From assembly GCF_004765785.1 (NCBI RefSeq), contig NZ_SBIT01000016.1, forward strand, positions 1-64,000: DNA of 64,000 nt. The letters are read 5' to 3'. Origin of the DNA: Halorussus ruber (lineage in GTDB: Archaea > Halobacteriota > Halobacteria > Halobacteriales > Haladaptataceae). How positions within the stretch are numbered: position 1 is the stretch's first letter; every line of letters begins with the position of its first letter. The notes beneath the pieces were generated by a model. That model did no database searches. It was not told where the DNA came from and worked only from the letters and a program-made list of their open reading frames with translations. The position numbers were made by a program, and so were the translations under genes. Below are positions 1 to 64,000 of this stretch, in pieces.

Positions 1-519
1 CGTCCGCTCCCGCTGCCAACATTCAAGAGTCGCGGTGTCTAACGTCCTTTTGAGCAGGTTTGCGGCTTGCATGGACACAACCGCTACAACCTGCTCACTT
101 CTTAAACTGCGCTAACTAGACAGTGCCGTTTTAGAAATTATTATATTTGTTTAAGAACGGTATATATTTGTTAAGCTCGGTCTGATGGAAGTTTCTGTGG
201 ATGAAACAACGAGAGCAACAGGGGTCGTTTGAGTCAGTTCTAGAGGGACAGCGAACGGTAGTAGTAAAGTCCGAGAAGCTAGCTTCGGGCTTGAGCCTAG
301 GCGTCTCCCGCTCCGCACAGCACCGCGACCGGGGGCCACACCCTCCCCAACCGATTGCGCTTCTCGGCCTACGGCCTGCGATGCTCGTCCCTCGCACGCC
401 GATGGCGCGGCACGGAGGCCGCGCCAGCGCGCGCCGAGTGGAAAGTCGGACCGACCTCTCCCCGACACGACTTTCGAACTCCGGAATCCTTTTCACTCGG
501 CCATCCCCACAAATCTGGT
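1..519. other. Non-coding region upstream of ribE
   Basis: No convincing gene. An AT-rich stretch at about 131-175 contains a TATA-like run (ggtatatattt) about 20 bases before a 15-codon ORF at 185-232, which is too short to call. From 282 to 436 the region is copy A of a dispersed GC-rich repeat. A TTTTCA box at about 490 lies 30 bases before the ribE start and fits a leaderless promoter. The first 60 bases could hold the tail of a gene lying outside the window, but nothing is recognisable. Confidence 0.6.
282..436 (+). repeat. Dispersed GC-rich mosaic repeat, copy A
   Basis: Shares ordered boxes with three other intergenic stretches of the window: a GCTTCxGGCTTGAGCC opening (also in copy C), GCACAGCACCGCGACC, CCCTCCCCAACC, CCTCGCACGCCGATGGCGC and a closing GCCAGCGCGCGCCG at 423-436. 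Between the boxes lie variable short palindromes (here ggcctacggcc). ORFs crossing it are artefacts of the GC content. Confidence 0.75.
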
Positions 520-1170
520 ATGTTTACCGGAATCGTTGAGGAGGCGGGGAGAGTCAGCGACGTGACCGTGACCGAGGAGGGCCGTCGCCTCCGCATCGAG
601 GGCGAGGACGCCGCGCAGGACCTCGAACGCGGCCAGAGCGTCAGCGTCAGCGGGGTCTGCCTGACCGTCGAGGAACACGGCCCGGGATGGTTCGAGGTGT
701 TCCTCGCCAGCGAGACCGTCGCAAAGACCTATCTCGGCGAAGTCGAGGCTGGCGACCCAGTCAACCTCGAACGCGCAATGGCCGCCGACGGGCGCTTCGA
801 CGGCCACGTCGTGCAGGGCCACGTGGACACGACCGCCGAGGTCACGGACATCCGGCAGGTCGGCGAGGACTGGGAGTACGAGTTCGCCATCCCCGAGGGC
901 TTCGGCAAGTACGTCGTGGACAAGGGGTCGGTCGCCGTGGACGGCATCAGCCTCACGGTCGCCGAGCGCGGCGAGGAGAGCTTCTCCGTGGCGATTATTC
1001 CGGAGACCCGCGAGGTGACCAACCTCTCGGAGAAGGAAGTCGGCGACCCGGTCCACTTGGAGGTGGACGTGATTGCGAAGTACGCCGAGAGCCTGCTGGA
1101 GGACGCCGGATTCGAGATGGGCGGCGAGGAAGTCGCGGACGAGAAGATTGCGGAGACGCTGGAGCAGTAA
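520..1170 (+). CDS. ribE: Riboflavin synthase, alpha-chain (bacterial) type
   Basis: 216 aa. Catalyses dismutation of two 6,7-dimethyl-8-ribityllumazine molecules to riboflavin, the last step of flavin synthesis, in the cytosol. It begins with the family signature MFTGIVEE and consists of two lumazine-binding barrels, about residues 1-95 and 96-190. Matching motifs are VCLTV near 46-50 (with the conserved Cys47) and GISLTV near 142-147, plus GHVVQGHVD at 95-103. Longer reading frames extend into the upstream repeat, but MFTG is the family N-terminus, so the ATG at 520 was chosen. The C-terminal 25 residues are an acidic tail. Methanogens use an unrelated pentameric RibC; this is the bacterial-type enzyme. 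Confidence 0.95.
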   Translation: MFTGIVEEAGRVSDVTVTEEGRRLRIEGEDAAQDLERGQSVSVSGVCLTVEEHGPGWFEVFLASETVAKTYLGEVEAGDPVNLERAMAADGRFDGHVVQGHVDTTAEVTDIRQVGEDWEYEFAIPEGFGKYVVDKGSVAVDGISLTVAERGEESFSVAIIPETREVTNLSEKEVGDPVHLEVDVIAKYAESLLEDAGFEMGGEEVADEKIAETLEQ

Positions 1171-1555
1171 GCGGCGCTGTTTTTCATCGTTCACTTTGGA
1201 AGATGGACGACCAGAGGAAAGTTAGCTACTACCGAAGCCGAGGAGTTCCCGCACAGCACCGTCAGAGCGTCGCTCTGACGAGCCGTGACTCGCTTCGCTC
1301 GTCACGACACCGCCCCGCGACCGCGGGCCTCACACCTCCCCAACCTCTTCCCTCGCTCCTTTCAGTCGCTCAGTCATCCCTCGCGCGCCGATGGCGGACC
1401 ACAGGGGTCCGCCAGCGCGCGCCGGAAGTCGTCAATACGCGCCGAAGTTCGGAGGTAAAGAAACCGCAACCAGACCGACCCTTGAGATATCATCCCTTGA
1501 TTCCGACGCGCGTCTGACGTAGCTTTTTCACTATCCGGCGTTCACGAAGGACCGA
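1171..1555. other. Non-coding region with repeat copy B
   Basis: No credible gene. The stretch from 1251 to 1424 is copy B of the dispersed repeat. A small palindrome (gagcgtcgctc) and a second one (actcgcttcgctcgt) occur in its first third. The sequence gctttttcac at about 1520 is a plausible basal promoter for the membrane protein starting at 1556. Confidence 0.6.
1251..1424 (+). repeat. Dispersed GC-rich mosaic repeat, copy B
   Basis: Contains the ordered boxes GCACAGCACCG, CACACCTCCCCAACC (1331-1345), CCCTCGCGCGCCGATGGCG and a closing GCCAGCGCGCGCCG at 1411-1424, as in copy A. The spacers between the boxes differ in sequence from the other copies. Confidence 0.75.
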
Positions 1556-2179
1556 ATGCGAGTCGCCGGACTCCTGCTCGGACTGGTCGTCGCCGGGGCG
1601 GTGGCAGTCGGAGCCTCGACGCTCACCCCCGGCGCGGAACCGACGCTGGTGACGGCCGCCGCGGGCCTGCTCGGCGTCGGAATCGCGGGACTAATCGCGC
1701 TCGGCATCGACCGCGCGGTCGAGCGCCGCCTCTCCTCGCCCTTCGACTGTGACCCCGGGAACGCCGCCGACCGCGACTGCTTCGCAAACGCCGACCGACT
1801 CGCGGTCGGGGCGGGGTCGGCCGCGGTGTTCGTCCGGGTCGGGTTGGTCCATCTGGTCGCCGACCCCCTCCGAATCGACGGCGCAGTCCTAATCGCGCTC
1901 GCGGTGGCGACCATCGGCGTCGTGGTAGGCTACCGGACCGCAGACGGACTCCTCGACGGCCTGCGCGACGGGGTGCTGGCCTGCGGCCTCGGCGGCGCGC
2001 TCTGCGTCTCGCTGGCGGCCTACGACGCGAGAAAGGTTGTGGATGTCGCCGCCTTCGACGCCGTCGTCGCGGGGAGCGGCGTCGTCCTCCCGGTCTCGTT
2101 CGGCGCGTTCGGCGGCGTCTCGGGCGCGGTCGGGTGGTGGCTGGCCGACTGGCTCTCGGGTGCCGACCCCCTCGCGTGA
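1556..2179 (+). CDS. Membrane protein of unknown function
   Basis: 207 aa, not recognised. It begins with a hydrophobic helix (residues 3-22) and has about five or six further Ala/Gly/Val-rich helices. A short charged loop near 52-80 contains two cysteines and a run of aspartates. No enzymatic motif is visible. The start follows a TTTTT/TATCC box by about 30 bases. It converges on the PrsW-like gene, whose stop lies 15 bases away. It could be a small transporter or structural membrane protein; the sequence does not say. Confidence 0.7.
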   Translation: MRVAGLLLGLVVAGAVAVGASTLTPGAEPTLVTAAAGLLGVGIAGLIALGIDRAVERRLSSPFDCDPGNAADRDCFANADRLAVGAGSAAVFVRVGLVHLVADPLRIDGAVLIALAVATIGVVVGYRTADGLLDGLRDGVLACGLGGALCVSLAAYDARKVVDVAAFDAVVAGSGVVLPVSFGAFGGVSGAVGWWLADWLSGADPLA

Positions 2180-2194
2180 GGACGAGACTCCTCG

Positions 2195-3313
2195 CTACTC
2201 GATTCGGTCCGAATCGCTCGACTCGTCCCCGTCCCCGGGTCGCTCGTCGTTCTCGCTGTGTTCTGGTCGTTCGCCGAGGTCGGCACCGCCGTCGCTCTCT
2301 GGTTCGGGTTCCATCTCGACGCCCTCGAAGGTGACGCTCTGGCCCATGTCCACCTGCCGGTAGGCCTTCCGGTAGCGCGAAATCTTCCGGTAGAGGATGT
2401 ATCCGAAGAAGCTGTCGTAGACCACGACGAAGGCGATGAACGCCACGCCGGGCGCGACTGCGACGCCAGCGAGTTCCAGAATCGGGTTGAGGTAGGTCAC
2501 CAGCGTGTTGTAGGTCGCGTGGATGAACGCCGCGATGAGGAGGCCCTTGACCACTATCGGCCCGGCGTTCTCCCGGTTGAACTTCGCCAATCCGAGGTAG
2601 TAGCCCGCGAACGCCGAGTAGATGACGTGGCCCGGCCCGGCCAGCAGGCGCACCGCGGCGGTCTGGCCCGCGGTGGCGATGGCCTCGGCCCCCAGCGGCG
2701 TCGCGGCGCTCAGCCCCTGCGTGATGTAGATGGCGTTCTCGATGGTAGCGAAGCCCAGACCGGCGACCGCGCCGTACACCGCGCCGTCGATGACCGCGTC
2801 GAAGCGCGCGTCGCGGAAGGCCCAGAGCCGGACCGCGAGCCACTTCACGACCTCCTCGACCGGCGCGACCACGAGGTAGAAAAACAGCGTCATCCCGACG
2901 ATAGGGACCAGCGTGACCACGGGTTGCAGGAGCGTGTTGACGATGGCCGCGAAACTCGCCAGCACGACGCTCAGCAGGAAGGTCAGCGCCAGCAACCAGA
3001 CCGGTTCGGAGGTCGTCACGTCGGCGTACCAGATGTAGACCGCCAGCGCGAACGCTGGCACCACCGACAGCAGGACGAACGCCCCGATGACCGGGTTCCG
3101 GAACGAGGTGATGGCGACGCCGAACAGGAGGAGTTCGACCAAGACGATGACCAGCACGAACAGCGCGACGACGTAGGGCGCGAGCGCACTCAGGAAGCCG
3201 TAGATTCCGGTCGAGAGTTTGTCGAGTAAGCTCCGAGGCTCCCACGTGGCGATGTCGTAGAGGTCCGCCGAGTCGGTCGCACCGTCGGCGACGGGGTCGC
3301 GTTCACCTTCCAT
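2195..3313 (-). CDS. PrsW-family intramembrane metalloprotease
   Basis: 372 aa, with about eight membrane helices. The family's membrane-embedded motifs are present in order: EEVVK at 153-157, the second-motif Glu192 in ATIEN, His229 in PGHVIY and His265 in FIHATYN. PrsW proteases cut membrane proteins such as anti-sigma factors in Bacillus; the archaeal substrate is unknown. The N-terminus (1-40) is acidic and probably cytoplasmic. The last 45 residues are a highly acidic, low-complexity tail (many E, D, S). Transcribed alone, divergent from a small acidic ORF. Confidence 0.88.
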   Translation of the reverse strand: MEGERDPVADGATDSADLYDIATWEPRSLLDKLSTGIYGFLSALAPYVVALFVLVIVLVELLLFGVAITSFRNPVIGAFVLLSVVPAFALAVYIWYADVTTSEPVWLLALTFLLSVVLASFAAIVNTLLQPVVTLVPIVGMTLFFYLVVAPVEEVVKWLAVRLWAFRDARFDAVIDGAVYGAVAGLGFATIENAIYITQGLSAATPLGAEAIATAGQTAAVRLLAGPGHVIYSAFAGYYLGLAKFNRENAGPIVVKGLLIAAFIHATYNTLVTYLNPILELAGVAVAPGVAFIAFVVVYDSFFGYILYRKISRYRKAYRQVDMGQSVTFEGVEMEPEPESDGGADLGERPEHSENDERPGDGDESSDSDRIE

Positions 3314-3446
3314 CGCCGTGGACTACGGATTCCAAGACCAATTATCTGGCTCACGAACTTCCTTTCATACCTTAATTGTGATTATACACCATTAACACTC
3401 TCAGGGGTAACCTTATCAAGGAGAATCGGCCACAGCGTGGATAACG

Positions 3447-3644
3447 ATGACGTACCGAAGCGCGAGTCGCGGTATCATGTACACCGCCCCGCCGAAAGCA
3501 GACGAGAATAGCCGAACAGACGATGCAGCGGAAGAAACAGCCGAGGAGATAGCGGCCGAAGTCGAGGAGCGCGCGCCGGAACTGGCCTCCTCGCCCGGCG
3601 CGAGCGACGCCAACTGGACCGGCTCGGTCCCGGCCGACGACTGA
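3447..3644 (+). CDS. Small acidic protein of unknown function
   Basis: 65 aa, not recognised. The centre (about residues 20-45) is rich in Glu and Ala (EETAEEIAAEVEER) and predicts an amphipathic acidic helix, followed by a Pro/Ser-rich end. A TATA-like accttatcaa lies about 30 bases before the ATG at 3447, fitting a leaderless transcript. An internal ATG at 3477 is a possible alternative start. The acidic composition matches haloarchaeal proteins, but no homologue family was identified. Confidence 0.45.
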   Translation: MTYRSASRGIMYTAPPKADENSRTDDAAEETAEEIAAEVEERAPELASSPGASDANWTGSVPADD

Positions 3645-3812
3645 CGTCCGAGCGGTCACCGACCCGTAGATTCCTGCCCGCCGGTCACGCCGACCGCGCG
3701 CCGCCCGACCCCCATTTTCCGACCGAATCGCTACACCGAAGGGTCCGCCTCACGAGCCTTCGGACATGAACGTCGAGCGAGTCGCAGACAACTCCCCTTG
3801 CTTCGAGCAACC

Positions 3813-5249
3813 ATGAACAGGGTCCGGATTCGCGGCATCTACACGACCGCCCTGACCGAGCGCCTCCGCGAGGAGTTCGAAGTCGTGCAGGCCTCGCCCC
3901 CGATTCGGCGGCGCTTCGACGCCGAGTTCCCGGCCGAGGAGTACGACGCCAGCGTCGAGACCACCGACGACAGACAGGGTGCGGGCGTCGTCGGGGACCC
4001 CGAGGCGGTCGAAGCGATTGGGAAGAATCTCGCCGACCTCGGTATCGACACGTTCTGTTGGACCGACCCGACACCGCGAGGAGCCGTCTTCGACGGCGTC
4101 GTCACCGAGACTCTCGGCGGCGGCGCAGTCGTGGACTTGGGCGACCGGGAGGGATACCTCTCGTTCGGAAAGGTGGACCGGCGAATCCACGAGGGCGACG
4201 AGGTCCGCGTGCAGGTCCACGACGCCGCAGCCCCGTGGGCCGACAGGCGGCCCACCCTCGGCACCGAGATTCAGGCCTTCGGCGGGGTGGCGAGCCTCTC
4301 GAAGGGCATCGACCGCGTGGTGGCCTCCGGCGACGAGGCGACCAAGACCGAACTCGCCCGGACCACCGAGATGCTCCCGACCGAGGTGCCCGACGACTGG
4401 GGCGTCCGGTGGGAGTACGCCGCCGCCGACGCCGGGATGGACGCGATGGACGACGCGCTCTCGCGGGCCGTCGAGCAGGCCGAGGCAATCGACGCGGGCC
4501 TCGCAGACGCGCCGGACTCGCCCGAAGAGGGCAACCAGCGCCTGCCCCGGCGACTCGTCGCGCCCGAGGAGACGGCGTGGTGCTGGTTCGGCCGGGAGTC
4601 CAGATTCGCCTTGGACGCCGACCGCCGAGGCGTGACCACGACGATGCCGGGCCACCACCGAGTCAAAGCGGCCCACAAGTCCGCGAGCGGCGCGGTCGAT
4701 TTCGTGGAGGACCTCCGGGCGGGCGAGTCACACTCTGGAACCGACGAGTTTCCCACGGGCGCGACGCTCCGGCAGTTCGGCCCCTCGGAGGGCGACCGCC
4801 TCGAAATCCGCCACGGAAAGCCCGACGGCCGGTGCTTCTCGCTCGGCCGAGGAGAGGTCTCGACGTGTCTCCCTGACGAGGGCAAGGTCACGGTCCGCCG
4901 CCAGATGTCGGGCCGGGGAACCTACGACGCCCTCGGGACAGACCGCGAGTCGGGCGACGTGGCCGTCACCAAGTTCCGCGAGGGCCGGTGGTGGTACCCG
5001 ACAGTCTACAAGAGCGAGGACGGTCGGAGCAAGGGCACCTACGTCAACGTCTGCACGCCGGTCGAGTTGTTCCCCGACTCGGCGCGGTACGTGGACCTCC
5101 ACGTGGACGTGGTGAAGACTCCCGACGGCGAGGTCCGACGCGTGGACGACGACGAACTCGACGCCGCCGTCGAGGCGGGGAACATCTCGGAGCCACTCGC
5201 CGAGAAAGCCCGGAGCGTGGCGAGTAGCGTCGAACGCGCGCTGAAGTAA
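3813..5249 (+). CDS. RNA-binding protein / probable ribonuclease FAU-1 (DUF402)
   Basis: 478 aa. Resembles the archaeal FAU-1 family, AU-rich RNA-binding proteins with an RNase E/G-like N-terminus. An S1-like region lies near residues 85-140 (VVDLGDREGYLSFG). The C-terminal half is a DUF402 domain (around 280-440), the fold of nucleoside phosphate hydrolases, with the HRVKAAHKSAS stretch at its start. FAU-1 from Pyrococcus furiosus was reported to act on 5S rRNA precursors; the same role here is inference. ATG 3813 begins MNRVRIRGIY, the expected N-terminus; a TTG 15 bases upstream would add only a short extension. Confidence 0.85.
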   Translation: MNRVRIRGIYTTALTERLREEFEVVQASPPIRRRFDAEFPAEEYDASVETTDDRQGAGVVGDPEAVEAIGKNLADLGIDTFCWTDPTPRGAVFDGVVTETLGGGAVVDLGDREGYLSFGKVDRRIHEGDEVRVQVHDAAAPWADRRPTLGTEIQAFGGVASLSKGIDRVVASGDEATKTELARTTEMLPTEVPDDWGVRWEYAAADAGMDAMDDALSRAVEQAEAIDAGLADAPDSPEEGNQRLPRRLVAPEETAWCWFGRESRFALDADRRGVTTTMPGHHRVKAAHKSASGAVDFVEDLRAGESHSGTDEFPTGATLRQFGPSEGDRLEIRHGKPDGRCFSLGRGEVSTCLPDEGKVTVRRQMSGRGTYDALGTDRESGDVAVTKFREGRWWYPTVYKSEDGRSKGTYVNVCTPVELFPDSARYVDLHVDVVKTPDGEVRRVDDDELDAAVEAGNISEPLAEKARSVASSVERALK

Positions 5250-5287
5250 GCGGGAATAGCGGGAAATGCGGGAAAATCGGGGGCGGT

Positions 5288-5644
5288 TCAGCGCGTCAGT
5301 TTCTCGCGGCTAATCTGTACGCCGGTCGGCGTGACCAGAATCTGGTCGTCGCCCTTCTGGACGATGTCGCCGTCCACTTCGCGGGCGACCTGCTGGAGTT
5401 CGTTGGTGATGCGCTCGACCGTGGTGTCCTCGGTCCGCAGGCGGGTGATGTCGGCCACCACGAGGTCACCGTCGTAGATGGCGTCTTTGATGGCGATTAC
5501 GTCCTGTTGGCCCTGAATCTCGGCGATGTGGACCTGCATCGCGGCGTCGCTCGACGCCGTGTCGAAGTCGTCGAGGTTGAGTTCGACGTAGTCCTCGGCG
5601 GTGTTCGCGTCCCGGTCGCCGAGGATTTTGCTCATGAAGCCCAT
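5288..5644 (-). CDS. sepF: Cell-division protein SepF
   Basis: 118 aa. SepF tethers FtsZ to the membrane; in haloarchaea it partners FtsZ2 and is essential for division. The N-terminal MGFMSKILG is the short amphipathic membrane-targeting helix. The conserved SepF core follows: KDAIYDGDLVVADI near 62-75 and the final GDIVQKGDDQILVTPTGV strand pair. The start at 5644 keeps the membrane helix; upstream in-frame codons lie in AT-rich promoter DNA. It ends tail-to-tail with the FAU-1 gene and is divergent from the first subtilase. Confidence 0.93.
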   Translation of the reverse strand: MGFMSKILGDRDANTAEDYVELNLDDFDTASSDAAMQVHIAEIQGQQDVIAIKDAIYDGDLVVADITRLRTEDTTVERITNELQQVAREVDGDIVQKGDDQILVTPTGVQISREKLTR

Positions 5645-5765
5645 AGAGACATGGGCCGAGCGAAACGGTATAGTTCTTACGTCAGACGGGTATTCCCCGC
5701 GTTCGGCCAAAAGATTCATAATATTCACAAAAATGTTTAAGTCGTACCAGTATAGTTCATAATTT

Positions 5766-7493
5766 GTGGTTAATAATAAAAATAAGCTGTCGAGGCGGAA
5801 TGTATTGAAGATTGCCGGAAGCACCGTGGCCGCGGCCGGTGTGACCGGACTCGCGGGCGCGACTGGACAGGTCGAAGTCAACGTCGGCTTCGCCTCCGAG
5901 CGCGGTCGCCAGAAGACCCTCGACGCGGCCGACGAGACGGTTCGGGACTTCGATTCGCTCGACATCGTGACGGCGAAGATGCCTGCGAAAGCGGCTCAGG
6001 GACTCCAGAACAACCCGAACATCCGCTACGTCGAACAGAACGGGACGGTTCACGCGCACGCTCAGACCCTGCCGTGGGGCATCGACCGCGTGGACGCCGA
6101 CGTCGCACACAGCAACGGTGACACCGGCAGCGGTGCCGACATCGCCATCCTCGACACGGGTATCGACTCCGACCACCCCGACCTCGAAGCCAACCTCGGC
6201 GAGGGCAAGGACTTCAGCGGGAAGGGCACGTGGGAGGACGGCGACGGTCACGGGACCCACTGCGCTGGGATTGCGAACGCGGTCAACAACTCCGAGGGCG
6301 TCGTCGGCGTCTCGACCGAGGCCACCCTCCACGCCGGCAAGGTGCTGGGCGACGACGGTAGCGGTTCGTTCTCGGACGTTGCGGCCGGTATCGAGTGGGC
6401 CGCCGACCAAGGCTACGACGTCGCCAGTCTCAGCCTCGGCGCGAGTTCGGGGACGACCACGCTAAAAGACGCCGTGGACTACGCCTACAACAACGGCGTC
6501 CTCGTGGTCTCGTCGGCGGGCAACTCCGGTCCGTGTACCGACTGCGTGGGCTATCCGGCGGCCTACAGCAACGCGATGGCCATCTCCTCGACCGACGAGG
6601 ACGACTCGCTGTCGAGTTTCTCCTCGACCGGGTCCGAAATCGAACTCGCCGCGCCCGGCGGCAGCATCTACTCGACGTACACGGGCGGCGGCTACGACAC
6701 CCTCTCGGGGACCTCGATGTCGTGTCCCCACGTCTCCGGTGCCGGTGCCCAACTGATGGCGACCGGCATGTCCAACACCGAGGCCCGGAGCGCGCTCAAG
6801 AACAACGCCGAGGACATCGGTCTCGGCTCCAACGAGCAGGGTGCGGGCCTCCTCGACGTGGAAGCCGCGCTCGGCGGCGGCGATGGCGGCGACACGAGCG
6901 TCACGGTCTCGACCGGAAGCGCCTCGAACGTCGGCACCTCGTCGGCAACGCTGAGCGGCGACCTGACCGACCTCGGCGGCGCGTCCTCGGCGGACGTGTA
7001 CTTCGAGTACGGCGAGAGCGGCACGACGCTCGACAGCACGACCGGCACGCAGACGCTCTCCTCGACCGGAACGTTCAGCGCGGACGTGTCCAACCTCAGT
7101 AGCGGTACGGACTACGACTTCCGCGCGGTCGCCAGCGCCAGCGACGGCGACACCGACACCGGAAGCTCGGTCACGTTCACCACGAGCAGTTCCAGCGGCA
7201 GTAGCAGTCCGGCCATCGACACCTTTTCGGTCACGAACAACAGCAACGGCGGCTGGGCGCGCTTCGACGTGAACTGGAGCGTCTCGGACGCCGACGGCGA
7301 CCTCGCTTCAGTTGACCTCACGCTCTCGAAGTCCTCGACCGTCGACTCGTACAGTACGTCGGTCAGCGGCTCCAGCGCCTCGGGGTCGGCCCGATTGCAG
7401 GACAAGAAGGGCAGTGGTTCTTACGACATCACGCTCACCGTTACTGACGCGGCGGGCAACACAACCAGCCAGACCAAGACCGTCTCGGCCTGA
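5766..7493 (+). CDS. Tat-exported subtilisin-like serine protease (halolysin type), C-terminal Ig/FN3-like region
   Basis: 575 aa extracellular endopeptidase, family S8. A twin-arginine signal (SRRNVLK, Arg10-Arg11, then a hydrophobic stretch) sends the folded enzyme through Tat. An inhibitor-type propeptide covers about 34-98. The catalytic residues are Asp130 (DTGID), His162 (HGTHCAG), oxyanion Asn253 (AGNSGP) and Ser317 (GTSMSCPHV). After a GGGDGG linker (about 370-376) come two Ser/Thr/Asp-rich beta-sandwich-like segments (377-465 and 475-575), probably for substrate or surface binding. The start is GTG at 5766 after an AT-rich promoter. The next gene down is a duplicate with a different C-terminus. 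Confidence 0.93.
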   Translation: MVNNKNKLSRRNVLKIAGSTVAAAGVTGLAGATGQVEVNVGFASERGRQKTLDAADETVRDFDSLDIVTAKMPAKAAQGLQNNPNIRYVEQNGTVHAHAQTLPWGIDRVDADVAHSNGDTGSGADIAILDTGIDSDHPDLEANLGEGKDFSGKGTWEDGDGHGTHCAGIANAVNNSEGVVGVSTEATLHAGKVLGDDGSGSFSDVAAGIEWAADQGYDVASLSLGASSGTTTLKDAVDYAYNNGVLVVSSAGNSGPCTDCVGYPAAYSNAMAISSTDEDDSLSSFSSTGSEIELAAPGGSIYSTYTGGGYDTLSGTSMSCPHVSGAGAQLMATGMSNTEARSALKNNAEDIGLGSNEQGAGLLDVEAALGGGDGGDTSVTVSTGSASNVGTSSATLSGDLTDLGGASSADVYFEYGESGTTLDSTTGTQTLSSTGTFSADVSNLSSGTDYDFRAVASASDGDTDTGSSVTFTTSSSSGSSSPAIDTFSVTNNSNGGWARFDVNWSVSDADGDLASVDLTLSKSSTVDSYSTSVSGSSASGSARLQDKKGSGSYDITLTVTDAAGNTTSQTKTVSA

Positions 7494-7822
7494 TTCGGCG
7501 GTCCCGCTCCGCGCCCGAATCCCCGAGCCGATTCAGATTTCTTTTCGAAACGACGAGCGTCGTGACGAGTCCACGTGTTCTGTCGGCGACGACCAGAAGG
7601 ACCTATATACGCCGTTAGCAATTTTTATATTTCTAAAAGATATAGTTTTATTTCTTTAACCACTACGGACGAGTCCGACCGACACGGGCTTGCCGTCGCA
7701 ACATCTCGGAATTCGTCGGGGCGGAAGCGGTTCTACCCCACACCATCTATACGGCAAAAATAGATTAATTTTATAATTAGAAAACAAAATATTAAGTATC
7801 TGCGATTGTATGTAATTTATGG
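7494..7822. other. AT-rich spacer between the two subtilase genes
   Basis: No gene supported. The first part is GC-rich. From about 7610 the DNA is AT-rich with repeated T/A runs (tttttatatttc, gatatagttttatttc, ttaattttataattag), well below the GC of the surroundings. One of these near 7775-7800 is likely the promoter of the second subtilase. Small ORFs across it show no protein-like composition. Confidence 0.55.
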
Positions 7823-9412
<1,590 letters not shown>

Positions 9413-9478
9413 CGCCTCGAACCGCGACGAATTTCCGCGAAACCGACTTTTTTGGCCGGGCGGGTCCTCGATTGGGGC

Positions 9479-10237
9479 ATGACCTTCAGCATCTGCGTCC
9501 GCGAGAGCTACGAAGACGACGAGGGCACCACCCAGACCCGGTTCGGCGTGGCGGTCACGACCCGCCTGCCCGCGGTCGGGACGCTCTGTCCCTTCGCCAG
9601 CGAGAACGGTGCGGTGGCGACTCAGAGTCTGGTCAACGTCGAACTCGGCCGGAAGGGCGTCGAGTATCTGGACGACGGGCTGGCGGTCGAGGACGCCCTG
9701 CAGGCCCTGCTCAACGCCGACGAGGGCGCGCCCCAGCGCCAACTCCACGGCGTCGATGAAGACGGGACGTTCGTCTTCTCCGGCGAGGAGTGCAAGGACT
9801 GGTACGGCCACATCGAGGGCGATAGCTACACCGTCGCCGGGAACCTGCTGACCGGCGAGTCCGTCGTCGAGGCCGTGGCTGACGAATACGAAGAAAGCCG
9901 AGACGAAGACCGACCCCTCGCCGAGCGACTCGTGGACGCCCTCGAAGCGGGCCACGCCGAGGGCGGCGACAAGCGCGAGGAGTTGCACGTCCAGAGCGCG
10001 GCCCTCCTCGTGGAATCGACCGAGGACCGCGAGATGGAACCCTACTACGACGACCTCCGGGTGGACGCGACCGAGACGCCCGTCGAGGACCTGCGCGAGA
10101 CCTACGAACTGGCCACGGAGGGCTTCGAGATGGCGGTCGAACGCTACGAGGAAGCCTACGAGGAGGACGAACTGGAGGGAGTCGAGGGCGAGGACAACGA
10201 CGAGTCGTCGGCGGACGGCGAAGCGACCGACGAATAG
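9479..10237 (+). CDS. DUF1028 family protein
   Basis: 252 aa. DUF1028 proteins have an Ntn-hydrolase-like fold and are suspected of hydrolase activity, but the function is unproven. The N-terminal core (about 1-190) carries the family pattern: MTFSICVRE start, RFGVAVTTRLPAVG, ENGAVATQSLVN, and YTVAGNLLTG near 120-130. The last 60 residues are a helical, very acidic tail. The ATG at 9479 lies about 30 bases after a TTTTTT box and matches the family N-terminus; a GTG upstream was not used. A membrane protein follows 4 bases after the stop, so the two are probably co-transcribed. Confidence 0.88.
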   Translation: MTFSICVRESYEDDEGTTQTRFGVAVTTRLPAVGTLCPFASENGAVATQSLVNVELGRKGVEYLDDGLAVEDALQALLNADEGAPQRQLHGVDEDGTFVFSGEECKDWYGHIEGDSYTVAGNLLTGESVVEAVADEYEESRDEDRPLAERLVDALEAGHAEGGDKREELHVQSAALLVESTEDREMEPYYDDLRVDATETPVEDLRETYELATEGFEMAVERYEEAYEEDELEGVEGEDNDESSADGEATDE

Positions 10238-10241
10238 GGCC

Positions 10242-10820
10242 GTGTCCGAGTTCGGTTCCGAACGAACGCGCCTCGCCCGACTCGCGGGCCTCGCGGGCCT
10301 CGCTGGCGGTCTGGCATGGGTGGGACTGGTCGTCGCCTCGTTCGCGGTGGGACAGGGCCAAACCCTGCTCGGCTACGGGACGCTCGACGTTCTCACGCCA
10401 GCGATTCTCGCGCTCGCAGTCGTCGGTCTCGCGGGCTACTACGCCCGGACCCAGACCGAGTGGGGCCGGGTCACGACCGCGGGGTTCGTCGCGTTCTTCG
10501 CCGGTCTGCTCGGCGCGCTCGCCGGGTCCGCGGCCTACGTCGCTGGCGGCCTCCTGACGGGGTGGACGCTCTCGGTCTGGTCGTACCTCCTCGCGCTGGT
10601 CGGCGCAGTCGGCTTCGGCGCGGGCCTGCTCTGGGACGAGGTCCCGCCGCGCTCGGGTGCCCTCCTGCTGGCGATTTCGCTCCCGGCGGGACTGGGCGTC
10701 TCGCTGACGCTGGCGGTCGGCGGCGTGGTCCCCGACGAGGCCGTGGTTCCGGTCGGTCCGGGGGTGTTGCTGGGGGCGGGGATTGCTGTTCTGGGGTGGT
10801 GGGTGTGGCGCGAGAAGTAG
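10242..10820 (+). CDS. Membrane protein of unknown function
   Basis: 192 aa, about six hydrophobic helices rich in Leu, Ala and Gly, for example around 15-35, 45-65, 75-100, 108-128, 135-155 and 165-187. No catalytic motif. It starts with GTG, 4 bases after the DUF1028 stop, so it is probably translated from the same mRNA. It ends with a basic WRVWREK-type cytoplasmic tail. Function not recognised. Confidence 0.72.
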   Translation: MSEFGSERTRLARLAGLAGLAGGLAWVGLVVASFAVGQGQTLLGYGTLDVLTPAILALAVVGLAGYYARTQTEWGRVTTAGFVAFFAGLLGALAGSAAYVAGGLLTGWTLSVWSYLLALVGAVGFGAGLLWDEVPPRSGALLLAISLPAGLGVSLTLAVGGVVPDEAVVPVGPGVLLGAGIAVLGWWVWREK

Positions 10821-10863
10821 CACCGCGAGCGAACGAACGTGAGCGACCGCTGGAAAGTCCTCG

Positions 10864-11343
10864 CTAGACGTTGAACTCGTACAGTTCGTCGCCGACGTGG
10901 TGGACCGAGGAGACCACTTTCCCCTCGCTCCCGACCATGTCCGACCCCTCGGTCTGGGCGCGGCCGATGGCCAGCACCTTGCCGTGGGACTCCTCGGCGA
11001 TAGCCACGAGGTCGCCCGCCGAGATGTCCTCGTCGGCCTCGGTGATGCCGGGGCGCATCACGTCCGCGCCGTCGCTGACGAACGAGACCGCGCCAGCGTC
11101 CACCGTGACGACCCGCGTCTGTGGCGGGTACTCGTTCGCGCCGCGGACCGTCAGGAACGGCTCGTCCTCGTAGTAGAGGACGGCGGGTTCCCCGTCCACG
11201 AGGACGAGGTCGAACTCCGAGTCCTCCAGTTCGACCAGTTCGTAGGTGTCGGCGTCCAGCTCGACGCCGAGTCCGTCGGCCAGTGCCTCCTCGATTTCTC
11301 GCACCTCGTCGCTCCGCAGGTGGTGACGAGATTTGACTTCCAT
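10864..11343 (-). CDS. PUA-domain RNA-binding protein
   Basis: 159 aa. The PUA domain occupies about residues 72-150, with the characteristic VDAGAVSFVSDGADVMRPGI strand-turn (around 80-99) and a following DLVAIAEE segment. The N-terminal 70 residues form a pre-PUA region with a VKSRHHLRSDE start. Similar archaeal proteins are related to the tRNA-guanine transglycosylase C-terminal part and MCT-1; they bind structured RNA. The specific RNA is not known. ATG 11343 was preferred over a GTG two codons upstream. It is divergent from the small winged-helix protein. Confidence 0.85.
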   Translation of the reverse strand: MEVKSRHHLRSDEVREIEEALADGLGVELDADTYELVELEDSEFDLVLVDGEPAVLYYEDEPFLTVRGANEYPPQTRVVTVDAGAVSFVSDGADVMRPGITEADEDISAGDLVAIAEESHGKVLAIGRAQTEGSDMVGSEGKVVSSVHHVGDELYEFNV

Positions 11344-11454
11344 ACCCACACGTCTGTCGCTTCGGGGCTTAATACTCTCGCCTTCGAGGCGCCCGCGTTC
11401 GCCGCGACCCGGATTTCAGATAAAGGTAAAAGCCCGCCGGTCATACTCCCACGT

Positions 11455-11751
11455 ATGAAGGCAAAGCGGGAGTATCGGGACCGCGAGGAGGTCGAGGTCG
11501 CGGTACTCGACGCCCTCGTCGACCGGAACGACGACGGGATGACCGTGTTCGAAATCCGCTCACGAGTCGAGGCCGACATCGACGAGTTGGAGACCGCGCT
11601 CGCCAACCTCAAGGAGGACGGCCTCATCGACGCCAGCGAGGGCGACCACCGGACGCTCATCACCCCCGACGAGAAGGTGATTCCCGACCCCGACGAGGAG
11701 GTCGAGGAGCCCTCGTTCGTGGACAAAATCATCGAGCGCCTGCCGCTTTAG
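11455..11751 (+). CDS. Small winged-helix protein (DUF6432-like)
   Basis: 98 aa. Residues 10-65 form a winged helix: MTVFEIRSRVEADIDELETAL is a helix-turn-helix stretch (quoted here only by its ends, around 28-48), followed by the wing DASEGDHRTLITPDE. The acidic, proline-rich C-terminus ends in a short amphipathic helix. Haloarchaeal proteins of this size and start (MKAKREYRDREEVE) are annotated as DUF6432. A role as a transcriptional regulator is inferred from the fold only. A gataaaggtaaaa box precedes the ATG by about 35 bases. Confidence 0.75.
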   Translation: MKAKREYRDREEVEVAVLDALVDRNDDGMTVFEIRSRVEADIDELETALANLKEDGLIDASEGDHRTLITPDEKVIPDPDEEVEEPSFVDKIIERLPL

Positions 11752-12156
11752 TGAAATTTTTCGGAGAAGACGGGTGTATTCTCGGGAGGTGTGACGTTTG
11801 GCGAGTTTCTGGCGACAGGAGAACAGTCGGCGAGGAGTTGCTTCAGGCTTGAGCCAAGGAGTCACCGCGACCGCCCCGCACCGCCCCGCAACAGCCTCAC
11901 ACCTCCCCAGCCTCGTCGGCCGCTCGAGGCGGCCTCCTCCCTCGCGCGAATTGGCGTGCGCAGAACCGCGCACGCCGACAGACAAACCGCGTCTGTCGAG
12001 CCTGCGCTCGCTTCGCTCGCGCAGACGCCAGCGCGCGCCGGGAGAGAAATTTCGCCAAGCGCCTGCCGACTGTACAGAACTTGAACGCGCCAGAGGACAG
12101 ACCCCCTTGCTTCCGATTCCGACCTTTTAATCCCGTCCCGGCCCGAATCCGGGGTA
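11752..12156. other. Non-coding region with repeat copy C
   Basis: No gene supported. Most of the stretch (11840-12040) is copy C of the dispersed repeat. A TTTTAA box at 12124-12130 lies about 30 bases before the next start and is a good leaderless promoter. Confidence 0.65.
11840..12040 (+). repeat. Dispersed GC-rich mosaic repeat, copy C
   Basis: Begins with the same GCTTCxGGCTTGAGCC block as copy A, then CACCGCGACC, CACACCTCCCCAGCC (11898-11912), CCTCGCGCG and a closing GCCAGCGCGCGCCG at 12027-12040. The inner spacer is longer than in A and B and holds two nested palindromes (gcgtgcgcagaaccgcgcacgc, and gcgctcgcttcgctcgcgc). Confidence 0.75.
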
Positions 12157-13305
12157 ATGACAGTTATCGAGGACCAGCAGGACGACCTCGGGGCGGAATG
12201 GACCGACGTCGGCGGACGGGACATTCCCGCGGACTACGGCCGACCGGCGCGCGCTCACGGCGCGGTCCGGCGGGTCGTCGGCGTCACCGAGATGCCCTAC
12301 GGCGTGGTCGTCCTCCGAGGAGACGACCGAGTCGAGTACGTGGACAACGTGGTCTCGAACGACGTGCCCGCGGAAGACGGCGAGGGGTGCTACGCCCTCC
12401 TGCTCGACCCGCAGGGCGGAATCGAGTTGGACCTGTACGTCTACAACGCGGGCGAGCAGTTGCTCCTGTTCGTCCCGCCGGGGAGGGCCGCCGACTTGGC
12501 CGACGAGTGGCGCGACAAGGTCTTTCTGCAGGACGTGGACATCTCGGTCGCCTCCGACGACTTCGCGGTGTTCGGCGTCCACGGCCCGAAGGCGACCGAG
12601 AAAATCGCCAGCGTCCTCAACGGCGCGAGCGCGCCGGACGGCCACCTCTCGTTCGTCCGCGGGCGGATGGCCGAGGTCGGCGTCACCGTGATTCGGACCG
12701 ACGCGCCGACCGGCGAGGAGGGCTACGAGGTCGTCTGCACCACCGACACGACCGTCAACGAGACCGGTATCGAGCAGGAGAACGCCGAACTCGTCTTCGA
12801 CACCCTGTTGAATCAGGGCCTGAACGCCGCGCCATTCGGTCGGCGGACGTGGGAGTCGCTGACCCTCGAAGCGGGGACGCCCCTGTTCGACACCGAGTTA
12901 GAGGGCCGGATTCCGAACGTCGTCGGTCTGCGCAACGCGGTGGACTTCGACAAGGGCTGTTTCGTCGGCCAAGAGGTCGTCTCCCGGGTGGAGAACCGCG
13001 GGCAACCGAGCCAGCGACTCGTGGGGCTTCGTCCCGAGGAGGTCCCGGACTCGGGCGCGGCGGTCTTCCGCGGCGACGAGTCGGTGGGCGAGGTGACTCG
13101 GGCCGTCGAGAGTCCCGACCGGGAGGAACCCATTGCGTTCGCCGCGGTGGACTTCGACGTGGGGCCGGAGAACGCGGGCGAAGGAGGAGAAGGCGAGGAC
13201 CCCGAGTTGACCGTCCGCGTCGGCGGCGAGGAGGTCCCTGCCGAAATCGGGAGCCTGCCGTTCGTGGAGGGGAGCGACCGCTCGGCCCGGATTCCGGAGT
13301 ACTAA
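12157..13305 (+). CDS. YgfZ/GcvT-family folate-binding protein
   Basis: 382 aa. Related to glycine-cleavage T protein (aminomethyltransferase) but carrying the YgfZ signature KGCFVGQE near residues 267-274. YgfZ (IBA57 in mitochondria) uses folate in maturing certain Fe-S enzymes. Folate-binding GcvT domain about 15-285; C-terminal beta-barrel about 285-380 with an acidic insertion (around 335-350). The start at ATG 12157 follows the TTTTAA box by about 30 bases. Whether it acts in Fe-S assembly or as an aminomethyltransferase cannot be told here, but the Cys-containing motif favours the YgfZ group. Confidence 0.88.
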   Translation: MTVIEDQQDDLGAEWTDVGGRDIPADYGRPARAHGAVRRVVGVTEMPYGVVVLRGDDRVEYVDNVVSNDVPAEDGEGCYALLLDPQGGIELDLYVYNAGEQLLLFVPPGRAADLADEWRDKVFLQDVDISVASDDFAVFGVHGPKATEKIASVLNGASAPDGHLSFVRGRMAEVGVTVIRTDAPTGEEGYEVVCTTDTTVNETGIEQENAELVFDTLLNQGLNAAPFGRRTWESLTLEAGTPLFDTELEGRIPNVVGLRNAVDFDKGCFVGQEVVSRVENRGQPSQRLVGLRPEEVPDSGAAVFRGDESVGEVTRAVESPDREEPIAFAAVDFDVGPENAGEGGEGEDPELTVRVGGEEVPAEIGSLPFVEGSDRSARIPEY

Positions 13306-13345
13306 GTGAAGCAAATTTTATCCGGAGCGAAAGGAAGGGAACGCT

Positions 13346-13828
13346 ATGGACGAACTGTCCCCGTCCCGAAGACGACTCCTCGCCGGTGGAGCGACTGTGG
13401 TGACTGCGCTGGCTGGCTGTTCTGCGCTCCCCTCCCGCGACGAATCCGGTTCGGAGTCCGACTCGAAGTCACCTCTCGACCGAATTGTCGTTCGGAGCGA
13501 CACCGGGAACAGCGAACCACTACGGCTGACGCTGGTTTACGGGCCGCCAGAGGCGAATACCGAGCGCCCGGTCTGGAAGACCGTCGAAGCACCCGCCGAT
13601 GGCGAGCCAAAGACGATAGGTCGAAACCTAGAGACGGGAGACGGCGTCTACAGTCTAACCGCGGCCTCGAAGCGCCACACCAATCACGAAGTAGTATCGT
13701 TCAATTCGACCGCACAGCGTGGAACTGACGCCTACCAGTTCGAGGTCGTCGTGAAACAGCGGGGTGACGTTTGGGTCAATCTCGACGAGGCCGGAGAACC
13801 CATCTCGATTCCGGGATACGACAGCTAG
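13346..13828 (+). CDS. Tat lipoprotein of unknown function
   Basis: 160 aa. Twin-arginine SRRRLLAGG at 7-15 and a lipobox LAGC (Cys25) mark it as a Tat-exported, lipid-anchored haloarchaeal surface protein. After a Ser/Asp-rich linker (27-42) comes a roughly 115-residue beta-rich domain without a recognised motif. The ATG at 13346 follows an AAATTTTAT box at about 13312-13320. It ends tail-to-tail with the LURP-one-related gene. Confidence 0.75.
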   Translation: MDELSPSRRRLLAGGATVVTALAGCSALPSRDESGSESDSKSPLDRIVVRSDTGNSEPLRLTLVYGPPEANTERPVWKTVEAPADGEPKTIGRNLETGDGVYSLTAASKRHTNHEVVSFNSTAQRGTDAYQFEVVVKQRGDVWVNLDEAGEPISIPGYDS

Positions 13829-13844
13829 CGGTTCGACGCTCGGC

Positions 13845-14411
13845 TCAGTTCCCCTCGATAGCGTCCACGACCATCGCGGCCGCGACGACCGCTTCCTTCG
13901 GGATACCGGTGTCGTCGTCGATGGTCACGTCGTACTTGTCCTTGAGCGAGAACCGGCCGTCGATGGTGCCGACGTGCCCGCCGTCGCCGTCGGTGATTTC
14001 GTACTCGTGGGGAATCAGGCTGAAGAGTCCGTGGAGGTGCCGCAGGAGCGAGACGGCCTTGCTCTTCGAGGAGATTTCGGCGATTCGGTTCCCGGTGTCG
14101 GGATTCCGGAGCGTCCACTTGTCCACCAGTAGGGTGAACTTGTTGTCCAGCACGACGACCGTCTCGCCGGTCCGGTCGTCTACGAGTGCGTAGTCGCCCG
14201 CGAAGTCGAAGACGTTGGCGGCCTCGACGGTGAAGGCGGAGTCGCCGTCGGCGTCCACGAAGGGGAACTCCTCTTTGAGTTTGAACATCTTCTGCTTGCC
14301 CCGGAGGACGAGGTCGCCGTCGCCGTCGTAGGCCTTGTACTTGTTGCGAATCGGCGACTGGACGACTGTGTACTCGTCGTCGGTCAAATCGAGGGCGGCG
14401 ATGTCGGCCAT
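13845..14411 (-). CDS. LURP-one-related (tubby-like, YxjI-type) protein
   Basis: 188 aa. The LOR fold is a 12-strand beta-barrel around a central helix. Recognisable pieces are the repeated strand pairs (YDGDGDLVLRGKQKMFKLKE near 29-48, DDRTGETVVVLDNK near 77-90), LRNPDTGNRIAEI, and the C-terminal hydrophobic helix (PKEAVVAAAMVVDAI). Bacterial and archaeal members may be membrane-associated scramblase relatives, but the function is unknown. The upstream ORF extension runs through the promoter of the divergent gene; ATG 14411 (MADIAALD) is the natural start. Confidence 0.83.
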   Translation of the reverse strand: MADIAALDLTDDEYTVVQSPIRNKYKAYDGDGDLVLRGKQKMFKLKEEFPFVDADGDSAFTVEAANVFDFAGDYALVDDRTGETVVVLDNKFTLLVDKWTLRNPDTGNRIAEISSKSKAVSLLRHLHGLFSLIPHEYEITDGDGGHVGTIDGRFSLKDKYDVTIDDDTGIPKEAVVAAAMVVDAIEGN

Positions 14412-14531
14412 ATGCGGAGTGTTGCGCGCTCTGATTGAAATACCTTCGTGGCGAATCGGCGGTCCAAAGACGTTGATTTCCCGAAAGTGGGTAAGATTTA
14501 TTGCTCTACTAACCGCCATTCGGAATACGTC

Positions 14532-14816
14532 ATGTTGGAGACGAAGAGGGCCGAGTACGAAGTGACTCGTCAGCAGAACAACTATCTGTGGCTCGAAGTT
14601 CTGCGGGGAGATGACCAAGGAATCCGAGTCTCGGTGCCAATCGAAGACGAGAGCTACGACGAACAGATTCGGGAGTCGGTCGAGCGTCTTAGCGAAGGAG
14701 AACGCATCGAAGCAGTCCTCGTGAGCGAAGACGAAACGACACCAGACTGGAAGTTCGAGGAAGTACACGCTATCGAGGACGAGCAGAATCGGTCGCCCGT
14801 TCGAGCGAACGTCTAG
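14532..14816 (+). CDS. Small acidic protein of unknown function
   Basis: 94 aa, not recognised. Rich in Glu and Gln, with a predicted beta-strand/helix alternation and a YDEQIRESVERLSEGERIEA helix region about 44-63. ATG 14532 was chosen because a TATA-like gatttattg at 14495-14503 lies about 30 bases before it. A GTG at 14448 would add 28 residues that overlap this box. Base composition is less GC-rich than the neighbours. Converges with the membrane protein, with 5 bases between the stops. Confidence 0.6.
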   Translation: MLETKRAEYEVTRQQNNYLWLEVLRGDDQGIRVSVPIEDESYDEQIRESVERLSEGERIEAVLVSEDETTPDWKFEEVHAIEDEQNRSPVRANV

Positions 14817-14821
14817 TCGAG

Positions 14822-15748
14822 TCAGTCCGACTCTTCGTCTCCACTCGTTGTTGCGTCGTCGTTCCACTCGTGAGCGACGGTCAGTTTCACGTCGTCCGGT
14901 AGCTGTATCTTGGTTCCGTTGCCGGTGATGGCGACGACGTAGTCCGAGAACAGGTACTCGACGTAATCCTCCTCGAACGACTCCGTGAGGACCCAGAACG
15001 CCCAGACGATTACGATGGCGACCGAGACGAGGTGCCAAATCGGGGTCCAGTACTCGAAGAAGGCCGGGCGAGCGTAAACGACGCCAGCGTAAAGTGTCTC
15101 GCCTTCGGTGAACAGCGAATCCGCGACCCACGAGACAACGAGCGCGACGAGGAGGTACCACGTAGCAATCCACATTCCGCGGTTGAAGTTTCGGAGGGCT
15201 TGAAATCGAACCGCCCGGGACGGAGAACCGACGTCGTCGATTTTGCTCGACATGAGGTGGTAGAGAACGTCGATTCGGTCCGTGTTCGGTGGAATGTCGT
15301 AGGTTTCGGTCAGGTGGTCCCAGATTTTGTTCGTTAGAACGACGTCGTCCAACATCGTGCCTTGCTCGGACCGGTACGGCGAGATGACCGGGTCAAGGTA
15401 AGCGTGTGTAATCCCCCAGAACAGCGACTTGACCCGCGATTGAATATCGCCGTCGCTACTGCCGTCCGAGTCGTCGCCGTCGGACTTCGTCAAATTCCGA
15501 AGTCGTTCGGCACCCTGCATCGTCCGTCTGAAACTACTGCGTTCGCCGGTCGCAAACGACGCGTGGTGCTGGACGAATGTCCCGAGAGAGAACGCGATGA
15601 CAGCGAAGAGCGAGTATCCCCCGAGGTCCGATGGTAGCGGTGGTGACGGAAGGAACCCGACGAACGTGAGCAGTACGACGAGCCCCGGAATCAGATTCCC
15701 GAGGAGATCGAACGTCGTGAGGCCCTGAAAGTATCTCCCGACCGGCAT
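14822..15748 (-). CDS. Membrane protein of unknown function
   Basis: 308 aa. Two hydrophobic helices near 12-33 and 45-62, a soluble loop of about 125 residues (65-190) with a low-complexity Asp/Ser stretch (about 88-102), then two helices near 191-212 and 236-257 and an acidic C-terminal domain. No family recognised. The 2+2 helix layout with a large cytoplasmic loop resembles sensor or effector membrane proteins, but no catalytic residues stand out. GC is lower than in the neighbours. Confidence 0.65.
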   Translation of the reverse strand: MPVGRYFQGLTTFDLLGNLIPGLVVLLTFVGFLPSPPLPSDLGGYSLFAVIAFSLGTFVQHHASFATGERSSFRRTMQGAERLRNLTKSDGDDSDGSSDGDIQSRVKSLFWGITHAYLDPVISPYRSEQGTMLDDVVLTNKIWDHLTETYDIPPNTDRIDVLYHLMSSKIDDVGSPSRAVRFQALRNFNRGMWIATWYLLVALVVSWVADSLFTEGETLYAGVVYARPAFFEYWTPIWHLVSVAIVIVWAFWVLTESFEEDYVEYLFSDYVVAITGNGTKIQLPDDVKLTVAHEWNDDATTSGDEESD

Positions 15749-15938
15749 GGATAAAATCCACCGTTTCGACTATTTATTGTTGTCGTTCGAGAGCCGAAGA
15801 TACGACCAACCGAAACCGTGAGTCGGTCACGAGACAGTTGTCGTCCGCTGTGGTGAAATCAATCGGTCGCTTCACGTCACCGCTCCTGAAAGTAACTATG
15901 GGATTTCTAAGCAAATGATATTATATATTAAACCAACC

Positions 15939-16913
15939 TCAAGCATACTCTCTCGACACCACGACCACTACGGCCTTCGTGAATCCCAGCACTATCGGCC
16001 CGACGAAGATGCCCGTGAAACCGAACACCACCAACCCGCCGAAGATGCCGACCACCAGCAGGCCCGGGTTCAGGTTGGCGCTCCGCCCGCCGATGACCGG
16101 CCGGAGGTAGTTGTCGGTGAGGTTGACCACGCCGAACCCGTAGAGGAGCAGGCCGCCGCCGCCGAGGAGGTCCCCGCCAGCCAGCAGGATGAGCGCGGCG
16201 GGAATCCAGATGAACATCGACCCGACGAACGGGAGCAAGCCGAGGACGACCGCCACGACCGTCCAGAAGAGCGCGTTCGAGAAGCCCAGCACCGCGAGCG
16301 CGAGGCCGGTCAGCACCGCCTGCACGACCGCGATGAGGCCCTGCGTGACCAGCACCGCGAAGGTGAGCCGGTTCAGTTCCGCCAGTAGTTCCCCCTGCAC
16401 GTCCGCAGCGAGGGGCGTGACCTCGCGGAACCACCCGACGGCCTCCTCGCCGTCGACCAGCAGGTAGTAGAGCAGGAATCCCAGAATCGTGAACCCGAGC
16501 GCGACGTTCGAGACGCCGCCCAGAAAGCCCGTCATCTCCTGGAGCGCCGTGCCAGCGCCGGAGCGAATCGCCGAGAGCAGGTCCGCGCCGAGGTCGGTTT
16601 CGAGGAATCGCTGGAACACCGCGAGGTCGATGTCGCCCGACTGGATTCGCTCGGCGACCGAGAGCGCCTGACCGAGGACGGTCTGAAGCAGGAGGACGAG
16701 CGGAAGCACGAACAGCACCGTCGCGGATACCATCAGCGCGACCGCGGACTTCCGGGGGCCGACGCGGGGCGCGAACCGGCGCTGGAGAGGGTAGAGCGCG
16801 TAGGCCAGTAGCACCGCGAGCGCGACGTAGGTGAAGAAGGGCCATATCACCAGCCACGAGACGTAGACCGACACCGCGAGCAGGAGGAGGGCGAACGCCT
16901 TCTCGCCGTTCAT
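15939..16913 (-). CDS. AI-2E-family (PerM/YdiK-like) transporter
   Basis: 324 aa, about eight membrane helices in the family arrangement. Paired N-terminal helices (about 5-50) are followed by a helix at 60-85, a long extracytoplasmic amphipathic region (about 90-145), then helices at 145-170 and four C-terminal helices. The conserved segment GLLPFVGSMFIWIPAAL (around 221-237) and the glycine-rich NPGLLVVGIFGGL near 290-302 are typical. Substrates of the family are mixed (Na+/H+ antiport has been shown for some members). ATG 16913 (MNGEKAF) was chosen over an upstream in-frame codon 12 residues earlier, which adds no helix. Confidence 0.87.
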   Translation of the reverse strand: MNGEKAFALLLLAVSVYVSWLVIWPFFTYVALAVLLAYALYPLQRRFAPRVGPRKSAVALMVSATVLFVLPLVLLLQTVLGQALSVAERIQSGDIDLAVFQRFLETDLGADLLSAIRSGAGTALQEMTGFLGGVSNVALGFTILGFLLYYLLVDGEEAVGWFREVTPLAADVQGELLAELNRLTFAVLVTQGLIAVVQAVLTGLALAVLGFSNALFWTVVAVVLGLLPFVGSMFIWIPAALILLAGGDLLGGGGLLLYGFGVVNLTDNYLRPVIGGRSANLNPGLLVVGIFGGLVVFGFTGIFVGPIVLGFTKAVVVVVSREYA

Positions 16914-16997
16914 CGACAACGAATACGGCGATGACGGTGAAAAAGCCACCCGGGAAGGCGGTCGTTAGCGTCTACTTAACTCGCCCTACTCGGTCAG

Positions 16998-17738
16998 TTA
17001 CGCCTCGAACGCCTCGGTGATTTGCTCGGAGACCGACTCGGGGGCGAACACCGTGACCACGTCGCCAGCCTCGATGACGGTGTCGCCCTTCGGGGTGAGG
17101 ACCGAGTCACCGCGCTCGATGCTGATGACCAGCGAGTCGTCGTCGATGAGACCCGACTCGTTGGCCGATTCGAGCGTCGTGCCGGTGATGGCGGCGTCCT
17201 CGGGGACCGTGAACTCGATGACCTCGGCACCGCCGGTCAGGCTCTGAACGTCCGCCAGCGACTGGCGAGCGCCGTCGTCGTCCGGGCCGAAGGGGAGGTA
17301 GGGTTGGAACTGCTCGTCTTGCACGATGTCCTCGCGTTCGAGGTCGAGACCGAGGTTCGAGAGTTCCCGCGCGATGCGAGTGATGTCGTCGGTGCCGGTC
17401 CCGACCGCGGTGACGACGAGGTTCTCGCGCCCGGCCATGAGTTTCCGGACGTGGACGACGCCCGAGACCTGAAGCGCCTCGCGGGCGAGGCGAGGCCGGT
17501 CCTCGACCGGGACCGTGCAGGTGAACTGGTTGATGATTCGGCTGTCAGTCCGCTCGTAGTCGATGTCGGCGTGATAGCCCTGAATGATGCCCGCGTCCTC
17601 CATCTGGCGGATGCGGTGGCGAATCGTGGCGGGTGTCACGTCCACCTCCTCGGCGATGGTCGGGGCGGTCGTGTTCCGCGCGTCGGCGGCCAAGTGATAG
17701 AGAATACGTTTGTCGATCTCGTCGATGCGATAATCCAT
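16998..17738 (-). CDS. Lrp/AsnC-family regulator with C-terminal RCK_C (TrkA-C) domain
   Basis: 246 aa. Winged HTH of AsnC type at residues 1-60 (IDEIDKRILYHLAADAR start; DVTPATIRHRIRQMEDAG recognition region), an effector-binding region 62-150, and a TrkA-C/RCK_C domain 168-246 (VPEDAAITGTTL, GDSVLTPKGDTVIEAGD). RCK_C domains bind small ligands such as cyclic di-AMP or nucleotides in potassium channels. The fusion suggests a DNA-binding regulator that reads an ionic or nucleotide signal. Start MDYRIDEID at ATG 17738. It is divergent from the small zinc protein, with a shared 178-base intergenic region. Confidence 0.88.
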   Translation of the reverse strand: MDYRIDEIDKRILYHLAADARNTTAPTIAEEVDVTPATIRHRIRQMEDAGIIQGYHADIDYERTDSRIINQFTCTVPVEDRPRLAREALQVSGVVHVRKLMAGRENLVVTAVGTGTDDITRIARELSNLGLDLEREDIVQDEQFQPYLPFGPDDDGARQSLADVQSLTGGAEVIEFTVPEDAAITGTTLESANESGLIDDDSLVISIERGDSVLTPKGDTVIEAGDVVTVFAPESVSEQITEAFEA

Positions 17739-17916
17739 GGCCGGGTGTACTTCCGGAATCGCAAAAAGCCCCTTCTTTCCGAGTCGCTTCGAGTAGTTCG
17801 GCCAGAAGTGAGCGAAAGTTGCTATGATTTTTGGAAACAAAATTGGAGAAGCTTAAATTTCGTATACAGAAATAAAAGGCGCGGGATTTATTTGGAGGCG
17901 GCACGTGCTTCTTGAC

Positions 17917-18126
17917 ATGACCGACCACGAGGACATCGGTGCGACCCCGTTCGAGCGGATGGAGTCCCACATGGAACACGAGGACCTCGTCTGCCCGGAG
18001 TGTGGTCACGAGGACGACGGCGGGAGCTGGCAGGCGCAGACGACTGGTTCGCAGGTCCTGTACAGCCACGTCTGCCCGAGTTGCGGTGCTATCCGTAAGC
18101 GGACGTACAACCTCGGAGACGAATGA
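17917..18126 (+). CDS. Small CPxCG-type zinc-finger protein
   Basis: 69 aa. Two treble-clef or ribbon knuckles: CPECGHE near 29-35 and CPSCGAI near 54-60. Small proteins of this type are numerous in haloarchaea, and deletion studies in Haloferax tie several to stress and biofilm phenotypes; their targets are unknown. A ggatttatttgg box about 30 bases before ATG 17917 supports that start. An upstream in-frame GTG at 17905 would add four residues only. Confidence 0.82.
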   Translation: MTDHEDIGATPFERMESHMEHEDLVCPECGHEDDGGSWQAQTTGSQVLYSHVCPSCGAIRKRTYNLGDE

Positions 18127-18291
18127 CCCGGCGAACGGCTGATTTAGAGGAATTTTGTGGGGCGATCCGAGTCCGTCAGAAGTGACAGTCGATTGCATTA
18201 CAGTCCCGTTAAGTGCCCTGAATCCCTGTTATCTCCTGATGAACGAGACGGCACAGTACGCGAAGAGACGTTTTACTGACACACGAAAACG

Positions 18292-21249
18292 ATGAGCAAG
18301 GACTACATCGACGTGAAGGGCGCGGAGGAGCACAACCTCAAGGACCTCGACCTCTCCATTCCGCGCGAAAAGTTCAACGTGGTGACGGGGCTGTCGGGGT
18401 CCGGCAAGTCGTCGCTCGCCTTCGAGACGGTCTACGCCGAGGGGCAGCGCCGGTACATCGAGAGCCTGTCGGCCTACGCGCGGAACTTCCTCGGTCAGAT
18501 GGACAAGCCGCAGGTCGAGAACGTCGAGGGACTGTCGCCCGCCATCTCTATCGACCAGAAGAACGCCGCCAACAACCCCCGTTCGACGGTCGGCACCGTC
18601 ACGGAACTCCACGACTACTTCCGCCTGCTGTACGCCCGCATCGGCACGCCCCACTGCCCCGAGTGCGGCCGGGAGGTCGGCGAGCAGAGCGCCCAGAACA
18701 TGGTCCGGCGCGTCCTCGAACTCCCCGAGGGGACCAAGGCCAAAATCGCCGCCCCGGTCGTCCGCGACCAGAAGGGTGCGTTCGAGGACCTCTTCGACGA
18801 CCTCGTGAGTGAAGGCTACAGCAGGGTCGAGGTGGACGACGAGGAGTTCGACCTCACGATGGACCGACCGGACCTCGACAAGAACTACGACCACGACATC
18901 GATGTCATCGTGGACCGCGTGAAGGTCTCTCCGGAGGCCCGGAGCAGAATCACCGACAGCGTCGAGACCGCCTTGGAGGAGGCAGACGGGGTTCTCAAAG
19001 TCATCCTCCCCGACCCGCCGGAAGAGGCCGCGGGCGAAATCGGCGGCGCGACCGCTCGTTCCACGGGGGACCTCGCAGGAGAGGCCGACGACCGCCTCGT
19101 CGTGGAGTTCTCGGAGGATTTGGCCTGCACCCACTGCGGCATCGACTTCCGCGAGATAGAGACGCGCTCGTTCTCGTTCAACAGTCCCCACGGCGCGTGC
19201 CCGGAGTGTGAGGGCATCGGCGAGACCAAGGAAGTGGACGAGGACCTCGTCGTGCAGGACACGTCCAAGCCCCTCAAGCACGTCTTCGAGCCGTGGAGCT
19301 ACAACCGGACGTACTACCGGCGACAGCTCGACAACGTGGCCGACCACTTCGGCGTGAGCGTCGATACTCCATTCGAGGACCTCCCCGAGGACGTGCAGGA
19401 GGCCTTCGTCTGGGGAACCGACGAGCAGGTTCACTTCGAGTGGACGACCAAGAACGGCACCCGCGAGAAGGACGAGCAGTTCGAGGGCGTCATCCCCAAC
19501 CTCGAACGCCGGTACGTCGAGACCGACTCCGACAGCACCCGCGACCACATCGAGGAGTACATGGCGGTCACGGAGTGCCCCGAGTGTGAGGGCACCCGCC
19601 TCAACGAGCAGAGCCGGTCGGTCTACGTCGACGGCACCGCCATCACCGAGGTCAACGAGATGTCCATCGGGGACGCGCTCGACCACTTCGAGGGACTGGA
19701 GCAGACCCTCGACGAGCGCGAGACCAAAATCGCCGAGGAGATTCTCAAGGAGATTCGCGCGCGCCTCGGCTTCATGGAGGAGGTCGGCCTCGAATACCTC
19801 ACCCTCGACCGCGAGGCCGCCACCCTCTCGGGCGGCGAGAGCCAGCGAATCCGACTCGCCACGCAAATCGGGTCGGGACTCGTCGGCGTCCTCTACGTGC
19901 TGGACGAGCCGTCTATCGGCCTCCACCAGCGCGACAACGACCGACTCCTGAACACCTTGGAGGAGCTTCGTGACCTCGGGAACACTTTGCTGGTGGTCGA
20001 ACACGACGAGGCCACGATGCGCCGGGCCGACAACGTCATCGACATGGGGCCGGGGCCGGGCAAGCGCGGCGGCGAGGTCGTCGTGCAGGGCACGGTCGAG
20101 GAGGTCGAGAACTGCGAGGAGTCGGTCACGGGCGACTACCTCGCGGGCCGCAAGGAGATTCCGGTCCCCGACGAACGGCGCGAAACTGACGAGAGTCTAA
20201 CTGTTGTGGGCGCGCGTCAGCACAACCTGAAGGACCTCGACGTGGACATCCCAGTCGGCCAGTTCACCGCGATTACCGGGGTCTCGGGGTCCGGCAAGTC
20301 CACCCTGATGCACGACATCCTCTACAAGGGACTGGCCCGCGAGATGAACGACAACACCTCGGTGGACCCCGGCGACCACGACGCCATCGAGGGCATCGAA
20401 AACATCGAGAAGGTCCGGCTCATCGACCAGTCGCCCATCGGTCGGACCCCGCGGTCGAATCCCGCGACCTACACCGGAGTCTTCGACTACATCCGCGAGC
20501 TGTTCGCCGAGACGAAGCTCTCGAAACAGCGCGGCTACGAGAAGGGCCGGTTCTCGTTCAACGTCAAGGGCGGGCGATGCGAGGAGTGCGGCGGACAGGG
20601 CACCGTCAAAATCGAGATGAACTTCCTGTCGGACGTCTACGTCCCCTGCGAGGAGTGCGACGGCGCGCGCTACAACGACGAGACGCTGGACGTGACCTAC
20701 AAGGGCGCGACCATCGCGGACGTGCTGAACATGTCGGTCGAGGAGGCCTACGACTTCTTCGAACACGACCAGCGAATCGCCCGCAGGCTCGGCCTGCTCA
20801 AGGACGTGGGGCTGGACTACATGAACCTCGGCCAGCCCTCCACGACCCTCTCGGGCGGCGAGGCCCAGCGCGTCAAACTCGCCGAGGAGCTCGGCAAGAA
20901 GGACACCGGCGACACGCTCTACCTGCTGGACGAACCGACCACGGGCCTCCACAAGGAGGACGAGCGAAAGCTAATCGAGGTCCTCCAGCGATTGACCGAC
21001 CAAGGAAACAGCGTGGTCGTCATCGAACACGAGTTGGACCTCGTGAAGAACGCCGACAACGTCATCGACCTCGGCCCCGAGGGCGGAGAGAACGGCGGTG
21101 AAGTCGTGGCTTCGGGTACCCCGGAAGCGGTCGCCCGAAACGACGATTCGCACACCGGCAAGTACCTTCGGGATATGCTCCCCGAAGTCGAGTTGGAGGG
21201 GCCGCGGTCTGACCGAGAGCAGCAGGCCGCGCCAGCGACCGACGACTGA
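18292..21249 (+). CDS. uvrA: Excinuclease ABC subunit UvrA
   Basis: 985 aa. Damage-recognition ATPase of nucleotide excision repair, acquired by haloarchaea together with UvrB and UvrC. First ABC module: Walker A GLSGSGKSS (about 31-39), zinc site CPECG with CTHCG and CPECEG, signature LSGGES near 517 and LDEPS. Second module: Walker A GVSGSGKST near 663, zinc knuckles CEECGG and CEECDG around 764-786, signature LSGGEA near 853 and LDEPTTGLH. Length and motif order are complete. The last 20 residues are a divergent tail. No partner uvr gene lies nearby, so it is transcribed alone. Confidence 0.98.
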   Translation: MSKDYIDVKGAEEHNLKDLDLSIPREKFNVVTGLSGSGKSSLAFETVYAEGQRRYIESLSAYARNFLGQMDKPQVENVEGLSPAISIDQKNAANNPRSTVGTVTELHDYFRLLYARIGTPHCPECGREVGEQSAQNMVRRVLELPEGTKAKIAAPVVRDQKGAFEDLFDDLVSEGYSRVEVDDEEFDLTMDRPDLDKNYDHDIDVIVDRVKVSPEARSRITDSVETALEEADGVLKVILPDPPEEAAGEIGGATARSTGDLAGEADDRLVVEFSEDLACTHCGIDFREIETRSFSFNSPHGACPECEGIGETKEVDEDLVVQDTSKPLKHVFEPWSYNRTYYRRQLDNVADHFGVSVDTPFEDLPEDVQEAFVWGTDEQVHFEWTTKNGTREKDEQFEGVIPNLERRYVETDSDSTRDHIEEYMAVTECPECEGTRLNEQSRSVYVDGTAITEVNEMSIGDALDHFEGLEQTLDERETKIAEEILKEIRARLGFMEEVGLEYLTLDREAATLSGGESQRIRLATQIGSGLVGVLYVLDEPSIGLHQRDNDRLLNTLEELRDLGNTLLVVEHDEATMRRADNVIDMGPGPGKRGGEVVVQGTVEEVENCEESVTGDYLAGRKEIPVPDERRETDESLTVVGARQHNLKDLDVDIPVGQFTAITGVSGSGKSTLMHDILYKGLAREMNDNTSVDPGDHDAIEGIENIEKVRLIDQSPIGRTPRSNPATYTGVFDYIRELFAETKLSKQRGYEKGRFSFNVKGGRCEECGGQGTVKIEMNFLSDVYVPCEECDGARYNDETLDVTYKGATIADVLNMSVEEAYDFFEHDQRIARRLGLLKDVGLDYMNLGQPSTTLSGGEAQRVKLAEELGKKDTGDTLYLLDEPTTGLHKEDERKLIEVLQRLTDQGNSVVVIEHELDLVKNADNVIDLGPEGGENGGEVVASGTPEAVARNDDSHTGKYLRDMLPEVELEGPRSDREQQAAPATDD

Positions 21250-21464
21250 CTCTCCGAGCGACCTCCTGTTTTCTGGAATACGGCGCTGTATCGTCACGTT
21301 AACGCAGAGAATCCCGGTATTACCGCCGTGCAACGGGTTCGGGTCCGGACCCCGGGACGGCTAAGTACTGGATAACAAAGTGCGGCCCGGGAGAAACTGG
21401 CGTACCGTGATGGGACGGGTGGCGGTGGCACCGACGCAACAAGCGATTGAGCGATTTCGGTAGC

Positions 21465-22019
21465 ATGAGCTCGGCTGATAACTCACCGGAACAACAAACA
21501 CTGTCCGAAGACCTCATCTTCGACGTGTTGAAGAACCGGCGGCGGCGATACACGCTGCATTACCTGAAGCAGCAGGACCGTCCGGTCGAGCTGAGCGAAC
21601 TCGCCGAGCAGGTGGCGGCCTGGGAGAACGACACGACCGTCGAGGGACTGTCGGCCAACGAGCGCAAGTCGGTCTACACATCCCTGTATCAGACACATCT
21701 CCCGAAGCTAGCGGACGCGGGTATCGTGGATTACAACCAGAACCGCGGCGTCGTAGAGCTGTCGGACAACGCAGCGCAGTTGGAGGGGTACCTCCGTCCG
21801 CAGGACGAGTTCCCGTGGATTCGGTACTACCTCGCGCTGGCGGTCGTGAGCGCGGTGTTGGTTCTGGGAGACTTCCTGGACGTCCCGCCGCTGTCGGCGA
21901 TACCCGACGAAATCTGGGGCGTCCTCATCGTCGCGGCGTTCGCGCTGTCGGCGGCGACCCACTACGTGCGGCGGCGACAACTCGCTCAGCAGGAGACACC
22001 ACCGAACGTCGACGGATAG
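21465..22019 (+). CDS. DUF7344-type winged-helix membrane-associated regulator
   Basis: 184 aa. The N-terminal half is a haloarchaeal winged helix of the DUF7344 kind: EDLIFDVLKNRRRRYTLHYL (quoted region around 17-36) then VELSELAEQVAAWE, and SLYQTHLPKLADAGIVDY as the recognition and wing part. Two hydrophobic helices near 123-141 and 151-167 anchor it to the membrane, followed by a basic RRRQ tail. It probably controls transcription from a membrane position; target genes are unknown. ATG 21465 was chosen; an earlier in-frame codon adds 6 residues. Confidence 0.8.
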   Translation: MSSADNSPEQQTLSEDLIFDVLKNRRRRYTLHYLKQQDRPVELSELAEQVAAWENDTTVEGLSANERKSVYTSLYQTHLPKLADAGIVDYNQNRGVVELSDNAAQLEGYLRPQDEFPWIRYYLALAVVSAVLVLGDFLDVPPLSAIPDEIWGVLIVAAFALSAATHYVRRRQLAQQETPPNVDG

Positions 22020-22094
22020 TTCGGGGATACGTCGAGGAGGGTCCGGGGGAACAGAGCGGTGAATACTTGGGCCAGAGGGTAGTACGCCCGAGCG

Positions 22095-23186
22095 ATGTAC
22101 GACTTCGTAGTCGTCGGCGCAGGACCTGCCGGGTCACGATTCTCCCGGCGAGCGTCCGAGCGGGGGTACGACGTGCTGACTCTGGAGAAAGGAGAAGTCG
22201 GCAAGCCGTTAGCTTGCTCCGGGCACGTCAGCACCGACATCTGGGAGTTCACCCCGGACGGCGCGCGCGAGGAGTTACTCCAGAACGAGGTCTACGGCGC
22301 GCGCTTCCACGTCGGCGGACCGGGAAGCGACGACTACCAGTTCTACAAGCGGGAGGTCGTCTCGAACGTCATCGACCGCGTGGGCCTCGATAAGCTTCTC
22401 GCCGAAGCCGCGGAGGACGCTGGCGCAGACCTCCGCGAGAACCACAGCGTCACCGCGGTCGAGGAGTACCGCGACCGCGTCGAGGTCACGGCCAGCACGC
22501 CCGAGGGGACCGAGACCTTCGAGGCGAAGATGGTCGCGGGGTGCGACGGCCCGGTCTCGCGGGTCCGGTCGGAACTCGACCTGCCGGAACCCGGCGAGAA
22601 GCTACAGGGCGTGCTGGCGTTCTCCGAGGAGGACGACCCCGGCGACTACGTGGACGTTCACCTGACCGCGCCCAGATTCTTCGCGTGGCGCATCCCGCGA
22701 GGCGACTCGGGCGTCGAGTACGGCCTCGCGGCTCCTCCGGGGTCGGACCCGAGCGCGAACGACCTCTTCGAGGAGTTCACCGACGAGTACGACGTGGAGA
22801 CCACTCACTTCTGCGCGGGCATGATTCCCATCGGTCCCGCCGACCGCGTGACGAGTCGCCGGGCGTTCTTGATTGGGGACGCGGCGGCCCAGACCAAGCC
22901 GTTTACGGGTGGTGGAATCCTCTACGGCATGACCGCCGCCAGCCACGCCGCGAAGGTCGTAGACCCCGAGCGCCCCGCGACCTTGCAGGACTACGAGGAG
23001 GCGTGGCGCGAGGACCTGAGCCGCGAGATTCAGTTGGGCCACTGGATTCGGAAGTGTTACTCGCTCCCGGAGGAGGTCCAGAAGGTCGGGTTGTCGGCTT
23101 TTTCGGGCGAGATTGGGGTTCACATGGACAAGCCGACCTCCTTCTTCTCGACCGAGCATCTGAAGAAGTTGTTGTCGGGGTCGTGA
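22095..23186 (+). CDS. Geranylgeranyl reductase family flavoprotein
   Basis: 363 aa. FAD-dependent oxidoreductase of the family that saturates geranylgeranyl chains of archaeal lipids (digeranylgeranylglycerophospholipid reductase) or of menaquinone side chains. Dinucleotide motif GAGPAG at 8-13, substrate-site PLACSGHVS near 37-45, second FAD motif GDAAAQTKPFTGGGI near 259-273, and a C-terminal helical lid. The N-terminus MYDFVVVG directly starts the beta-strand of the Rossmann fold, so ATG 22095 is right. Haloarchaea carry several such paralogues, and which double bonds this one reduces cannot be told from sequence. Confidence 0.9.
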   Translation: MYDFVVVGAGPAGSRFSRRASERGYDVLTLEKGEVGKPLACSGHVSTDIWEFTPDGAREELLQNEVYGARFHVGGPGSDDYQFYKREVVSNVIDRVGLDKLLAEAAEDAGADLRENHSVTAVEEYRDRVEVTASTPEGTETFEAKMVAGCDGPVSRVRSELDLPEPGEKLQGVLAFSEEDDPGDYVDVHLTAPRFFAWRIPRGDSGVEYGLAAPPGSDPSANDLFEEFTDEYDVETTHFCAGMIPIGPADRVTSRRAFLIGDAAAQTKPFTGGGILYGMTAASHAAKVVDPERPATLQDYEEAWREDLSREIQLGHWIRKCYSLPEEVQKVGLSAFSGEIGVHMDKPTSFFSTEHLKKLLSGS

Positions 23187-23212
23187 GTTCCGCGAGTAGG
23201 GCCGACACCGAA

Positions 23213-23222
23213 TCTATATATC
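23213..23222 (+). promoter_or_regulatory. Probable TATA box for the membrane orphan
   Basis: A tctatatatc run lies about 33 bases before the ATG at 23250, the spacing expected for a basal archaeal promoter with a very short or absent leader. Confidence 0.55.
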
Positions 23223-23249
23223 GAATGAAGCTATTTGCTAGCAATAGTC

Positions 23250-23957
23250 ATGGGGGTGGACAAGAACGTTCTACTAACGGAGTACAGAGCGGCAAAACAC
23301 ACGTTAGAACAGCAACTCGATTCGATTCGAGGAATCGGCGACCACGCCACTCGAATGCTTCGTATCGTTCTTCTATTACTCGTCGGACTCGGGACGGCGG
23401 CAGCCTACTCCGATGTACAAGTAGAGAAGAAGATATTCGACAACGCGATTTGTGCAATTGGCCAGCAACCGATCTGTGTCCGCGCCGATTACCTAGCGTA
23501 TCTCGGGTCAGTTCTACTCTTTCTCGGTATCTTTCTCTTGATTAGTGCTACACTCGGTGTTGGAACAGCCGTTCGACGTCCTTTCCACTCGACCGAACTG
23601 GACACGGTTATACAGCACTCGACATCGGAGAGGCAGTATTTGATGAATCGCCTGCTGTCCTACAAAGACAAAATCGAATACAATCAGCAGGTCATATCTG
23701 CAAACCGACGAGCGATCTTCTTCGCCGACGTCAGCATCTCACTCGGGTTTGCTGTACTGTCAGTACTGATTGTCGTACTCGGAACAGACCGACACTTACT
23801 CTGGTGGACGCCGTTCGTCGTCTGTCTCCTCGCTGGGTTCCTCGTCGCTGGTATCCAACGGAGGTTCCCGGAAGACCATTCACAGCGAGTTCGAGTCCCG
23901 AACTCCGTCTCCGATTTAGCTGAATCTTACCGCCGAGGGGATGCCGAGTCCGATTGA
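23250..23957 (+). CDS. Four-helix membrane protein of unknown function
   Basis: 235 aa. Helices near 36-55, 80-103, 158-180 and 187-206, in a two-plus-two layout with a coiled linker between (about 110-157, rich in Ser, Arg, Tyr and Glu) and an N-terminal helical stretch 5-30. No known family could be assigned. The overall plan recalls SLATT-type membrane effectors, though no diagnostic motif confirms this. GC is clearly lower than in flanking genes, and codons such as AGA, ATA and TTA occur, which suggests recent acquisition. The start follows a strong TATA box. Confidence 0.7.
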   Translation: MGVDKNVLLTEYRAAKHTLEQQLDSIRGIGDHATRMLRIVLLLLVGLGTAAAYSDVQVEKKIFDNAICAIGQQPICVRADYLAYLGSVLLFLGIFLLISATLGVGTAVRRPFHSTELDTVIQHSTSERQYLMNRLLSYKDKIEYNQQVISANRRAIFFADVSISLGFAVLSVLIVVLGTDRHLLWWTPFVVCLLAGFLVAGIQRRFPEDHSQRVRVPNSVSDLAESYRRGDAESD

Positions 23958-24003
23958 CATCCGTAACCCCAACAAAATTGTACTCTTCGCGTCACGTTCT
24001 GGT

Positions 24004-24456
24004 ATGCTCGTTCGAGACGCCATGACGACCGAGGTCGTGACCGTCCCCGCCGACACCGCCCTCCAAGAAGCAGTCGGGCGGATGCTCCGCGAGGGCGTCG
24101 GGAGCGCCCTCGTCACGCGCGACGGGAGCCCGGCGGGTATCGTCACCGAGAGCGACGCGCTGAAGGCTGGCTACCTCTCCGAACGGCCCTTCACCGAGAT
24201 TCCGGTCGCCAAGGCGGCCAGCGGGTCGCTGGTGACGACCGCGCCCGACGCGACCGTGCGGAAGGCGGTCCGCGAGATGCGCGAGAACGGCGTGAAGAAG
24301 TTGCCCGTGGTCGAGGACTTCGAAATCGTCGGGGTGCTGACGATGACCGACGTGGTGCGCGAGCAGGAGGAGCTGATAGACGAGGCGGTTCGGTTGGAGG
24401 AAGGGCGTCAAGGCTGGTCGGCCGACGGGAAGGCGTGGGACCCGGACGGAATCTGA
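24004..24456 (+). CDS. Protein with paired CBS domains
   Basis: 150 aa. Two CBS motifs form one Bateman module: residues 1-58 (VRDAMTTEVVTVPADTALQEAV, ends quoted) and 66-122 (VTTAPDATVRKAVREMRENG, VVEDFEIVGVLTMTDV). Bateman modules bind adenine nucleotides and usually sense energy status. The C-terminal 28 residues are an acidic tail ending WDPDGI. ATG 24004 (MLVRDAMTT) gives the family start; the longer frame upstream overlaps the previous gene's end. Confidence 0.87.
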   Translation: MLVRDAMTTEVVTVPADTALQEAVGRMLREGVGSALVTRDGSPAGIVTESDALKAGYLSERPFTEIPVAKAASGSLVTTAPDATVRKAVREMRENGVKKLPVVEDFEIVGVLTMTDVVREQEELIDEAVRLEEGRQGWSADGKAWDPDGI

Positions 24457-24474
24457 GCGCGGGCCAATCCCCAC

Positions 24475-25215
24475 TCACACCGTCTCGGGCAACCACCCGC
24501 CGTCCACCTCGATGTTCTCGCCGCTGATGTAGTCGCTGTCCTCTTCCAAGAAGAACAGCACCGCTTGCGCCACGTCCTCGAATCCGGCGGGGCGGCCTCG
24601 CGGGAGGCCGTCGGGGAACTCGTCGGAGTTCTCGACCACGTAGGGAGACACCGCGTTGACGGTGATACCCTCGTACTGGGTGTCGTTGGCGAGCATCCGG
24701 GTGAACATCAGCACGCCCTGCTTGGCGATGAAATAGGGCGCGTTCTTCGGGGACATCAGTCCCTTCTCGGAGCTCGCGTAGCCGATGTTGACGATGCGGC
24801 CCCACGCTTGCTGGCGCATCTCGGGGAGCGCGCGCTTACAGCAGAGGTAGGTGCCGTTGACGTTGGCTTGGAGGACGGTGTTCCACTCCTCGAAGGAGAT
24901 GTCCTCCCAGTGGCGGGGCGCGAACGGGCCGACGTTGTTCACCAGCACGTCCACGGTGCCCAACTCGTCCTCGACGGCGTCGAACATCGCGTCCACGTCG
25001 CCGGGACTGGCCACGTCGCCCTGCACGGTGGTCGCCTCGGGCGCACCACGGTCGCGGGCGTCCTCGGCGGTCTCCTCGGCGGCGTCGAGACTGGAGCGGT
25101 AGTGGACCGCCACAGACGCGCCGCGCTCGGCGAGTTCGAGCAGTAGCTCTCGGCCGACGCCCTTCGCGCTCCCGGTCACGAGCGCGACTCGCTCGCTCAG
25201 GTCGGGTCGAATCAT
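24475..25215 (-). CDS. Short-chain dehydrogenase/reductase (FabG-like)
   Basis: 246 aa classical SDR. NADP-binding motif TGSAKGVG at 15-22 (TGxxxGxG), NNVG at about 90-93 in place of the usual NNAG, catalytic Ser in the NIGYASSEKG region (about 142-151) and the YFIAK pair Tyr/Lys about 160-164. It ends with the family's GENIEVDGGWLP loop. Arg after the first glycine motif suggests an NADPH preference. Substrate unknown; 3-oxoacyl reduction is a guess by similarity. It converges with the CBS protein. Confidence 0.88.
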   Translation of the reverse strand: MIRPDLSERVALVTGSAKGVGRELLLELAERGASVAVHYRSSLDAAEETAEDARDRGAPEATTVQGDVASPGDVDAMFDAVEDELGTVDVLVNNVGPFAPRHWEDISFEEWNTVLQANVNGTYLCCKRALPEMRQQAWGRIVNIGYASSEKGLMSPKNAPYFIAKQGVLMFTRMLANDTQYEGITVNAVSPYVVENSDEFPDGLPRGRPAGFEDVAQAVLFFLEEDSDYISGENIEVDGGWLPETV

Positions 25216-25438
25216 GCGCGGGGGTTCGGCTTCGACGTATTTCTACGTTGAGGCTTCCAGACGGCAGAATGAGGCGAGGGAGAGATAAAGCAATATTTTC
25301 AATTTCTTAAGCATTGTTTTTATTCCCTATAGGGGAACCCCCCATTCCTTTCCGACCGAGTACCAGTCTCGACTGTCGGCCCGCCGACCTGCCGAAACGG
25401 CCACACATCCTTAATATCCGGAAGGTAGACGTGTCCGT

Positions 25439-25888
25439 ATGGCACTCGATACCATTTTGCTCGCGGTCGGGCCGGGCGACGCTCAACGCACCGAGGAGTT
25501 AGCCAGCGCGGTCAGCGAGGTCGCGGGACCGACCGGTGCGAAGGTCGTGATGGCCCACGTTTTCACCGACGAGGAGTTCGACGGCGTGGTGAGCAACCTC
25601 GACTACGACCCGTCGGGCGACATCGACCCCGACGAGGTCGCCCAGCGCCACGCCACGGTCCGCCAACTGACCGACGAGTTCGACGCGGCGGGCGTCGAGT
25701 ACAGCGTCCGCGGCCGGGTCGGCGACCACGGCGAGACCATCGTGGAGTTGGCGAAGGAGGTCAACGCCGACCGCGTGGTCGTCGGCGGGCGTAAGCGTTC
25801 CCCGGCGGGCAAGGCGGTCTTCGGGAGTACGGCCCAAGAGGTGATGCTGAACGCTCCGTGCCCGGTGACGTTCGTTCGGGGGGACTGA
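25439..25888 (+). CDS. Universal stress protein (UspA family)
   Basis: 149 aa single Usp domain. Begins MALDTILLAVGPGD, with the first strand and phosphate loop. The ATP-binding signature near the end, VVVGGRKRSPAGKAVFGST (about 116-134), carries the glycine spacing of nucleotide-binding members. It is made from a leaderless promoter: TTAATA at 25411-25416, about 25 bases before the ATG. Role in stress survival is by family only. Confidence 0.9.
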   Translation: MALDTILLAVGPGDAQRTEELASAVSEVAGPTGAKVVMAHVFTDEEFDGVVSNLDYDPSGDIDPDEVAQRHATVRQLTDEFDAAGVEYSVRGRVGDHGETIVELAKEVNADRVVVGGRKRSPAGKAVFGSTAQEVMLNAPCPVTFVRGD

Positions 25889-26226
25889 GGTCTTCTCACC
25901 TGAAGTTGGAATCGGACCGCGACGAATCGGCCTGTGTTTTTGTTTTAGAAAGCCCCCGCCCGGTCGCGGTCGCTCCGACGGATATTCGCGGGCCTCTCAG
26001 CACCGCCCGGCCCGCGAATAGGGCCGCCGGAGACGACCAAGCCTTCGGCGCGACCGGGCGGCCCCTTTCATCCACCCAAACTGTGGTCTGTTCGGCCGGG
26101 CGCGTCCTCGGTGGTTGGTCAGTCGAGCGCATCCTGACAGCTGGTCAGTCAGGCACATCCCCGACGTTTGCTCAGCCGAGCGTTCGCCGAGTCGCGGCCG
26201 GTCGCGCCGCGCGCGGCGCGACCGGC
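25889..26226. other. Non-coding GC-rich region with short repeats and palindrome
   Basis: No gene supported on either strand. Contents: a short segment shared with repeat copy D (gcgaccgggcggcccctt...catccaccc, 26050-26077), three imperfect 26-base tandem units at 26116-26193, and a perfect 32-base palindrome at 26196-26227 that reaches the stop codon of the next minus-strand gene. The predicted ORFs here are by-products of the GC bias. Confidence 0.65.
26116..26193. repeat. Three imperfect 26-base tandem repeats
   Basis: Units start at 26116, 26142 and 26168. The first two begin with TGGTCAGTC; the third begins TTGCTCAGCC. Units one and two are clearly related (TGGTCAGTC, AGC/GGC, CATCC and GAC in register), the third is more diverged. 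A fourth, weaker unit may precede them at about 26090. Confidence 0.55.
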
Positions 26227-26227
26227 C
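26196..26227. terminator. Perfect 32-base palindrome at the end of the minus-strand gene
   Basis: The two 16-base halves (26196-26211 and 26212-26227) are exact reverse complements: ggccggtcgcgccgcg and its complement. It overlaps the stop codon of the minus-strand gene at 26227. It could be a transcription end, an mRNA-stabilising hairpin or a protein-binding site. It lacks the U-run typical of archaeal terminators. Confidence 0.45.
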
Positions 26228-26700
26228 TACCTCTCCGAGCGACCTTTCCACTCGCGCTCCTGTCGGCGCTCGGCGACGTGGCGCTCGCCGTCGGCGAGGT
26301 CCTCGCGGGCCTCCATTTCGAAGGCGATCGCGCTGTCCAGCGGGCCGTCCTGAAACGCCTCCAGCACGCTGTAGGACCACGTATCGCCGACAACTCCCCT
26401 CGGGAGGAGGTCGTCGCGCAGGCGGTCGGCGAGGCCGTCGTGGCCGCACTCGCGCAGGCACTCCTCGGCGTCCGCGAGGTGGTCCATCGCGTGCCCCGTC
26501 GCGTGGTGGAACTCCACGAGGTGACCGTGCGCGCGGTGAAGCCACTCGATGCCGAGTTCGACCTCGTGGAGTGCTTGGACCTCCTCGTCCGTGAGGTCCG
26601 CGCCGGGGGAGTCGGCTGTGTTCGCGCCGGGAGAGTTGTCGGTGTCTGCGCCGGGGGAGTCGCTGGCGTCCGCGTCGAGGGAGTCGTCCGAACCAGCCAT
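26227..26700 (-). CDS. Acidic protein of unknown function
   Basis: 157 aa. The N-terminal 40 residues are low complexity with a near-repeat DSPGAD/NSPGAN/DSPGAD (about 15-37). The rest is helical and rich in His, Glu and Asp (HEVELGIEWLHRAHGHLVEFHH between about 48 and 69), which could bind metal. Not recognised. ATG 26700 begins MAGSDDS; an earlier in-frame start would lie in the promoter. Confidence 0.65.
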   Translation of the reverse strand: MAGSDDSLDADASDSPGADTDNSPGANTADSPGADLTDEEVQALHEVELGIEWLHRAHGHLVEFHHATGHAMDHLADAEECLRECGHDGLADRLRDDLLPRGVVGDTWSYSVLEAFQDGPLDSAIAFEMEAREDLADGERHVAERRQEREWKGRSER

Positions 26701-26805
26701 GCTAATAGATAGCACGCCACAGATGTTAACCTTCGTGGGAGGAATCGCACCGCGGGACCGGAATCACGCCACCGAACCACATACTCGTCGCCGAGTAAAT
26801 GCTTG

Positions 26806-26814
26806 TAGTTAAGT
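26806..26814 (+). promoter_or_regulatory. TATA-like box of the ROK kinase gene
   Basis: agttaagtg centred about 30 bases before the ATG at 26841, the distance of a leaderless haloarchaeal promoter. Confidence 0.45.
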
Positions 26815-26840
26815 GCCGCCGGACCGTCCTACCCGGGTGA

Positions 26841-27818
26841 ATGGCGTACTACGTGGGCGTTGACCTCGGCGCGACGAACGTCAGGGCGGCAGTCGCCGAC
26901 GACGAGGGGGACGTGGTGAGCGTACACCGGGCCAACACGCCCAACGGGCCGACGGGCATCGCCGTCACCGAGGCCGTGTTGGAGTGCATCCGCGAGGCCT
27001 GCGAGGCCGCCGACCTCGAACCGGCGCGCGTCCGGGCCGCCGGAATCGGCTCCATCGGTCCGCTGGACTTGGCCGACGGCGCGATCGACGGCCCGGCGAA
27101 CCTCCCCGACACCATCGACCGGATTCCCCTGACCGGCCCCATCGGCAAACTCATCGACAGCGACCGGGTGTACCTCCACAACGACACCAACGCGGGCGTC
27201 ATCGGCGAGCGATTCTACAGCGACCGCAACCCCGACGACATGGTCTATCTGACCATCTCCTCGGGTATCGGCGCTGGCGTCTGCGTGGACGGCCAAGTCC
27301 TCTCCGGGTGGGACGGCAACGCGGGCGAGGTCGGCCACATGGTCGTGGACCCCCGAGGACGCCGGACCTGCGGATGCGGCCGCGAGGGCCACTGGGAGGC
27401 CTACTGCTCGGGCAACAACATCCCCGAGTACGCGAAACTGCTGGCCGAGGGCGCCGGGGACCTCGACACCGACCTGCCCCTCGGCGACCCCGACTTCTCC
27501 GCTATCGACGTGTTCGAGGCGGCGGGCGACGACGACTTTGCGGACCACGTCGTGGACCAACTCACCCACTGGAACACGCTCGGCGTGGCCAACATCACGC
27601 AGGCCTACGCGCCGCTGGTGGTCTACGTCGGCGGCGCAGTCGCGCTCAACAACGAGTCGCTGGTCGTGGACCCCATCCGCGAGCGGGTCGGCGAGATGGT
27701 GTTCAACAACGTCCCCGACGTGCAGCTCACCAACCTCGGCGACGACGTGGTGCTAAAGGGTGCCATCGCCAGCGCGCTGACCGGCGGTACGGGCGACCGG
27801 ACGAGTTCGAGGGTCTAA
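26841..27818 (+). CDS. ROK-family sugar kinase (glucokinase-like)
   Basis: 325 aa. ATP-dependent phosphorylation of a hexose, most likely glucose, is the usual role. Phosphate-binding motif DLGATN at 8-13, catalytic HNDTNAG near 113-119 (Asp as base), and the zinc motif CGCGREGHWEAYCSG around 178-192 that marks ROK proteins. A GNAGEVGHM stretch near 160-168 contacts the sugar. No DNA-binding domain, so an enzyme rather than a repressor. Haloarchaea degrade glucose mostly by the semi-phosphorylated Entner-Doudoroff path; the sugar used in vivo is uncertain. Confidence 0.88.
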   Translation: MAYYVGVDLGATNVRAAVADDEGDVVSVHRANTPNGPTGIAVTEAVLECIREACEAADLEPARVRAAGIGSIGPLDLADGAIDGPANLPDTIDRIPLTGPIGKLIDSDRVYLHNDTNAGVIGERFYSDRNPDDMVYLTISSGIGAGVCVDGQVLSGWDGNAGEVGHMVVDPRGRRTCGCGREGHWEAYCSGNNIPEYAKLLAEGAGDLDTDLPLGDPDFSAIDVFEAAGDDDFADHVVDQLTHWNTLGVANITQAYAPLVVYVGGAVALNNESLVVDPIRERVGEMVFNNVPDVQLTNLGDDVVLKGAIASALTGGTGDRTSSRV

Positions 27819-27866
27819 TTCGCCCCTGCCCTCCCTTTTATCCTGTTCCGGGCCGTCAATACGCCC

Positions 27867-29330
27867 ATGCAACGGCGTGCGTTTCTTCGGGGGGTCGCGG
27901 GGTCGGTCGCGCTCGGAACAGCAGGAACGGTCGCAGGGGTCGAGACGACGACTGCTCACCCGGGACCCTACAGTCCGCTCGGGAGCATCCCCGTCGAGAA
28001 CGCCAGAGAGGCGGTTCCCGACCCGAGCGGGAAGTACGCCTACGTCGCCGCGACCGACGGGTTCGCGGTCGTGGACGTCCAGATTCCCAGCGACCCGCGA
28101 CTCGTCTTCGAGAAGCGCGGCCTGCTCTCGGACCGCGAGACCGGGCCGCTGAGACTGATTCAGGACGTGAAAGTCGAGGGCGACCGACTGGTCGCGGCCG
28201 GTCCGGCCAACCCGATTCAGGGCGACGTGCTTCAGGGGTTCGTCCTCTACGACGTGAGCGACCCGGCGAACCCCTCCCAAATCGCCTTCCACGAGACCGA
28301 CTTCCCGATTCACAACTGCTTCATCCGAGACGGTATCGTCTACCTCACCGGCAACAACGGAGCGACCAATCCGCTCGTGATGGTCGACGTGAGCGACGGG
28401 AACCCCGAGGAGGTCGGGCGCTGGTCGCTCGCCTCCCGAAACGAGGCGTGGCGCGAGGTCCCCTCGGGCGTCTGGACGCTCCACGACGTGTGGGTCCGGA
28501 ACGGGACGGCGTACCTCTCACACTGGGACGCCGGAACCTACCTCGTGGACGTGAGCGACCCCGCGAATCCGCAGTTCCGGGCGCGAATCGGCGGGCGACC
28601 GCTCGGAGAACTCCGGAAGATTCCGAGCGAGGAGGCCCGGATTCACGTCATCCGACTCCCCGGCAACGCCCACTACGCGATGACGAACGAGGACGGGAGC
28701 CTGCTGGGTATCAACAAGGAAGCGTGGGCGGCCGACGGGAAGGGCGGCCCCGGCGGCATCGACCTCTGGGACGCCTCCGACCCCGGGAATCCCCGGAAGC
28801 TCTCGACCATCGACCCTCCGGCCACGTCCAGTCCCTCCATCGGCGGGACGTGGACCACCTCGCACAACTTCGACATCGTGGGGAATCGACTGTTCTCGTC
28901 GTGGTATCAGGGCGGCGTGAAGATTCACGACATCTCGGACCCCGCGAACCCCACCGAGTTGGCGTGGTGGCGCATGCCCGACGAAGCGTCGTTCTGGACC
29001 GCCAAGCGCGCGAGCGAGCGATTCTTCGTCGCCAGTAGCTACGGGCGGCGCGACAACGGGAAGGGCGGCCTCTACACCTTCCCGATAGAGGACGCGAGGA
29101 ACAAACCCCAGAAGGACCCCCCGGCGCTGACGACGACCGGTGGAAACCAGTCCGCGAACCGAGCGACCGAGACCGCGACTTCCGGCGAGGCCGCCCTCAG
29201 CGGCGACACCACGACCGCCGAATCGGGCGACACGACGGATTCGTCCGCGGGGAGCGCGTCCGGCCTCGGGATTTCGGCGGGCGTCGCGGCGCTCCTCGGG
29301 GCGGGCGCGTGGCGGCGGTACCGGGAATAA
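27867..29330 (+). CDS. Tat-exported LVIVD-repeat protein with C-terminal membrane anchor
   Basis: 487 aa. Tat signal QRRAFLRGVAGS at the N-terminus. The body (about 50-410) repeats a beta-propeller-like unit of 40-60 residues with DVSDPANP or near variants (about 130, 235 and 350), as in LVIVD/choice-of-anchor surface proteins. Residues 415-460 are Ser/Thr/Glu-rich, probably glycosylated stalk. A hydrophobic segment SGLGISAGVAALLGAGAW near 464-481 with a short RRYRE tail looks like a C-terminal surface anchor of the PGF-CTERM type, although no clear PGF triplet is seen. Binding partner unknown. Confidence 0.8.
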   Translation: MQRRAFLRGVAGSVALGTAGTVAGVETTTAHPGPYSPLGSIPVENAREAVPDPSGKYAYVAATDGFAVVDVQIPSDPRLVFEKRGLLSDRETGPLRLIQDVKVEGDRLVAAGPANPIQGDVLQGFVLYDVSDPANPSQIAFHETDFPIHNCFIRDGIVYLTGNNGATNPLVMVDVSDGNPEEVGRWSLASRNEAWREVPSGVWTLHDVWVRNGTAYLSHWDAGTYLVDVSDPANPQFRARIGGRPLGELRKIPSEEARIHVIRLPGNAHYAMTNEDGSLLGINKEAWAADGKGGPGGIDLWDASDPGNPRKLSTIDPPATSSPSIGGTWTTSHNFDIVGNRLFSSWYQGGVKIHDISDPANPTELAWWRMPDEASFWTAKRASERFFVASSYGRRDNGKGGLYTFPIEDARNKPQKDPPALTTTGGNQSANRATETATSGEAALSGDTTTAESGDTTDSSAGSASGLGISAGVAALLGAGAWRRYRE

Positions 29331-29370
29331 ACCCAAAGTCCTACGACCCGCAGGCCCCTACACTCAGTTC

Positions 29371-29733
29371 ATGACCGAAGACGACGACTCGCTGAAGGCT
29401 CGGGTCGAGCGGTGGCTGACCGGGCAGATGCCCATCATCAGCATGCACGGCGGCGAGAGCGCGGTGCAGAAGGCCGACCCCGATAGCGGCGAGGTCGTCG
29501 TCGAACTCGGCGGCGCGTGTTCGGGGTGTGCTATCAGCCCGCGGACCGCCCAGAACATCAAACTCGACCTCGCCAAGGACTTCGAGGAGGTCGAGGACGT
29601 GACCGTCCGAGTCGCCGACGACGGGACCGGCGGGTGGGACGTCGACCAACCGGAGAGCGTGATGGGCATCGACCGCAACGAGGGCGGACGCGGGGGTCGC
29701 GGCGAGGGGTCGCCCAACAGCGACCACTTCTGA
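29371..29733 (+). CDS. NifU C-terminal-domain Fe-S scaffold protein
   Basis: 120 aa. The NifU_C domain (about 10-82) contains the cluster-binding pair CSGC at 51-54 in GGACSGCAISP. Such Nfu-type proteins carry 4Fe-4S clusters to target apoproteins. The region after 85 is Gly/Arg/Asp-rich and low complexity. The last codons lie in a 14-base tandem duplication (29720-29747), so the stop codon occurs twice. An AATAAA box lies about 38 bases before the ATG. Confidence 0.9.
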   Translation: MTEDDDSLKARVERWLTGQMPIISMHGGESAVQKADPDSGEVVVELGGACSGCAISPRTAQNIKLDLAKDFEEVEDVTVRVADDGTGGWDVDQPESVMGIDRNEGGRGGRGEGSPNSDHF

Positions 29734-29747
29734 GCGACCACTTCTGA
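29720..29747. repeat. Exact 14-base tandem duplication at the end of the NifU-domain gene
   Basis: gcgaccacttctga occurs at 29720-29733 and again directly at 29734-29747. The first copy encodes the last codons and stop of the gene; the second repeats both. It probably arose by slippage. Confidence 0.8.
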
Positions 29748-29821
29748 GAATACTGGCTTTGCGACGCTTTCCGCTCCGCTCGTCGGCTATCGAGAAGAGA
29801 GAATTCGAGGGGAGCGCCGAT

Positions 29822-30217
29822 TTACGAGACGCCGTCGGGTTTCTCGGCGTCGTCCTCGACCTGCCGCTTCATCGAGTCGCGGCGGGCCTTGGCGTCGCGG
29901 CCGGTGGCTTCCAGCAGGAAAGTGTTCTTCTTGTCCACGGCGTCGGCGGCGGCGTCGGCGTTGCCCTCGGCGATGACCTCCTCGGCGTCGCGCTCCTCGA
30001 AGTGGACCGCGAGTTTGTCCTTCTTGCCGCTGTACTCGGCGGCACCGGCCAGAATTTTGTCGAAGACCGGGTTGTCGGGGTCCTCGACCACGTAGAGTTC
30101 GTGGCCGTTGTGCTCCTCGGTGCCGGTGACTTCGCCGAAGAACTCCTCGACTTTCGCTTTCATGTCCGGGACGCGGTCCTCAAGATGTTCGCCGCGTCGC
30201 ATCTTGTACTCCTTCAT
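29822..30217 (-). CDS. DUF5611 family protein
   Basis: 131 aa. Starts MKEYKMRRGEHLEDR, as other haloarchaeal DUF5611 proteins do. It is compact, charged and alpha/beta, with the DPDNPVFDKILAGAAEY region near 47-61 and a long C-terminal acidic helix (about 85-125). Function unknown. Transcribed alone, divergent from nothing obvious: the next gene upstream is on the same strand 88 bases away. Confidence 0.82.
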   Translation of the reverse strand: MKEYKMRRGEHLEDRVPDMKAKVEEFFGEVTGTEEHNGHELYVVEDPDNPVFDKILAGAAEYSGKKDKLAVHFEERDAEEVIAEGNADAAADAVDKKNTFLLEATGRDAKARRDSMKRQVEDDAEKPDGVS

Positions 30218-30304
30218 GGTAATCTCCCATTGGACAGGGTGGTGTAAACCCTTTTCGCGTCGTTCTCCCTCTTGAATCCGACGTTCTGGTCTCGAACGTC
30301 GTCG

Positions 30305-31477
30305 CTACTCTTGGGCGATGTATCCACGACTGCAATCGGGGCAGATGTCGCCAGCGCGGAGCGATGACCCCGAGACCGCCTCTCGGTAGTCGCACTCGGG
30401 GCAGACGAACTCGGCGTCCACGTCGGGGTCTTTAGAAGGCCCCGACAGCGAGGGGGCGTCCGCGCCCGCCGAGATGCCCGACGAGAAGTCGGCCCCGCTC
30501 GCGCCGGTGTCCTGACTCCGCAGGGCGTCGCCCTCGGCGTTGACGAACTCGACCTCCTCGGACTCGTCGTCGTCCACCTCCGGGGCGGACTCTGGCGTGA
30601 GGCCGCCGCCGAAGTCCACGTCCGCGCTCTCGGAGTTGGCCGGTCCGGCGTCGAACCCCTCGTCGTCCTCGCGGCCGACCGAGGGCCACTCGCGGGGGCT
30701 GTCGTCGGTCTCGGCGGGATGGGTAGTGTCCGCGTCGGGCCACTCGCCGGGCGTCCGGTCGCCGTCGCTGGCGCTGGACCCCGAATCCCCGTCGTCGTCC
30801 AGAATGACGCCGTCGTCGTCCGCGGCCGACGGGCCTTGCTCGAAGTCGCCCTCGGCCGTCGAGGAGGTGTCGCTCCCGCCGGACGCGCTGGACGTGTTGG
30901 ACGCGCCGGAGCGAGATGCGCCAGACCCACCGGAGGAGGTGTTCGCCTCCGAGGCTTCGCTCCGGGCCGACTGCTCGGCGGACCCCGACGAGTCGCTCGA
31001 ACTCGGCGAGTCGTCGATGATTTCGGCGTCGTCGCCAGCCGCGTCGGCGTCCGCGCCCATCTGCACGTCGGGATGGGACGACGGGGACGAGGAGGCGCGA
31101 CCGGTCCCCGCGGCGGGGCCGCCCGTGGTTCGTCCGTCGCTGGCGTTCGGTCCGCTCGCGTTGGCTCCGCCCGCCGCGCGGCCACCGCTCGCGTCGGAGG
31201 CCCCACCCGCGCCGGAGGCGTTACTCGCGGGTGAGTTGGCGGCCGAGCCGGAGGACTGGTCGCCCGCCACGTCGGACTCGGCGGACTCGAGGTCGGGAGC
31301 GGGCGACTGGATGGCGGTCACTTCCTTGTTCTCGGTCACGACCTTCCGGTCGCCGCACCGCTCGCACTCCTCGAACTCGCGGACGGTGACGACGACTTCG
31401 CTTCCCTGCTCCTCGCGTTCCCGTTCGATTTCTGCCTCCCCGTAGCTGTGGCCGAGGAGCGAACACCTGAGACTCAT
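30305..31477 (-). CDS. Acidic low-complexity protein with terminal zinc knuckles
   Basis: 390 aa. Three parts are visible. An N-terminal domain 1-70 holds a zinc-knuckle half (CERCGD near 39-44) and a C-terminal domain 355-390 holds a zinc ribbon (CPECDY ... CPDCSRG). In between are about 270 residues of Ser, Gly, Asp, Ala and Glu, a disordered linker of extreme acidity. Similar haloarchaeal proteins start MSLRCSLLGH; ATG 31477 fits this, while ATG 31498 adds seven residues. Function not known; the ends could bind nucleic acid or protein. A ggtataaaag box near 31600 may drive it. Confidence 0.7.
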   Translation of the reverse strand: MSLRCSLLGHSYGEAEIEREREEQGSEVVVTVREFEECERCGDRKVVTENKEVTAIQSPAPDLESAESDVAGDQSSGSAANSPASNASGAGGASDASGGRAAGGANASGPNASDGRTTGGPAAGTGRASSSPSSHPDVQMGADADAAGDDAEIIDDSPSSSDSSGSAEQSARSEASEANTSSGGSGASRSGASNTSSASGGSDTSSTAEGDFEQGPSAADDDGVILDDDGDSGSSASDGDRTPGEWPDADTTHPAETDDSPREWPSVGREDDEGFDAGPANSESADVDFGGGLTPESAPEVDDDESEEVEFVNAEGDALRSQDTGASGADFSSGISAGADAPSLSGPSKDPDVDAEFVCPECDYREAVSGSSLRAGDICPDCSRGYIAQE

Positions 31478-31871
31478 CGTGCTTTTCCTTACGTTCATGC
31501 ATGGTAAACCCTGTGTTTCGGTGTATGCCGCGCGTCAGACGGCGGCGAGAAGCCAACTCGATTCGGTGCAACCCCATTCCATCACCGAACCAGCACACTG
31601 CTTTTATACCGGTACTCTCGGAATCAACCCGTTTCGGTTTAGTTTCGGGAACTAAACCGGAATCGGTTGATTTTGAAAACTCAGGAGTTATTAACTGTTC
31701 TTCTGGGGTCAGGAGACGAGCGTCTCTCGAATCCACCCCGAGCCGGTACCACAGCGACGGTCCGGAAAGTCCAGAACACTACGTTGAGCAACCTACACCG
31801 ATATTTAAAGTATTCATATGATTCCTAAAGAAACATTTAGATATGCCATTCGCTACTTCGAGCGAGGAGCC
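31478..31871. other. Intergenic region with a long hairpin
   Basis: No gene supported; two ORFs across it have no protein-like composition. It contains a strong TATA-like ggtataaaagc (minus strand, about 31590-31602), an extended inverted repeat at 31624-31670, and AT-rich DNA at 31800-31860. The hairpin lies between the start of the minus-strand zinc-knuckle gene and the end of the helicase operon. Confidence 0.6.
31624..31670. repeat. Long inverted repeat (near-continuous 21-bp stem)
   Basis: Inner arms CGGTTTAGTT (31635-31644) and AACTAAACCG (31650-31659) are perfect complements around a TCGGG loop. Outer arms TCAACC (31624-31629) and GGTTGA (31665-31670) also match, and the intervening five bases pair apart from one mismatch and wobbles. 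It could fold as RNA or act as an operator. Confidence 0.75.
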
Positions 31872-34800
31872 TCACTCTGCCCGGAACTCGTCGTCGTAGG
31901 CGAACTCGTCACCGGGACACCCGAGCGAGCGATGCTCGCAGTACTCGCAGTGGGGACCGGGCGTGTAGTTGTCGAACGAGGAGTCGTCGGCGGCGCGGAG
32001 GTCCTCGCGGAGGTCCGCCCACATCTCGGCCAACTCCTCGGCGGTGAACAACTGGGTGTCCGGCCCGGCCTCGCCGACGTAGACGTAGCCAGCGTGGGTG
32101 ACCTCGGCGTCGAACCGGTCGCAGGCCCGGACGTAGAGCTGTAACTGGTGGCTCTCCTCGAAGCTCTTCGTGGCGTAGCTGGTCTTGTAGTCGACGACCG
32201 CGAGGCCGCCGTCGGGGTGGTCCCGAACCGAGTCGATGTAGCCGGTGACCGCGCCGTCGACCTCGGGCACGTCGTCAATCTCGATGGGGACCTCGACACC
32301 GACCGCCGACCACTCGGACGCGCGGGTCTCGAAGTACCGGTCGATGCAGTCCAGCGCCGGGTCGAGCGCGTGGGCGAGGTCCTCGCTCCGGGCCAGCCAG
32401 CGACACGCCTCCTTCCACTCGCCGACCTCGTCGTAGTCGCGCCAGTAGGCCAGTTCCGCGACGGCGTGGAACAGCGACCCCACGTCGGTCCGGTGATGGC
32501 CGGACGAATCCGGTCCCGACCCCGACCGCGGGTCGGGGAAGGCACCAACCACGTGGTCGAGGACGTGCTTGCGCTCGCAGTCCCGGACCGCTTCGAGCGC
32601 GGTGTGACTGTGCTGGCGCGACAGTTCCACGTCGAGTTCCTGCCCGAGCGGCGCGTCGGCGAACCGCGAGGTGTCGGTGTCGTCGTCCGCCAGCGTCCCG
32701 GCGACGACCTCGTCGGCGAACTTCAGCGTGTCTTCGAGCGCCTCCTCGGTCGATAGCTCCCGACCGTAGTAGGTAATCGTGCCGGGGTCCTCGTCCACGC
32801 CCCGGTTGACGACTTCCGTATAGTCGCGGACGGCCTCGGGGTTGGCCTCGGCAATCTCGTCGTAGCTGTCCGTCAGGGCCTCCCAGACGCGCATTCGGGG
32901 ACCCTCCGACGACCACGCTATCGGCGCGTCGCTGTCGGCACCCGCCAGCAGGTCGTCTATCATCCGCGCGGTCGGGTCGTCGTCGGACACGTCGTTGCCG
33001 AACAGGAAGAGGTTCTCCTTGGCGCGGGTGATGGCGACGTGGAGGACGCGCCACTCTTCGGCGACCTGCGACTCCCGGCAGTCGCCCCGGAGGGGGTCGT
33101 CGAGTTCGCCCGCCACGTCCTCGACCAGCACGTCGTAGTTGTAGAGTTTCTCCTGATACCGCGAGAGCGTGATGTGGCCGAAGTCCTCCTCGGTGAGGAA
33201 GGGCACCAAGACCGTGTCGAAGTCTAACCCCTTGGCCTGATGAATCGTCATCACGTCCACGGCGTCCTCGGACTCGGGACCGGTGCTGGTGGCGGTGTCG
33301 TCACTTCCGGCCAGCAGGTGCGCCCGGCGCTCCAGATGGGTGACGAACTCGTCGGTGAGACGCGACTGGACTGGACTGTCGTTGAACGACGAAATCAACC
33401 GCTCGATGTTGTGGAGCGCGTCGCGGTCCACGTCGCGGAGGAACCACTCGATTCGGGTCTCGCGCTTGAGGTGGCGGTAGAGTTCCGAAATCGAGTGGGT
33501 CGCCGAGACCTCTTGGAGGGTCTCGTAGTCCGCCATCGCCTCGGCCACCGCGTCGGGGTCCGCCAGTTCGTCCTCGGCGTCACCAGCGCCAGCGAGGGCG
33601 TCGTACCCCTCGGGAATCGTCTCACCGGCCCGGAGGAGACCGTCCACGTCGGCCTCCGGAACCCGGTAGAGGTGCAACAGCACGCGCTGCCAACTCACGT
33701 CGTCGCCCGGCGAGACCAGTATTCGGAGGTACGACAGGACGGTCCGAAGGCCCTGACTCAGGTCGCTGGCCGTGTCGTCCGACAGCGTGTAAGGAATGCT
33801 GTCGGCGTCGAGTTGCTCGGCAACTTCACGGGCCTGTTTGTTTCGGCGGACCAGCACCGCGATGTCCGAGAGGTCCCGGCCGGTCACGTCGTCGAACCGG
33901 CCCGTCAGCAGGTTCGAAATCGCCGTGCTGACCTGTTCGGTGGTCTGTTCCTCCTCGCTATCGACCTTGAAGACGTTCGGCGGTGCCGGGTCCCTGTTCG
34001 ACTCGATGGTCTGCTTCCCGCGGCCGAGATTGTTCGTCAGGTCCAAAATCGGCTGGCGCGACCGGAAGTTGAGTTCGAGGTCGATTGCCTCGAAGGAGTC
34101 GGGCAGGTTCGACATGTTCTCGGGGTCTTGGCCCCGCCACTCGTGGATGGCCTGGTCGCTGTCGCCGACGACAACGATGTCGAGGTCGTCGCGCAACTCC
34201 TCGACCAGTTCGAGTTGGGACTCGTCGGTGTCCTGAAACTCATCGCAGTAGACGGCGTCCCACTGGCCAAGCACGTCGTCTCGGACCGTCTCGTCCCTGA
34301 GGAGCGAGACGGCCTCGTGGATGAGTTCGTCGTAGTCGAAGGCCCCTCGTTCGTCCAAGACCTCGGTGTAGGCCTCGTAAGCGTCCACGAAGGCCCGCGA
34401 GCGACGGAGCATGTGGACGAACTCAGTAAGGCGACCCATCGGGGTTTGTTTTACCGATTTTATCTGATTGTCATTGAAGAGGACCTCGGGAAGTAACTCC
34501 TCAGCTTTGGCCAGATCATCGGTTGCCCGAAAGTGGTCAGCCGCGTTCTCGGCGGTGTCGCCCATCGCTTCGAGGTGGTCACTAACGACCGAGTGGATAT
34601 GGTCTGGAGCGTCGAACTGGTCGGCCTTTCGGTAGTAGACGCGGGCTAGCTGGTCGCACCGCTCGGCTATCTCGTCACTCTTACTCCAGAGGTCGTTTTT
34701 ATCCACACCGACAACCTCTGAGGCCATCTCTCGAAGAGCCTCAACCAATCCAAGGAGGTCCCGAAGGTCGTCGTCCGCCGGGAGGTACGCCCGAACGTCG

Positions 34801-35309
34801 TCGGGCGCGACCGCCTCTCGGCGCATGCGTTCGACGAACGTCTTCAGCCCGGCGATTCCGGCGGTGCGGTCGTCCACGCCGCCGGGGAGCGGCCTGCCCG
34901 GTGCGACGAACGAGAAATCGACCTCGTCGTAGACCGACTCGATGAGGTTCGGCCGGTCCTCCTCGGTGACGAGCTCGAACTCGGGCGAGACGCCGAGGTA
35001 GTAGGCGTAGTCCCGAAGCAACTGGTAGGCGAACGAGTGGTAGGTGTAAACGTCCACCTCGAAGGCGTCGTCCGGGCCGAGGTTCTCCCGGAGTTTGTCC
35101 TGAATCGCGTGGGCGGCCTCGTTGGCGAACGTGAGGACCAGCAACCTGCTCGGGGGCGTCTCCCGCTCTCGAATCTCCTTTCGGAGTCGCTCGACCATCG
35201 TCGTGGTCTTGCCGGACCCGGCGACGGCCTCTACCTTGTGTGCGCTTCCGGTGGCGTTTATGACGGCGGGTTGGTTTCCTTTCGGGTCGAAGGTGCTGTC
35301 GTCAGTCAT
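31872..35309 (-). CDS. UvrD/AddA-like SF1 helicase with C-terminal Fe-S PD-(D/E)XK nuclease domain
   Basis: 1145 aa, the last gene of a three-gene operon. SF1A helicase motifs in order: Q-motif near 12, Walker A AVAGSGKTTT at 28-37, DEFQD (II), GDSDQAI (III), LNFRSR (IV), HQAKGLDFDTV (V) and VAITRAKENL (VI). The C-terminal nuclease has the catalytic DYKT at 1040-1043 followed by QLQLY, with cysteines of a Fe-S or zinc cluster: DCERK upstream and CEYC (1121, 1124) plus Cys1131. The arrangement matches AddA/RecB-type end-resection enzymes. ATG 35309 overlaps the stop of the preceding gene (ATGA). Predicted role is processing double-strand ends in repair or defence. Confidence 0.9.
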   Translation of the reverse strand: MTDDSTFDPKGNQPAVINATGSAHKVEAVAGSGKTTTMVERLRKEIRERETPPSRLLVLTFANEAAHAIQDKLRENLGPDDAFEVDVYTYHSFAYQLLRDYAYYLGVSPEFELVTEEDRPNLIESVYDEVDFSFVAPGRPLPGGVDDRTAGIAGLKTFVERMRREAVAPDDVRAYLPADDDLRDLLGLVEALREMASEVVGVDKNDLWSKSDEIAERCDQLARVYYRKADQFDAPDHIHSVVSDHLEAMGDTAENAADHFRATDDLAKAEELLPEVLFNDNQIKSVKQTPMGRLTEFVHMLRRSRAFVDAYEAYTEVLDERGAFDYDELIHEAVSLLRDETVRDDVLGQWDAVYCDEFQDTDESQLELVEELRDDLDIVVVGDSDQAIHEWRGQDPENMSNLPDSFEAIDLELNFRSRQPILDLTNNLGRGKQTIESNRDPAPPNVFKVDSEEEQTTEQVSTAISNLLTGRFDDVTGRDLSDIAVLVRRNKQAREVAEQLDADSIPYTLSDDTASDLSQGLRTVLSYLRILVSPGDDVSWQRVLLHLYRVPEADVDGLLRAGETIPEGYDALAGAGDAEDELADPDAVAEAMADYETLQEVSATHSISELYRHLKRETRIEWFLRDVDRDALHNIERLISSFNDSPVQSRLTDEFVTHLERRAHLLAGSDDTATSTGPESEDAVDVMTIHQAKGLDFDTVLVPFLTEEDFGHITLSRYQEKLYNYDVLVEDVAGELDDPLRGDCRESQVAEEWRVLHVAITRAKENLFLFGNDVSDDDPTARMIDDLLAGADSDAPIAWSSEGPRMRVWEALTDSYDEIAEANPEAVRDYTEVVNRGVDEDPGTITYYGRELSTEEALEDTLKFADEVVAGTLADDDTDTSRFADAPLGQELDVELSRQHSHTALEAVRDCERKHVLDHVVGAFPDPRSGSGPDSSGHHRTDVGSLFHAVAELAYWRDYDEVGEWKEACRWLARSEDLAHALDPALDCIDRYFETRASEWSAVGVEVPIEIDDVPEVDGAVTGYIDSVRDHPDGGLAVVDYKTSYATKSFEESHQLQLYVRACDRFDAEVTHAGYVYVGEAGPDTQLFTAEELAEMWADLREDLRAADDSSFDNYTPGPHCEYCEHRSLGCPGDEFAYDDEFRAE

Positions 35310-36271
35310 CGGGACTCCTCCGAGGAGAACTCGGGCGATTGCGGTCGGCCGGGCGATTCGTCGGCGGCGCGGTGGCGGTCGGTGAACGAGAGTTCGGATT
35401 CGAGGTAGTCGGGGCAGGCGTTCTGGTACGCGCAGTACGAACACGACGAGTCGATAATCTCGTCGAACTGCCACTCTCTGGGGTCGGTCTCACCGCTCAG
35501 AAGCGCCGCGGCCCGGTCGGCGACCAGCGCGTTCACGTCGGCCCGTTCCTCGTCGTAGGCACCCCCGAAGTGACGCTGTTCGACGTCGACGTAAATCTCG
35601 CCGGGAGCGTCGTAGGCGGGCCGACTGTCTTCGAGGAGCGAGACGTAGGCGAAGTCATAGTTCGGCCCCAGTCCGTGTTCGTTCATCAGCCCCCGGATGA
35701 CGATGGCCGCCCTGACGAGACTGCCGATTTGCCGGGGATAGAATCCCTCGCCCTCCTCGAAGCGCCGGACGTTGTCGTCGTACCACCCGACGTTCAGCAC
35801 GCCGTGCAGGTTCGGCCGGTAGTCGAGCGCGAGATAGCCGCCGTCGCGCTCGACCACGGCGTCGATTGTCGTCTCGTATCGGACACCGCCGCGCTCGTAG
35901 CCGACCGTCTCGTCGGCCGCGACTAACCGCTCGCCGTGTTCGTGTCCATCGGCGTCGAAGTAGGCCGCGATGGCGGCCGCGACGACCTCGCCGTCGTACC
36001 GCGCCTGTTCGTCCACGAGGTACGACGACGGAGACGAGCGACGTAGCTCCTCGAACCGGTCGCAGGCCGCCGCGGTGCGCTCGTCCGGCGATGCATCGTC
36101 GAGACGCAGGCCCGCGATAATCGACCCGCGCAACAGCACTCGACGGTGTTCGTCGCGGCGGTCGAGACTCTCCTTCGGCGGAGACACCGGGCGCTCGTGT
36201 TCGAACTCGTACTTTCGCGGACACTCGAGGTGGGACGCGATTTGGGCCGCCGTGACGACGTCGTCGGCCAT
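35306..36271 (-). CDS. Cas4/RecB-like Fe-S nuclease (PD-(D/E)XK)
   Basis: 321 aa, middle gene of the operon. Four cysteines in the AddB/Cas4 order: Cys17 (LECPRKY) and Cys277, Cys280, Cys286 (CSYCAYQNAC), which in the family hold a 4Fe-4S cluster. The nuclease core has Asp137 (TIDAV), Asp150 in LALDYRP, with Arg152 at the position of the usual catalytic Lys, and a following RQIGSLVRAA helix in place of the QxxxY motif. The changes suggest weakened or altered catalysis. ATG 36271 overlaps the previous stop (TGATG). Probably a subunit that works with the helicase. Confidence 0.82.
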   Translation of the reverse strand: MADDVVTAAQIASHLECPRKYEFEHERPVSPPKESLDRRDEHRRVLLRGSIIAGLRLDDASPDERTAAACDRFEELRRSSPSSYLVDEQARYDGEVVAAAIAAYFDADGHEHGERLVAADETVGYERGGVRYETTIDAVVERDGGYLALDYRPNLHGVLNVGWYDDNVRRFEEGEGFYPRQIGSLVRAAIVIRGLMNEHGLGPNYDFAYVSLLEDSRPAYDAPGEIYVDVEQRHFGGAYDEERADVNALVADRAAALLSGETDPREWQFDEIIDSSCSYCAYQNACPDYLESELSFTDRHRAADESPGRPQSPEFSSEESR

Positions 36272-38478
36272 CACTCACCACCCCCCGTCGCGGCGGGACT
36301 TCCGTCTCGGTTCGCGTCCCGATTTTCACCACGGTCCTCGTCGGGACGAACCGCCCCGCGGGCGAGGTCGAACTGGGTCCGGACCGCCCGCTCGAACCGG
36401 GGGTTCACGTCGTCGCTGTCGTCCAGCACTCGCTGAATCGCCGCGAGGGTCTCCTCGGCGGATTCGAGTTCGACCTCGCCGCCGGTGCTGGCCTCGGCCT
36501 GCACTTCTTCGAGTTCGTGCCACGGTTGGGACAAAATCTCGGTCGAGGCCTTCCCGAGGGTGTGGATGTCCCGGTCTTCGCCAGCACCTTCGACCGTTTC
36601 GAGCGTCAGGGCGGGATGGTTCTGGACGGCGCGGAGGTAGCGCGAGCGATGTTGTCGTCGGCCGACAGCGCCCTGCGACTGCTCGTAGGTGCAGAAGTAG
36701 AGACACTCTTCGGCGGCCCGGGCACCGATGGCGAGTTGGCGTCGAGCGCGTTCGTCGTGATACCGCTCGAACTCGTCGCCGGAGACGTCCGCGACCGTCG
36801 CGTAGGTGTCGGTGACCTCGTCGTCGGTCGGGCGAGTGACCGCCGGATACCCCTCCATCTGGGTTATCCACGTCGTCGGAAAGAGCGGCGAGAGCATCTC
36901 CTCGCCCGGATACTCGGCGTCTACGACGTTGAGGAGGAAGACGGCCTTTCGAGAGTCGTTCTTGACCAGCGCCGTGTCGCCAACGGTGACCCCGCCCTCC
37001 GCGACGTTGACCTCGGCGGTGTGGGCGTAGGGCGCGTCGTAGGTGATGGCGCGTTTGAGCATCTGAGCGAACTGGTACCAGTTGCTTTCGAGGAAGTCCT
37101 GTTCGTCCACGAACTCGGCGATAGAGACGAGCCGGGAGATGTTCCGGAACTGCTCGCGGGCGTCGATGTCGGCGGTCTCCTCGGCGATTCGTCGCTTGAG
37201 GTCGGTCGTGACTATCCAGTTTTTGAGGCTCTCGGCCACCGAGCGGGGGTCTACGCACTCGTCGATGAGGTCGTCGTCCACGTCCGGAACGCGGGCCGTC
37301 AGGAGGTCGAAGGCGTGGTTCTCGTCGTCGATGTGGTACTGGGCGAGGGCGTGGAGTTCGCGGACCGCCAAGTCCTGTTCGAGACCGTTGACCCCGGCCG
37401 AGGCGGTCGGCACTCCCGAGCGTCGGAGAATCCGGCGGACGCGGGGCATGGGGTCGCCGATGGTCCGGAGCAGGACCGCGAAGTCGTCGTACTCCCAGCC
37501 GTGCTTCCCGCGGAGGTACTCGATTTCGTTGGCGACCTCCTCGACCTGCTGGTCCAGCGTGGCCGCCTCGACGAGGCGGGCGGTCGCCTCGCCGTCGCAG
37601 TCGCCGGTCGCCAGAAACGCGCCGAACTGCTGGCCGACCGTCTCGCGTTCGGACTCCGAAACCGAGTCTCGGGCGGCATCGCTGGTCGTGTGGTCCACCA
37701 CGGTAAGCCCGTCGGCGAGGCGCTCGACGCCGCCGGGTTCCTTCTTCACGCGTTCGATGCTGGCCTGATTCTCGGCGACGCAGTAGAGGTCCGCGTTCCG
37801 CGTCAGCGACGCCAGATACGCCCGGTCGATTGCGACGCACTCCTCGAACTCCGCGACCACCACCGCGTCGAACTCGCGTTCGACCTGCTCGCGGACGCCG
37901 GGTCGGTCGATGGCCTCGACGGCCCGCGAAATCGTGTCGGCCTGCTCGACGAGACCTCGCTGGTCCAGTTTCTCGTGAAACGAGTCGTTCACGTCCGCGA
38001 GTTCCGCGAGGAGGTCGTCGTACTCGCCCACCTGGTCGGGCAGGTCGAACCCGCCCTGCCACGCGGCGTCGAGGAGCAACTGACCCACGTCGCGGCCGAA
38101 CGAGTCGTGTTCGCTGGCGGTCTCGAAGTACGACGACCAGTTGTAGCCGTCGAGGACCCGGGCGAGGAATTCGATGCGCTCCTCGTAGGAGAGGAGGCGC
38201 TTGTCGGGAGCGGCCTCGTGGAGGACGGTGGCGGCGTGGCGGGGGAGCGACTGGACGTTCGGGCGAACCGAGCAGTCGGCCCGCTCGCGGAGGTCGGCCG
38301 TGAACTCGGCGACGCCGTTCGGGAGGCGCTTGAGGACCAACACGTCTTGGGGCTTGTCGACCGCATCGAGGGCCTCATCGAAGACGGCCGCGACGCGGTC
38401 GGCGAGCGAACCGCCCTCGAACGGGAGAACGTGGAGCGTCCCGTCGAGCGAGGGAGTCTGTCGTGGCGTACTCTGCAT
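36271..38478 (-). CDS. AddB/RecC-like SF1 helicase relative without ATP-binding motif
   Basis: 735 aa, first gene of the operon. The later helicase regions are traceable: YDDFAVLLRT (motif-IV area, about 333-342), VFLLNVVDAEYPGEE (motif-V area, about 510) and ERARRQLAIGARAAEECLYF (motif-VI area, about 585). At the N-terminus, where GxxGxGKT should stand, is LPFEGGSLADRV (18-29), and motif II reads AEFEEC (209-214) instead of DExx. It therefore looks like an inactive scaffold, as RecC and part of AddB are. The last 40 residues are disordered and polar. A TATA-like ctatttacg lies about 33 bases before ATG 38478. Confidence 0.78.
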   Translation of the reverse strand: MQSTPRQTPSLDGTLHVLPFEGGSLADRVAAVFDEALDAVDKPQDVLVLKRLPNGVAEFTADLRERADCSVRPNVQSLPRHAATVLHEAAPDKRLLSYEERIEFLARVLDGYNWSSYFETASEHDSFGRDVGQLLLDAAWQGGFDLPDQVGEYDDLLAELADVNDSFHEKLDQRGLVEQADTISRAVEAIDRPGVREQVEREFDAVVVAEFEECVAIDRAYLASLTRNADLYCVAENQASIERVKKEPGGVERLADGLTVVDHTTSDAARDSVSESERETVGQQFGAFLATGDCDGEATARLVEAATLDQQVEEVANEIEYLRGKHGWEYDDFAVLLRTIGDPMPRVRRILRRSGVPTASAGVNGLEQDLAVRELHALAQYHIDDENHAFDLLTARVPDVDDDLIDECVDPRSVAESLKNWIVTTDLKRRIAEETADIDAREQFRNISRLVSIAEFVDEQDFLESNWYQFAQMLKRAITYDAPYAHTAEVNVAEGGVTVGDTALVKNDSRKAVFLLNVVDAEYPGEEMLSPLFPTTWITQMEGYPAVTRPTDDEVTDTYATVADVSGDEFERYHDERARRQLAIGARAAEECLYFCTYEQSQGAVGRRQHRSRYLRAVQNHPALTLETVEGAGEDRDIHTLGKASTEILSQPWHELEEVQAEASTGGEVELESAEETLAAIQRVLDDSDDVNPRFERAVRTQFDLARGAVRPDEDRGENRDANRDGSPAATGGGE

Positions 38479-38983
38479 TGGCTATAATCCGGGCATTACT
38501 GCACCATCGTAAATAGATGTCTGTATTCGTGTAGCTGCGGAATTATAACCGTTCTACAGAACAGGGGAAGCGCGGCTACTCGGTGCTGTCAGGCCATCGA
38601 CTGTCCCGCGAACGAACCGAGTGAGCGGACCGAGGAGCGACCAACGGGAGCGACGCAGGGGTTTCATCAACGGTTTACAAGGCCGCTCCTCTCGGGGCGC
38701 GGCCGAAGTAAAAGGTTGTAGTGGCCTCGCTGGGACTGAGCAAACGCGGTTCGTTTGCGAGGGTCAGCGAGTCCACGACTGTCGGACTGAACAAAGTGAA
38801 CAAGACAGGAGTGGACTCGCTGGGATTTGAACCCGGAACCAGACGGTCCGGGCATGCGGCGCTTCGCGCCGGTCCGGGCGTGCGACTGGTAGGGGTTCAA
38901 ATCGGCTCGTCACGACGTTGCGCTCGCAGAAGTGGCGAGTACACGCTACGCGGTACTCGCCGTGTTGCTCGCGCAAAAGGTAG
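38479..38983. other. Intergenic region with broken tRNA-Ala 3' ends
   Basis: No gene. Lies between the helicase operon and tRNA-Ala(CGC). It contains one exact 25-base copy of the tRNA 3' end (38810-38834), weaker copies at 38718-38739 (same orientation) and 38765-38776 (inverted), and a GGGTTCAAAT piece near 38892. ORFs here translate the tRNA fragments and are artefacts. Confidence 0.75.
38718..38834 (-). repeat. tRNA-Ala 3'-end fragments (att-like direct repeats)
   Basis: agtggactcgctgggattt plus gaaccc at 38810-38834 is identical over 25 bases to 38982-39006, the T-arm/acceptor end of the intact tRNA. A degenerate copy gtagtggcctcgctgggactga lies at 38718-38739. Integrative elements of archaea insert at tRNA 3' ends and leave such repeats. 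No integrase gene remains nearby. Confidence 0.75.
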
Positions 38984-39055
38984 TGGACTCGCTGGGATTT
39001 GAACCCAGGGCCTCTTCCTTGCGAAGGAAGCGATCTACCGCTGATCTACGAGCCC
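38984..39055 (-). tRNA. tRNA-Ala (anticodon CGC)
   Basis: 72 bases without encoded CCA. Acceptor GGGCTCG pairs with CGAGTCC including the G3:U70 pair that identifies alanine tRNAs. D-arm GATC-AGCGGTA-GATC, anticodon stem CTTCC/GGAAG with loop TTCGCAA (anticodon CGC), T-arm CTGGG-TTCAAAT-CCCAG, discriminator A. A taataag box about 35 bases upstream fits its promoter. Confidence 0.96.
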
Positions 39056-39229
39056 GCGAACGCAATAGTTCGTAGCGCGCCCACTTATTAGAACCTTATG
39101 TTTCGGGGCGGGCGTGGCGGTCGGTTGCACGGTAGCGTCGAGAAACGAGTGCAGGCCGGTGACACGATAGGGCAATTGTCAAGACAGTATTCTTGCTTCT
39201 ATAAGCAATCAAAACAATTCCCTCGCCGA

Positions 39230-39865
39230 TTACGCGCGAAGCAGGCGCACTCGACCGGCCAGCAACCCGAGCGCGAACCCGGCGAAGTGCGCGACCAGCG
39301 CCACGCCCGGACCGGCCGTGAGCATCGTCACGCCCACGGCCAGCACCAGCAGGAGCGCGATGCGCGCTCGGCCGCTGAGGGGGAGCCACCGGAGAACCGT
39401 GTCCGTCACGGGGTTGCCCGCGAGGAGGTACCCCACCAACCCGAACACCGCGCCGCTGGCACCGAGGACCGCCGTCGCGCCGCCGACGAGTCCCGAGACG
39501 ACCACCTGCGCGAGGCCCGCGGCCATGCCGACTCCGGCGAAGAAGACGTGGTAGCGCCACGCGGTCGTGACGCGCTCGACGGCGAAGCCGACCAGCAGGA
39601 GGACCACCGCGTTCGAGACGAGGTGCGGGACGCTGGCGTGAGCGTAGACGCTGGCCAGCAGGGTCCACGGTCGGACGGAAATCGGCGGCGCGAGGACGAA
39701 CAGGCCGAACGCGAGGCGCTGGGAGACGAACCCCACGGCCTGCTGGACCGCGAAGACGACCAGAAACACCGCGAGCGTCTGGACCGTCGGACTGCCGACC
39801 AACCAGCCCGAGGATTCCGACGACTCGCGCTCGGCCGCCTCGGAGTCGTCGTACCGGTAGCTCAC
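39230..39865 (-). CDS. Rhomboid-family intramembrane serine protease
   Basis: 211 aa with six helices. Catalytic Ser137 in GASGAVFG and His193 in VAHFAGFALG form the rhomboid dyad; a conserved His pair in YAHASVPHLVSN near 75-85 marks the second helix. Rhomboids cut membrane proteins within the bilayer; in Haloferax one affects S-layer glycosylation. The start is uncertain: a GTG at 39865 (VSYRYDD) was chosen because the 27 upstream residues are Arg/Ser-rich and non-conserved, but GTG 39946 is possible. There is no ATG. Confidence 0.87.
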   Translation of the reverse strand: MSYRYDDSEAAERESSESSGWLVGSPTVQTLAVFLVVFAVQQAVGFVSQRLAFGLFVLAPPISVRPWTLLASVYAHASVPHLVSNAVVLLLVGFAVERVTTAWRYHVFFAGVGMAAGLAQVVVSGLVGGATAVLGASGAVFGLVGYLLAGNPVTDTVLRWLPLSGRARIALLLVLAVGVTMLTAGPGVALVAHFAGFALGLLAGRVRLLRA

Positions 39866-40083
39866 GGCTCTCCTCCGCGAGCGAGAGACCAGTCGGTAGC
39901 CGGTACGGGAGACCGTCGAACCGCGTGCCTCGGCCGTCGCACGCACGCCGATTCGTCCGGCGCGGTCAAAAAGACCGGGGAGCGTTCGCGTCGCGCGTGC
40001 GCGGCTGTTCGAAGCGAAGAAAGTGAGAAGTTTCCGCCGGTCGAATCGGCGGGTGAGGTGCGAACTCCCTCGAACTGACAGGA

Positions 40084-40097
40084 ACGGGGAACCCCGT
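40084..40097 (-). terminator. Short GC hairpin after rpsJ
   Basis: acgggg-aa-ccccgt forms a perfect six-pair stem just 3 bases beyond the rpsJ stop codon. A second stem (ccgccg/cggcgg) lies at 40034-40052. Archaeal termination mainly uses U-runs, which are absent, so this may only mark the mRNA end. Confidence 0.3.
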
Positions 40098-40100
40098 CCC

Positions 40101-40409
40101 TCAGTCCTCGAGGACGATTTCGATGCTGACGTCGTTCGGAACCTGAATCCGCATCAGCTGACGGAGGGCGCGTTCGTCGGCGTCGATGTCGATGAGACGC
40201 TTGTGGACGCGCATCTCCCAGTGCTCCCACGTCGCGGTCCCTTCACCGTCGGGGGACTTGCGAGTGGGAACCTCCAGCGTCTTGGTCGGGAGCGGGATGG
40301 GTCCGGAGAGCGAAACGCCGGTCTTGTTGGCGATTTCGCGGACATCGTCGCAGATGTCGTCTAAGTCTTCCGGACTGGTTCCCGCCAGTCGGACGCGTGC
40401 TTGCTGCAT
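40101..40409 (-). CDS. rpsJ: Small ribosomal subunit protein uS10
   Basis: 102 aa. Binds in the 30S head. Starts [18 protein letters not shown], the archaeal uS10 N-terminus, and carries [20 protein letters not shown] (about 37-56), which contains the tip loop of the protein. It ends acidic (VSIEIVLED). The start lies 3 bases after the EF1A stop, so both are translated from one mRNA, the usual archaeal order. Confidence 0.97.
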
Positions 40410-40412
40410 GCG

Positions 40413-41681
40413 TTATGGCTCGTTGACGCTGAGGACCTTGCCAGCCGCGATGGTCTGACCCATGTCACGGATGGCGAAGCTGCCGAGTTCCGGAATCTCG
40501 GACGACGGCTCGATGCTGAGGGGCTTCTGCGGTCGGACCGTCACGACGGCAGCGTCACCGGACTGGATGAAGTCGGGGTTCTCCTCGGCGACCTCGCCCG
40601 ACGAGGGGTCCATCTTCTTGTCGATGGATTCGATGGTACACGCGACCTGCGCCGTGTGGGCGTGGAAGACCGGCGTGTAACCGTCCGTGATGACGCTCGG
40701 GTGCTGCATCACGACGATCTGGGCCTGGAAGGTCTCGGCGACCGACGGCGGGTCGTCGGCGGGACCACAGACGTCACCGCGGCGGATGTCGTCCTTACCG
40801 ATGCCGCGGACGTTGAATCCGACGTTGTCACCGGGTTCGGCCTTGGGCACCTCTTCGTGGTGCATCTCGATGGTCTTGACTTCGCCACCCACGTCGCTGG
40901 GCTGGAAGCTGACGTTGTCGCCCGTGTTCAGGGTACCCGTCTCGATACGTCCGACGGGGACGGTACCGATGCCGGAAATCGTGTAGACGTCCTGAATCGG
41001 GAGGCGGAGGTCGGCGTTCGTCGGCGGCTCGGGCTCTTCGAGACCGTTGAGGGCCTCGAGGAGAATCTCGCCGTCGTACCAGTCGGTGTTGTCGGACTCC
41101 TCGGCGATGTTGTCGCCCTCGAAGGCCGAAATCGGGATGAAGCTGGCGTCCTCGGTGCCGAACTGGACCTGCTTGAGCAGCTCCTCAACCTCGGCGACGA
41201 CCTCGTTGAACTTGGACTCCTCGTAGTCGACGATGTCCATCTTGTTGACACCGACGATGAGCTCGTCGATGCCGAGGGTGCGGGCCAGGAAGACGTGTTC
41301 CTGGGTCTGGGGCGCGACACCGTCGTCGGCGGCGACGACGAGGACGGCGTTGTCGGCCTGGGACGCGCCCGTGATCATGTTCTTCACGAAGTCGCGGTGG
41401 CCCGGACAGTCGACGATGGTGAAGTAGTAATCGTCGGTGTCGAACTCCTGGTGGGCGATGTCGATGGTGACACCACGCTCTCGCTCCTCGGCGAGGTTGT
41501 CCATGACGTAGGCGAACTCGAAGCCGCCCTTGCCCTTCTCTTCTGCTTCTTCCTTGTGCTGTTCGATGACGTGCTCGGGTACGCTCCCCGTCTCGTAGAG
41601 GAGTCGTCCGACCAACGTACTCTTTCCGTGGTCAACGTGGCCGATGATGGCCAAGTTCTGGTGCGGTTTGTCTTCGCTCAT
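40413..41681 (-). CDS. tef1a: Translation elongation factor EF-1 alpha
   Basis: 422 aa. GTPase that delivers aminoacyl-tRNA to the ribosome. G1 GHVDHGKST (14-22), G3 DCPGH, G4 NKMD; domains II and III follow (IETGTL ... VRPQKPL). Full length. The start is MSEDKPHQN at 41681; an ORF extension of 20 residues upstream crosses the promoter. Followed at 3 bases by rpsJ. Confidence 0.98.
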
Positions 41682-41730
41682 TTGTATCTCACGCGCAGAC
41701 GCGCTCTGTCGGAATCTTTTGGCAGAAGCG

Positions 41731-41740
41731 GTTAAAACCA
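41731..41740 (-). promoter_or_regulatory. TATA-like box of the EF1A-rpsJ operon
   Basis: On the minus strand the sequence reads tggttttaac; it lies about 52 bases before the EF1A start, so a leader of about 25 bases is predicted. Confidence 0.5.
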
Positions 41741-41937
41741 TTTCGATACGCTATGCTGTCGGCCCCGCCGCCGTCCCGCGGTTATTGCTAGACTATCGCA
41801 TGATTCCGGCCGCGCCGCGAAAAATCAATCGGAACGACGCCCATGCAACAGACTGGTCCCGTCGGTCTGCGATAGAAATAGGACTTGTCAGGTCACAATT
41901 TCGGGGGAGAACGCCCCGTCGGCCCAGCGGTCGATGC

Positions 41938-42897
41938 TCAGAGTCCGAGTCGGTTCACGTCCGCGAGGACCGCGGTCGCGGTCTCCGGTCCGCCCGCGCC
42001 CCGGCCGCTGAGGTTGAGCCGCCCCGCGTGGTCGGTCTCCAGTTGGACGATGTTGCGCGTGCCCGAGACCGCCAGCGTCCCGTTTTCGGGCACGAGGCGC
42101 GGCCCGACCCGGACGCCCTCCGGTCCGGCCTCGCCGATGAGTCGGATGGTCCGGCCGTCCTCGCCCGCGAGGTCCAGCGCGTTGCCCGGCAGCTGTTCGA
42201 TGCCCTCGACCTCGGCGTCGTCCAGCGAGTACTCGCGGTCGCCCTCGCTCAGCACGTTCGCCAGAATCACGCACTTGAGCGCCGCGTCGGTTCCGTTCAC
42301 GTCGAAGGAGGGGTCGGCCTCCGCGACGCCGAGGTCTTGGGCCTCGGCGAGGACGTGTTCGTAGCCCAGTCCCTCGGCGGCCATCCGCGAGAGGACGAAG
42401 TTCGCGGTCCCGTTCAGAACCCCACGCGCGGCCGAGATGGTCTCGGGGCCGTAGTCCTCGATAGTCGAGAGGACCGGAATCGCGCCGCCGACCGTGGCCT
42501 CGAACCGGACCGACGCCTCGCTCTCTCGCTCCAGTTCGCGCAGGTCGGCGTACCGCTCGGCGACCGGTCCCTTGTTCGCCAGCACGACGTGGCGGTCGCG
42601 TTCGAGCGCCGTCCGGACGTGGCCGAATCCGGGTTGGGCGTCGCCGAGCGTCGTCGGCGTCGCCTCGACCAGCGCGTCGTACTCGGCGTCGAGCGCGTCC
42701 TCGGGAGCCGCGTCTCCCACGCGACCCTCCTCGTCCTTCTCCGCGAGCGCGCTCGCCACGTCGATGCCGTCCGAATCCACCGCCGCGCTGGTCGAGTCCG
42801 CGAGTGCGGTGACCTCGTGGCCGTACTCGCCAGCGAGGTCCGCGACCGACCGGCCGACCGCGCCCGCGCCGAGGACAGCCAACTTCACGCGATCCAC
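41938..42897 (-). CDS. hom: Homoserine dehydrogenase
   Basis: 319 aa. Reduces aspartate semialdehyde to homoserine for threonine and methionine synthesis. NAD(P) motif GAGAVGRS at 10-17, ANKGP near 107-111 with the catalytic Lys, and the signature ADPSFDVNGTDAALK about 190-204. The usual C-terminal ACT regulatory domain is missing; a separate ACT-domain gene lies immediately upstream. The start is GTG (VDRVKLAVLG); a GTG three codons in is possible. Confidence 0.95.
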   Translation of the reverse strand: MDRVKLAVLGAGAVGRSVADLAGEYGHEVTALADSTSAAVDSDGIDVASALAEKDEEGRVGDAAPEDALDAEYDALVEATPTTLGDAQPGFGHVRTALERDRHVVLANKGPVAERYADLRELERESEASVRFEATVGGAIPVLSTIEDYGPETISAARGVLNGTANFVLSRMAAEGLGYEHVLAEAQDLGVAEADPSFDVNGTDAALKCVILANVLSEGDREYSLDDAEVEGIEQLPGNALDLAGEDGRTIRLIGEAGPEGVRVGPRLVPENGTLAVSGTRNIVQLETDHAGRLNLSGRGAGGPETATAVLADVNRLGL

Positions 42898-42976
42898 CCC
42901 CGGTGGCGAGTGTGAGCTCGAAAGTCGCAGCCCCGCGCAGGGAGCAGAGCGACCGAGCAGGAACGTCTTTCGGCGT

Positions 42977-43519
42977 TCATGCCGACCCCTCCAGTTCCGT
43001 CAGGGGTTCGACCACGCGCAGGTCCTTCCGGTCGGCCACCTCGCGGACCGCGGCGACGACCTCGCCGGTCTTGCCGGTCTCGGCCGCCAACCGGAGGCGG
43101 GCGCTGGCGACCTCACTCGTGCCGCCGGGCGCGGACAGCGACACGTCGGCGACCGACGCCTCGGCGTTCTCCTCGATGAACGAGAGCGTCTCCGAGAAGT
43201 CGGTCTCGATGACGTTGCCCACGAGGAGAACCGTGACCTCCTCGCCGTATCGCTCCGCGCCCGCCCGAATCACGTTGACGCCCGCGTCCCGCAGGTCCGC
43301 GACCAGCGCGTCGAACCGGTCCTGCGGGCATTCGAGGTCTACCTCGACCGGGATGTGTCCTCGGGGCGTCAGCGACCCGCGCTCGTGGAACACCGACAGC
43401 AGGTTGCCGCCGTTCTCGGCGATGGGTCCGAGCGCGGCCAGCAGTTCGCCGGGTTCGTCTACCAGTTCGAGTCGAACCGTGTAGGCCCGCACTTCTGAAG
43501 AACTCGCGTCGTCACTCAT
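42977..43519 (-). CDS. ACT-domain amino-acid-binding protein
   Basis: 180 aa. The N-terminal ACT domain (about 10-75: VRLELVDEPGELLAALGPIAENG, ends quoted) is followed by a second beta-alpha-beta stretch (95-175) that may be another ACT-like repeat. ACT domains sense amino acids. It lies 79 bases upstream of hom on the same strand, so it probably provides the allosteric control that the short Hom lacks. Confidence 0.88.
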   Translation of the reverse strand: MSDDASSSEVRAYTVRLELVDEPGELLAALGPIAENGGNLLSVFHERGSLTPRGHIPVEVDLECPQDRFDALVADLRDAGVNVIRAGAERYGEEVTVLLVGNVIETDFSETLSFIEENAEASVADVSLSAPGGTSEVASARLRLAAETGKTGEVVAAVREVADRKDLRVVEPLTELEGSA

Positions 43520-43669
43520 TGCCTATCCTCTCACTCGCGGGTAGGGATAAGGCTTCAGACGGTTGCAATACTGACCAGCGTTTCTCATTGTTGGATGGCG
43601 CGAGTGCGAGACCCGGACGAATGTAATTTCGAAAACCTTTCGACTACGTATTCACTTTCGATACGTGAA

Positions 43670-43972
43670 ATGAGCTACAAATCTGCAACAGAACGACAGG
43701 ACGCGACTCAGCCACCGTATCGGAAACTCGTTGCATGGGGTCTCGGCCTCGCCGTAATGAACGGACCGGGACTGTTCTGGTTGTACATCGTCGTGGACGC
43801 TCTCCGACAGGCCCCTTCGATGGACTACTGGTTCGGACCGACGCCGAGCGGGGACATGGCAGTCTTCACCGAGTACATCGGTGCGGTCGTTCTATTCGTC
43901 GTTTGGACCGCTCTCGTTCTGGCGCTGTTCGCACGACCCCTCCGTGAGACGATGAGCGAGGTTCGGGCGTAA
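43670..43972 (+). CDS. Small two-helix membrane protein
   Basis: 100 aa. Helices about 23-43 (LVAWGLGLAVMNGPGLFWLYI) and 65-88 (FTEYIGAVVLFVVWTALVLAL), with a conserved-looking Tyr/Trp/Phe-rich loop between and a basic end. It could be a subunit of a terminal oxidase, since small subunits of this size occur beside such genes, but no such operon is near. Start ATG 43670; the upstream frame is AT-rich promoter DNA. Confidence 0.6.
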   Translation: MSYKSATERQDATQPPYRKLVAWGLGLAVMNGPGLFWLYIVVDALRQAPSMDYWFGPTPSGDMAVFTEYIGAVVLFVVWTALVLALFARPLRETMSEVRA

Positions 43973-44038
43973 TCGAGGACCCATTTTCTACCACCGGTAT
44001 CTCGCCCCTTCACTTTCGACACTCGGAGCCACCGACTG

Positions 44039-44063
44039 AGATGGTAACTGTTAACAACCATCT
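44039..44063. promoter_or_regulatory. Palindromic operator-like site before the zinc mini-protein
   Basis: AGATGGT (44039-44045) and ACCATCT (44057-44063) are perfect complements around an 11-base centre that itself contains the palindrome TGTTAACA. It lies directly in front of the TATA box at 44071-44076, a common position for archaeal activator or repressor sites. Confidence 0.55.
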
Positions 44064-44111
44064 AGCCAGCATATAACCAAATCGGGAGCCAGCGTGGAGA
44101 CTCACGAGGCG

Positions 44112-44258
44112 ATGACCCGAACTCGCACTTCGAGCGAAACCGAGCGTGACGAAGCGACCGAACACCCCTGTGCGTTCTGCGATACGATATTCGACGCGAG
44201 TGAACAATCAACTTGTCCGACGTGCGAGGCTGAAGTCGTCCTCCGCGGAAAACGGTAG
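44112..44258 (+). CDS. 48-residue zinc-finger mini-protein
   Basis: 48 aa. Two CxxC pairs: CAFC (20-23) and CPTC (35-38), separated by 11 residues, a classic short zinc knuckle. N-terminus is Thr/Arg/Glu-rich, C-terminus ends VVLRGKR. A TATA box (atataa) lies 36-41 bases upstream and a palindromic site precedes it. Such CPxCG-like mini-proteins are common in haloarchaea. Confidence rests on the motif and on the promoter; no family could be named. Confidence 0.72.
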   Translation: MTRTRTSSETERDEATEHPCAFCDTIFDASEQSTCPTCEAEVVLRGKR

Positions 44259-44369
44259 TCGAGAGCAGTCTCCGGACGGGCAGTCTATACAATCTGTCCG
44301 GACGGCCAGTTCAAACTCGGACAAAACAGTCGCTCGCGCCGATGCCAGCAACCACGTCCCCTATCGCAA

Positions 44370-44507
44370 CTACTCCTTGGCGGGAACCTTCGAAACCTCG
44401 GAAGGATACTCGCCGCTGGCGGACACGAGCGCCCAGACGGCCGCGACGACGCCGACCCACAGGAGGATGACGATACCGACCCAGAGGAGGACGACCATGG
44501 GAAGCAT
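44370..44507 (-). CDS. 45-residue single-helix membrane protein
   Basis: 45 aa. One long hydrophobic helix (residues 4-28, rich in Val, Leu, Trp and Ile) and a short polar tail (SASGEYPSEVSKVPAKE). On the minus strand a TATA-like gtataacc at 44543-44550 lies about 38 bases before the ATG. There are two ATGs (44507, 44498). Too small to assign; it could be a membrane-anchored regulator or an artefact of composition, though the promoter and clean start argue for a gene. Confidence 0.5.
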   Translation of the reverse strand: MLPMVVLLWVGIVILLWVGVVAAVWALVSASGEYPSEVSKVPAKE

Positions 44508-44654
44508 GACTCTCGTGCGTTCGTATGTTACCGAATGGCTTGGTTATACATCGCCTACGCCGGTCTTAGGCGGTCCGTACGCGGCACGGTCGAACCACGG
44601 CCGAAGCTCGGGGGTCGGTCCGAGCGCAGCGAAAACGAAAGACGGCGAGAGAGA

Positions 44655-46841
44655 TTAGAAGTAGTCGATGGCTTCGGGCAGTTCGAGCTTCATGCCCTTG
44701 CGCTCGCGGATCTCCATGATGGTCTCCTCCTGGAGGTTGTCGGCCATCACGCGGAATCCGGCGTTCTCGGTGTTCCACGACGCGCGACCCTCGGTGGCGC
44801 TACGGATGTCCGAGGAGAACCCGATCATCTCGTCGACCGGCGCGACGCCTTCGACGACCATCAGGTCGCCCTCTTGGTACATGTCGTCGACGCGGCCACG
44901 ACGGCCCTGAATCTCGCCGGAGGCCGCACCCATGTGTTCGTTGGGCACGTCGATGCGGACGTTCTGGATCGGCTCGAGGAGCTTGACGTGACCGTGGACG
45001 AGGGCGTTGTGGACCGCGTTACGGACCGCAGGGATGACCTGGGCCGGACCGCGGTGGATAGTGTCCTCGTGGAGCTTGGCGTCCTGCAGGCGCAGGAGCG
45101 TGCCCTGAACGGGTTCGGCGGCCAGCGGACCGTCGTTGAGCGCCTCTTCGAGGCCCTCGATGACGAGTTCCATCGTCTCGTTGAGGTGCTGGATACCCTT
45201 CGTGTCGTCGATGAGGATGTTGGTCCCGTGGATGTGTTCGACGTTCTGGCTGGTGTCCTTGTCCATGCCCGCCTCTTGGAGGACCTCACGGCGCTCCTGC
45301 TCGGGCATGTCCATCGAGACGTCGCCCAGCTTCACCTTCTCGACCAACTCCTCGTCGAGGGGTTCGGCCTTGATGTAGAAGCGGTTGTGGCGGTTCGGCG
45401 AGATACCCTCGATGGTCTCGGTGCCCTGCTGGATGGCCTCGCGGAAGACGACGATGGGTTCACCGGTGTTGACCGGGATGCCCTGGTTGCGCTCGATGCG
45501 CTGAGTGATGACTTCGAGGTGAAGCTCACCCTGCCCGGAGATGAGGTGTTCGCCGGTGTCCTCGTTGATCTCGATCTGGATAGTCGGGTCCTCTTTGGAG
45601 ACCTGTCGGAGCGTCTCGATGAGCTTCGGCAGGTCGTCCATGTTCTTCGCCTCGACGGACTTCGTGATGACCGGCTCCGAGATGTGCTCGATGGACTCGA
45701 AGGGCGTCATCTCGACGCTGGAGACGGTCGAACCCGCGATGGCGTCCTTGAGACCGGTGACGGCCGCGATGTTACCGGCGGGTACGCGGTCTACCTCCTC
45801 GCGCTCGCCACCCATGTAGATGCCGACGCTCTGGACGCGGTTCTTGCCCGCGGTCCCGGAGACGTAGAGTTCCTGACCCTTCTCCAGCGTGCCCGAGAAG
45901 ACACGACCCGCGGCGATTTCGCCCGCGTGGGGGTCGATACCGATGTCGGTGACCATCAGGACGACTTCGCCCTCTTCGTCGACGAGGCGCATGCCCTCCG
46001 CGAGTTCGGACTCGTCGTCGCCGCGCCAGATGCGCGGGATACGGCGGGGCTGGGCCTCGATGGGGTCGGGGAAGTGCTCACAGACCATGTCGAGGACGAC
46101 GTCCGAGAGCGGCGTGCGCTCGTGAAGCTCTTTGCGCTTGTCGGCGCGCTCGAGTTCCATGATGTCGCCGAAGTCCATGCCGGTGCGCTGCATCGAGGGC
46201 ATCGAAACGCCCCACTTGTAGAGGGCCGACCCGAAGCCGACGGTGCCCTCCTCGACGGAGACCGTCCAGTCCTCGACGTCGTCCATCTCCTCGGTCATGC
46301 CGCGAATCAGCTCGTTCACGTCGTCGATGACGTTGAGGAGACGGCGCTGCATCTCTTCGGGGCCTTCCTGAAGCTCGGAGATGAGGCGGTCGACCTTGTT
46401 GATGAACAGGGTCGGCTTGACGCCTTCGCGGAGCGCCTGTCGCAGGACCGTCTCGGTCTGGGGCATCGCGCCCTCGACGGCGTCAACGACCACGAGCGCA
46501 CCGTCGACGGCGCGCATCGCTCGGGTCACGTCGCCACCGAAGTCGACGTGGCCCGGCGTGTCGATGAGGTTGATGAGGTGTTCTTGGTCCTCGTACTCGT
46601 GAGTCATGGACACGTTCGCGGCGTCGATGGTGATACCGCGTTCCTGCTCGTCCTCCTCGGTGTCCATCATCAGCTGCGTCGCTTCACCCTGGTCGGCAAT
46701 CATGCCAGCACCGGCCAGCAGATTGTCGGTCAGCGTGGTCTTACCGTGGTCGACGTGTGCGGCGATAGCGATGTTCCGGATGTGCTCCGGTTTGTCCATC
46801 AGTCGCTCACACTGTTCGACGATCTTCTTTCGTCTTCCCAT
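44655..46841 (-). CDS. fusA: Translation elongation factor aEF-2
   Basis: 728 aa. GTPase catalysing translocation. G1 AHVDHGKTT (about 28-36), G3 [13 protein letters not shown]4 NKVD. Near the C-terminus LHEDTIHRG contains the His that archaea convert to diphthamide. Length is that of an archaeal EF-2. [10 protein letters not shown] start at ATG 46841. In many haloarchaea it follows rpsL-rpsG closely; here several accessory genes separate them. Confidence 0.98.
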
Positions 46842-47041
46842 TATGGGTCTTCTACCCGAAGGAAGTTGAAAAGCGTAGTGTTTCGCCGCGAGAGACCGTG
46901 TGAGGGAGTACCGTGGACGATTCGGGTGAAATAAACCGAGCGTTTGGACGGCCTGAAATCGTCGGGGTCTCGGTCAGGCACCGGCAACGCCGCGCAACCA
47001 ACGCAAGAGTCATACCGGACGAAGCCTTGGTAAGGTTACGC

Positions 47042-47812
47042 ATGGAGGTTCACGTCCACGGTCCCGGTCCGGCCGCGCCCTTCCTCCGCGCCCGCGACCT
47101 CTTCGAGACCGAGTACGACCTCGACTCGCCAGTCCACGTCCGCATCCGGGAGAACCCCGACGAGCGAACGTGGACCGCCCACCCCGACGACCACGTGCTG
47201 AACATCTCTCGACAGGCCGCGACCAGCGCGATGGCCCGCGAACTCGCCTTACACGAGTTCGCCCACATGGCCCGCCACGAGGAGGCCCACCCCTCTCACA
47301 CCCAATCGACCGAGGAGGTCCTCTTCCTCGCGCTGGCCGGTAACTCGGTCGAGCGCAGGCGAGTGACCCACTGCTATCAGATCGCCAATCACATGAAGGA
47401 CATCTACGCCGACGACATCACCCTCCGAGTCGGCCCGACGCACAAACTCGTCTCCTTCCTCGAATCCGAACTCGCGTCCGCCGTGGCCGACCAGCCGACC
47501 CGCGAACGCGAGGGGGCTGGCAGGGAGCGCGACGGCCTCCGCCTGACCAGCACGTCGGACCCGGAGATGACCGCGGTCAACGCCGCCTTCGCCCTCGCGC
47601 TGGTCGAGCGCCACGACCTCGTGGACTCGGACCACCGGCTCTACGACCTCGCCCACGCCGCCGCCAACGACGCGCCGGAGGTCAGTCTGGCCGAGTTCAA
47701 ACACCGCTTCAAGTCGCTCGGGCCGGACCCCGACGAGAGCGAGTACCGGCGCTCGCTGGTCGAGGCCACCCGAGAGTTCGCGGTGGGAGGGAAAGAACAA
47801 GCCGCGGACTGA
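47042..47812 (+). CDS. DUF5781-type protein with HEXXH motif
   Basis: 256 aa. Residues about 78-82 (HEFAH in LALHEFAHMARHEE) form the HExxH motif of zinc metalloproteases, followed at the right distance by Glu residues. N-terminus MEVHVHGPGPAAPFLRARD matches haloarchaeal DUF5781. The middle and end are helical and charged. Possibly a soluble zinc protease, but activity is unproven. ATG 47042; the 43-residue extension upstream crosses the divergent EF-2 promoter. Confidence 0.82.
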   Translation: MEVHVHGPGPAAPFLRARDLFETEYDLDSPVHVRIRENPDERTWTAHPDDHVLNISRQAATSAMARELALHEFAHMARHEEAHPSHTQSTEEVLFLALAGNSVERRRVTHCYQIANHMKDIYADDITLRVGPTHKLVSFLESELASAVADQPTREREGAGRERDGLRLTSTSDPEMTAVNAAFALALVERHDLVDSDHRLYDLAHAAANDAPEVSLAEFKHRFKSLGPDPDESEYRRSLVEATREFAVGGKEQAAD

Positions 47813-47815
47813 GCC

Positions 47816-48613
47816 TCACTCGGCGTCCGAGACGTATCGGTCGGCGACCCAGACGCTCAGGACCGCGAGGGCGGTGCCAGCCACAACGTCCGTCCCCCAG
47901 TGGATGCCGAGATACATCGTGGCGGCGACGACGCTACCCGCCACCAGCGTCGAGACGTAGAACCAGCCGCGGTAGGTGTCCCTCGTCTGGGCGGCGAGTA
48001 GTGCGACCGTGACCGACAGCGAGGTGTGAAGCGACGGGAAGACGTTGGTGTTGCTGTTGACCTCGCTGGTCAGTAGCTGATACTTCGGATACGTCGTGAA
48101 CAACAGCGAATCCACCAGTTCGGGCATGAGGTTCCGGGGACCGTACGCGATGAACAGCAGGTAACTGACGACCCCGAGACCGTAGTTGACGCCGTAGGCG
48201 ACGATGGTCCGGCGGAGCGGCCCGCCGTCGTCGAGCGCGAAGTACGCCAACAGCGGGAAGACGAGCAGGAACACGTAGCCGTAGACGTAGACCATCGAGA
48301 AGTACGCGGTCAGCGCGGGGCCGACGAGCGCGGACTGGAACTGGGCGACGAACGACCCCTCTATCGCGTGGATGGTCCCGGTGACGTTCCAGCCGACGAC
48401 CCACGAGAACTGCGGGCCGAAATCTCGAATCACGCTGTTGAGGACGAGGAGCGCGCCGAGCCCCCCGAGATGAGGAGTGACGCCGCGAACTCGCTCCGGG
48501 GCCGCCTGCGGGAGGCGGGCCAACCGCTCGCGGCCGACAAGCACGGGGAGCGCGACGCCGAGCAGGCCGAAGACGACGGCGACCACCTGCGCGAGGACGC
48601 GAACTGGAATCAC
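47816..48613 (-). CDS. PAP2-family membrane phosphatase
   Basis: 265 aa with about six helices. PAP2 signature parts: FPSLHTSLS near 192-200 with the first catalytic His, and GIHWGTDVVAG near 237-247 with the second. The arginine motif is less clear. Such enzymes dephosphorylate isoprenoid or lipid phosphates (including inositol-phosphoceramide-synthase-like members) at the membrane. GTG start, 7 bases after the stop of the substrate-binding protein, so co-transcribed with it. Confidence 0.83.
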   Translation of the reverse strand: MIPVRVLAQVVAVVFGLLGVALPVLVGRERLARLPQAAPERVRGVTPHLGGLGALLVLNSVIRDFGPQFSWVVGWNVTGTIHAIEGSFVAQFQSALVGPALTAYFSMVYVYGYVFLLVFPLLAYFALDDGGPLRRTIVAYGVNYGLGVVSYLLFIAYGPRNLMPELVDSLLFTTYPKYQLLTSEVNSNTNVFPSLHTSLSVTVALLAAQTRDTYRGWFYVSTLVAGSVVAATMYLGIHWGTDVVAGTALAVLSVWVADRYVSDAE

Positions 48614-48620
48614 GTTGAAA

Positions 48621-50411
48621 TCACCTGTTCACCAAATCGCCGTCGTCGTACTGATACCCGGCGTCTCGGAAGGCTTCGCGGGCCTGTTCGGCGTCCAGTT
48701 CTCCGTCGTCCCCGAAGAAGGGAACCACTGGGTCTTCGTCGCCCCACGCGAGGTCCGGCGACGACCACTCGGTGACGGCGAGTGGATTCACGGCCGGGAC
48801 GGCGTACCCGTCGAACACGTCGGCGACGATGGCCTCCTTGTCGAGGAGGCGGGCGACGTTCCGGCGGAACCGGGGGTTGCCGAGCGGCGGGCGTTGAACG
48901 TTGAATCCCAGATGATAGAACGACCGCGACGTCTCGGCGACGAGGTCGAGGCCGTCGCGTCTGGCGACGGTCGGGACCAGTCGCGGTTCGATGGCCGAGG
49001 ACGCGGCGTCCGCGCGTCCCGCTTCGAGGAAGTTGAGGGCGGCGTCGGCCGACGGAACCACCCGAACGTCGAGTTCCGCGAAGTCGGCACCGAGTCCGGC
49101 GGCGTCGGCGTCGCCGTCGTGGAGGAAGTGGTCCTCGAACCGGGAGAAGACGACGCGTTCGCCCACCGTCTTCTCCTGAAACCGAAGGGGGCCGCTTCCC
49201 GTCGGCGTCGGATTGTCCCAGACGAGCGCCTCCGTGGTCCGGTCGCCGACCTCGATTCCGGCCACGCCGGTCGAGGAGGACTTGTCGCGCCACTCGCGCT
49301 CCGGGAGGACGGGAACGGTGAACGCTCGCACCGCGACGGCGGGGTCGCTGGCCACGAAGTCGAACTCGACCGTCTGTTCGTCCACCCGCCGGACGCGTTC
49401 GACCAGCGAGATGCGCCCGCGGAACCGGGGCGCGGGAACGGACGAATCCTCTCGTCCCAGCGACGTGTCGGCGAGGAACTCGTACGTAAACGCCACGTCT
49501 GCGGCGGTGACTCGTCGGCCGTCGTGCCAGCGGGCGTCGTCGCGGAGGCGGACGGTCGCGGTCGGTCCGCCGTCGCTCTCGTCGCGCCACGTCCAGTCGG
49601 CCGCGAGCCACGGTTCGACGCCGTCGCCGCGGTTCCGTCCGAGGGGGTCGTACAGCAGACCGGTGAACGTCCCGCGGTTCCGAAACGCGCTGGCTATCGG
49701 GTTCAGGTTCGCGGTCACTCGGCCGTCGGTGACGACGGTCTCTAGCCGCTCCGGGCTGTCACCGTCGGCCTCGAGCGCGAGATAGCCGAGCGGTCGGCCG
49801 AGTCCGAACCGCTCCCACCCCGAGTATCGGTCGGTGCGAACCGCCCAGAGGTCGTCCGGAAACGCGACGACCGCGAACGGTTGCTGTCGCGCGACGGTTC
49901 GCTGGAGTTCGGCCAGTCGCTCGAACCGCTCGGACCCGCTGGTCCGGCGCTGGGCCTCCAGACTCTCGTCCACGTCGAGGTCGGTGAAGCCGAAGGGGTT
50001 CTGCCACCCGGACTCCGCGACGAACTGCGAGTGAAGCAACGACCGCAGGAAGTCGGGGTCGTCGTACGCGGGGTGGCGCGCCACGTACACGTCGAAATCG
50101 TTGTTGATGAGGACGTCGCGGAGCAGTTCCTGTTCGTCCATCAGCGTGACCTGCGCGTCCACGCCGACCGCCGACAGACGGTTCGTGACGACGCGGGCGA
50201 TTTTGACTGCCCGCGGGTCGGTGTCGGCGGGGACCGTTTTCACTTCGAGCGACACCTGCTCGGAGGACTCACGGTTGGCGATGCTCCGCACCTGTTGGAC
50301 ACAGCCAGCGGACGCCACCGACGCGGTTCCGGCGAGACCGGCGAGTATCGCCCGCCTGCGCCGGTCGAGCCGTCCACTCTCGTCAGCAGAGCGGCTATTC
50401 GGAAGACCCAT
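48621..50411 (-). CDS. ABC transporter substrate-binding protein (SBP_bac_5), circularly permuted
   Basis: 596 aa Tat lipoprotein: LDRRRRAILAG then lipobox ASAGC (Cys37). The domain order is reversed. Residues about 52-210 match the C-terminal part of Dpp/Opp-type binding proteins (GVDAQVTLMDEQE, HPAYDDPDF, RFERLAELQRTVARQQPFAVVAFPD). About 222-595 match their N-terminal part (TANLNPIA, TGLLYDPLGR, EPWLAADW, LRDDARWHDGRRVTAADVAF) and end at the motif LDAEQAREAFRDAGY, exactly where normal family members continue into the C-part. It probably binds peptides or sugars. No ABC permease or ATPase is nearby. Confidence 0.88.
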   Translation of the reverse strand: MGLPNSRSADESGRLDRRRRAILAGLAGTASVASAGCVQQVRSIANRESSEQVSLEVKTVPADTDPRAVKIARVVTNRLSAVGVDAQVTLMDEQELLRDVLINNDFDVYVARHPAYDDPDFLRSLLHSQFVAESGWQNPFGFTDLDVDESLEAQRRTSGSERFERLAELQRTVARQQPFAVVAFPDDLWAVRTDRYSGWERFGLGRPLGYLALEADGDSPERLETVVTDGRVTANLNPIASAFRNRGTFTGLLYDPLGRNRGDGVEPWLAADWTWRDESDGGPTATVRLRDDARWHDGRRVTAADVAFTYEFLADTSLGREDSSVPAPRFRGRISLVERVRRVDEQTVEFDFVASDPAVAVRAFTVPVLPEREWRDKSSSTGVAGIEVGDRTTEALVWDNPTPTGSGPLRFQEKTVGERVVFSRFEDHFLHDGDADAAGLGADFAELDVRVVPSADAALNFLEAGRADAASSAIEPRLVPTVARRDGLDLVAETSRSFYHLGFNVQRPPLGNPRFRRNVARLLDKEAIVADVFDGYAVPAVNPLAVTEWSSPDLAWGDEDPVVPFFGDDGELDAEQAREAFRDAGYQYDDGDLVNR

Positions 50412-50439
50412 CGGTTACTCACACTGGTTGCGATGATGG

Positions 50440-50449
50440 CTATATAGAT
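50440..50449 (-). promoter_or_regulatory. TATA box for the substrate-binding protein
   Basis: ctatatagat lies about 30 bases upstream of the ATG at 50411 on the minus strand, fitting a leaderless transcript. It lies just beyond the end of the small membrane protein. Confidence 0.55.
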
Positions 50450-50478
50450 GTGACGGTACGAGGAGACCGCGACCCGTC

Positions 50479-50703
50479 TCACGCCAGTTCTGCCAGCGCG
50501 AGCAGGACGCTCGGCGCGACCAGCAGGACGAGGCCGACGACTATCAGCAGGGCCGGAATCACGAGCAGGCCCATGTCGGTGAACAGCCACAGACCGACGC
50601 CTGCGAGGACGACGACCAACCCGAGGAGTCGGAACAGCCACGTCACGACGCCTTCGAGTCCCGAATCCGCCAGCAAATCGACGACTTCGAGTGCTTCGTC
50701 CAT
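50479..50703 (-). CDS. Small two-helix membrane protein
   Basis: 74 aa. Two hydrophobic segments about 20-40 and 45-66 (VTWLFRLLGLVVVLAGVGLWL, GLLVIPALLIVVGLVLLV) with almost no loop, and an acidic start (MDEALEVVDLLAD). Unknown. ATG 50703; the longer frame passes through repeat copy D and is not protein-like. Confidence 0.62.
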   Translation of the reverse strand: MDEALEVVDLLADSGLEGVVTWLFRLLGLVVVLAGVGLWLFTDMGLLVIPALLIVVGLVLLVAPSVLLALAELA

Positions 50704-51174
50704 GGCAAATCGGTGTCTGCAAACGCCAGCCACTTGAAAGATGTGGCGACTTCGGCGGTTCTCGACCGGTCTGATTGCGCTCGTCTGAATTTTCATTCCG
50801 GCGCGCGCTGGCGCGGTCTCTCGTGACGCGCCATCGGCGTGCGAGGGACGAGTAGCGCAACGAAGTGAGCAACGCAGGAGGTTGGGGAGGCCCGAGGCGC
50901 ACGCTCGGTGCCTCTTGCCACCGGCAAACGCCCGACCGAGCAACCGACAGGGTGGGATGAAGGGGCCGCCCGGTCGCGTCCACTTTAGTCGCTGAGTGAT
51001 CCCTATCGGCGCGGGCGGTGCGGAGAGCGCCGATATGTCACTCAGCGACCGCGAGCGGGCGAGGGCTTCAGAAGACACTTTCGCGGTGATTCTGCTGTTC
51101 GCGGTCACAGTTCAGACAAATAGATTCCCTAGACCGACGCCACACTAAACACCCACCGCGTCGTACACCCCACG
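50704..51174. other. Non-coding region with repeat copy D
   Basis: No gene. It holds an inverted copy of the dispersed repeat (50799-51070). An AAACAC-containing AT-poor stretch precedes the cupin start at 51175; no strong TATA was seen. Confidence 0.65.
50799..51070 (-). repeat. Dispersed GC-rich mosaic repeat, copy D (inverted)
   Basis: Read on the minus strand it shows CCTCCCCAACC, CGTCCCTCGCACGCCGATGGCGC and the closing GCCAGCGCGCGCCG (50799-50812), as in copy A. Its inner spacer has the palindrome gcgttgctcacttcgttgcgc. A further block (gcgaccgggcggccccttcatcccaccc) recurs at 26050. Confidence 0.7.
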
Positions 51175-51504
51175 ATGGCCTACACCAAGGTAGACTCCCG
51201 AAGCGTCGAACCGATAGCCGACGGACTGCGCTTCCTGCGGGACCCGCTCGACTGCGAGAAACTCGGCGTCTCCATCCTCGACGCCGACCCCGGATGGACC
51301 GGCAAGGAACACGACCACGCCGAGGACGGCCAAGAGGAGGTCTACGTTCTCCTCGAAGGCGAGGCCACCGTCACTGTCGAGGGCGAGGAGGTACACCTCG
51401 ACGCGGGCGAGGCCCTCCGCATCCCCGCCGAGGCGACCCGGCAAATCAAGAACGGCGACACCGAGAGCAAGTTCGTGCTGGTCGGAGCATCGGACGAGGA
51501 GTGA
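51175..51504 (+). CDS. Cupin-domain protein
   Basis: 109 aa single cupin barrel. Metal-site residues HDHAEDGQEEVY near 43-54 and a second motif further on. Starts MAYTKVDSRSV. Too small for a defined enzyme; cupins include isomerases and regulators. Confidence 0.85.
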   Translation: MAYTKVDSRSVEPIADGLRFLRDPLDCEKLGVSILDADPGWTGKEHDHAEDGQEEVYVLLEGEATVTVEGEEVHLDAGEALRIPAEATRQIKNGDTESKFVLVGASDEE

Positions 51505-51642
51505 GCACCGCCCGGAAAGACAATCGTGAAGTAGTCTAATAGCAATTAGAATATTTCTTTAGGAAATCAATACGTTTCTATACTGCCAGCCCGGCGACTC
51601 GCTTCGGGAGGCGACCAACCCCCAGACTGACTCGGAGAGAAC

Positions 51643-52494
51643 TCAGAACATCGACAGTCCGCCGCCTTCCCACCGCGCGGCCCCGGTCTGGAGTTCGCCG
51701 TCGGTGTCGTCTCCCTTCGTCAGCGCGTACTCGTCGAAGTTCACTATCTGGTCCTTCGGCGACGGTGCCTCGCCGCCGAAGTAAAATATCAGCCAGCCGT
51801 GGATGCCCTGCTCGTCCGGGCGCGTCGAGAACCGCAGCGACCGCTTCTCTAACTCCAACTCGTCGCCCACCCACACTTGGAGGACGCCGTCGGGATTCGC
51901 CGACCCGTCCGACGCGACGGTGTTCAGCTTTACGCGCTGTTCGACCTTCACCCACTCGCCGAACGGGAAGTCCGAGACGACCTCGAACTGGTGGCCGTAC
52001 TCGCCCTCCTCTACGTCCATGTCCCACGTGTACTGGGCGAGTCCGCCGTCGGGCGTCACGTTCGGCTTGGACGACCAGCCGTTGGTCCCGTCCGGGGGGT
52101 TGTCCGTCCCGTACTCGCCCGGATATTTGAACCCCGGCTGTTTCGGCCCGCCCCACTTTCCGTCGAGTCCCGACGGCTCGAACCCCTCTTCGTACCGAAT
52201 CCAGTACCGCGTGTACAGCTCCGTCTGCGGACTCCCCGGCTCGTAGACCCGGCCCAGTCCGCGATGCTCGCCGCGCGGATACCGAACTTGGAGCGACGGA
52301 CCGTGACCGACGGACCGCTCGTGGTCGAGACTCGACATCGCCGTCGTCTCGAAGTTCACCGTGGCCGACTCGGGGTCCTCCGGGGTCGGGTCGGCCTCGT
52401 CCCGCAGCGTCGTTGCACCGTAGCCTGCGAGCGTGAGACCGGCGGCCCGTAACAGCCCTCGGCGGGTGTCTCGAAATCGGTTTTTCTCGGACAT
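51643..52494 (-). CDS. Tat-exported polysaccharide-lyase-14-like protein
   Basis: 283 aa. Tat signal TRRGLLRAAG. The rest has a jelly-roll pattern: RYWIRYEEGFEP, then GGPKQPG, and YGHQFEV and GEWVKVEQRVKLN, as in secreted alginate-lyase-like PL14 relatives. Predicted to act outside the cell on a polysaccharide; the substrate is inference. A TATA-like ccctatagggt box is present about 35 bases upstream. Confidence 0.7.
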   Translation of the reverse strand: MSEKNRFRDTRRGLLRAAGLTLAGYGATTLRDEADPTPEDPESATVNFETTAMSSLDHERSVGHGPSLQVRYPRGEHRGLGRVYEPGSPQTELYTRYWIRYEEGFEPSGLDGKWGGPKQPGFKYPGEYGTDNPPDGTNGWSSKPNVTPDGGLAQYTWDMDVEEGEYGHQFEVVSDFPFGEWVKVEQRVKLNTVASDGSANPDGVLQVWVGDELELEKRSLRFSTRPDEQGIHGWLIFYFGGEAPSPKDQIVNFDEYALTKGDDTDGELQTGAARWEGGGLSMF

Positions 52495-52628
52495 TGCTCG
52501 AAGGAGTCCTCGGTCAGACTCTCCCCCTATAGGGTAGCAGAGGAGTTTGACGGGCTAAAGCAGAGGGGCGTAACAGGTTAAAGAGTAGCGCTCGCGTCGA
52601 TACGGGCGGAACAGACGGAATAGGCGAT

Positions 52629-52665
52629 TTTCGACCGAGTTCCTGAAGTAGCCACTCGGTCGAAA
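52629..52665 (-). terminator. Perfect 12-base-pair hairpin after rpsG
   Basis: TTTCGACCGAGT (52629-52640) and ACTCGGTCGAAA (52654-52665) pair without mismatch around a 13-base loop. It lies about 40 bases beyond the rpsG stop codon, so it may end or stabilise the ribosomal mRNA. Confidence 0.45.
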
Positions 52666-52701
52666 CGCGAAAGAGAAGATTCGTGTCCGAAAGCGCGGAG
52701 C

Positions 52702-53319
52702 TTAGCGGGCCGCGGCCGCGACGCGCTCTTTCTCTTCCTTCTGGTTGATAGCGTAGGTCTGGACGTCGTAGTCGGCCGCGCCGATGAGCTGGCTAGCCAG
52801 CGCTTCGGAGGCGTCGGTCGAGGTCTTGAACGAGTCGCTCTGGACGCCCTCGGCGATGAACTTCAGGGCCTGGTCGACGCGGCGCTGGGGCGCGACGTCG
52901 ACCGCCTTCGGGACCGAGATGCCACCGTACTTCAGGCGGACAGTCTCCTCTCGGGGGGCCGCGTTCTCGACGGCCGTCACGAGAACCTGCACCGGGTTCT
53001 CGTCGGTGCGGTCGTGAATCTTCTCGAAGGCCTCACGGGTGATGCGCATCGTCTGCTGCTTCTTGCCCGTGTTCTCCTCGGTCTGCATCAGGCGGTTGAT
53101 GAGACGCTCGACGATGGAGACCTCGCTCTTGCGGAACTGCTTGGAGGCGTGGCGACCCATCGTGTGCGCGACCGGCGTGACCGTGATGTAGCGCTCGGTC
53201 GAGGGGTCGGCGTACTCGATGTTCGTGATGTCCCACTCGCCGAACAGGTCGGCGGCGGCCGTTCCTTCCTCGTCCGTGCCCGCTGGTCGGTCGGGTTCGG
53301 GTTGGTCTTCTGCTGCCAT
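52702..53319 (-). CDS. rpsG: Small ribosomal subunit protein uS7
   Basis: 205 aa. Head protein of the 30S. Motifs VTPVAHTMGRHASKQFRKS (about 47-65) and RVDQALKFIAEGVQ (about 155-168). Contains the acidic N-terminal extension of haloarchaeal uS7. Follows rpsL by 2 bases. Confidence 0.97.
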   Translation of the reverse strand: MAAEDQPEPDRPAGTDEEGTAAADLFGEWDITNIEYADPSTERYITVTPVAHTMGRHASKQFRKSEVSIVERLINRLMQTEENTGKKQQTMRITREAFEKIHDRTDENPVQVLVTAVENAAPREETVRLKYGGISVPKAVDVAPQRRVDQALKFIAEGVQSDSFKTSTDASEALASQLIGAADYDVQTYAINQKEEKERVAAAAR

Positions 53320-53321
53320 GA

Positions 53322-53750
53322 TTATCGCACCGGCTTCTCAGCGTTTCCGCGAACCAGTTCTTCGAGGCTCACGCCGTTGACCTTCTCTACCTTGTAGTTG
53401 ACGCCCGAAAGGTCGCCCATCGCGCGACCCTTCGCGCCGCCGATGCCCGCGATGGTGACCTCGTCGTGTTCGTCGATGAACGAGATTGCACCGTCGCCGG
53501 GGCAGAACGCGGTCACTTGCTTGCCGTTCTTGATGAGCTGGACTCGGACGCACTTCCGAATCGCCGAGTTGGGCTGCTTGGCCTCGATGCCCACCTTTTC
53601 GAGAACGATGCCACGGCCCTGGGGCGCGCCTTCGAGGGGGTCGGACTTCTCCCCGAGACCGCGCTCGCGTCGGGCGTAATCGGAGTCGGACCACCGATGA
53701 TTCTGGCGGTCCTTCCTGAGCTTACGAGCTGCGTACTTGCCGTTCGCCAT
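53322..53750 (-). CDS. rpsL: Small ribosomal subunit protein uS12
   Basis: 142 aa, archaeal length. Contains the decoding-site stretch [19 protein letters not shown] (about 58-76) and the [14 protein letters not shown] segment. [16 protein letters not shown] start. Made from its own promoter (cttaagtag about 30 bases upstream, 53774-53784), since the quinoprotein operon separates it from nusA. Confidence 0.97.
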
Positions 53751-53773
53751 ATGCTGTGGGCTATCCGTCCGAG

Positions 53774-53784
53774 CTACTTAAGCC
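53774..53784 (-). promoter_or_regulatory. TATA-like box of rpsL-rpsG
   Basis: On the minus strand ggcttaagtag lies about 28 bases before the rpsL start. It marks the start of a separate rpsL-rpsG transcript. Confidence 0.5.
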
Positions 53785-53954
53785 TCCCTCTTTTGACCCG
53801 GCGTAACGGGCGCACATCGCTGGAACGGGGTCGATTAGCCAATCTGAGCGCGTCTCAGCGAAACGCTGTGCGCGCCGCTTAGGTTCGGTTCGGTCAGCAG
53901 ATTCGCTCGTGGCGAAAAATCGGCCCGGCGAGCGGGCCGAAAAGCGGCGGGGCG

Positions 53955-55667
53955 CTACTCCTCCAGCGAGAACACGCCGATGGTGGTCCCGGCCTGCGCC
54001 GACCGGAGGCCGCCGCCGCCAGCCTGCACCGCGACGTACTGCTTGCCGACGACCGAGTCGTACCAGCTCATCGGCGAGGAGTTCACCGAGGCGTCGAACT
54101 GGTGCTGCCAGCGTCGGTCGCCGGTCTCCGAGTCGTAGGCGATGAACTCGCCCGCGCCGTTGCCGGTGAAGGTGAGGCCGGTCGTCGTACTCAGCGACCC
54201 GCCCATGGCGAACTCGCCCCACGTGTCTTGCCAGACGACCTCGCCGGTCATCGGGTCCACCGCCGAGAAGTACGCGAGTTGCTGGTCCCACTCGTCGGGT
54301 GCCGGGCCGGGGTCGTCCATGGCCGGATAGACGGTGAAGCTCCCGCCGAGGTACGTCGAGGGGTACTCCCACTCGCCGACCTCGTCCCACTGGAACTTGC
54401 TCGGGTAGTTCATCGCCTTGACGTGGAGGTTGCCGGTCTCGCGGCTGTAGGAGGCCGGGTTCCACTCCGAGCCGCCGTCCGCCGAGGGCATAATCCACGG
54501 CGTCTCTTCGAGGGTCTCTTGGGGGAGATACCACATGTTGAGGTGCTGGCTTATCTCCCGGCTTCGCTCGTAGAGCTTGCCGTTCCCGGCGTCGAGCGTG
54601 TAGTTCCACGCGGTCTTGCCGGGGTGGCTGACCATCTTTTTGCGCTCGCCCTCGACGTCCGTCTCGAAGACGACCGGCGGCGTCGAGGCGTCCCAGTCCC
54701 ACCAGTCGTGGGGGACCTCTTGGAAGTACCACTCGACAGCGCCGTCGTCGGTGTTCAGCGCGACCACCGAGTCCGAGTAGACGTTCGGACCGGGCCGGAC
54801 CGCGCCGTTCACGTCCGGGCCGGGGTTGCCGACGTTGGCGTAGAGCGTGTCGGTCTCGGGGTCCACCGTGATGGTCATCCAGTTGGTCGCCGCGCCGTTG
54901 CGCCACGAGTCGCCTATCCACTGCTCTCTGGGCGTCATCCACGTCCGCCACTCGCGCTCGCCGGACTCGGCGTCGATGGCCTCGATGAACCCGCGGACGC
55001 CGTACTCGCCGCCCGCGCTCCCGTTGAGGATGCTCCCCTCGTAGACGACGGGTGCCCACGTCGCGGAGTAGCCCTGCCCGGTCGGGGCCGAACTGTAGAG
55101 CCACTGCTGTTCGCCGGTGTAGCGGTCGATGGCGACGACGTTGGCGTCGAGCGTCGTCATGTAGAGGGTGTCGCCGAGGAGGGCGACTCCTCGGTTGTTC
55201 GAGCCACAGCAGAAGATGGCGGGTCGCTGTTCGCCGCCCTGTTCGGAGGGCGCGTACCGGTAGGTCCAGATGACCTCGCCCGACCGGGCGTTGACCGCCC
55301 GGAGGACGCCGGGACCGTTGGTCTGGTACATAATCGGCGGGTCCGAAGGCACGACGACGGGCGTCCCCTCCAGTTTGCCCCGCTCTACGTCGGTATCGAC
55401 TTCGATGGTGTACTCCAGCGAGAGGTCCCCGACGTTCTCGGGCGTGATGGCGTCGGCGGTGGTGAACCGCTGTTGGTGGTAGCCCCCGCCGTACATCAGC
55501 CAGCTTTCGGGGTCGTCACCGGCCTCCAGCAGCATGTCCTGCGTGACGTTGAGCCGCGGAATCTGCTGGTCGTCCTGTCGAATCGTCGTCGGCCCGTCGG
55601 CGACGAACTCGACTCTGGTTCCCTCTGCGGTGCGCTCTACGTTCGCGTGCGGTCTGTCGGTACTCAT
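53955..55667 (-). CDS. PQQ-type quinoprotein (alcohol dehydrogenase family)
   Basis: 570 aa eight-bladed propeller. The vicinal Cys153-Cys154 in FCCGSNNRG is the disulfide beside PQQ in methanol and ethanol dehydrogenases. Blades show the tryptophan-docking pattern (IDRYTGEQQW, IDAESGEREW, LNTDDGAVEW, PMTGEVVW). The active-site segment reads RPGPN (291-295) instead of the usual RPGDN. No signal peptide, heme domain or membrane anchor. ATG 55667 overlaps the stop of the upstream gene (ATGA), whose product has a Tat signal. Confidence 0.87.
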   Translation of the reverse strand: MSTDRPHANVERTAEGTRVEFVADGPTTIRQDDQQIPRLNVTQDMLLEAGDDPESWLMYGGGYHQQRFTTADAITPENVGDLSLEYTIEVDTDVERGKLEGTPVVVPSDPPIMYQTNGPGVLRAVNARSGEVIWTYRYAPSEQGGEQRPAIFCCGSNNRGVALLGDTLYMTTLDANVVAIDRYTGEQQWLYSSAPTGQGYSATWAPVVYEGSILNGSAGGEYGVRGFIEAIDAESGEREWRTWMTPREQWIGDSWRNGAATNWMTITVDPETDTLYANVGNPGPDVNGAVRPGPNVYSDSVVALNTDDGAVEWYFQEVPHDWWDWDASTPPVVFETDVEGERKKMVSHPGKTAWNYTLDAGNGKLYERSREISQHLNMWYLPQETLEETPWIMPSADGGSEWNPASYSRETGNLHVKAMNYPSKFQWDEVGEWEYPSTYLGGSFTVYPAMDDPGPAPDEWDQQLAYFSAVDPMTGEVVWQDTWGEFAMGGSLSTTTGLTFTGNGAGEFIAYDSETGDRRWQHQFDASVNSSPMSWYDSVVGKQYVAVQAGGGGLRSAQAGTTIGVFSLEE

Positions 55668-56593
55668 GAGTTACCTCCCATCGGGGCGCGCTCGGCGTCC
55701 GAAATCCGGAACACGTCGTCCGCGATGGCCTCCTGTCCGCGGACGGCCAGCGCCGACCCGCCAGCGAGCGCGGCGGCCAGTTGACTGTTCTCCAAGTCCT
55801 CCGGCCCGGCCAAGTCGCGGGCCGCCGTGACGAACAGGTGCGTCCCGGCGAGGATGCGCTTGGCGTCCCAGACGCCCGCGTCGAGGTGGTCCTCGGTCAG
55901 GACGACCTCGCGCTGCCAGAGGTGCTGGTCCAACTCGTCTATCCAGAGCAGGCCCCCGCCGAGCGCGCGCTGGTGGAGCGGAGCCACGTCCGCCGGGTCG
56001 TACTCGTCTGGATTGGCCGGGAGTCGCGCGGTCGAGACCCACTGAGCGAGGCGCTGGTTCTCGGTGGTCGCGTCCACCACGACGGCGGTGCGCTCGCGCT
56101 CGCCGAGTCCGGCGTCGGCCAGCGCCCCCGCGAGCGGTTCGGCCCGAATCAGTTCGGCGACGGTCGCGCGGACGTGGTCCGGCGTGAACTCCGGCAGGTG
56201 TTGCTCGGCCGAGGCGAAGAAGCCGACCTCGGCGAGGTGGTCGTAGGCGTCCCACGCCGGTTCGGTCAGCGCCGCGTAGCCCGCTGTGTCCGGCGCGTCC
56301 GGAAACCCGGCCGCCCGGAGTTCCGGAAGTGCGGCGACGGACTCCTCGATTCCGGTGACAGCCCCCGCGAGGAGACCCCCGTCGAGGCCGCCCGCGAGGT
56401 CGGCCCGGATGCGCTCGCCGACGGTGGCGAGTTCCTCGGCGGACTCCTCGCCGACTGCCCCGCGAAGGTCCGACAGCGAGAGTTCCGAGGCCGCGCCGAC
56501 GCTCCCGGCGAGACCGAGCGCCTTCAGGAAGTCGCGCCGGTCGCGCTCGTCCACGTCCGGTATTCGGTTCGTTCGTGTGCTATTGTCTGTCAT
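55664..56593 (-). CDS. Tat-signal protein, partner of the quinoprotein
   Basis: 309 aa. Twin-arginine DRRDFLKALG at 18-27. The rest is alpha-helical, Ala/Glu/Leu-rich, with no known motif; helices about 38-150 and 170-300. It overlaps the quinoprotein start by 4 bases, so the proteins are probably made in a fixed ratio. It may carry the signal-less quinoprotein through Tat. ATG 56593 (MTDNST) was chosen; an upstream GTG adds four residues. Confidence 0.75.
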   Translation of the reverse strand: MTDNSTRTNRIPDVDERDRRDFLKALGLAGSVGAASELSLSDLRGAVGEESAEELATVGERIRADLAGGLDGGLLAGAVTGIEESVAALPELRAAGFPDAPDTAGYAALTEPAWDAYDHLAEVGFFASAEQHLPEFTPDHVRATVAELIRAEPLAGALADAGLGERERTAVVVDATTENQRLAQWVSTARLPANPDEYDPADVAPLHQRALGGGLLWIDELDQHLWQREVVLTEDHLDAGVWDAKRILAGTHLFVTAARDLAGPEDLENSQLAAALAGGSALAVRGQEAIADDVFRISDAERAPMGGNS

Positions 56594-56862
56594 TCCCCAT
56601 CCCACGGGAACATCGACGGTGACGACAAATTAGCTTGTCCTCGGGAACAGAGCCGGTGGGGCTAAAATTTCGCCGGGAAGTCGTCAGAGCGAGCGAACAG
56701 CAAGGACTAAGAAATAATTACAATTCTATAAGTAATGGTATTCTATATTTAGCAACGGATTTTGTTTCCTGCCGACGCTACCGCTATCGCTGCGGAACAT
56801 TCGGAAACCGACTGAGTCGCGCTGCTCTCGGAGCGCGGGCCAGCAAAACGGATTCTCGGCCG

Positions 56863-57300
56863 CTACGTCAACTGGATGTCGTCGATGTCGTAGTGTCGCT
56901 TGGCCAGTTTCTCGGCGGCCGTGATGTTGCGCCCGCCCTCGCCGATGGCGATGCCGGTATCCTCGGAATCCACCTCGGCGTAGGCGATGGTCTCGTCGTC
57001 CTCGCTGACGGTGACGTTGTACACCGCCGCGGGAGCCAAGGCGTTGGCGACGAACGCCTCGGGCGTGTCGGCGTCCTCGACCAGCATGACTTCGCGGCCC
57101 AACTGCTCCTCGACCTTCCGGACGGTCTCGCCGCCCGAGCCGATAGCTTGGGCCATGTCGCCGGGCTTGACGAGGAAGACCACGCGCTCGTCGCCGTCCT
57201 CGCCGTCCTCGAAGACCACGCAGTCGCGGGCGGTCGCGCCGGTCTCGTCCTCGAAGAGGGCGATGAACTGGCGAGCCGTGTCCGAGAGCGTGACCACCAT
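56863..57300 (-). CDS. nusA: NusA-like transcription factor (two KH domains)
   Basis: 145 aa. Two KH domains with GxxG loops: GSGG near 78-81 and GEGG near 119-122. Archaeal NusA lacks the bacterial N-terminal and S1 domains, as here. Starts 2 bases after the rpoA2 stop, so it is in the RNA polymerase operon. Confidence 0.95.
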   Translation of the reverse strand: MVVTLSDTARQFIALFEDETGATARDCVVFEDGEDGDERVVFLVKPGDMAQAIGSGGETVRKVEEQLGREVMLVEDADTPEAFVANALAPAAVYNVTVSEDDETIAYAEVDSEDTGIAIGEGGRNITAAEKLAKRHYDIDDIQLT

Positions 57301-57302
57301 GC

Positions 57303-58496
57303 TCAGTCGGAGGCCTCGGGTTCGGCCTCACCGGCCATCGAACCCATCCGGAGGTCCACGTCGCCGGTGCCGAGCTTGATGGGCTTGCCGACGATGACGT
57401 TCTCGGTCACGCCGTTGAGGTCGTCGACTTCGCCGTGGATGGCGGCGTCGAGCAGGTGGTTGACCGTGACCTCGAACGCCGCACGCGCGAGGACCGACTC
57501 CTTGCTCCCGGAGATGCCGTGGCGACCGATGGACTCGATTTCGCCGTTGTTGGTCATGATGTCGGCGACCAGCATCAGGTGCCGAACGTTCACGTCACCG
57601 AGACCCTGCTCTTCGAGGGTGTCCATCGTCTCCTCGATGATGGCCTCGCGCGCGGCCTCGATGCCCAGATTCTTGCGAATCTCGTGGATGTTGTTCGAGG
57701 TCGTCCGACTTGCGTCCACGCCCTCGATTTCGATGACGTCGCCGAACGCCGACCCCTCGGTGTAGAGGACGAACTCCTCGCCCTCTTCGAGTTGCTCCTT
57801 GCGGATGACGACGCGCGTGATGTCCTCGATGCCCTTGAAGACGATTTCGCGCAGTTGCTCGACCAACTGGAGGAGTTCGCGGTAACTCGGCTGTTCGGGG
57901 CCGAACTCGATGACCGTCCCCTGCTGGTTGGTCTGGACGCCGAGTTCGTCCTCGATGATGCCCGCCACCTCGTCGGGAGCAATCATCCGCTCTTCGAGGG
58001 TGTCCTCGTTGAGGTCGATGGAGACCACCATGTCGGCGACGTTGGTCGAGATGTCACCGAGCGCGAGAATCTTGGTCGCCTCGATTTGCCAGACGACCTC
58101 GTGGGCCTTCTCGCGGTCGGTGGCGTACTCGTCTTCGAGGTGAATCGTCATCATCGGCGTGTCGGGGGTCTTGCGCGCGTCCACCAACTCGATGAGTCGG
58201 GGCAGACCCTGCGTCACGTCGATTTCCGCGACGCCCGCGTAGTGGAAGGTGTTCATCGTCATCTGGGTCCCCGGCTCCCCGATACTCTGGGCGGAGACGG
58301 TTCCCACCGGGTCCAGCGGGTCCACGCGAGTGTCGAGATACCGCGTCTCGACCGCGCGGGCGATTTGGTCTGCCTGCTCGGCGGTGACGCCGTCGCGGGC
58401 TTCCACCGTGCTGTACACTTCGTCTTTCAGCCGTCGCGGAAGGTCGGTGTCCTCGACGACGGCCTCGATGTCCTCGGATACGTCGTAGTCTGTCAT
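57303..58496 (-). CDS. rpoA2: DNA-directed RNA polymerase subunit A''
   Basis: 397 aa, the C-terminal part of the largest subunit (bridge helix after the split, trigger loop and jaw). [21 protein letters not shown] (about 62-82, ends quoted) is the trigger-loop region. Full length with an acidic end. Confidence 0.97.
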
Positions 58497-58541
58497 GATT
58501 GGCGTGGATGTCCTGTAGCGGTTGGTTGGGAAGCGGTGGCG

Positions 58542-61457
58542 TCAGTCGTCGCTCTGGGCCTGTCTGGCGTCGACGTGTTCCGAGAGGTTCGTCGGCGGAA
58601 GCTTCTCGCCGAGGAACTCCTGTCTGCGCTCGTCGCTGCCGAACTCCTCGTCGAGGATGCGGTCGGCGATCTGGTCCACGTCGATGTCGCCCTCGTCGTT
58701 CGAGGAGACCTTCACGGGACTGGTGCCGTCCTCGCCGAACTCGAACTGGACGATGGTGTCGGAGGTGTCCCGAACCGTGCCGTCGTACTGGGTTTCGAGT
58801 TCCGAGAGCGCGTTGATGAGACGCCGCTGGAGGTAGCCGGACTTGGAGGTACGGACTGCCGTGTCCACCAGCCCCTCGCGGCCACCCATCGCGTGGAAGA
58901 AGAACTCACGGGGGTTCAGACCGCCCGTGTAGGAGTGTTCCACGAAGCCGTGGGCCTCCGCGGAGAGGTCGTTGGGCTTGTAGTGGCTCAGCGTGCGGTC
59001 CTCGTATCCGCGGTTGATTCGCTCGCCGCGAACTGCCTGCTGACCGACCGCGCCAGCCATCTGGGTCAGGTTGAGCATCGACCCACGCGCACCGGCTTCG
59101 GCCATGACCACGGCGGGGTTGTCGTCGGCGAAGTGTTCCTCTGCGATGTCACCGGCAGAGTCACGCGCCTTGCCGAGCGTCTGCATGATCTTCATCTCCA
59201 GCGTCTCGTCCACCGTCCGGCCCGGTAGGGATTCGAGGTCGCCGTTCTGGTAGGTGTCGATGAGTTCCTCGACGCGGTCGTAGGCGTTGTCGATGGCCTC
59301 GTCGATGCGGTCTTGGGCCTCCTCCGGAACCGACTCGTCGTCGATACCGATGGAGAACCCGAAGTGCATGATGGAGCGCATCGCCAGCGCCGCGACCTCG
59401 TTGATGAAGATGCGCGAGCGGGTGTTGCCGTAGACCTTCGTGATGGTGTCGACAATCTTGCCACCGAACTCGCCCACCTCGTCCTCGGCGATGGTGCCCT
59501 CGATGAGCTGGCCGTCCTCGATAATCACGTCGTCGCCGACCGTGCCGGTGAACTCCAGATTCAGGTCGCTCGGGAGGAGTTCCGAGAAGATGTCCCGACC
59601 GGTCCAGTAGGGTTCGCCGTCCTCCTCGGTGCCCGAGGGGTCCGGAAGCTCGTCGATGCGAGTCGCCCGCAGGAGGTCCAGCGCCTGCGTCTCGTTGAAG
59701 TGGGGGTTCTCGTTGGTGAGCAGGTACATCCCGGAGATGTGGTCCTGAATCGCGCCGATGATGTTCTCACCGAAGCGCGGCGACAGGATTTGTTCCTGCA
59801 CGCGCATGAGGACCCGAGCCTCCGCGCGGGCCTCCTCGTTCTGGAGGGCGTGCATGTTCATCTCGTCGCCGTCGAAGTCGGCGTTGTACGGCGGACAGAC
59901 CACGGTGTTGAGCCGGAAGGTCTTGTACGGCATCACGACCACTTCGTGAGCCATGATGGACATCCGGTGGAGCGACGGCTGGCGGTTGAAGATGACGATG
60001 TCGCCGTCCACGAGGTGTCGGTTGACCTCCCAGCCAGCCTCGACCTTGGTCGCCAGTTCCTCGCAGTTCTTCTCGGTCACCTTGAGGCGGCGACCGTCGG
60101 GGCGCTTGACGTAGTTCGCGCCCGGATGGCCCTCGGGACCGTTGGCGACGTACCGCTGGGCCTCCTCGACGTTGCGGTCGGTGACGTTCATCGTCTGGGT
60201 CATCTCGCGGGCCACGCGCTCGGGGACGCCGACCTCGTTGAGGCTAAGGGTCGGGTCGGGCGAGATGACGGTACGCGCCGAGAAGTTGACGCGCTTCCCG
60301 GACAGCGAACCGCGGAAGCGACCTTCCTTACCCTTGAGACGCTGACTCAGCGTCTTGAGAGGTCGCCCGGAGCGGTGTCGGGCGGGCGGCGTGCCCGAAA
60401 TCTCGTTGTCCATGAACGTCGTGACGTGGTACTGGAGCAGTTCCCAGAGGTCCTCGATGATGAGTTGGGGCGCGCCCGCCTCGCGGTTCTCCATGAACCG
60501 CTGGTTGATGCGGATGATGTCCACGAGTTTGTGGGTCAGGTCGTCCTCGGAACGCTGACCGTTGTCGAGCGTAATCGAGGGACGGGCCGTCACCGGCGGG
60601 ACCGGCAGGACCGTCAGAATCATCCACTCGGGCCGGGAGCGCTCGGAGTTGATGCCGAGGGTCTCGACGTCCGCGTCCGGGATGTCCTCGAACCAGTCGC
60701 GGATGTCGCTGGGCATCAGCTTGTTCATGTCCTCCTCGGTCAGGTCGATGTCCAGCGCCTTCTCGATTGCCTTCCGGTCGTCCTCGCGGGGCCGGAACTC
60801 GCCCGACATGATGTCGTTGATGCGCGAGATGTCGATGTCGGTCTTCTCGGCGAGTTCCTGCGGAGCGACCGGCTCGCGGTCCTCCTCCTCGCTACCCTGC
60901 ATCGCGGCGGCGATCTGCTCGGAGTACTCGCTGGTGAGGACCTGCTGGACCTCGTAGTAGGTGGTCGGCTTCTCGTGGTTGATGTCGTACTGGACCTCGC
61001 CGCAGTAGGGACAGCGGTCCTTCTTGCGGGCCTCTCGGATGGCGGACTTGGTCACGTCGGTCAGGTCGTTGCCGAGTTCCTTGGTCCGGGTCAGCTTCGA
61101 CTCGTATTTTTCCTTCTCGTCGTCGGTGAGCAGGAGGCGCGAGCAGTTCCGACAGGTGCCTCGCAGGAGTCGTCGGATGAGCTTCGTGAACCCGACGTGG
61201 ATGACGGGCGCGGCCAGTTCGATGTGACCGAAGTGGCCGTTACACGACCCCGAGTGCTTGCCGCAGGTCTTGCACTCCAGCCCGGGGTCGATGACGCCCA
61301 GTCGGGGGTCCATCAGCCCCATGTCGATGGGGAAGCCGTCGTCGTCGTAGGTGTCGGCCGTGATGATTTTGGTCGCCGACATCTCGCGGTACTCCTCGGG
61401 GTCCATCAGCCCGAAGCTGATTTCGCCGATTTCCTTGGGTGTTTGTCCTGTAGACAT
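58542..61457 (-). CDS. rpoA1: DNA-directed RNA polymerase subunit A'
   Basis: 971 aa. Catalytic NADFDGDEMN motif (about 523-532) with the three Mg-binding aspartates; N-terminal zinc site CKTCGKHSGSCNGHFGH near 61-77. Starts 3 bases after rpoB1. There is a 45-base gap before rpoA2. Confidence 0.98.
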   Translation of the reverse strand: MSTGQTPKEIGEISFGLMDPEEYREMSATKIITADTYDDDGFPIDMGLMDPRLGVIDPGLECKTCGKHSGSCNGHFGHIELAAPVIHVGFTKLIRRLLRGTCRNCSRLLLTDDEKEKYESKLTRTKELGNDLTDVTKSAIREARKKDRCPYCGEVQYDINHEKPTTYYEVQQVLTSEYSEQIAAAMQGSEEEDREPVAPQELAEKTDIDISRINDIMSGEFRPREDDRKAIEKALDIDLTEEDMNKLMPSDIRDWFEDIPDADVETLGINSERSRPEWMILTVLPVPPVTARPSITLDNGQRSEDDLTHKLVDIIRINQRFMENREAGAPQLIIEDLWELLQYHVTTFMDNEISGTPPARHRSGRPLKTLSQRLKGKEGRFRGSLSGKRVNFSARTVISPDPTLSLNEVGVPERVAREMTQTMNVTDRNVEEAQRYVANGPEGHPGANYVKRPDGRRLKVTEKNCEELATKVEAGWEVNRHLVDGDIVIFNRQPSLHRMSIMAHEVVVMPYKTFRLNTVVCPPYNADFDGDEMNMHALQNEEARAEARVLMRVQEQILSPRFGENIIGAIQDHISGMYLLTNENPHFNETQALDLLRATRIDELPDPSGTEEDGEPYWTGRDIFSELLPSDLNLEFTGTVGDDVIIEDGQLIEGTIAEDEVGEFGGKIVDTITKVYGNTRSRIFINEVAALAMRSIMHFGFSIGIDDESVPEEAQDRIDEAIDNAYDRVEELIDTYQNGDLESLPGRTVDETLEMKIMQTLGKARDSAGDIAEEHFADDNPAVVMAEAGARGSMLNLTQMAGAVGQQAVRGERINRGYEDRTLSHYKPNDLSAEAHGFVEHSYTGGLNPREFFFHAMGGREGLVDTAVRTSKSGYLQRRLINALSELETQYDGTVRDTSDTIVQFEFGEDGTSPVKVSSNDEGDIDVDQIADRILDEEFGSDERRQEFLGEKLPPTNLSEHVDARQAQSDD

Positions 61458-61460
61458 GGT

Positions 61461-63287
61461 TTATACTGCGTCCTCCAGTTCGAGTCGCGGTGCGATGCCC
61501 AGCGCCTTCATCTCGTCGAGGAGAAGCTTGAACGCGTAAGACATCTCGATTTCGTGGATGTCGGTCTCCTCCTCGCAGTTCGGACAGTAGACGCGGTTCT
61601 GCTCGACGTTCTCGACCGCGCTCATGCCACAGTTGGCACAGACGTAGATCCACTCGCGGTCGGACTCGTCCAGCAGTCGCTCCTTGAGGGTGAGGGCGGC
61701 ACCGTGCCCGATAAGCACGTCCCGCTCCATCTCCCCGACACGAAGCCCACCCTCGCGGGCGCGACCCTCGGTCGGCTGGCGCGTCAGCACCTGAACCGGA
61801 CCGCGCGAGCGAGCGTGGAGCTTGTTCGACACCATGTGGTAGAGCTTCTGGTAGAAAATGGTGCCAATGAAAATCTCGGCTTCAATCTTCTCCCCGGTGA
61901 TGCCGGAGTACATGATCTCCTTGCCGGAGGACTTGAAGCCCTGCTCTTCGAGGCCGCCACGAAGCTCTTCCTCGTCCTCGCCGGTGAACGGCGTCCCGTC
62001 CACACGTCGTCCTTCGAGGGCACCGACCTTCCCGCCGATCATCTCCAGCACGTGGCCGACCGTCATCCGGGACGGCAGGGCGTGAGGGTTGATGATGAGG
62101 TCCGGCACGACGCCCTGTTGGGTGAAGGGCATGTCCTCTTGGGGCGCGATGTGGCCGACGACGCCCTTCTGACCGTGCCGCGACGCGAACTTGTCGCCGA
62201 GTTCCGGAATCCGCTCGTCGCGCACCGAGACCTTCGAGAGCTTCGAGCCGTCCTCGCCCTCCATCAGGGTCACGGTGTCCACGACGCCGGACTCGCCCGA
62301 GCGCATGGTGACGGAGGTCTCCCGGCGCTTCTGCGGGGAGAGACCGCCCATGTCGTCGGGTTCTTCGAGGAACCGGGGCGGACTGGTCTTACCCAGCAGG
62401 ACCGAGTTCTCGTCTACCTGCGTCTCGGGGTTGACCAGACCGTCCTCGTCGAGGTGCGTGTAGGCGTCTTCGCCGCGCGCGCCGCGAACGTCGTCGCTCG
62501 GAATCTCGAAGCGGTCTTCCTGACCGCCGGGATAGCGTCGCTCCTCGCCCTCGTAGGTCCGGAAGAAGTGCGAGCGAGCCAGCGCGCGGTCCACCGAACC
62601 GCCGTTGAGGACCAGCGCGTCCTCGATGTTGAAGCCCTCGTAGGACATGACCGCGACCGTGAAGTTCTGTGCGGCCGGGCGGTCGTCGTACCCGATTTGC
62701 TCGGTGGTCTGGGTCTTGACCATCGAAAGCTGGGGGTAGTGAAGCAGGTGCTGGCGGGTGTCGGGCCGGATGCGGTAGTTCGCCGCCGGAAGCCCGAGCG
62801 ACTGCTTTATCATCCCCGACCCCATCGTAATCCGGGGCGAGGCGTTGTGTTCGGGGTACGGGACCATGCCCGCACCGATGCCGAAGATGAGCTGCGGGTC
62901 GACTTCGAGGTGGGTGTGGTCCTCGGTGAGGTCGTCTTCGTCCACCGCGACGTAGATGTCCTCTTCCTCCTCGGCGTCGATGAACTCGACCTTGCCGCGC
63001 TCGACGAGGTCGTCGAAGTCGAGGTCGCCGTTCTTGACCGCCGCGACTTCCTCCTCGGTCACGAGGGGTTCGCCGTCCTCGATGACCAGCAGGGGTCGGC
63101 GGGCGCGACCGGCGTCGGCGTTGATGATGACCTCGCGGGTCCGCTCCTTGACCGAGACGTTGACCATCTCGCTCACGTCGCCGCGGCGGCGAGCGTGTCG
63201 GACCTGTTCGGCGAGCTGTTCGGGGTCGGGGTGGGTACCGACCAGACTACCGTTCACGTATACTTTCGCTTCTCGTCCCTGACTCAT
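61461..63287 (-). CDS. rpoB1: DNA-directed RNA polymerase subunit B'
   Basis: 608 aa, C-terminal half of the second-largest subunit. [13 protein letters not shown] (active-site lysine region, around 368-380) and a zinc ribbon CANCG ... CPNCEEE near 555-580. The upstream 20-residue extension runs into rpoB2; ATG 63287 (MSQGREAK) is the start, one base after the rpoB2 stop. Confidence 0.97.
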
Positions 63288-63288
63288 G

Positions 63289-64000
63289 TTAGTCGTCCGC
63301 GCTTGCTGTTGGTTCGACGCCTTCGATACCGGGGATGCCTTCGACACCCATCGACGCCAGTTCTCGTTTCAGACCCTGTTCGTCCTCGATGTTCTGGGAG
63401 AGCTCCATCGCCTGCGCGAAGTTCTTCACCAGCCCACAGTTCGGTCCCTCCGGGGTCTCGGAGGGACAGATGCGACCCCACTGGGTCGCGTGCAGGTCCC
63501 GCGCCTCGAAGTGGGGCTGACTCCGCGAGAGCGGCGAGCGAAGTCGTCGGAGGTGGCTCAGCACACCCATGAAGTCGGTGCGGTCCACCAACTGGGAGAC
63601 GCCGGAGCGGCCGCCGACCCAGTTCCCGGTCGCAATCGGGTGTTCGAGGCGCTCGGTCAGCACGTCCGAGCGAACCACGGTGTTGACCGAGAGCTGTCGG
63701 TTACGCATGTTGGCGCGCTCGAGCTGGTACTTCACGTCCCGCGCCAGCTTGTTCAGCGCGGTCCGGAACAGGTCCTTCATCAGGTCGCCGGACACCTTCA
63801 GGCGCTTGTTGGCGTAGTGGTCCTTGTCGTCGGGTTCGCGGCGCTGAAGCGCGAGTTCGAAGCAGGCCTCGGCCATCCGGCAGAGGTAGTAGGCCTTGTT
63901 GATGCGCACGTCCTCCTCCTCGACGCCCTCCTCGTGGAGGTGCGGCAGGAGGTACCGGTCGATGACGTAGTTCGCGCGCTTGAGCTGGTAGTTCTTGCCC
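63289..64000 (-). CDS. rpoB2: DNA-directed RNA polymerase subunit B'' (3' part, cut by window edge)
   Basis: About 237 codons are present, the 3' part of the gene. The start lies beyond 64000: the frame is open to the edge and encodes [19 protein letters not shown] upstream of the first internal [17 protein letters not shown] near the end is the conserved segment. Split B''/B' is usual in Halobacteria and methanogens. Confidence 0.95.

Follow-up and report, generated by a model that had tools for sequence, protein, structure and literature searches.

A three-gene haloarchaeal cassette as candidate AddAB-type DNA-end machine with AddB split in two

The window analyzed here comprises 64,000 nucleotides of contig NZ_SBIT01000016.1 of Halorussus ruber. 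It contains three consecutive genes, termed A, B and C, which are flanked by a tRNA-Ala gene and a Cys-rich ORF (Table 1). An earlier note on this DNA had described three genes overlapping at TGATG and ATGA, and the positions of the open reading frames bore this out.

Table 1. Features of the A-B-C cassette and of its insertion site in the window.
Feature	Position	Strand	Remarks
Gene A	36271..38478	-	735 aa; catalytically dead SF1 helicase-fold protein, AddB/RecC helicase-like scaffold (predicted)
Gene B	35306..36271	-	ATG start; 321 aa; PD-(D/E)XK fold, four cysteines (Fe-S type); predicted pseudo-nuclease
Gene C	31872..35309	-	1145 aa; UvrD/AdnB/AddA-like SF1 helicase + Fe-S-type PD-(D/E)XK nuclease; all motifs intact
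TGATG overlap, stop of A / start of B	36269..36273	-	
ATGA overlap, stop of B / start of C	35306..35309	-	
tRNA-Ala (CGC), insertion-site tRNA	38983..39055	-	locus in 12/12 same-genus genomes searched
Exact copy of tRNA-Ala 3' end, att-type scar	38811..38833	-	23 bp; none expected by chance
Second, partial copy of tRNA 3' end	38721..38735	-	15 bp, 1 mismatch
Inserted segment with A-B-C	31543..38716	not applicable	from comparison with congeners

The cassette had been placed beside tRNA-Ala integration scars, and indeed both the tRNA-Ala gene and repeats of its 3' end are present, with the site empty or filled by other cargo in congeners. In congener G005 the insert is absent, with only about 120 bp between the two flanks; four further congeners (G004, G015, G010 and G007) carry other cargo in its place. 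As the site is empty in a congener, the window cassette, located downstream of tRNA-Ala, was probably acquired. A viral origin was rejected, since viral contigs yielded no relative of A.

The earlier note had made its proposal dependent on whether the genes stay together in relatives, and the neighbourhood survey showed that they do. At all loci of a first set (24/24) the three genes were adjacent in constant order, and overlaps of 4 or 8 nt were observed between them in most of these relatives. Adjacency and order were retained at 102 of 104 loci of an enlarged set, the two exceptions being contigs which end inside the cassette. Wherever the contig was long enough to check, A, B and C were present jointly, and A and B were separate genes in the window and at every locus examined. 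Co-occurrence and overlaps of the three genes are above chance. Overall, the cassette was found in more than one third of the haloarchaeal genomes sampled.

Gene A had been read as an SF1 helicase fold without Walker A, an assignment that structure prediction could have overturned and instead supported. The AF2 model of A (pLDDT 79, built, as that of B, from only 25 aligned sequences) aligned with AddB (residues 2-766) with a Z of 23 over 615 residues and with UvrD with a Z of 28. The alignment with AddB extends to model residues 702-708, past the UvrD fold, and the helicase fold itself is equally near to UvrD and AddB by sequence and Z-score. In profile searches A found AddB at an E-value of 1.8e-8 and C at 5e-9. 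A Walker A motif was absent from 98/98 homologues, and in motif II the sequence DEFQD is replaced by VEFEE.

For gene B a PDDEXK_1 match (Pfam, E-value of 4.4e-7) was obtained. The best structural match of its AF2 model (pLDDT 82) was AdnA 791-1039 (Z 16), and AddB 785-1138 was matched with a Z of 14.8. Profile searches against the PDB, and likewise a single-sequence search with an active B, gave nothing useful. The active site of the window B reads DYR, and the catalytic H, K and Q are gone (motif table), as in all readable members of its clade. Nevertheless, the four cysteines are retained in all complete copies. Over 98 loci the active site of B behaves in an all-or-none manner: the sister clade keeps the full motif, and the active and lost states fall on the two sides of one branch (SH-aLRT 100). 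B is under purifying selection and is as constrained as A and C (dN/dS of 0.27 for B, 0.27 for A and 0.22 for C). Thus, of the initial assignment of B as four-cysteine Cas4/AddB nuclease, fold and cysteines stood, while an active nuclease is improbable in the window's clade; measured against Cas4, which combines an active PD-(D/E)XK motif with a four-cysteine Fe-S site, B has the cysteines and lacks the catalytic K, H and Q. Judged from these residues, the window B is probably a dead nuclease, which would make C the sole active nuclease, a situation comparable to RecBC. In the window B, the two acidic residues, D137 and the D within DYR, are still present, and some residual nuclease activity may therefore persist.

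Gene C, described before as a UvrD helicase whose end is a DYKT nuclease bearing cysteines of its own, showed UvrD N- and C-domains and a PDDEXK_1 domain (Pfam). Conserved throughout the family are Walker A, DEFQD, the nuclease residues H/D/DYK/Q and four cysteines, which agrees with that description; the catalytic motifs are intact in every complete copy. A profile search of C against the PDB ranked PcrA/UvrD, AdnB, AddA and RecB in this order, and the profile of the nuclease domain found AdnA as first match. A single-sequence PDB search with the nuclease domain gave nothing useful. Gabija was considered and dismissed: the PADLOC GajB matches of C reflect generic UvrD similarity, and the neighbours A and B are of helicase-fold and PD-(D/E)XK type, not of the OLD type of GajA.

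We propose, at a probability of about 70%, that A, B and C constitute an AddAB-type DNA-end machine with AddB split in two. According to the models, A plus B is the bacterial AddB architecture cut at the linker, followed by the AddA/AdnB-like helicase-nuclease C. The gene order, first regarded as unlike the bacterial one, turned out to be the same: as A and B match successive parts of AddB, the arrangement is addB(N)-addB(C)-addA and corresponds to bacterial addB-addA. Two families of methanogen-side archaea carry a two-gene addB-addA, also in this order. In the proposed machine C would be the single active 3'-5' SF1 motor with an Fe-S-type nuclease, and A, without ATP binding, would act on the unwound 3' strand as a guide or scanner, in the manner of the helicase-like part of AddB and RecC. 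B would provide the AddB-type nuclease-fold domain as its own polypeptide, with a purely structural role in the window's clade. With the catalytic residues of B lost, the C nuclease would have to do all the cutting there, as RecB does in RecBCD. The AddAB enzyme of B. subtilis has a single motor for its two nucleases, and its inactive helicase fold searches the DNA for Chi (PMC4824097). The haloarchaeal machine would likely serve to process the ends of broken chromosomes and to degrade foreign DNA in linear form. Complex formation, DNA-end dependence, polarity, regulation and physiological role are what we infer for this assembly. Haloarchaea carry Mre11-Rad50 (PMC7776575), and 56 of 59 haloarchaeal genomes, as well as H. 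volcanii, proved to encode a NurA domain, contrary to a statement in the same paper. The absence of HerA-NurA was consequently dropped as an argument for a need of the cassette, and end resection need not depend on it.

The family splits into two clades according to whether the B active site is kept or lost. The active-B clade is mobile and often plasmid-borne, with plasmids in several genera. pAgo was found near 12 of its 41 loci, mostly as a pAgo-PLD-A-B-C operon in which only a few to tens of bases separate pAgo, PLD and A; PLD was found near 19 of these loci and a DUF4143 AAA protein near 13, versus none of the three at the 55 loci of the window's clade. PMC11442185 mentions "a helicase-encoding gene" near some ago-agaP operons of the haloarchaeal APAP system. 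Such neighbours, together with the insertion of the window copy at a tRNA-Ala gene where congeners hold other cargo or nothing, would fit a mainly antiviral or anti-plasmid nuclease, an accessory of haloarchaeal pAgo-PLD (APAP), with the window copy as mobile defence cargo in a tRNA-Ala hotspot. We consider this possible but rather unlikely, as neither pAgo nor PLD lies next to the window cassette, the window genome has no Piwi domain, no viral contig yielded a relative of A, and the window's clade is near-core among Natrialbaceae, with A in 104 of 117 genomes, whereas a defence gene would be patchy.

A different question is whether A plus B derive from AddB at all, or represent a paralogue of a UvrD-Cas4-type fusion, the kin of C, that became split and inactivated and converged on AddAB: the same working with another origin. 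The C profile scored 336-343 bits against solo UvrD-Cas4 fusions of methanogen-side archaea and 203-233 bits against their AddA, and the A and B profiles likewise scored these fusions above AddB of the same archaea; however, bit scores are biased by the evolutionary rate of each family. The match of the A profile to C points in the same direction, and a nuclease-domain tree that lacks resolution, and does not join B to methanogen AddB, leaves room for it; for this reason common descent of the cassette with AddAB is not established. Against this origin, the model of A follows AddB over its long alignment including the region beyond the UvrD fold, and order and split point agree with AddB. We take independent assembly as a serious account which falls short of being probable. 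That there is no single machine, with C acting solo like UvrD-Cas4 fusions and A and B being a separate or decaying pair, appears very improbable: solo UvrD-Cas4 proteins without A and B do exist (PMC5704561) and B has lost its active site in the window's clade, but A, B and C were never found apart in 104 loci, contig ends excepted, the overlaps are conserved and B is under purifying selection.

AddAB, RecBCD and AdnAB are regarded as bacterial end-resection machines, and archaeal resection has been described via Mre11-Rad50 and HerA-NurA. The split AddAB-type cassette, conserved as three genes and near-core in Natrialbaceae, is a further candidate for archaeal end resection; a full-text literature search, with most subscription journals outside its coverage, found no paper describing it. 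The all-or-none loss of one nuclease offers a natural experiment on the coexistence of two-nuclease and one-nuclease designs. In the sister clade such a machine and a DNA-targeting Argonaute share one operon. This connects enzymes of DNA repair with antiviral defence, and the link proposed between RecBCD/AddAB and the guide DNA of pAgo (PMC10269773) becomes testable in haloarchaea that are genetically tractable. As a tentative and rather doubtful scenario, the split AddAB may have originated in haloarchaea within an Argonaute defence operon, where it processed DNA and possibly supplied or completed the guide-directed destruction of DNA. In one lineage one of the two nucleases may have been switched off, which turned the machine into a chromosomal repair enzyme acting on its own. 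If true, archaea repeated the transition from the two-nuclease design (AddAB) to the one-nuclease design (RecBC-like).

Compared with known systems, the cassette resembles APAP (pAgo plus PLD/AgaP) in that pAgo-PLD immediately precedes A-B-C in the active-B sister clade; the window cassette differs by having neither nearby, and the accessible text of PMC11442185 mentions a helicase only, not A and B. UvrD-Cas4 fusions show the same domain fusion as C, and solo archaeal members gave its highest scores; these proteins stand alone or are linked to restriction genes (PMC5704561), whereas C is always coupled to A and B. Concerning mycobacterial AdnAB, the AdnA nuclease was the best structural match of B and the first match of the C nuclease profile, and AdnB was among the best motor matches. 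However, AdnA is one helicase-nuclease polypeptide, and its counterpart here consists of two genes with the helicase motifs lost. RecBCD likewise has a single active nuclease (RecB, comparable to C) and an inactive nuclease-fold domain in the scaffold (RecC, comparable to A plus B), and A lacks ATP-binding motifs. In contrast to RecBCD, there is no RecD and no helicase-sized ORF after C in the window, RecC is one polypeptide, B retains four cysteines, and the C motor is nearer to UvrD/PcrA/AdnB than to RecB in the profile search. AddAB differs in that AddB is one polypeptide with a fused nuclease, here two genes, and carries a second active Fe-S nuclease, here probably dead in the window's clade with the motif present in the sister clade; moreover, C also bears the four-cysteine motif, and A is without Walker A. 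Nevertheless, C appears by its motifs to combine an active SF1A motor and a RecB-type nuclease in one fusion protein, and A is a partner with an inactivated helicase fold (Z 23 over 615 residues). Both systems combine one SF1 motor plus nuclease (C and AddA) with a dead helicase fold and, after it, a nuclease fold of the Fe-S kind (A plus B and AddB), in the order addB-addA.

The A-B-C cassette is a real and conserved three-part variant of the AddAB/AdnAB/RecBCD kind, apparently undescribed so far. The earlier note had three overlapping genes at this place, and the reading of open reading frames confirmed them, with A and B joined by TGATG and B and C by ATGA. Gene A gave no match in Pfam and in NCBIfam solely weak ones to DNA helicase II and AddB. 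Its structural model (mean pLDDT 79) aligned with UvrD (Z 28) and with AddB (Z 23), the latter over more residues (615; A 12-702 versus AddB 2-766), while a profile search of the PDB returned AddB (E 1.8e-8) and UvrD1 (E 3.1e-8). Walker A was missing from all 98 homologues, and A has VEFEE as motif II versus DEFQD in C, so that the proposed SF1-helicase-like protein without Walker A was recovered. For gene C, UvrD-helicase, UvrD_C and PDDEXK_1 were found in Pfam and the catalytic residues were intact wherever the copy was complete, in agreement with the suggested UvrD helicase ending in a nuclease. Profile matches of C were, in order, PcrA, UvrD, AdnB, AddA and RecB; AdnA came first for its nuclease domain.

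Coordinates of the cassette, its insertion site and related loci
Feature	Location	Strand	Remarks
Gene A	36271-38478	-	open reading frame
Gene B	35306-36271	-	open reading frame
Gene C	31872-35309	-	open reading frame
tRNA-Ala	38983-39055		flanks the cassette in the window
23-bp copy of tRNA-Ala 3' end	38811-38833		same flank as tRNA-Ala
Tyrosine-recombinase-like gene	L159:5964-7079, L161:11931-12977		near-identical in two congeners, beside partial tRNA-Ala copy, site of the window's cassette
Active-B operons	L119:5082-16382, L042:226-11502, L113, L115, L111, L114, L122		pAgo about 890 aa, PLD 727 aa, then A, B, C
Two-gene addB-addA	L165, L166, L167, L168		methanogen side; fused AddB, intact DYKT nuclease
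Single-gene UvrD-Cas4 fusions	L162:5647-8706, L163, L164		C-profile scores above those of the AddA proteins of L165-L168

The second gene had been taken for a four-cysteine Cas4/AddB nuclease. Its PDDEXK_1 domain, fold and cysteines fit that family, but the catalytic H, K and Q are gone, and the motif is DYR in the window and EYR in its congener. The model of B (pLDDT 82) aligned with the AdnA nuclease (791-1039; Z 16), ACE1, a Cas4 protein associated with Argonaute (Z 15), and AddB (785-1138; Z 14.8), and weakly with RecC. As A corresponds to AddB 2-766 and B to AddB 785-1138, the two together cover the whole of AddB, with the split falling at the linker that joins its parts. The bacterial order is addB-addA, hence the cassette has the same order and not, as first assumed, a different one. 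Among 98 non-redundant loci, two of them partly unreadable at contig ends, H, the K of DYK and Q were jointly kept or jointly lost, and the four cysteines were retained in every complete copy of either state. Judged from sequence, this nuclease is probably dead in the window's clade (dead-B clade), and B evolves under purifying selection, as do A and C (dN/dS: A 0.27, B 0.27, C 0.22). Our reading is that B was retained there as a structural domain.

Gene A was present in 24 of 99 related genomes (11 of 38 genera), in 107 of 292 genomes of a wider draw across the class (44 of 77 genera) and in 104 of 117 genomes of the Natrialbaceae, the family of Natrialba and Natrinema. All of the first 24 loci had A-B-C adjacent and in order, with overlaps mostly of 4 or 8 nt; overall this was found for 102 of 104 loci, the remaining two being cut by contig ends, and the three genes are thus conserved together in relatives. 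A plasmid of G053 carries a C shortened to about 529 aa (L038:7404-9056), likely a pseudogene or frameshift, with full length in the close relative L041. Another plasmid holds just the first 315 residues of A (G127:C3:306936-307859), probably a remnant.

A tree built from A and C together placed the dead-B and active-B states on the two sides of one branch (SH-aLRT 100); the window's cassette paired with that of congener G008 and next with those of Natrialba and Halohasta. As outgroup nucleases (AddB of the methanogen side, i.e., other classes of the same phylum) keep the motif intact, loss is the more parsimonious direction in this unrooted tree. The active-B sister clade is Argonaute-linked. 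Neighbors among its 41 loci were a Piwi-domain pAgo at 12, a PLD-family protein at 19, including some remnants, and a DUF4143 AAA protein at 13, versus 0 of 55 loci for all three in the window's clade (Fisher p 1e-5, 4e-9 and 4e-6; nominal, as related loci were counted). Complete operons read pAgo-PLD-A-B-C, with a few bases from PLD stop to A start and often a divergent DUF4143 AAA-ATPase upstream. G233 has a window-type cassette and a second, divergent A (C41:9098-11161), with a Piwi gene (32128-32535) at a distance of about 21 kb from the latter. Together pAgo and PLD make up the APAP system, which in Haloarcula hispanica was shown to restrict a virus as well as plasmids; on neighbors, that study mentions only a helicase gene close to some of the operons (PMC11442185). 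Guide DNA of bacterial pAgo is partly produced during RecBCD processing, and AddAB co-precipitates with TtAgo (PMC10269773). Given these data and the sister-clade operons, it is plausible that pAgo and the A-B-C machine would work as partners there.

The window's cassette was probably acquired, since its flanks, the tRNA-Ala side and a conserved segment ending at about 31542, lie about 120 bp apart in congener G005 and enclose other DNA in G004, G015, G010 and G007. The suspected tRNA-Ala integration scar was found as the 23-bp copy; a search for a second att copy at the far end of the insertion gave none. G008 carries this cassette too, at the corresponding position, and the donor was perhaps Natrialba-like. 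In G010 and G007 tyrosine-recombinase-like genes, named by eye from sequence, lie beside partial tRNA copies at the site. At this site L161 also contains a DNA polymerase B-like ORF.

Two methanogen-side families encode a fused AddB-like protein directly followed by an AddA-like one; a third has a single UvrD-Cas4 fusion with the top score against the C profile. As the deep branching of B, C, AddA, AddB and UvrD-Cas4 was not resolved in the nuclease-domain tree, we limit our claim to an AddAB-like architecture and, by inference, way of working, rather than proven descent. NurA-domain proteins occurred in almost every haloarchaeal genome searched (G000:C15:39501-40175 and 55 further genomes) and in H. 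volcanii, in contrast to a review reporting HerA and NurA as absent from the latter (PMC7776575).

In the AddAB of B. subtilis, unwinding is the work of a single SF1A motor; the 3' strand is cut by AddA and the 5' strand by AddB, whose dead helicase fold scans for Chi (PMC4824097). Mapped onto this enzyme, C would be motor plus nuclease, and A would serve as scaffold or scanner. B would cut the 5' strand in the sister clade and be a structural element only in the window's clade. That the proteins form a complex, depend on DNA ends, act with this strand polarity and respond to a Chi-like control, if there is one, is inferred. If the mapping holds, C would be the sole cutter of the window's enzyme, which would then resemble RecBCD, where RecB is the single cutting subunit.
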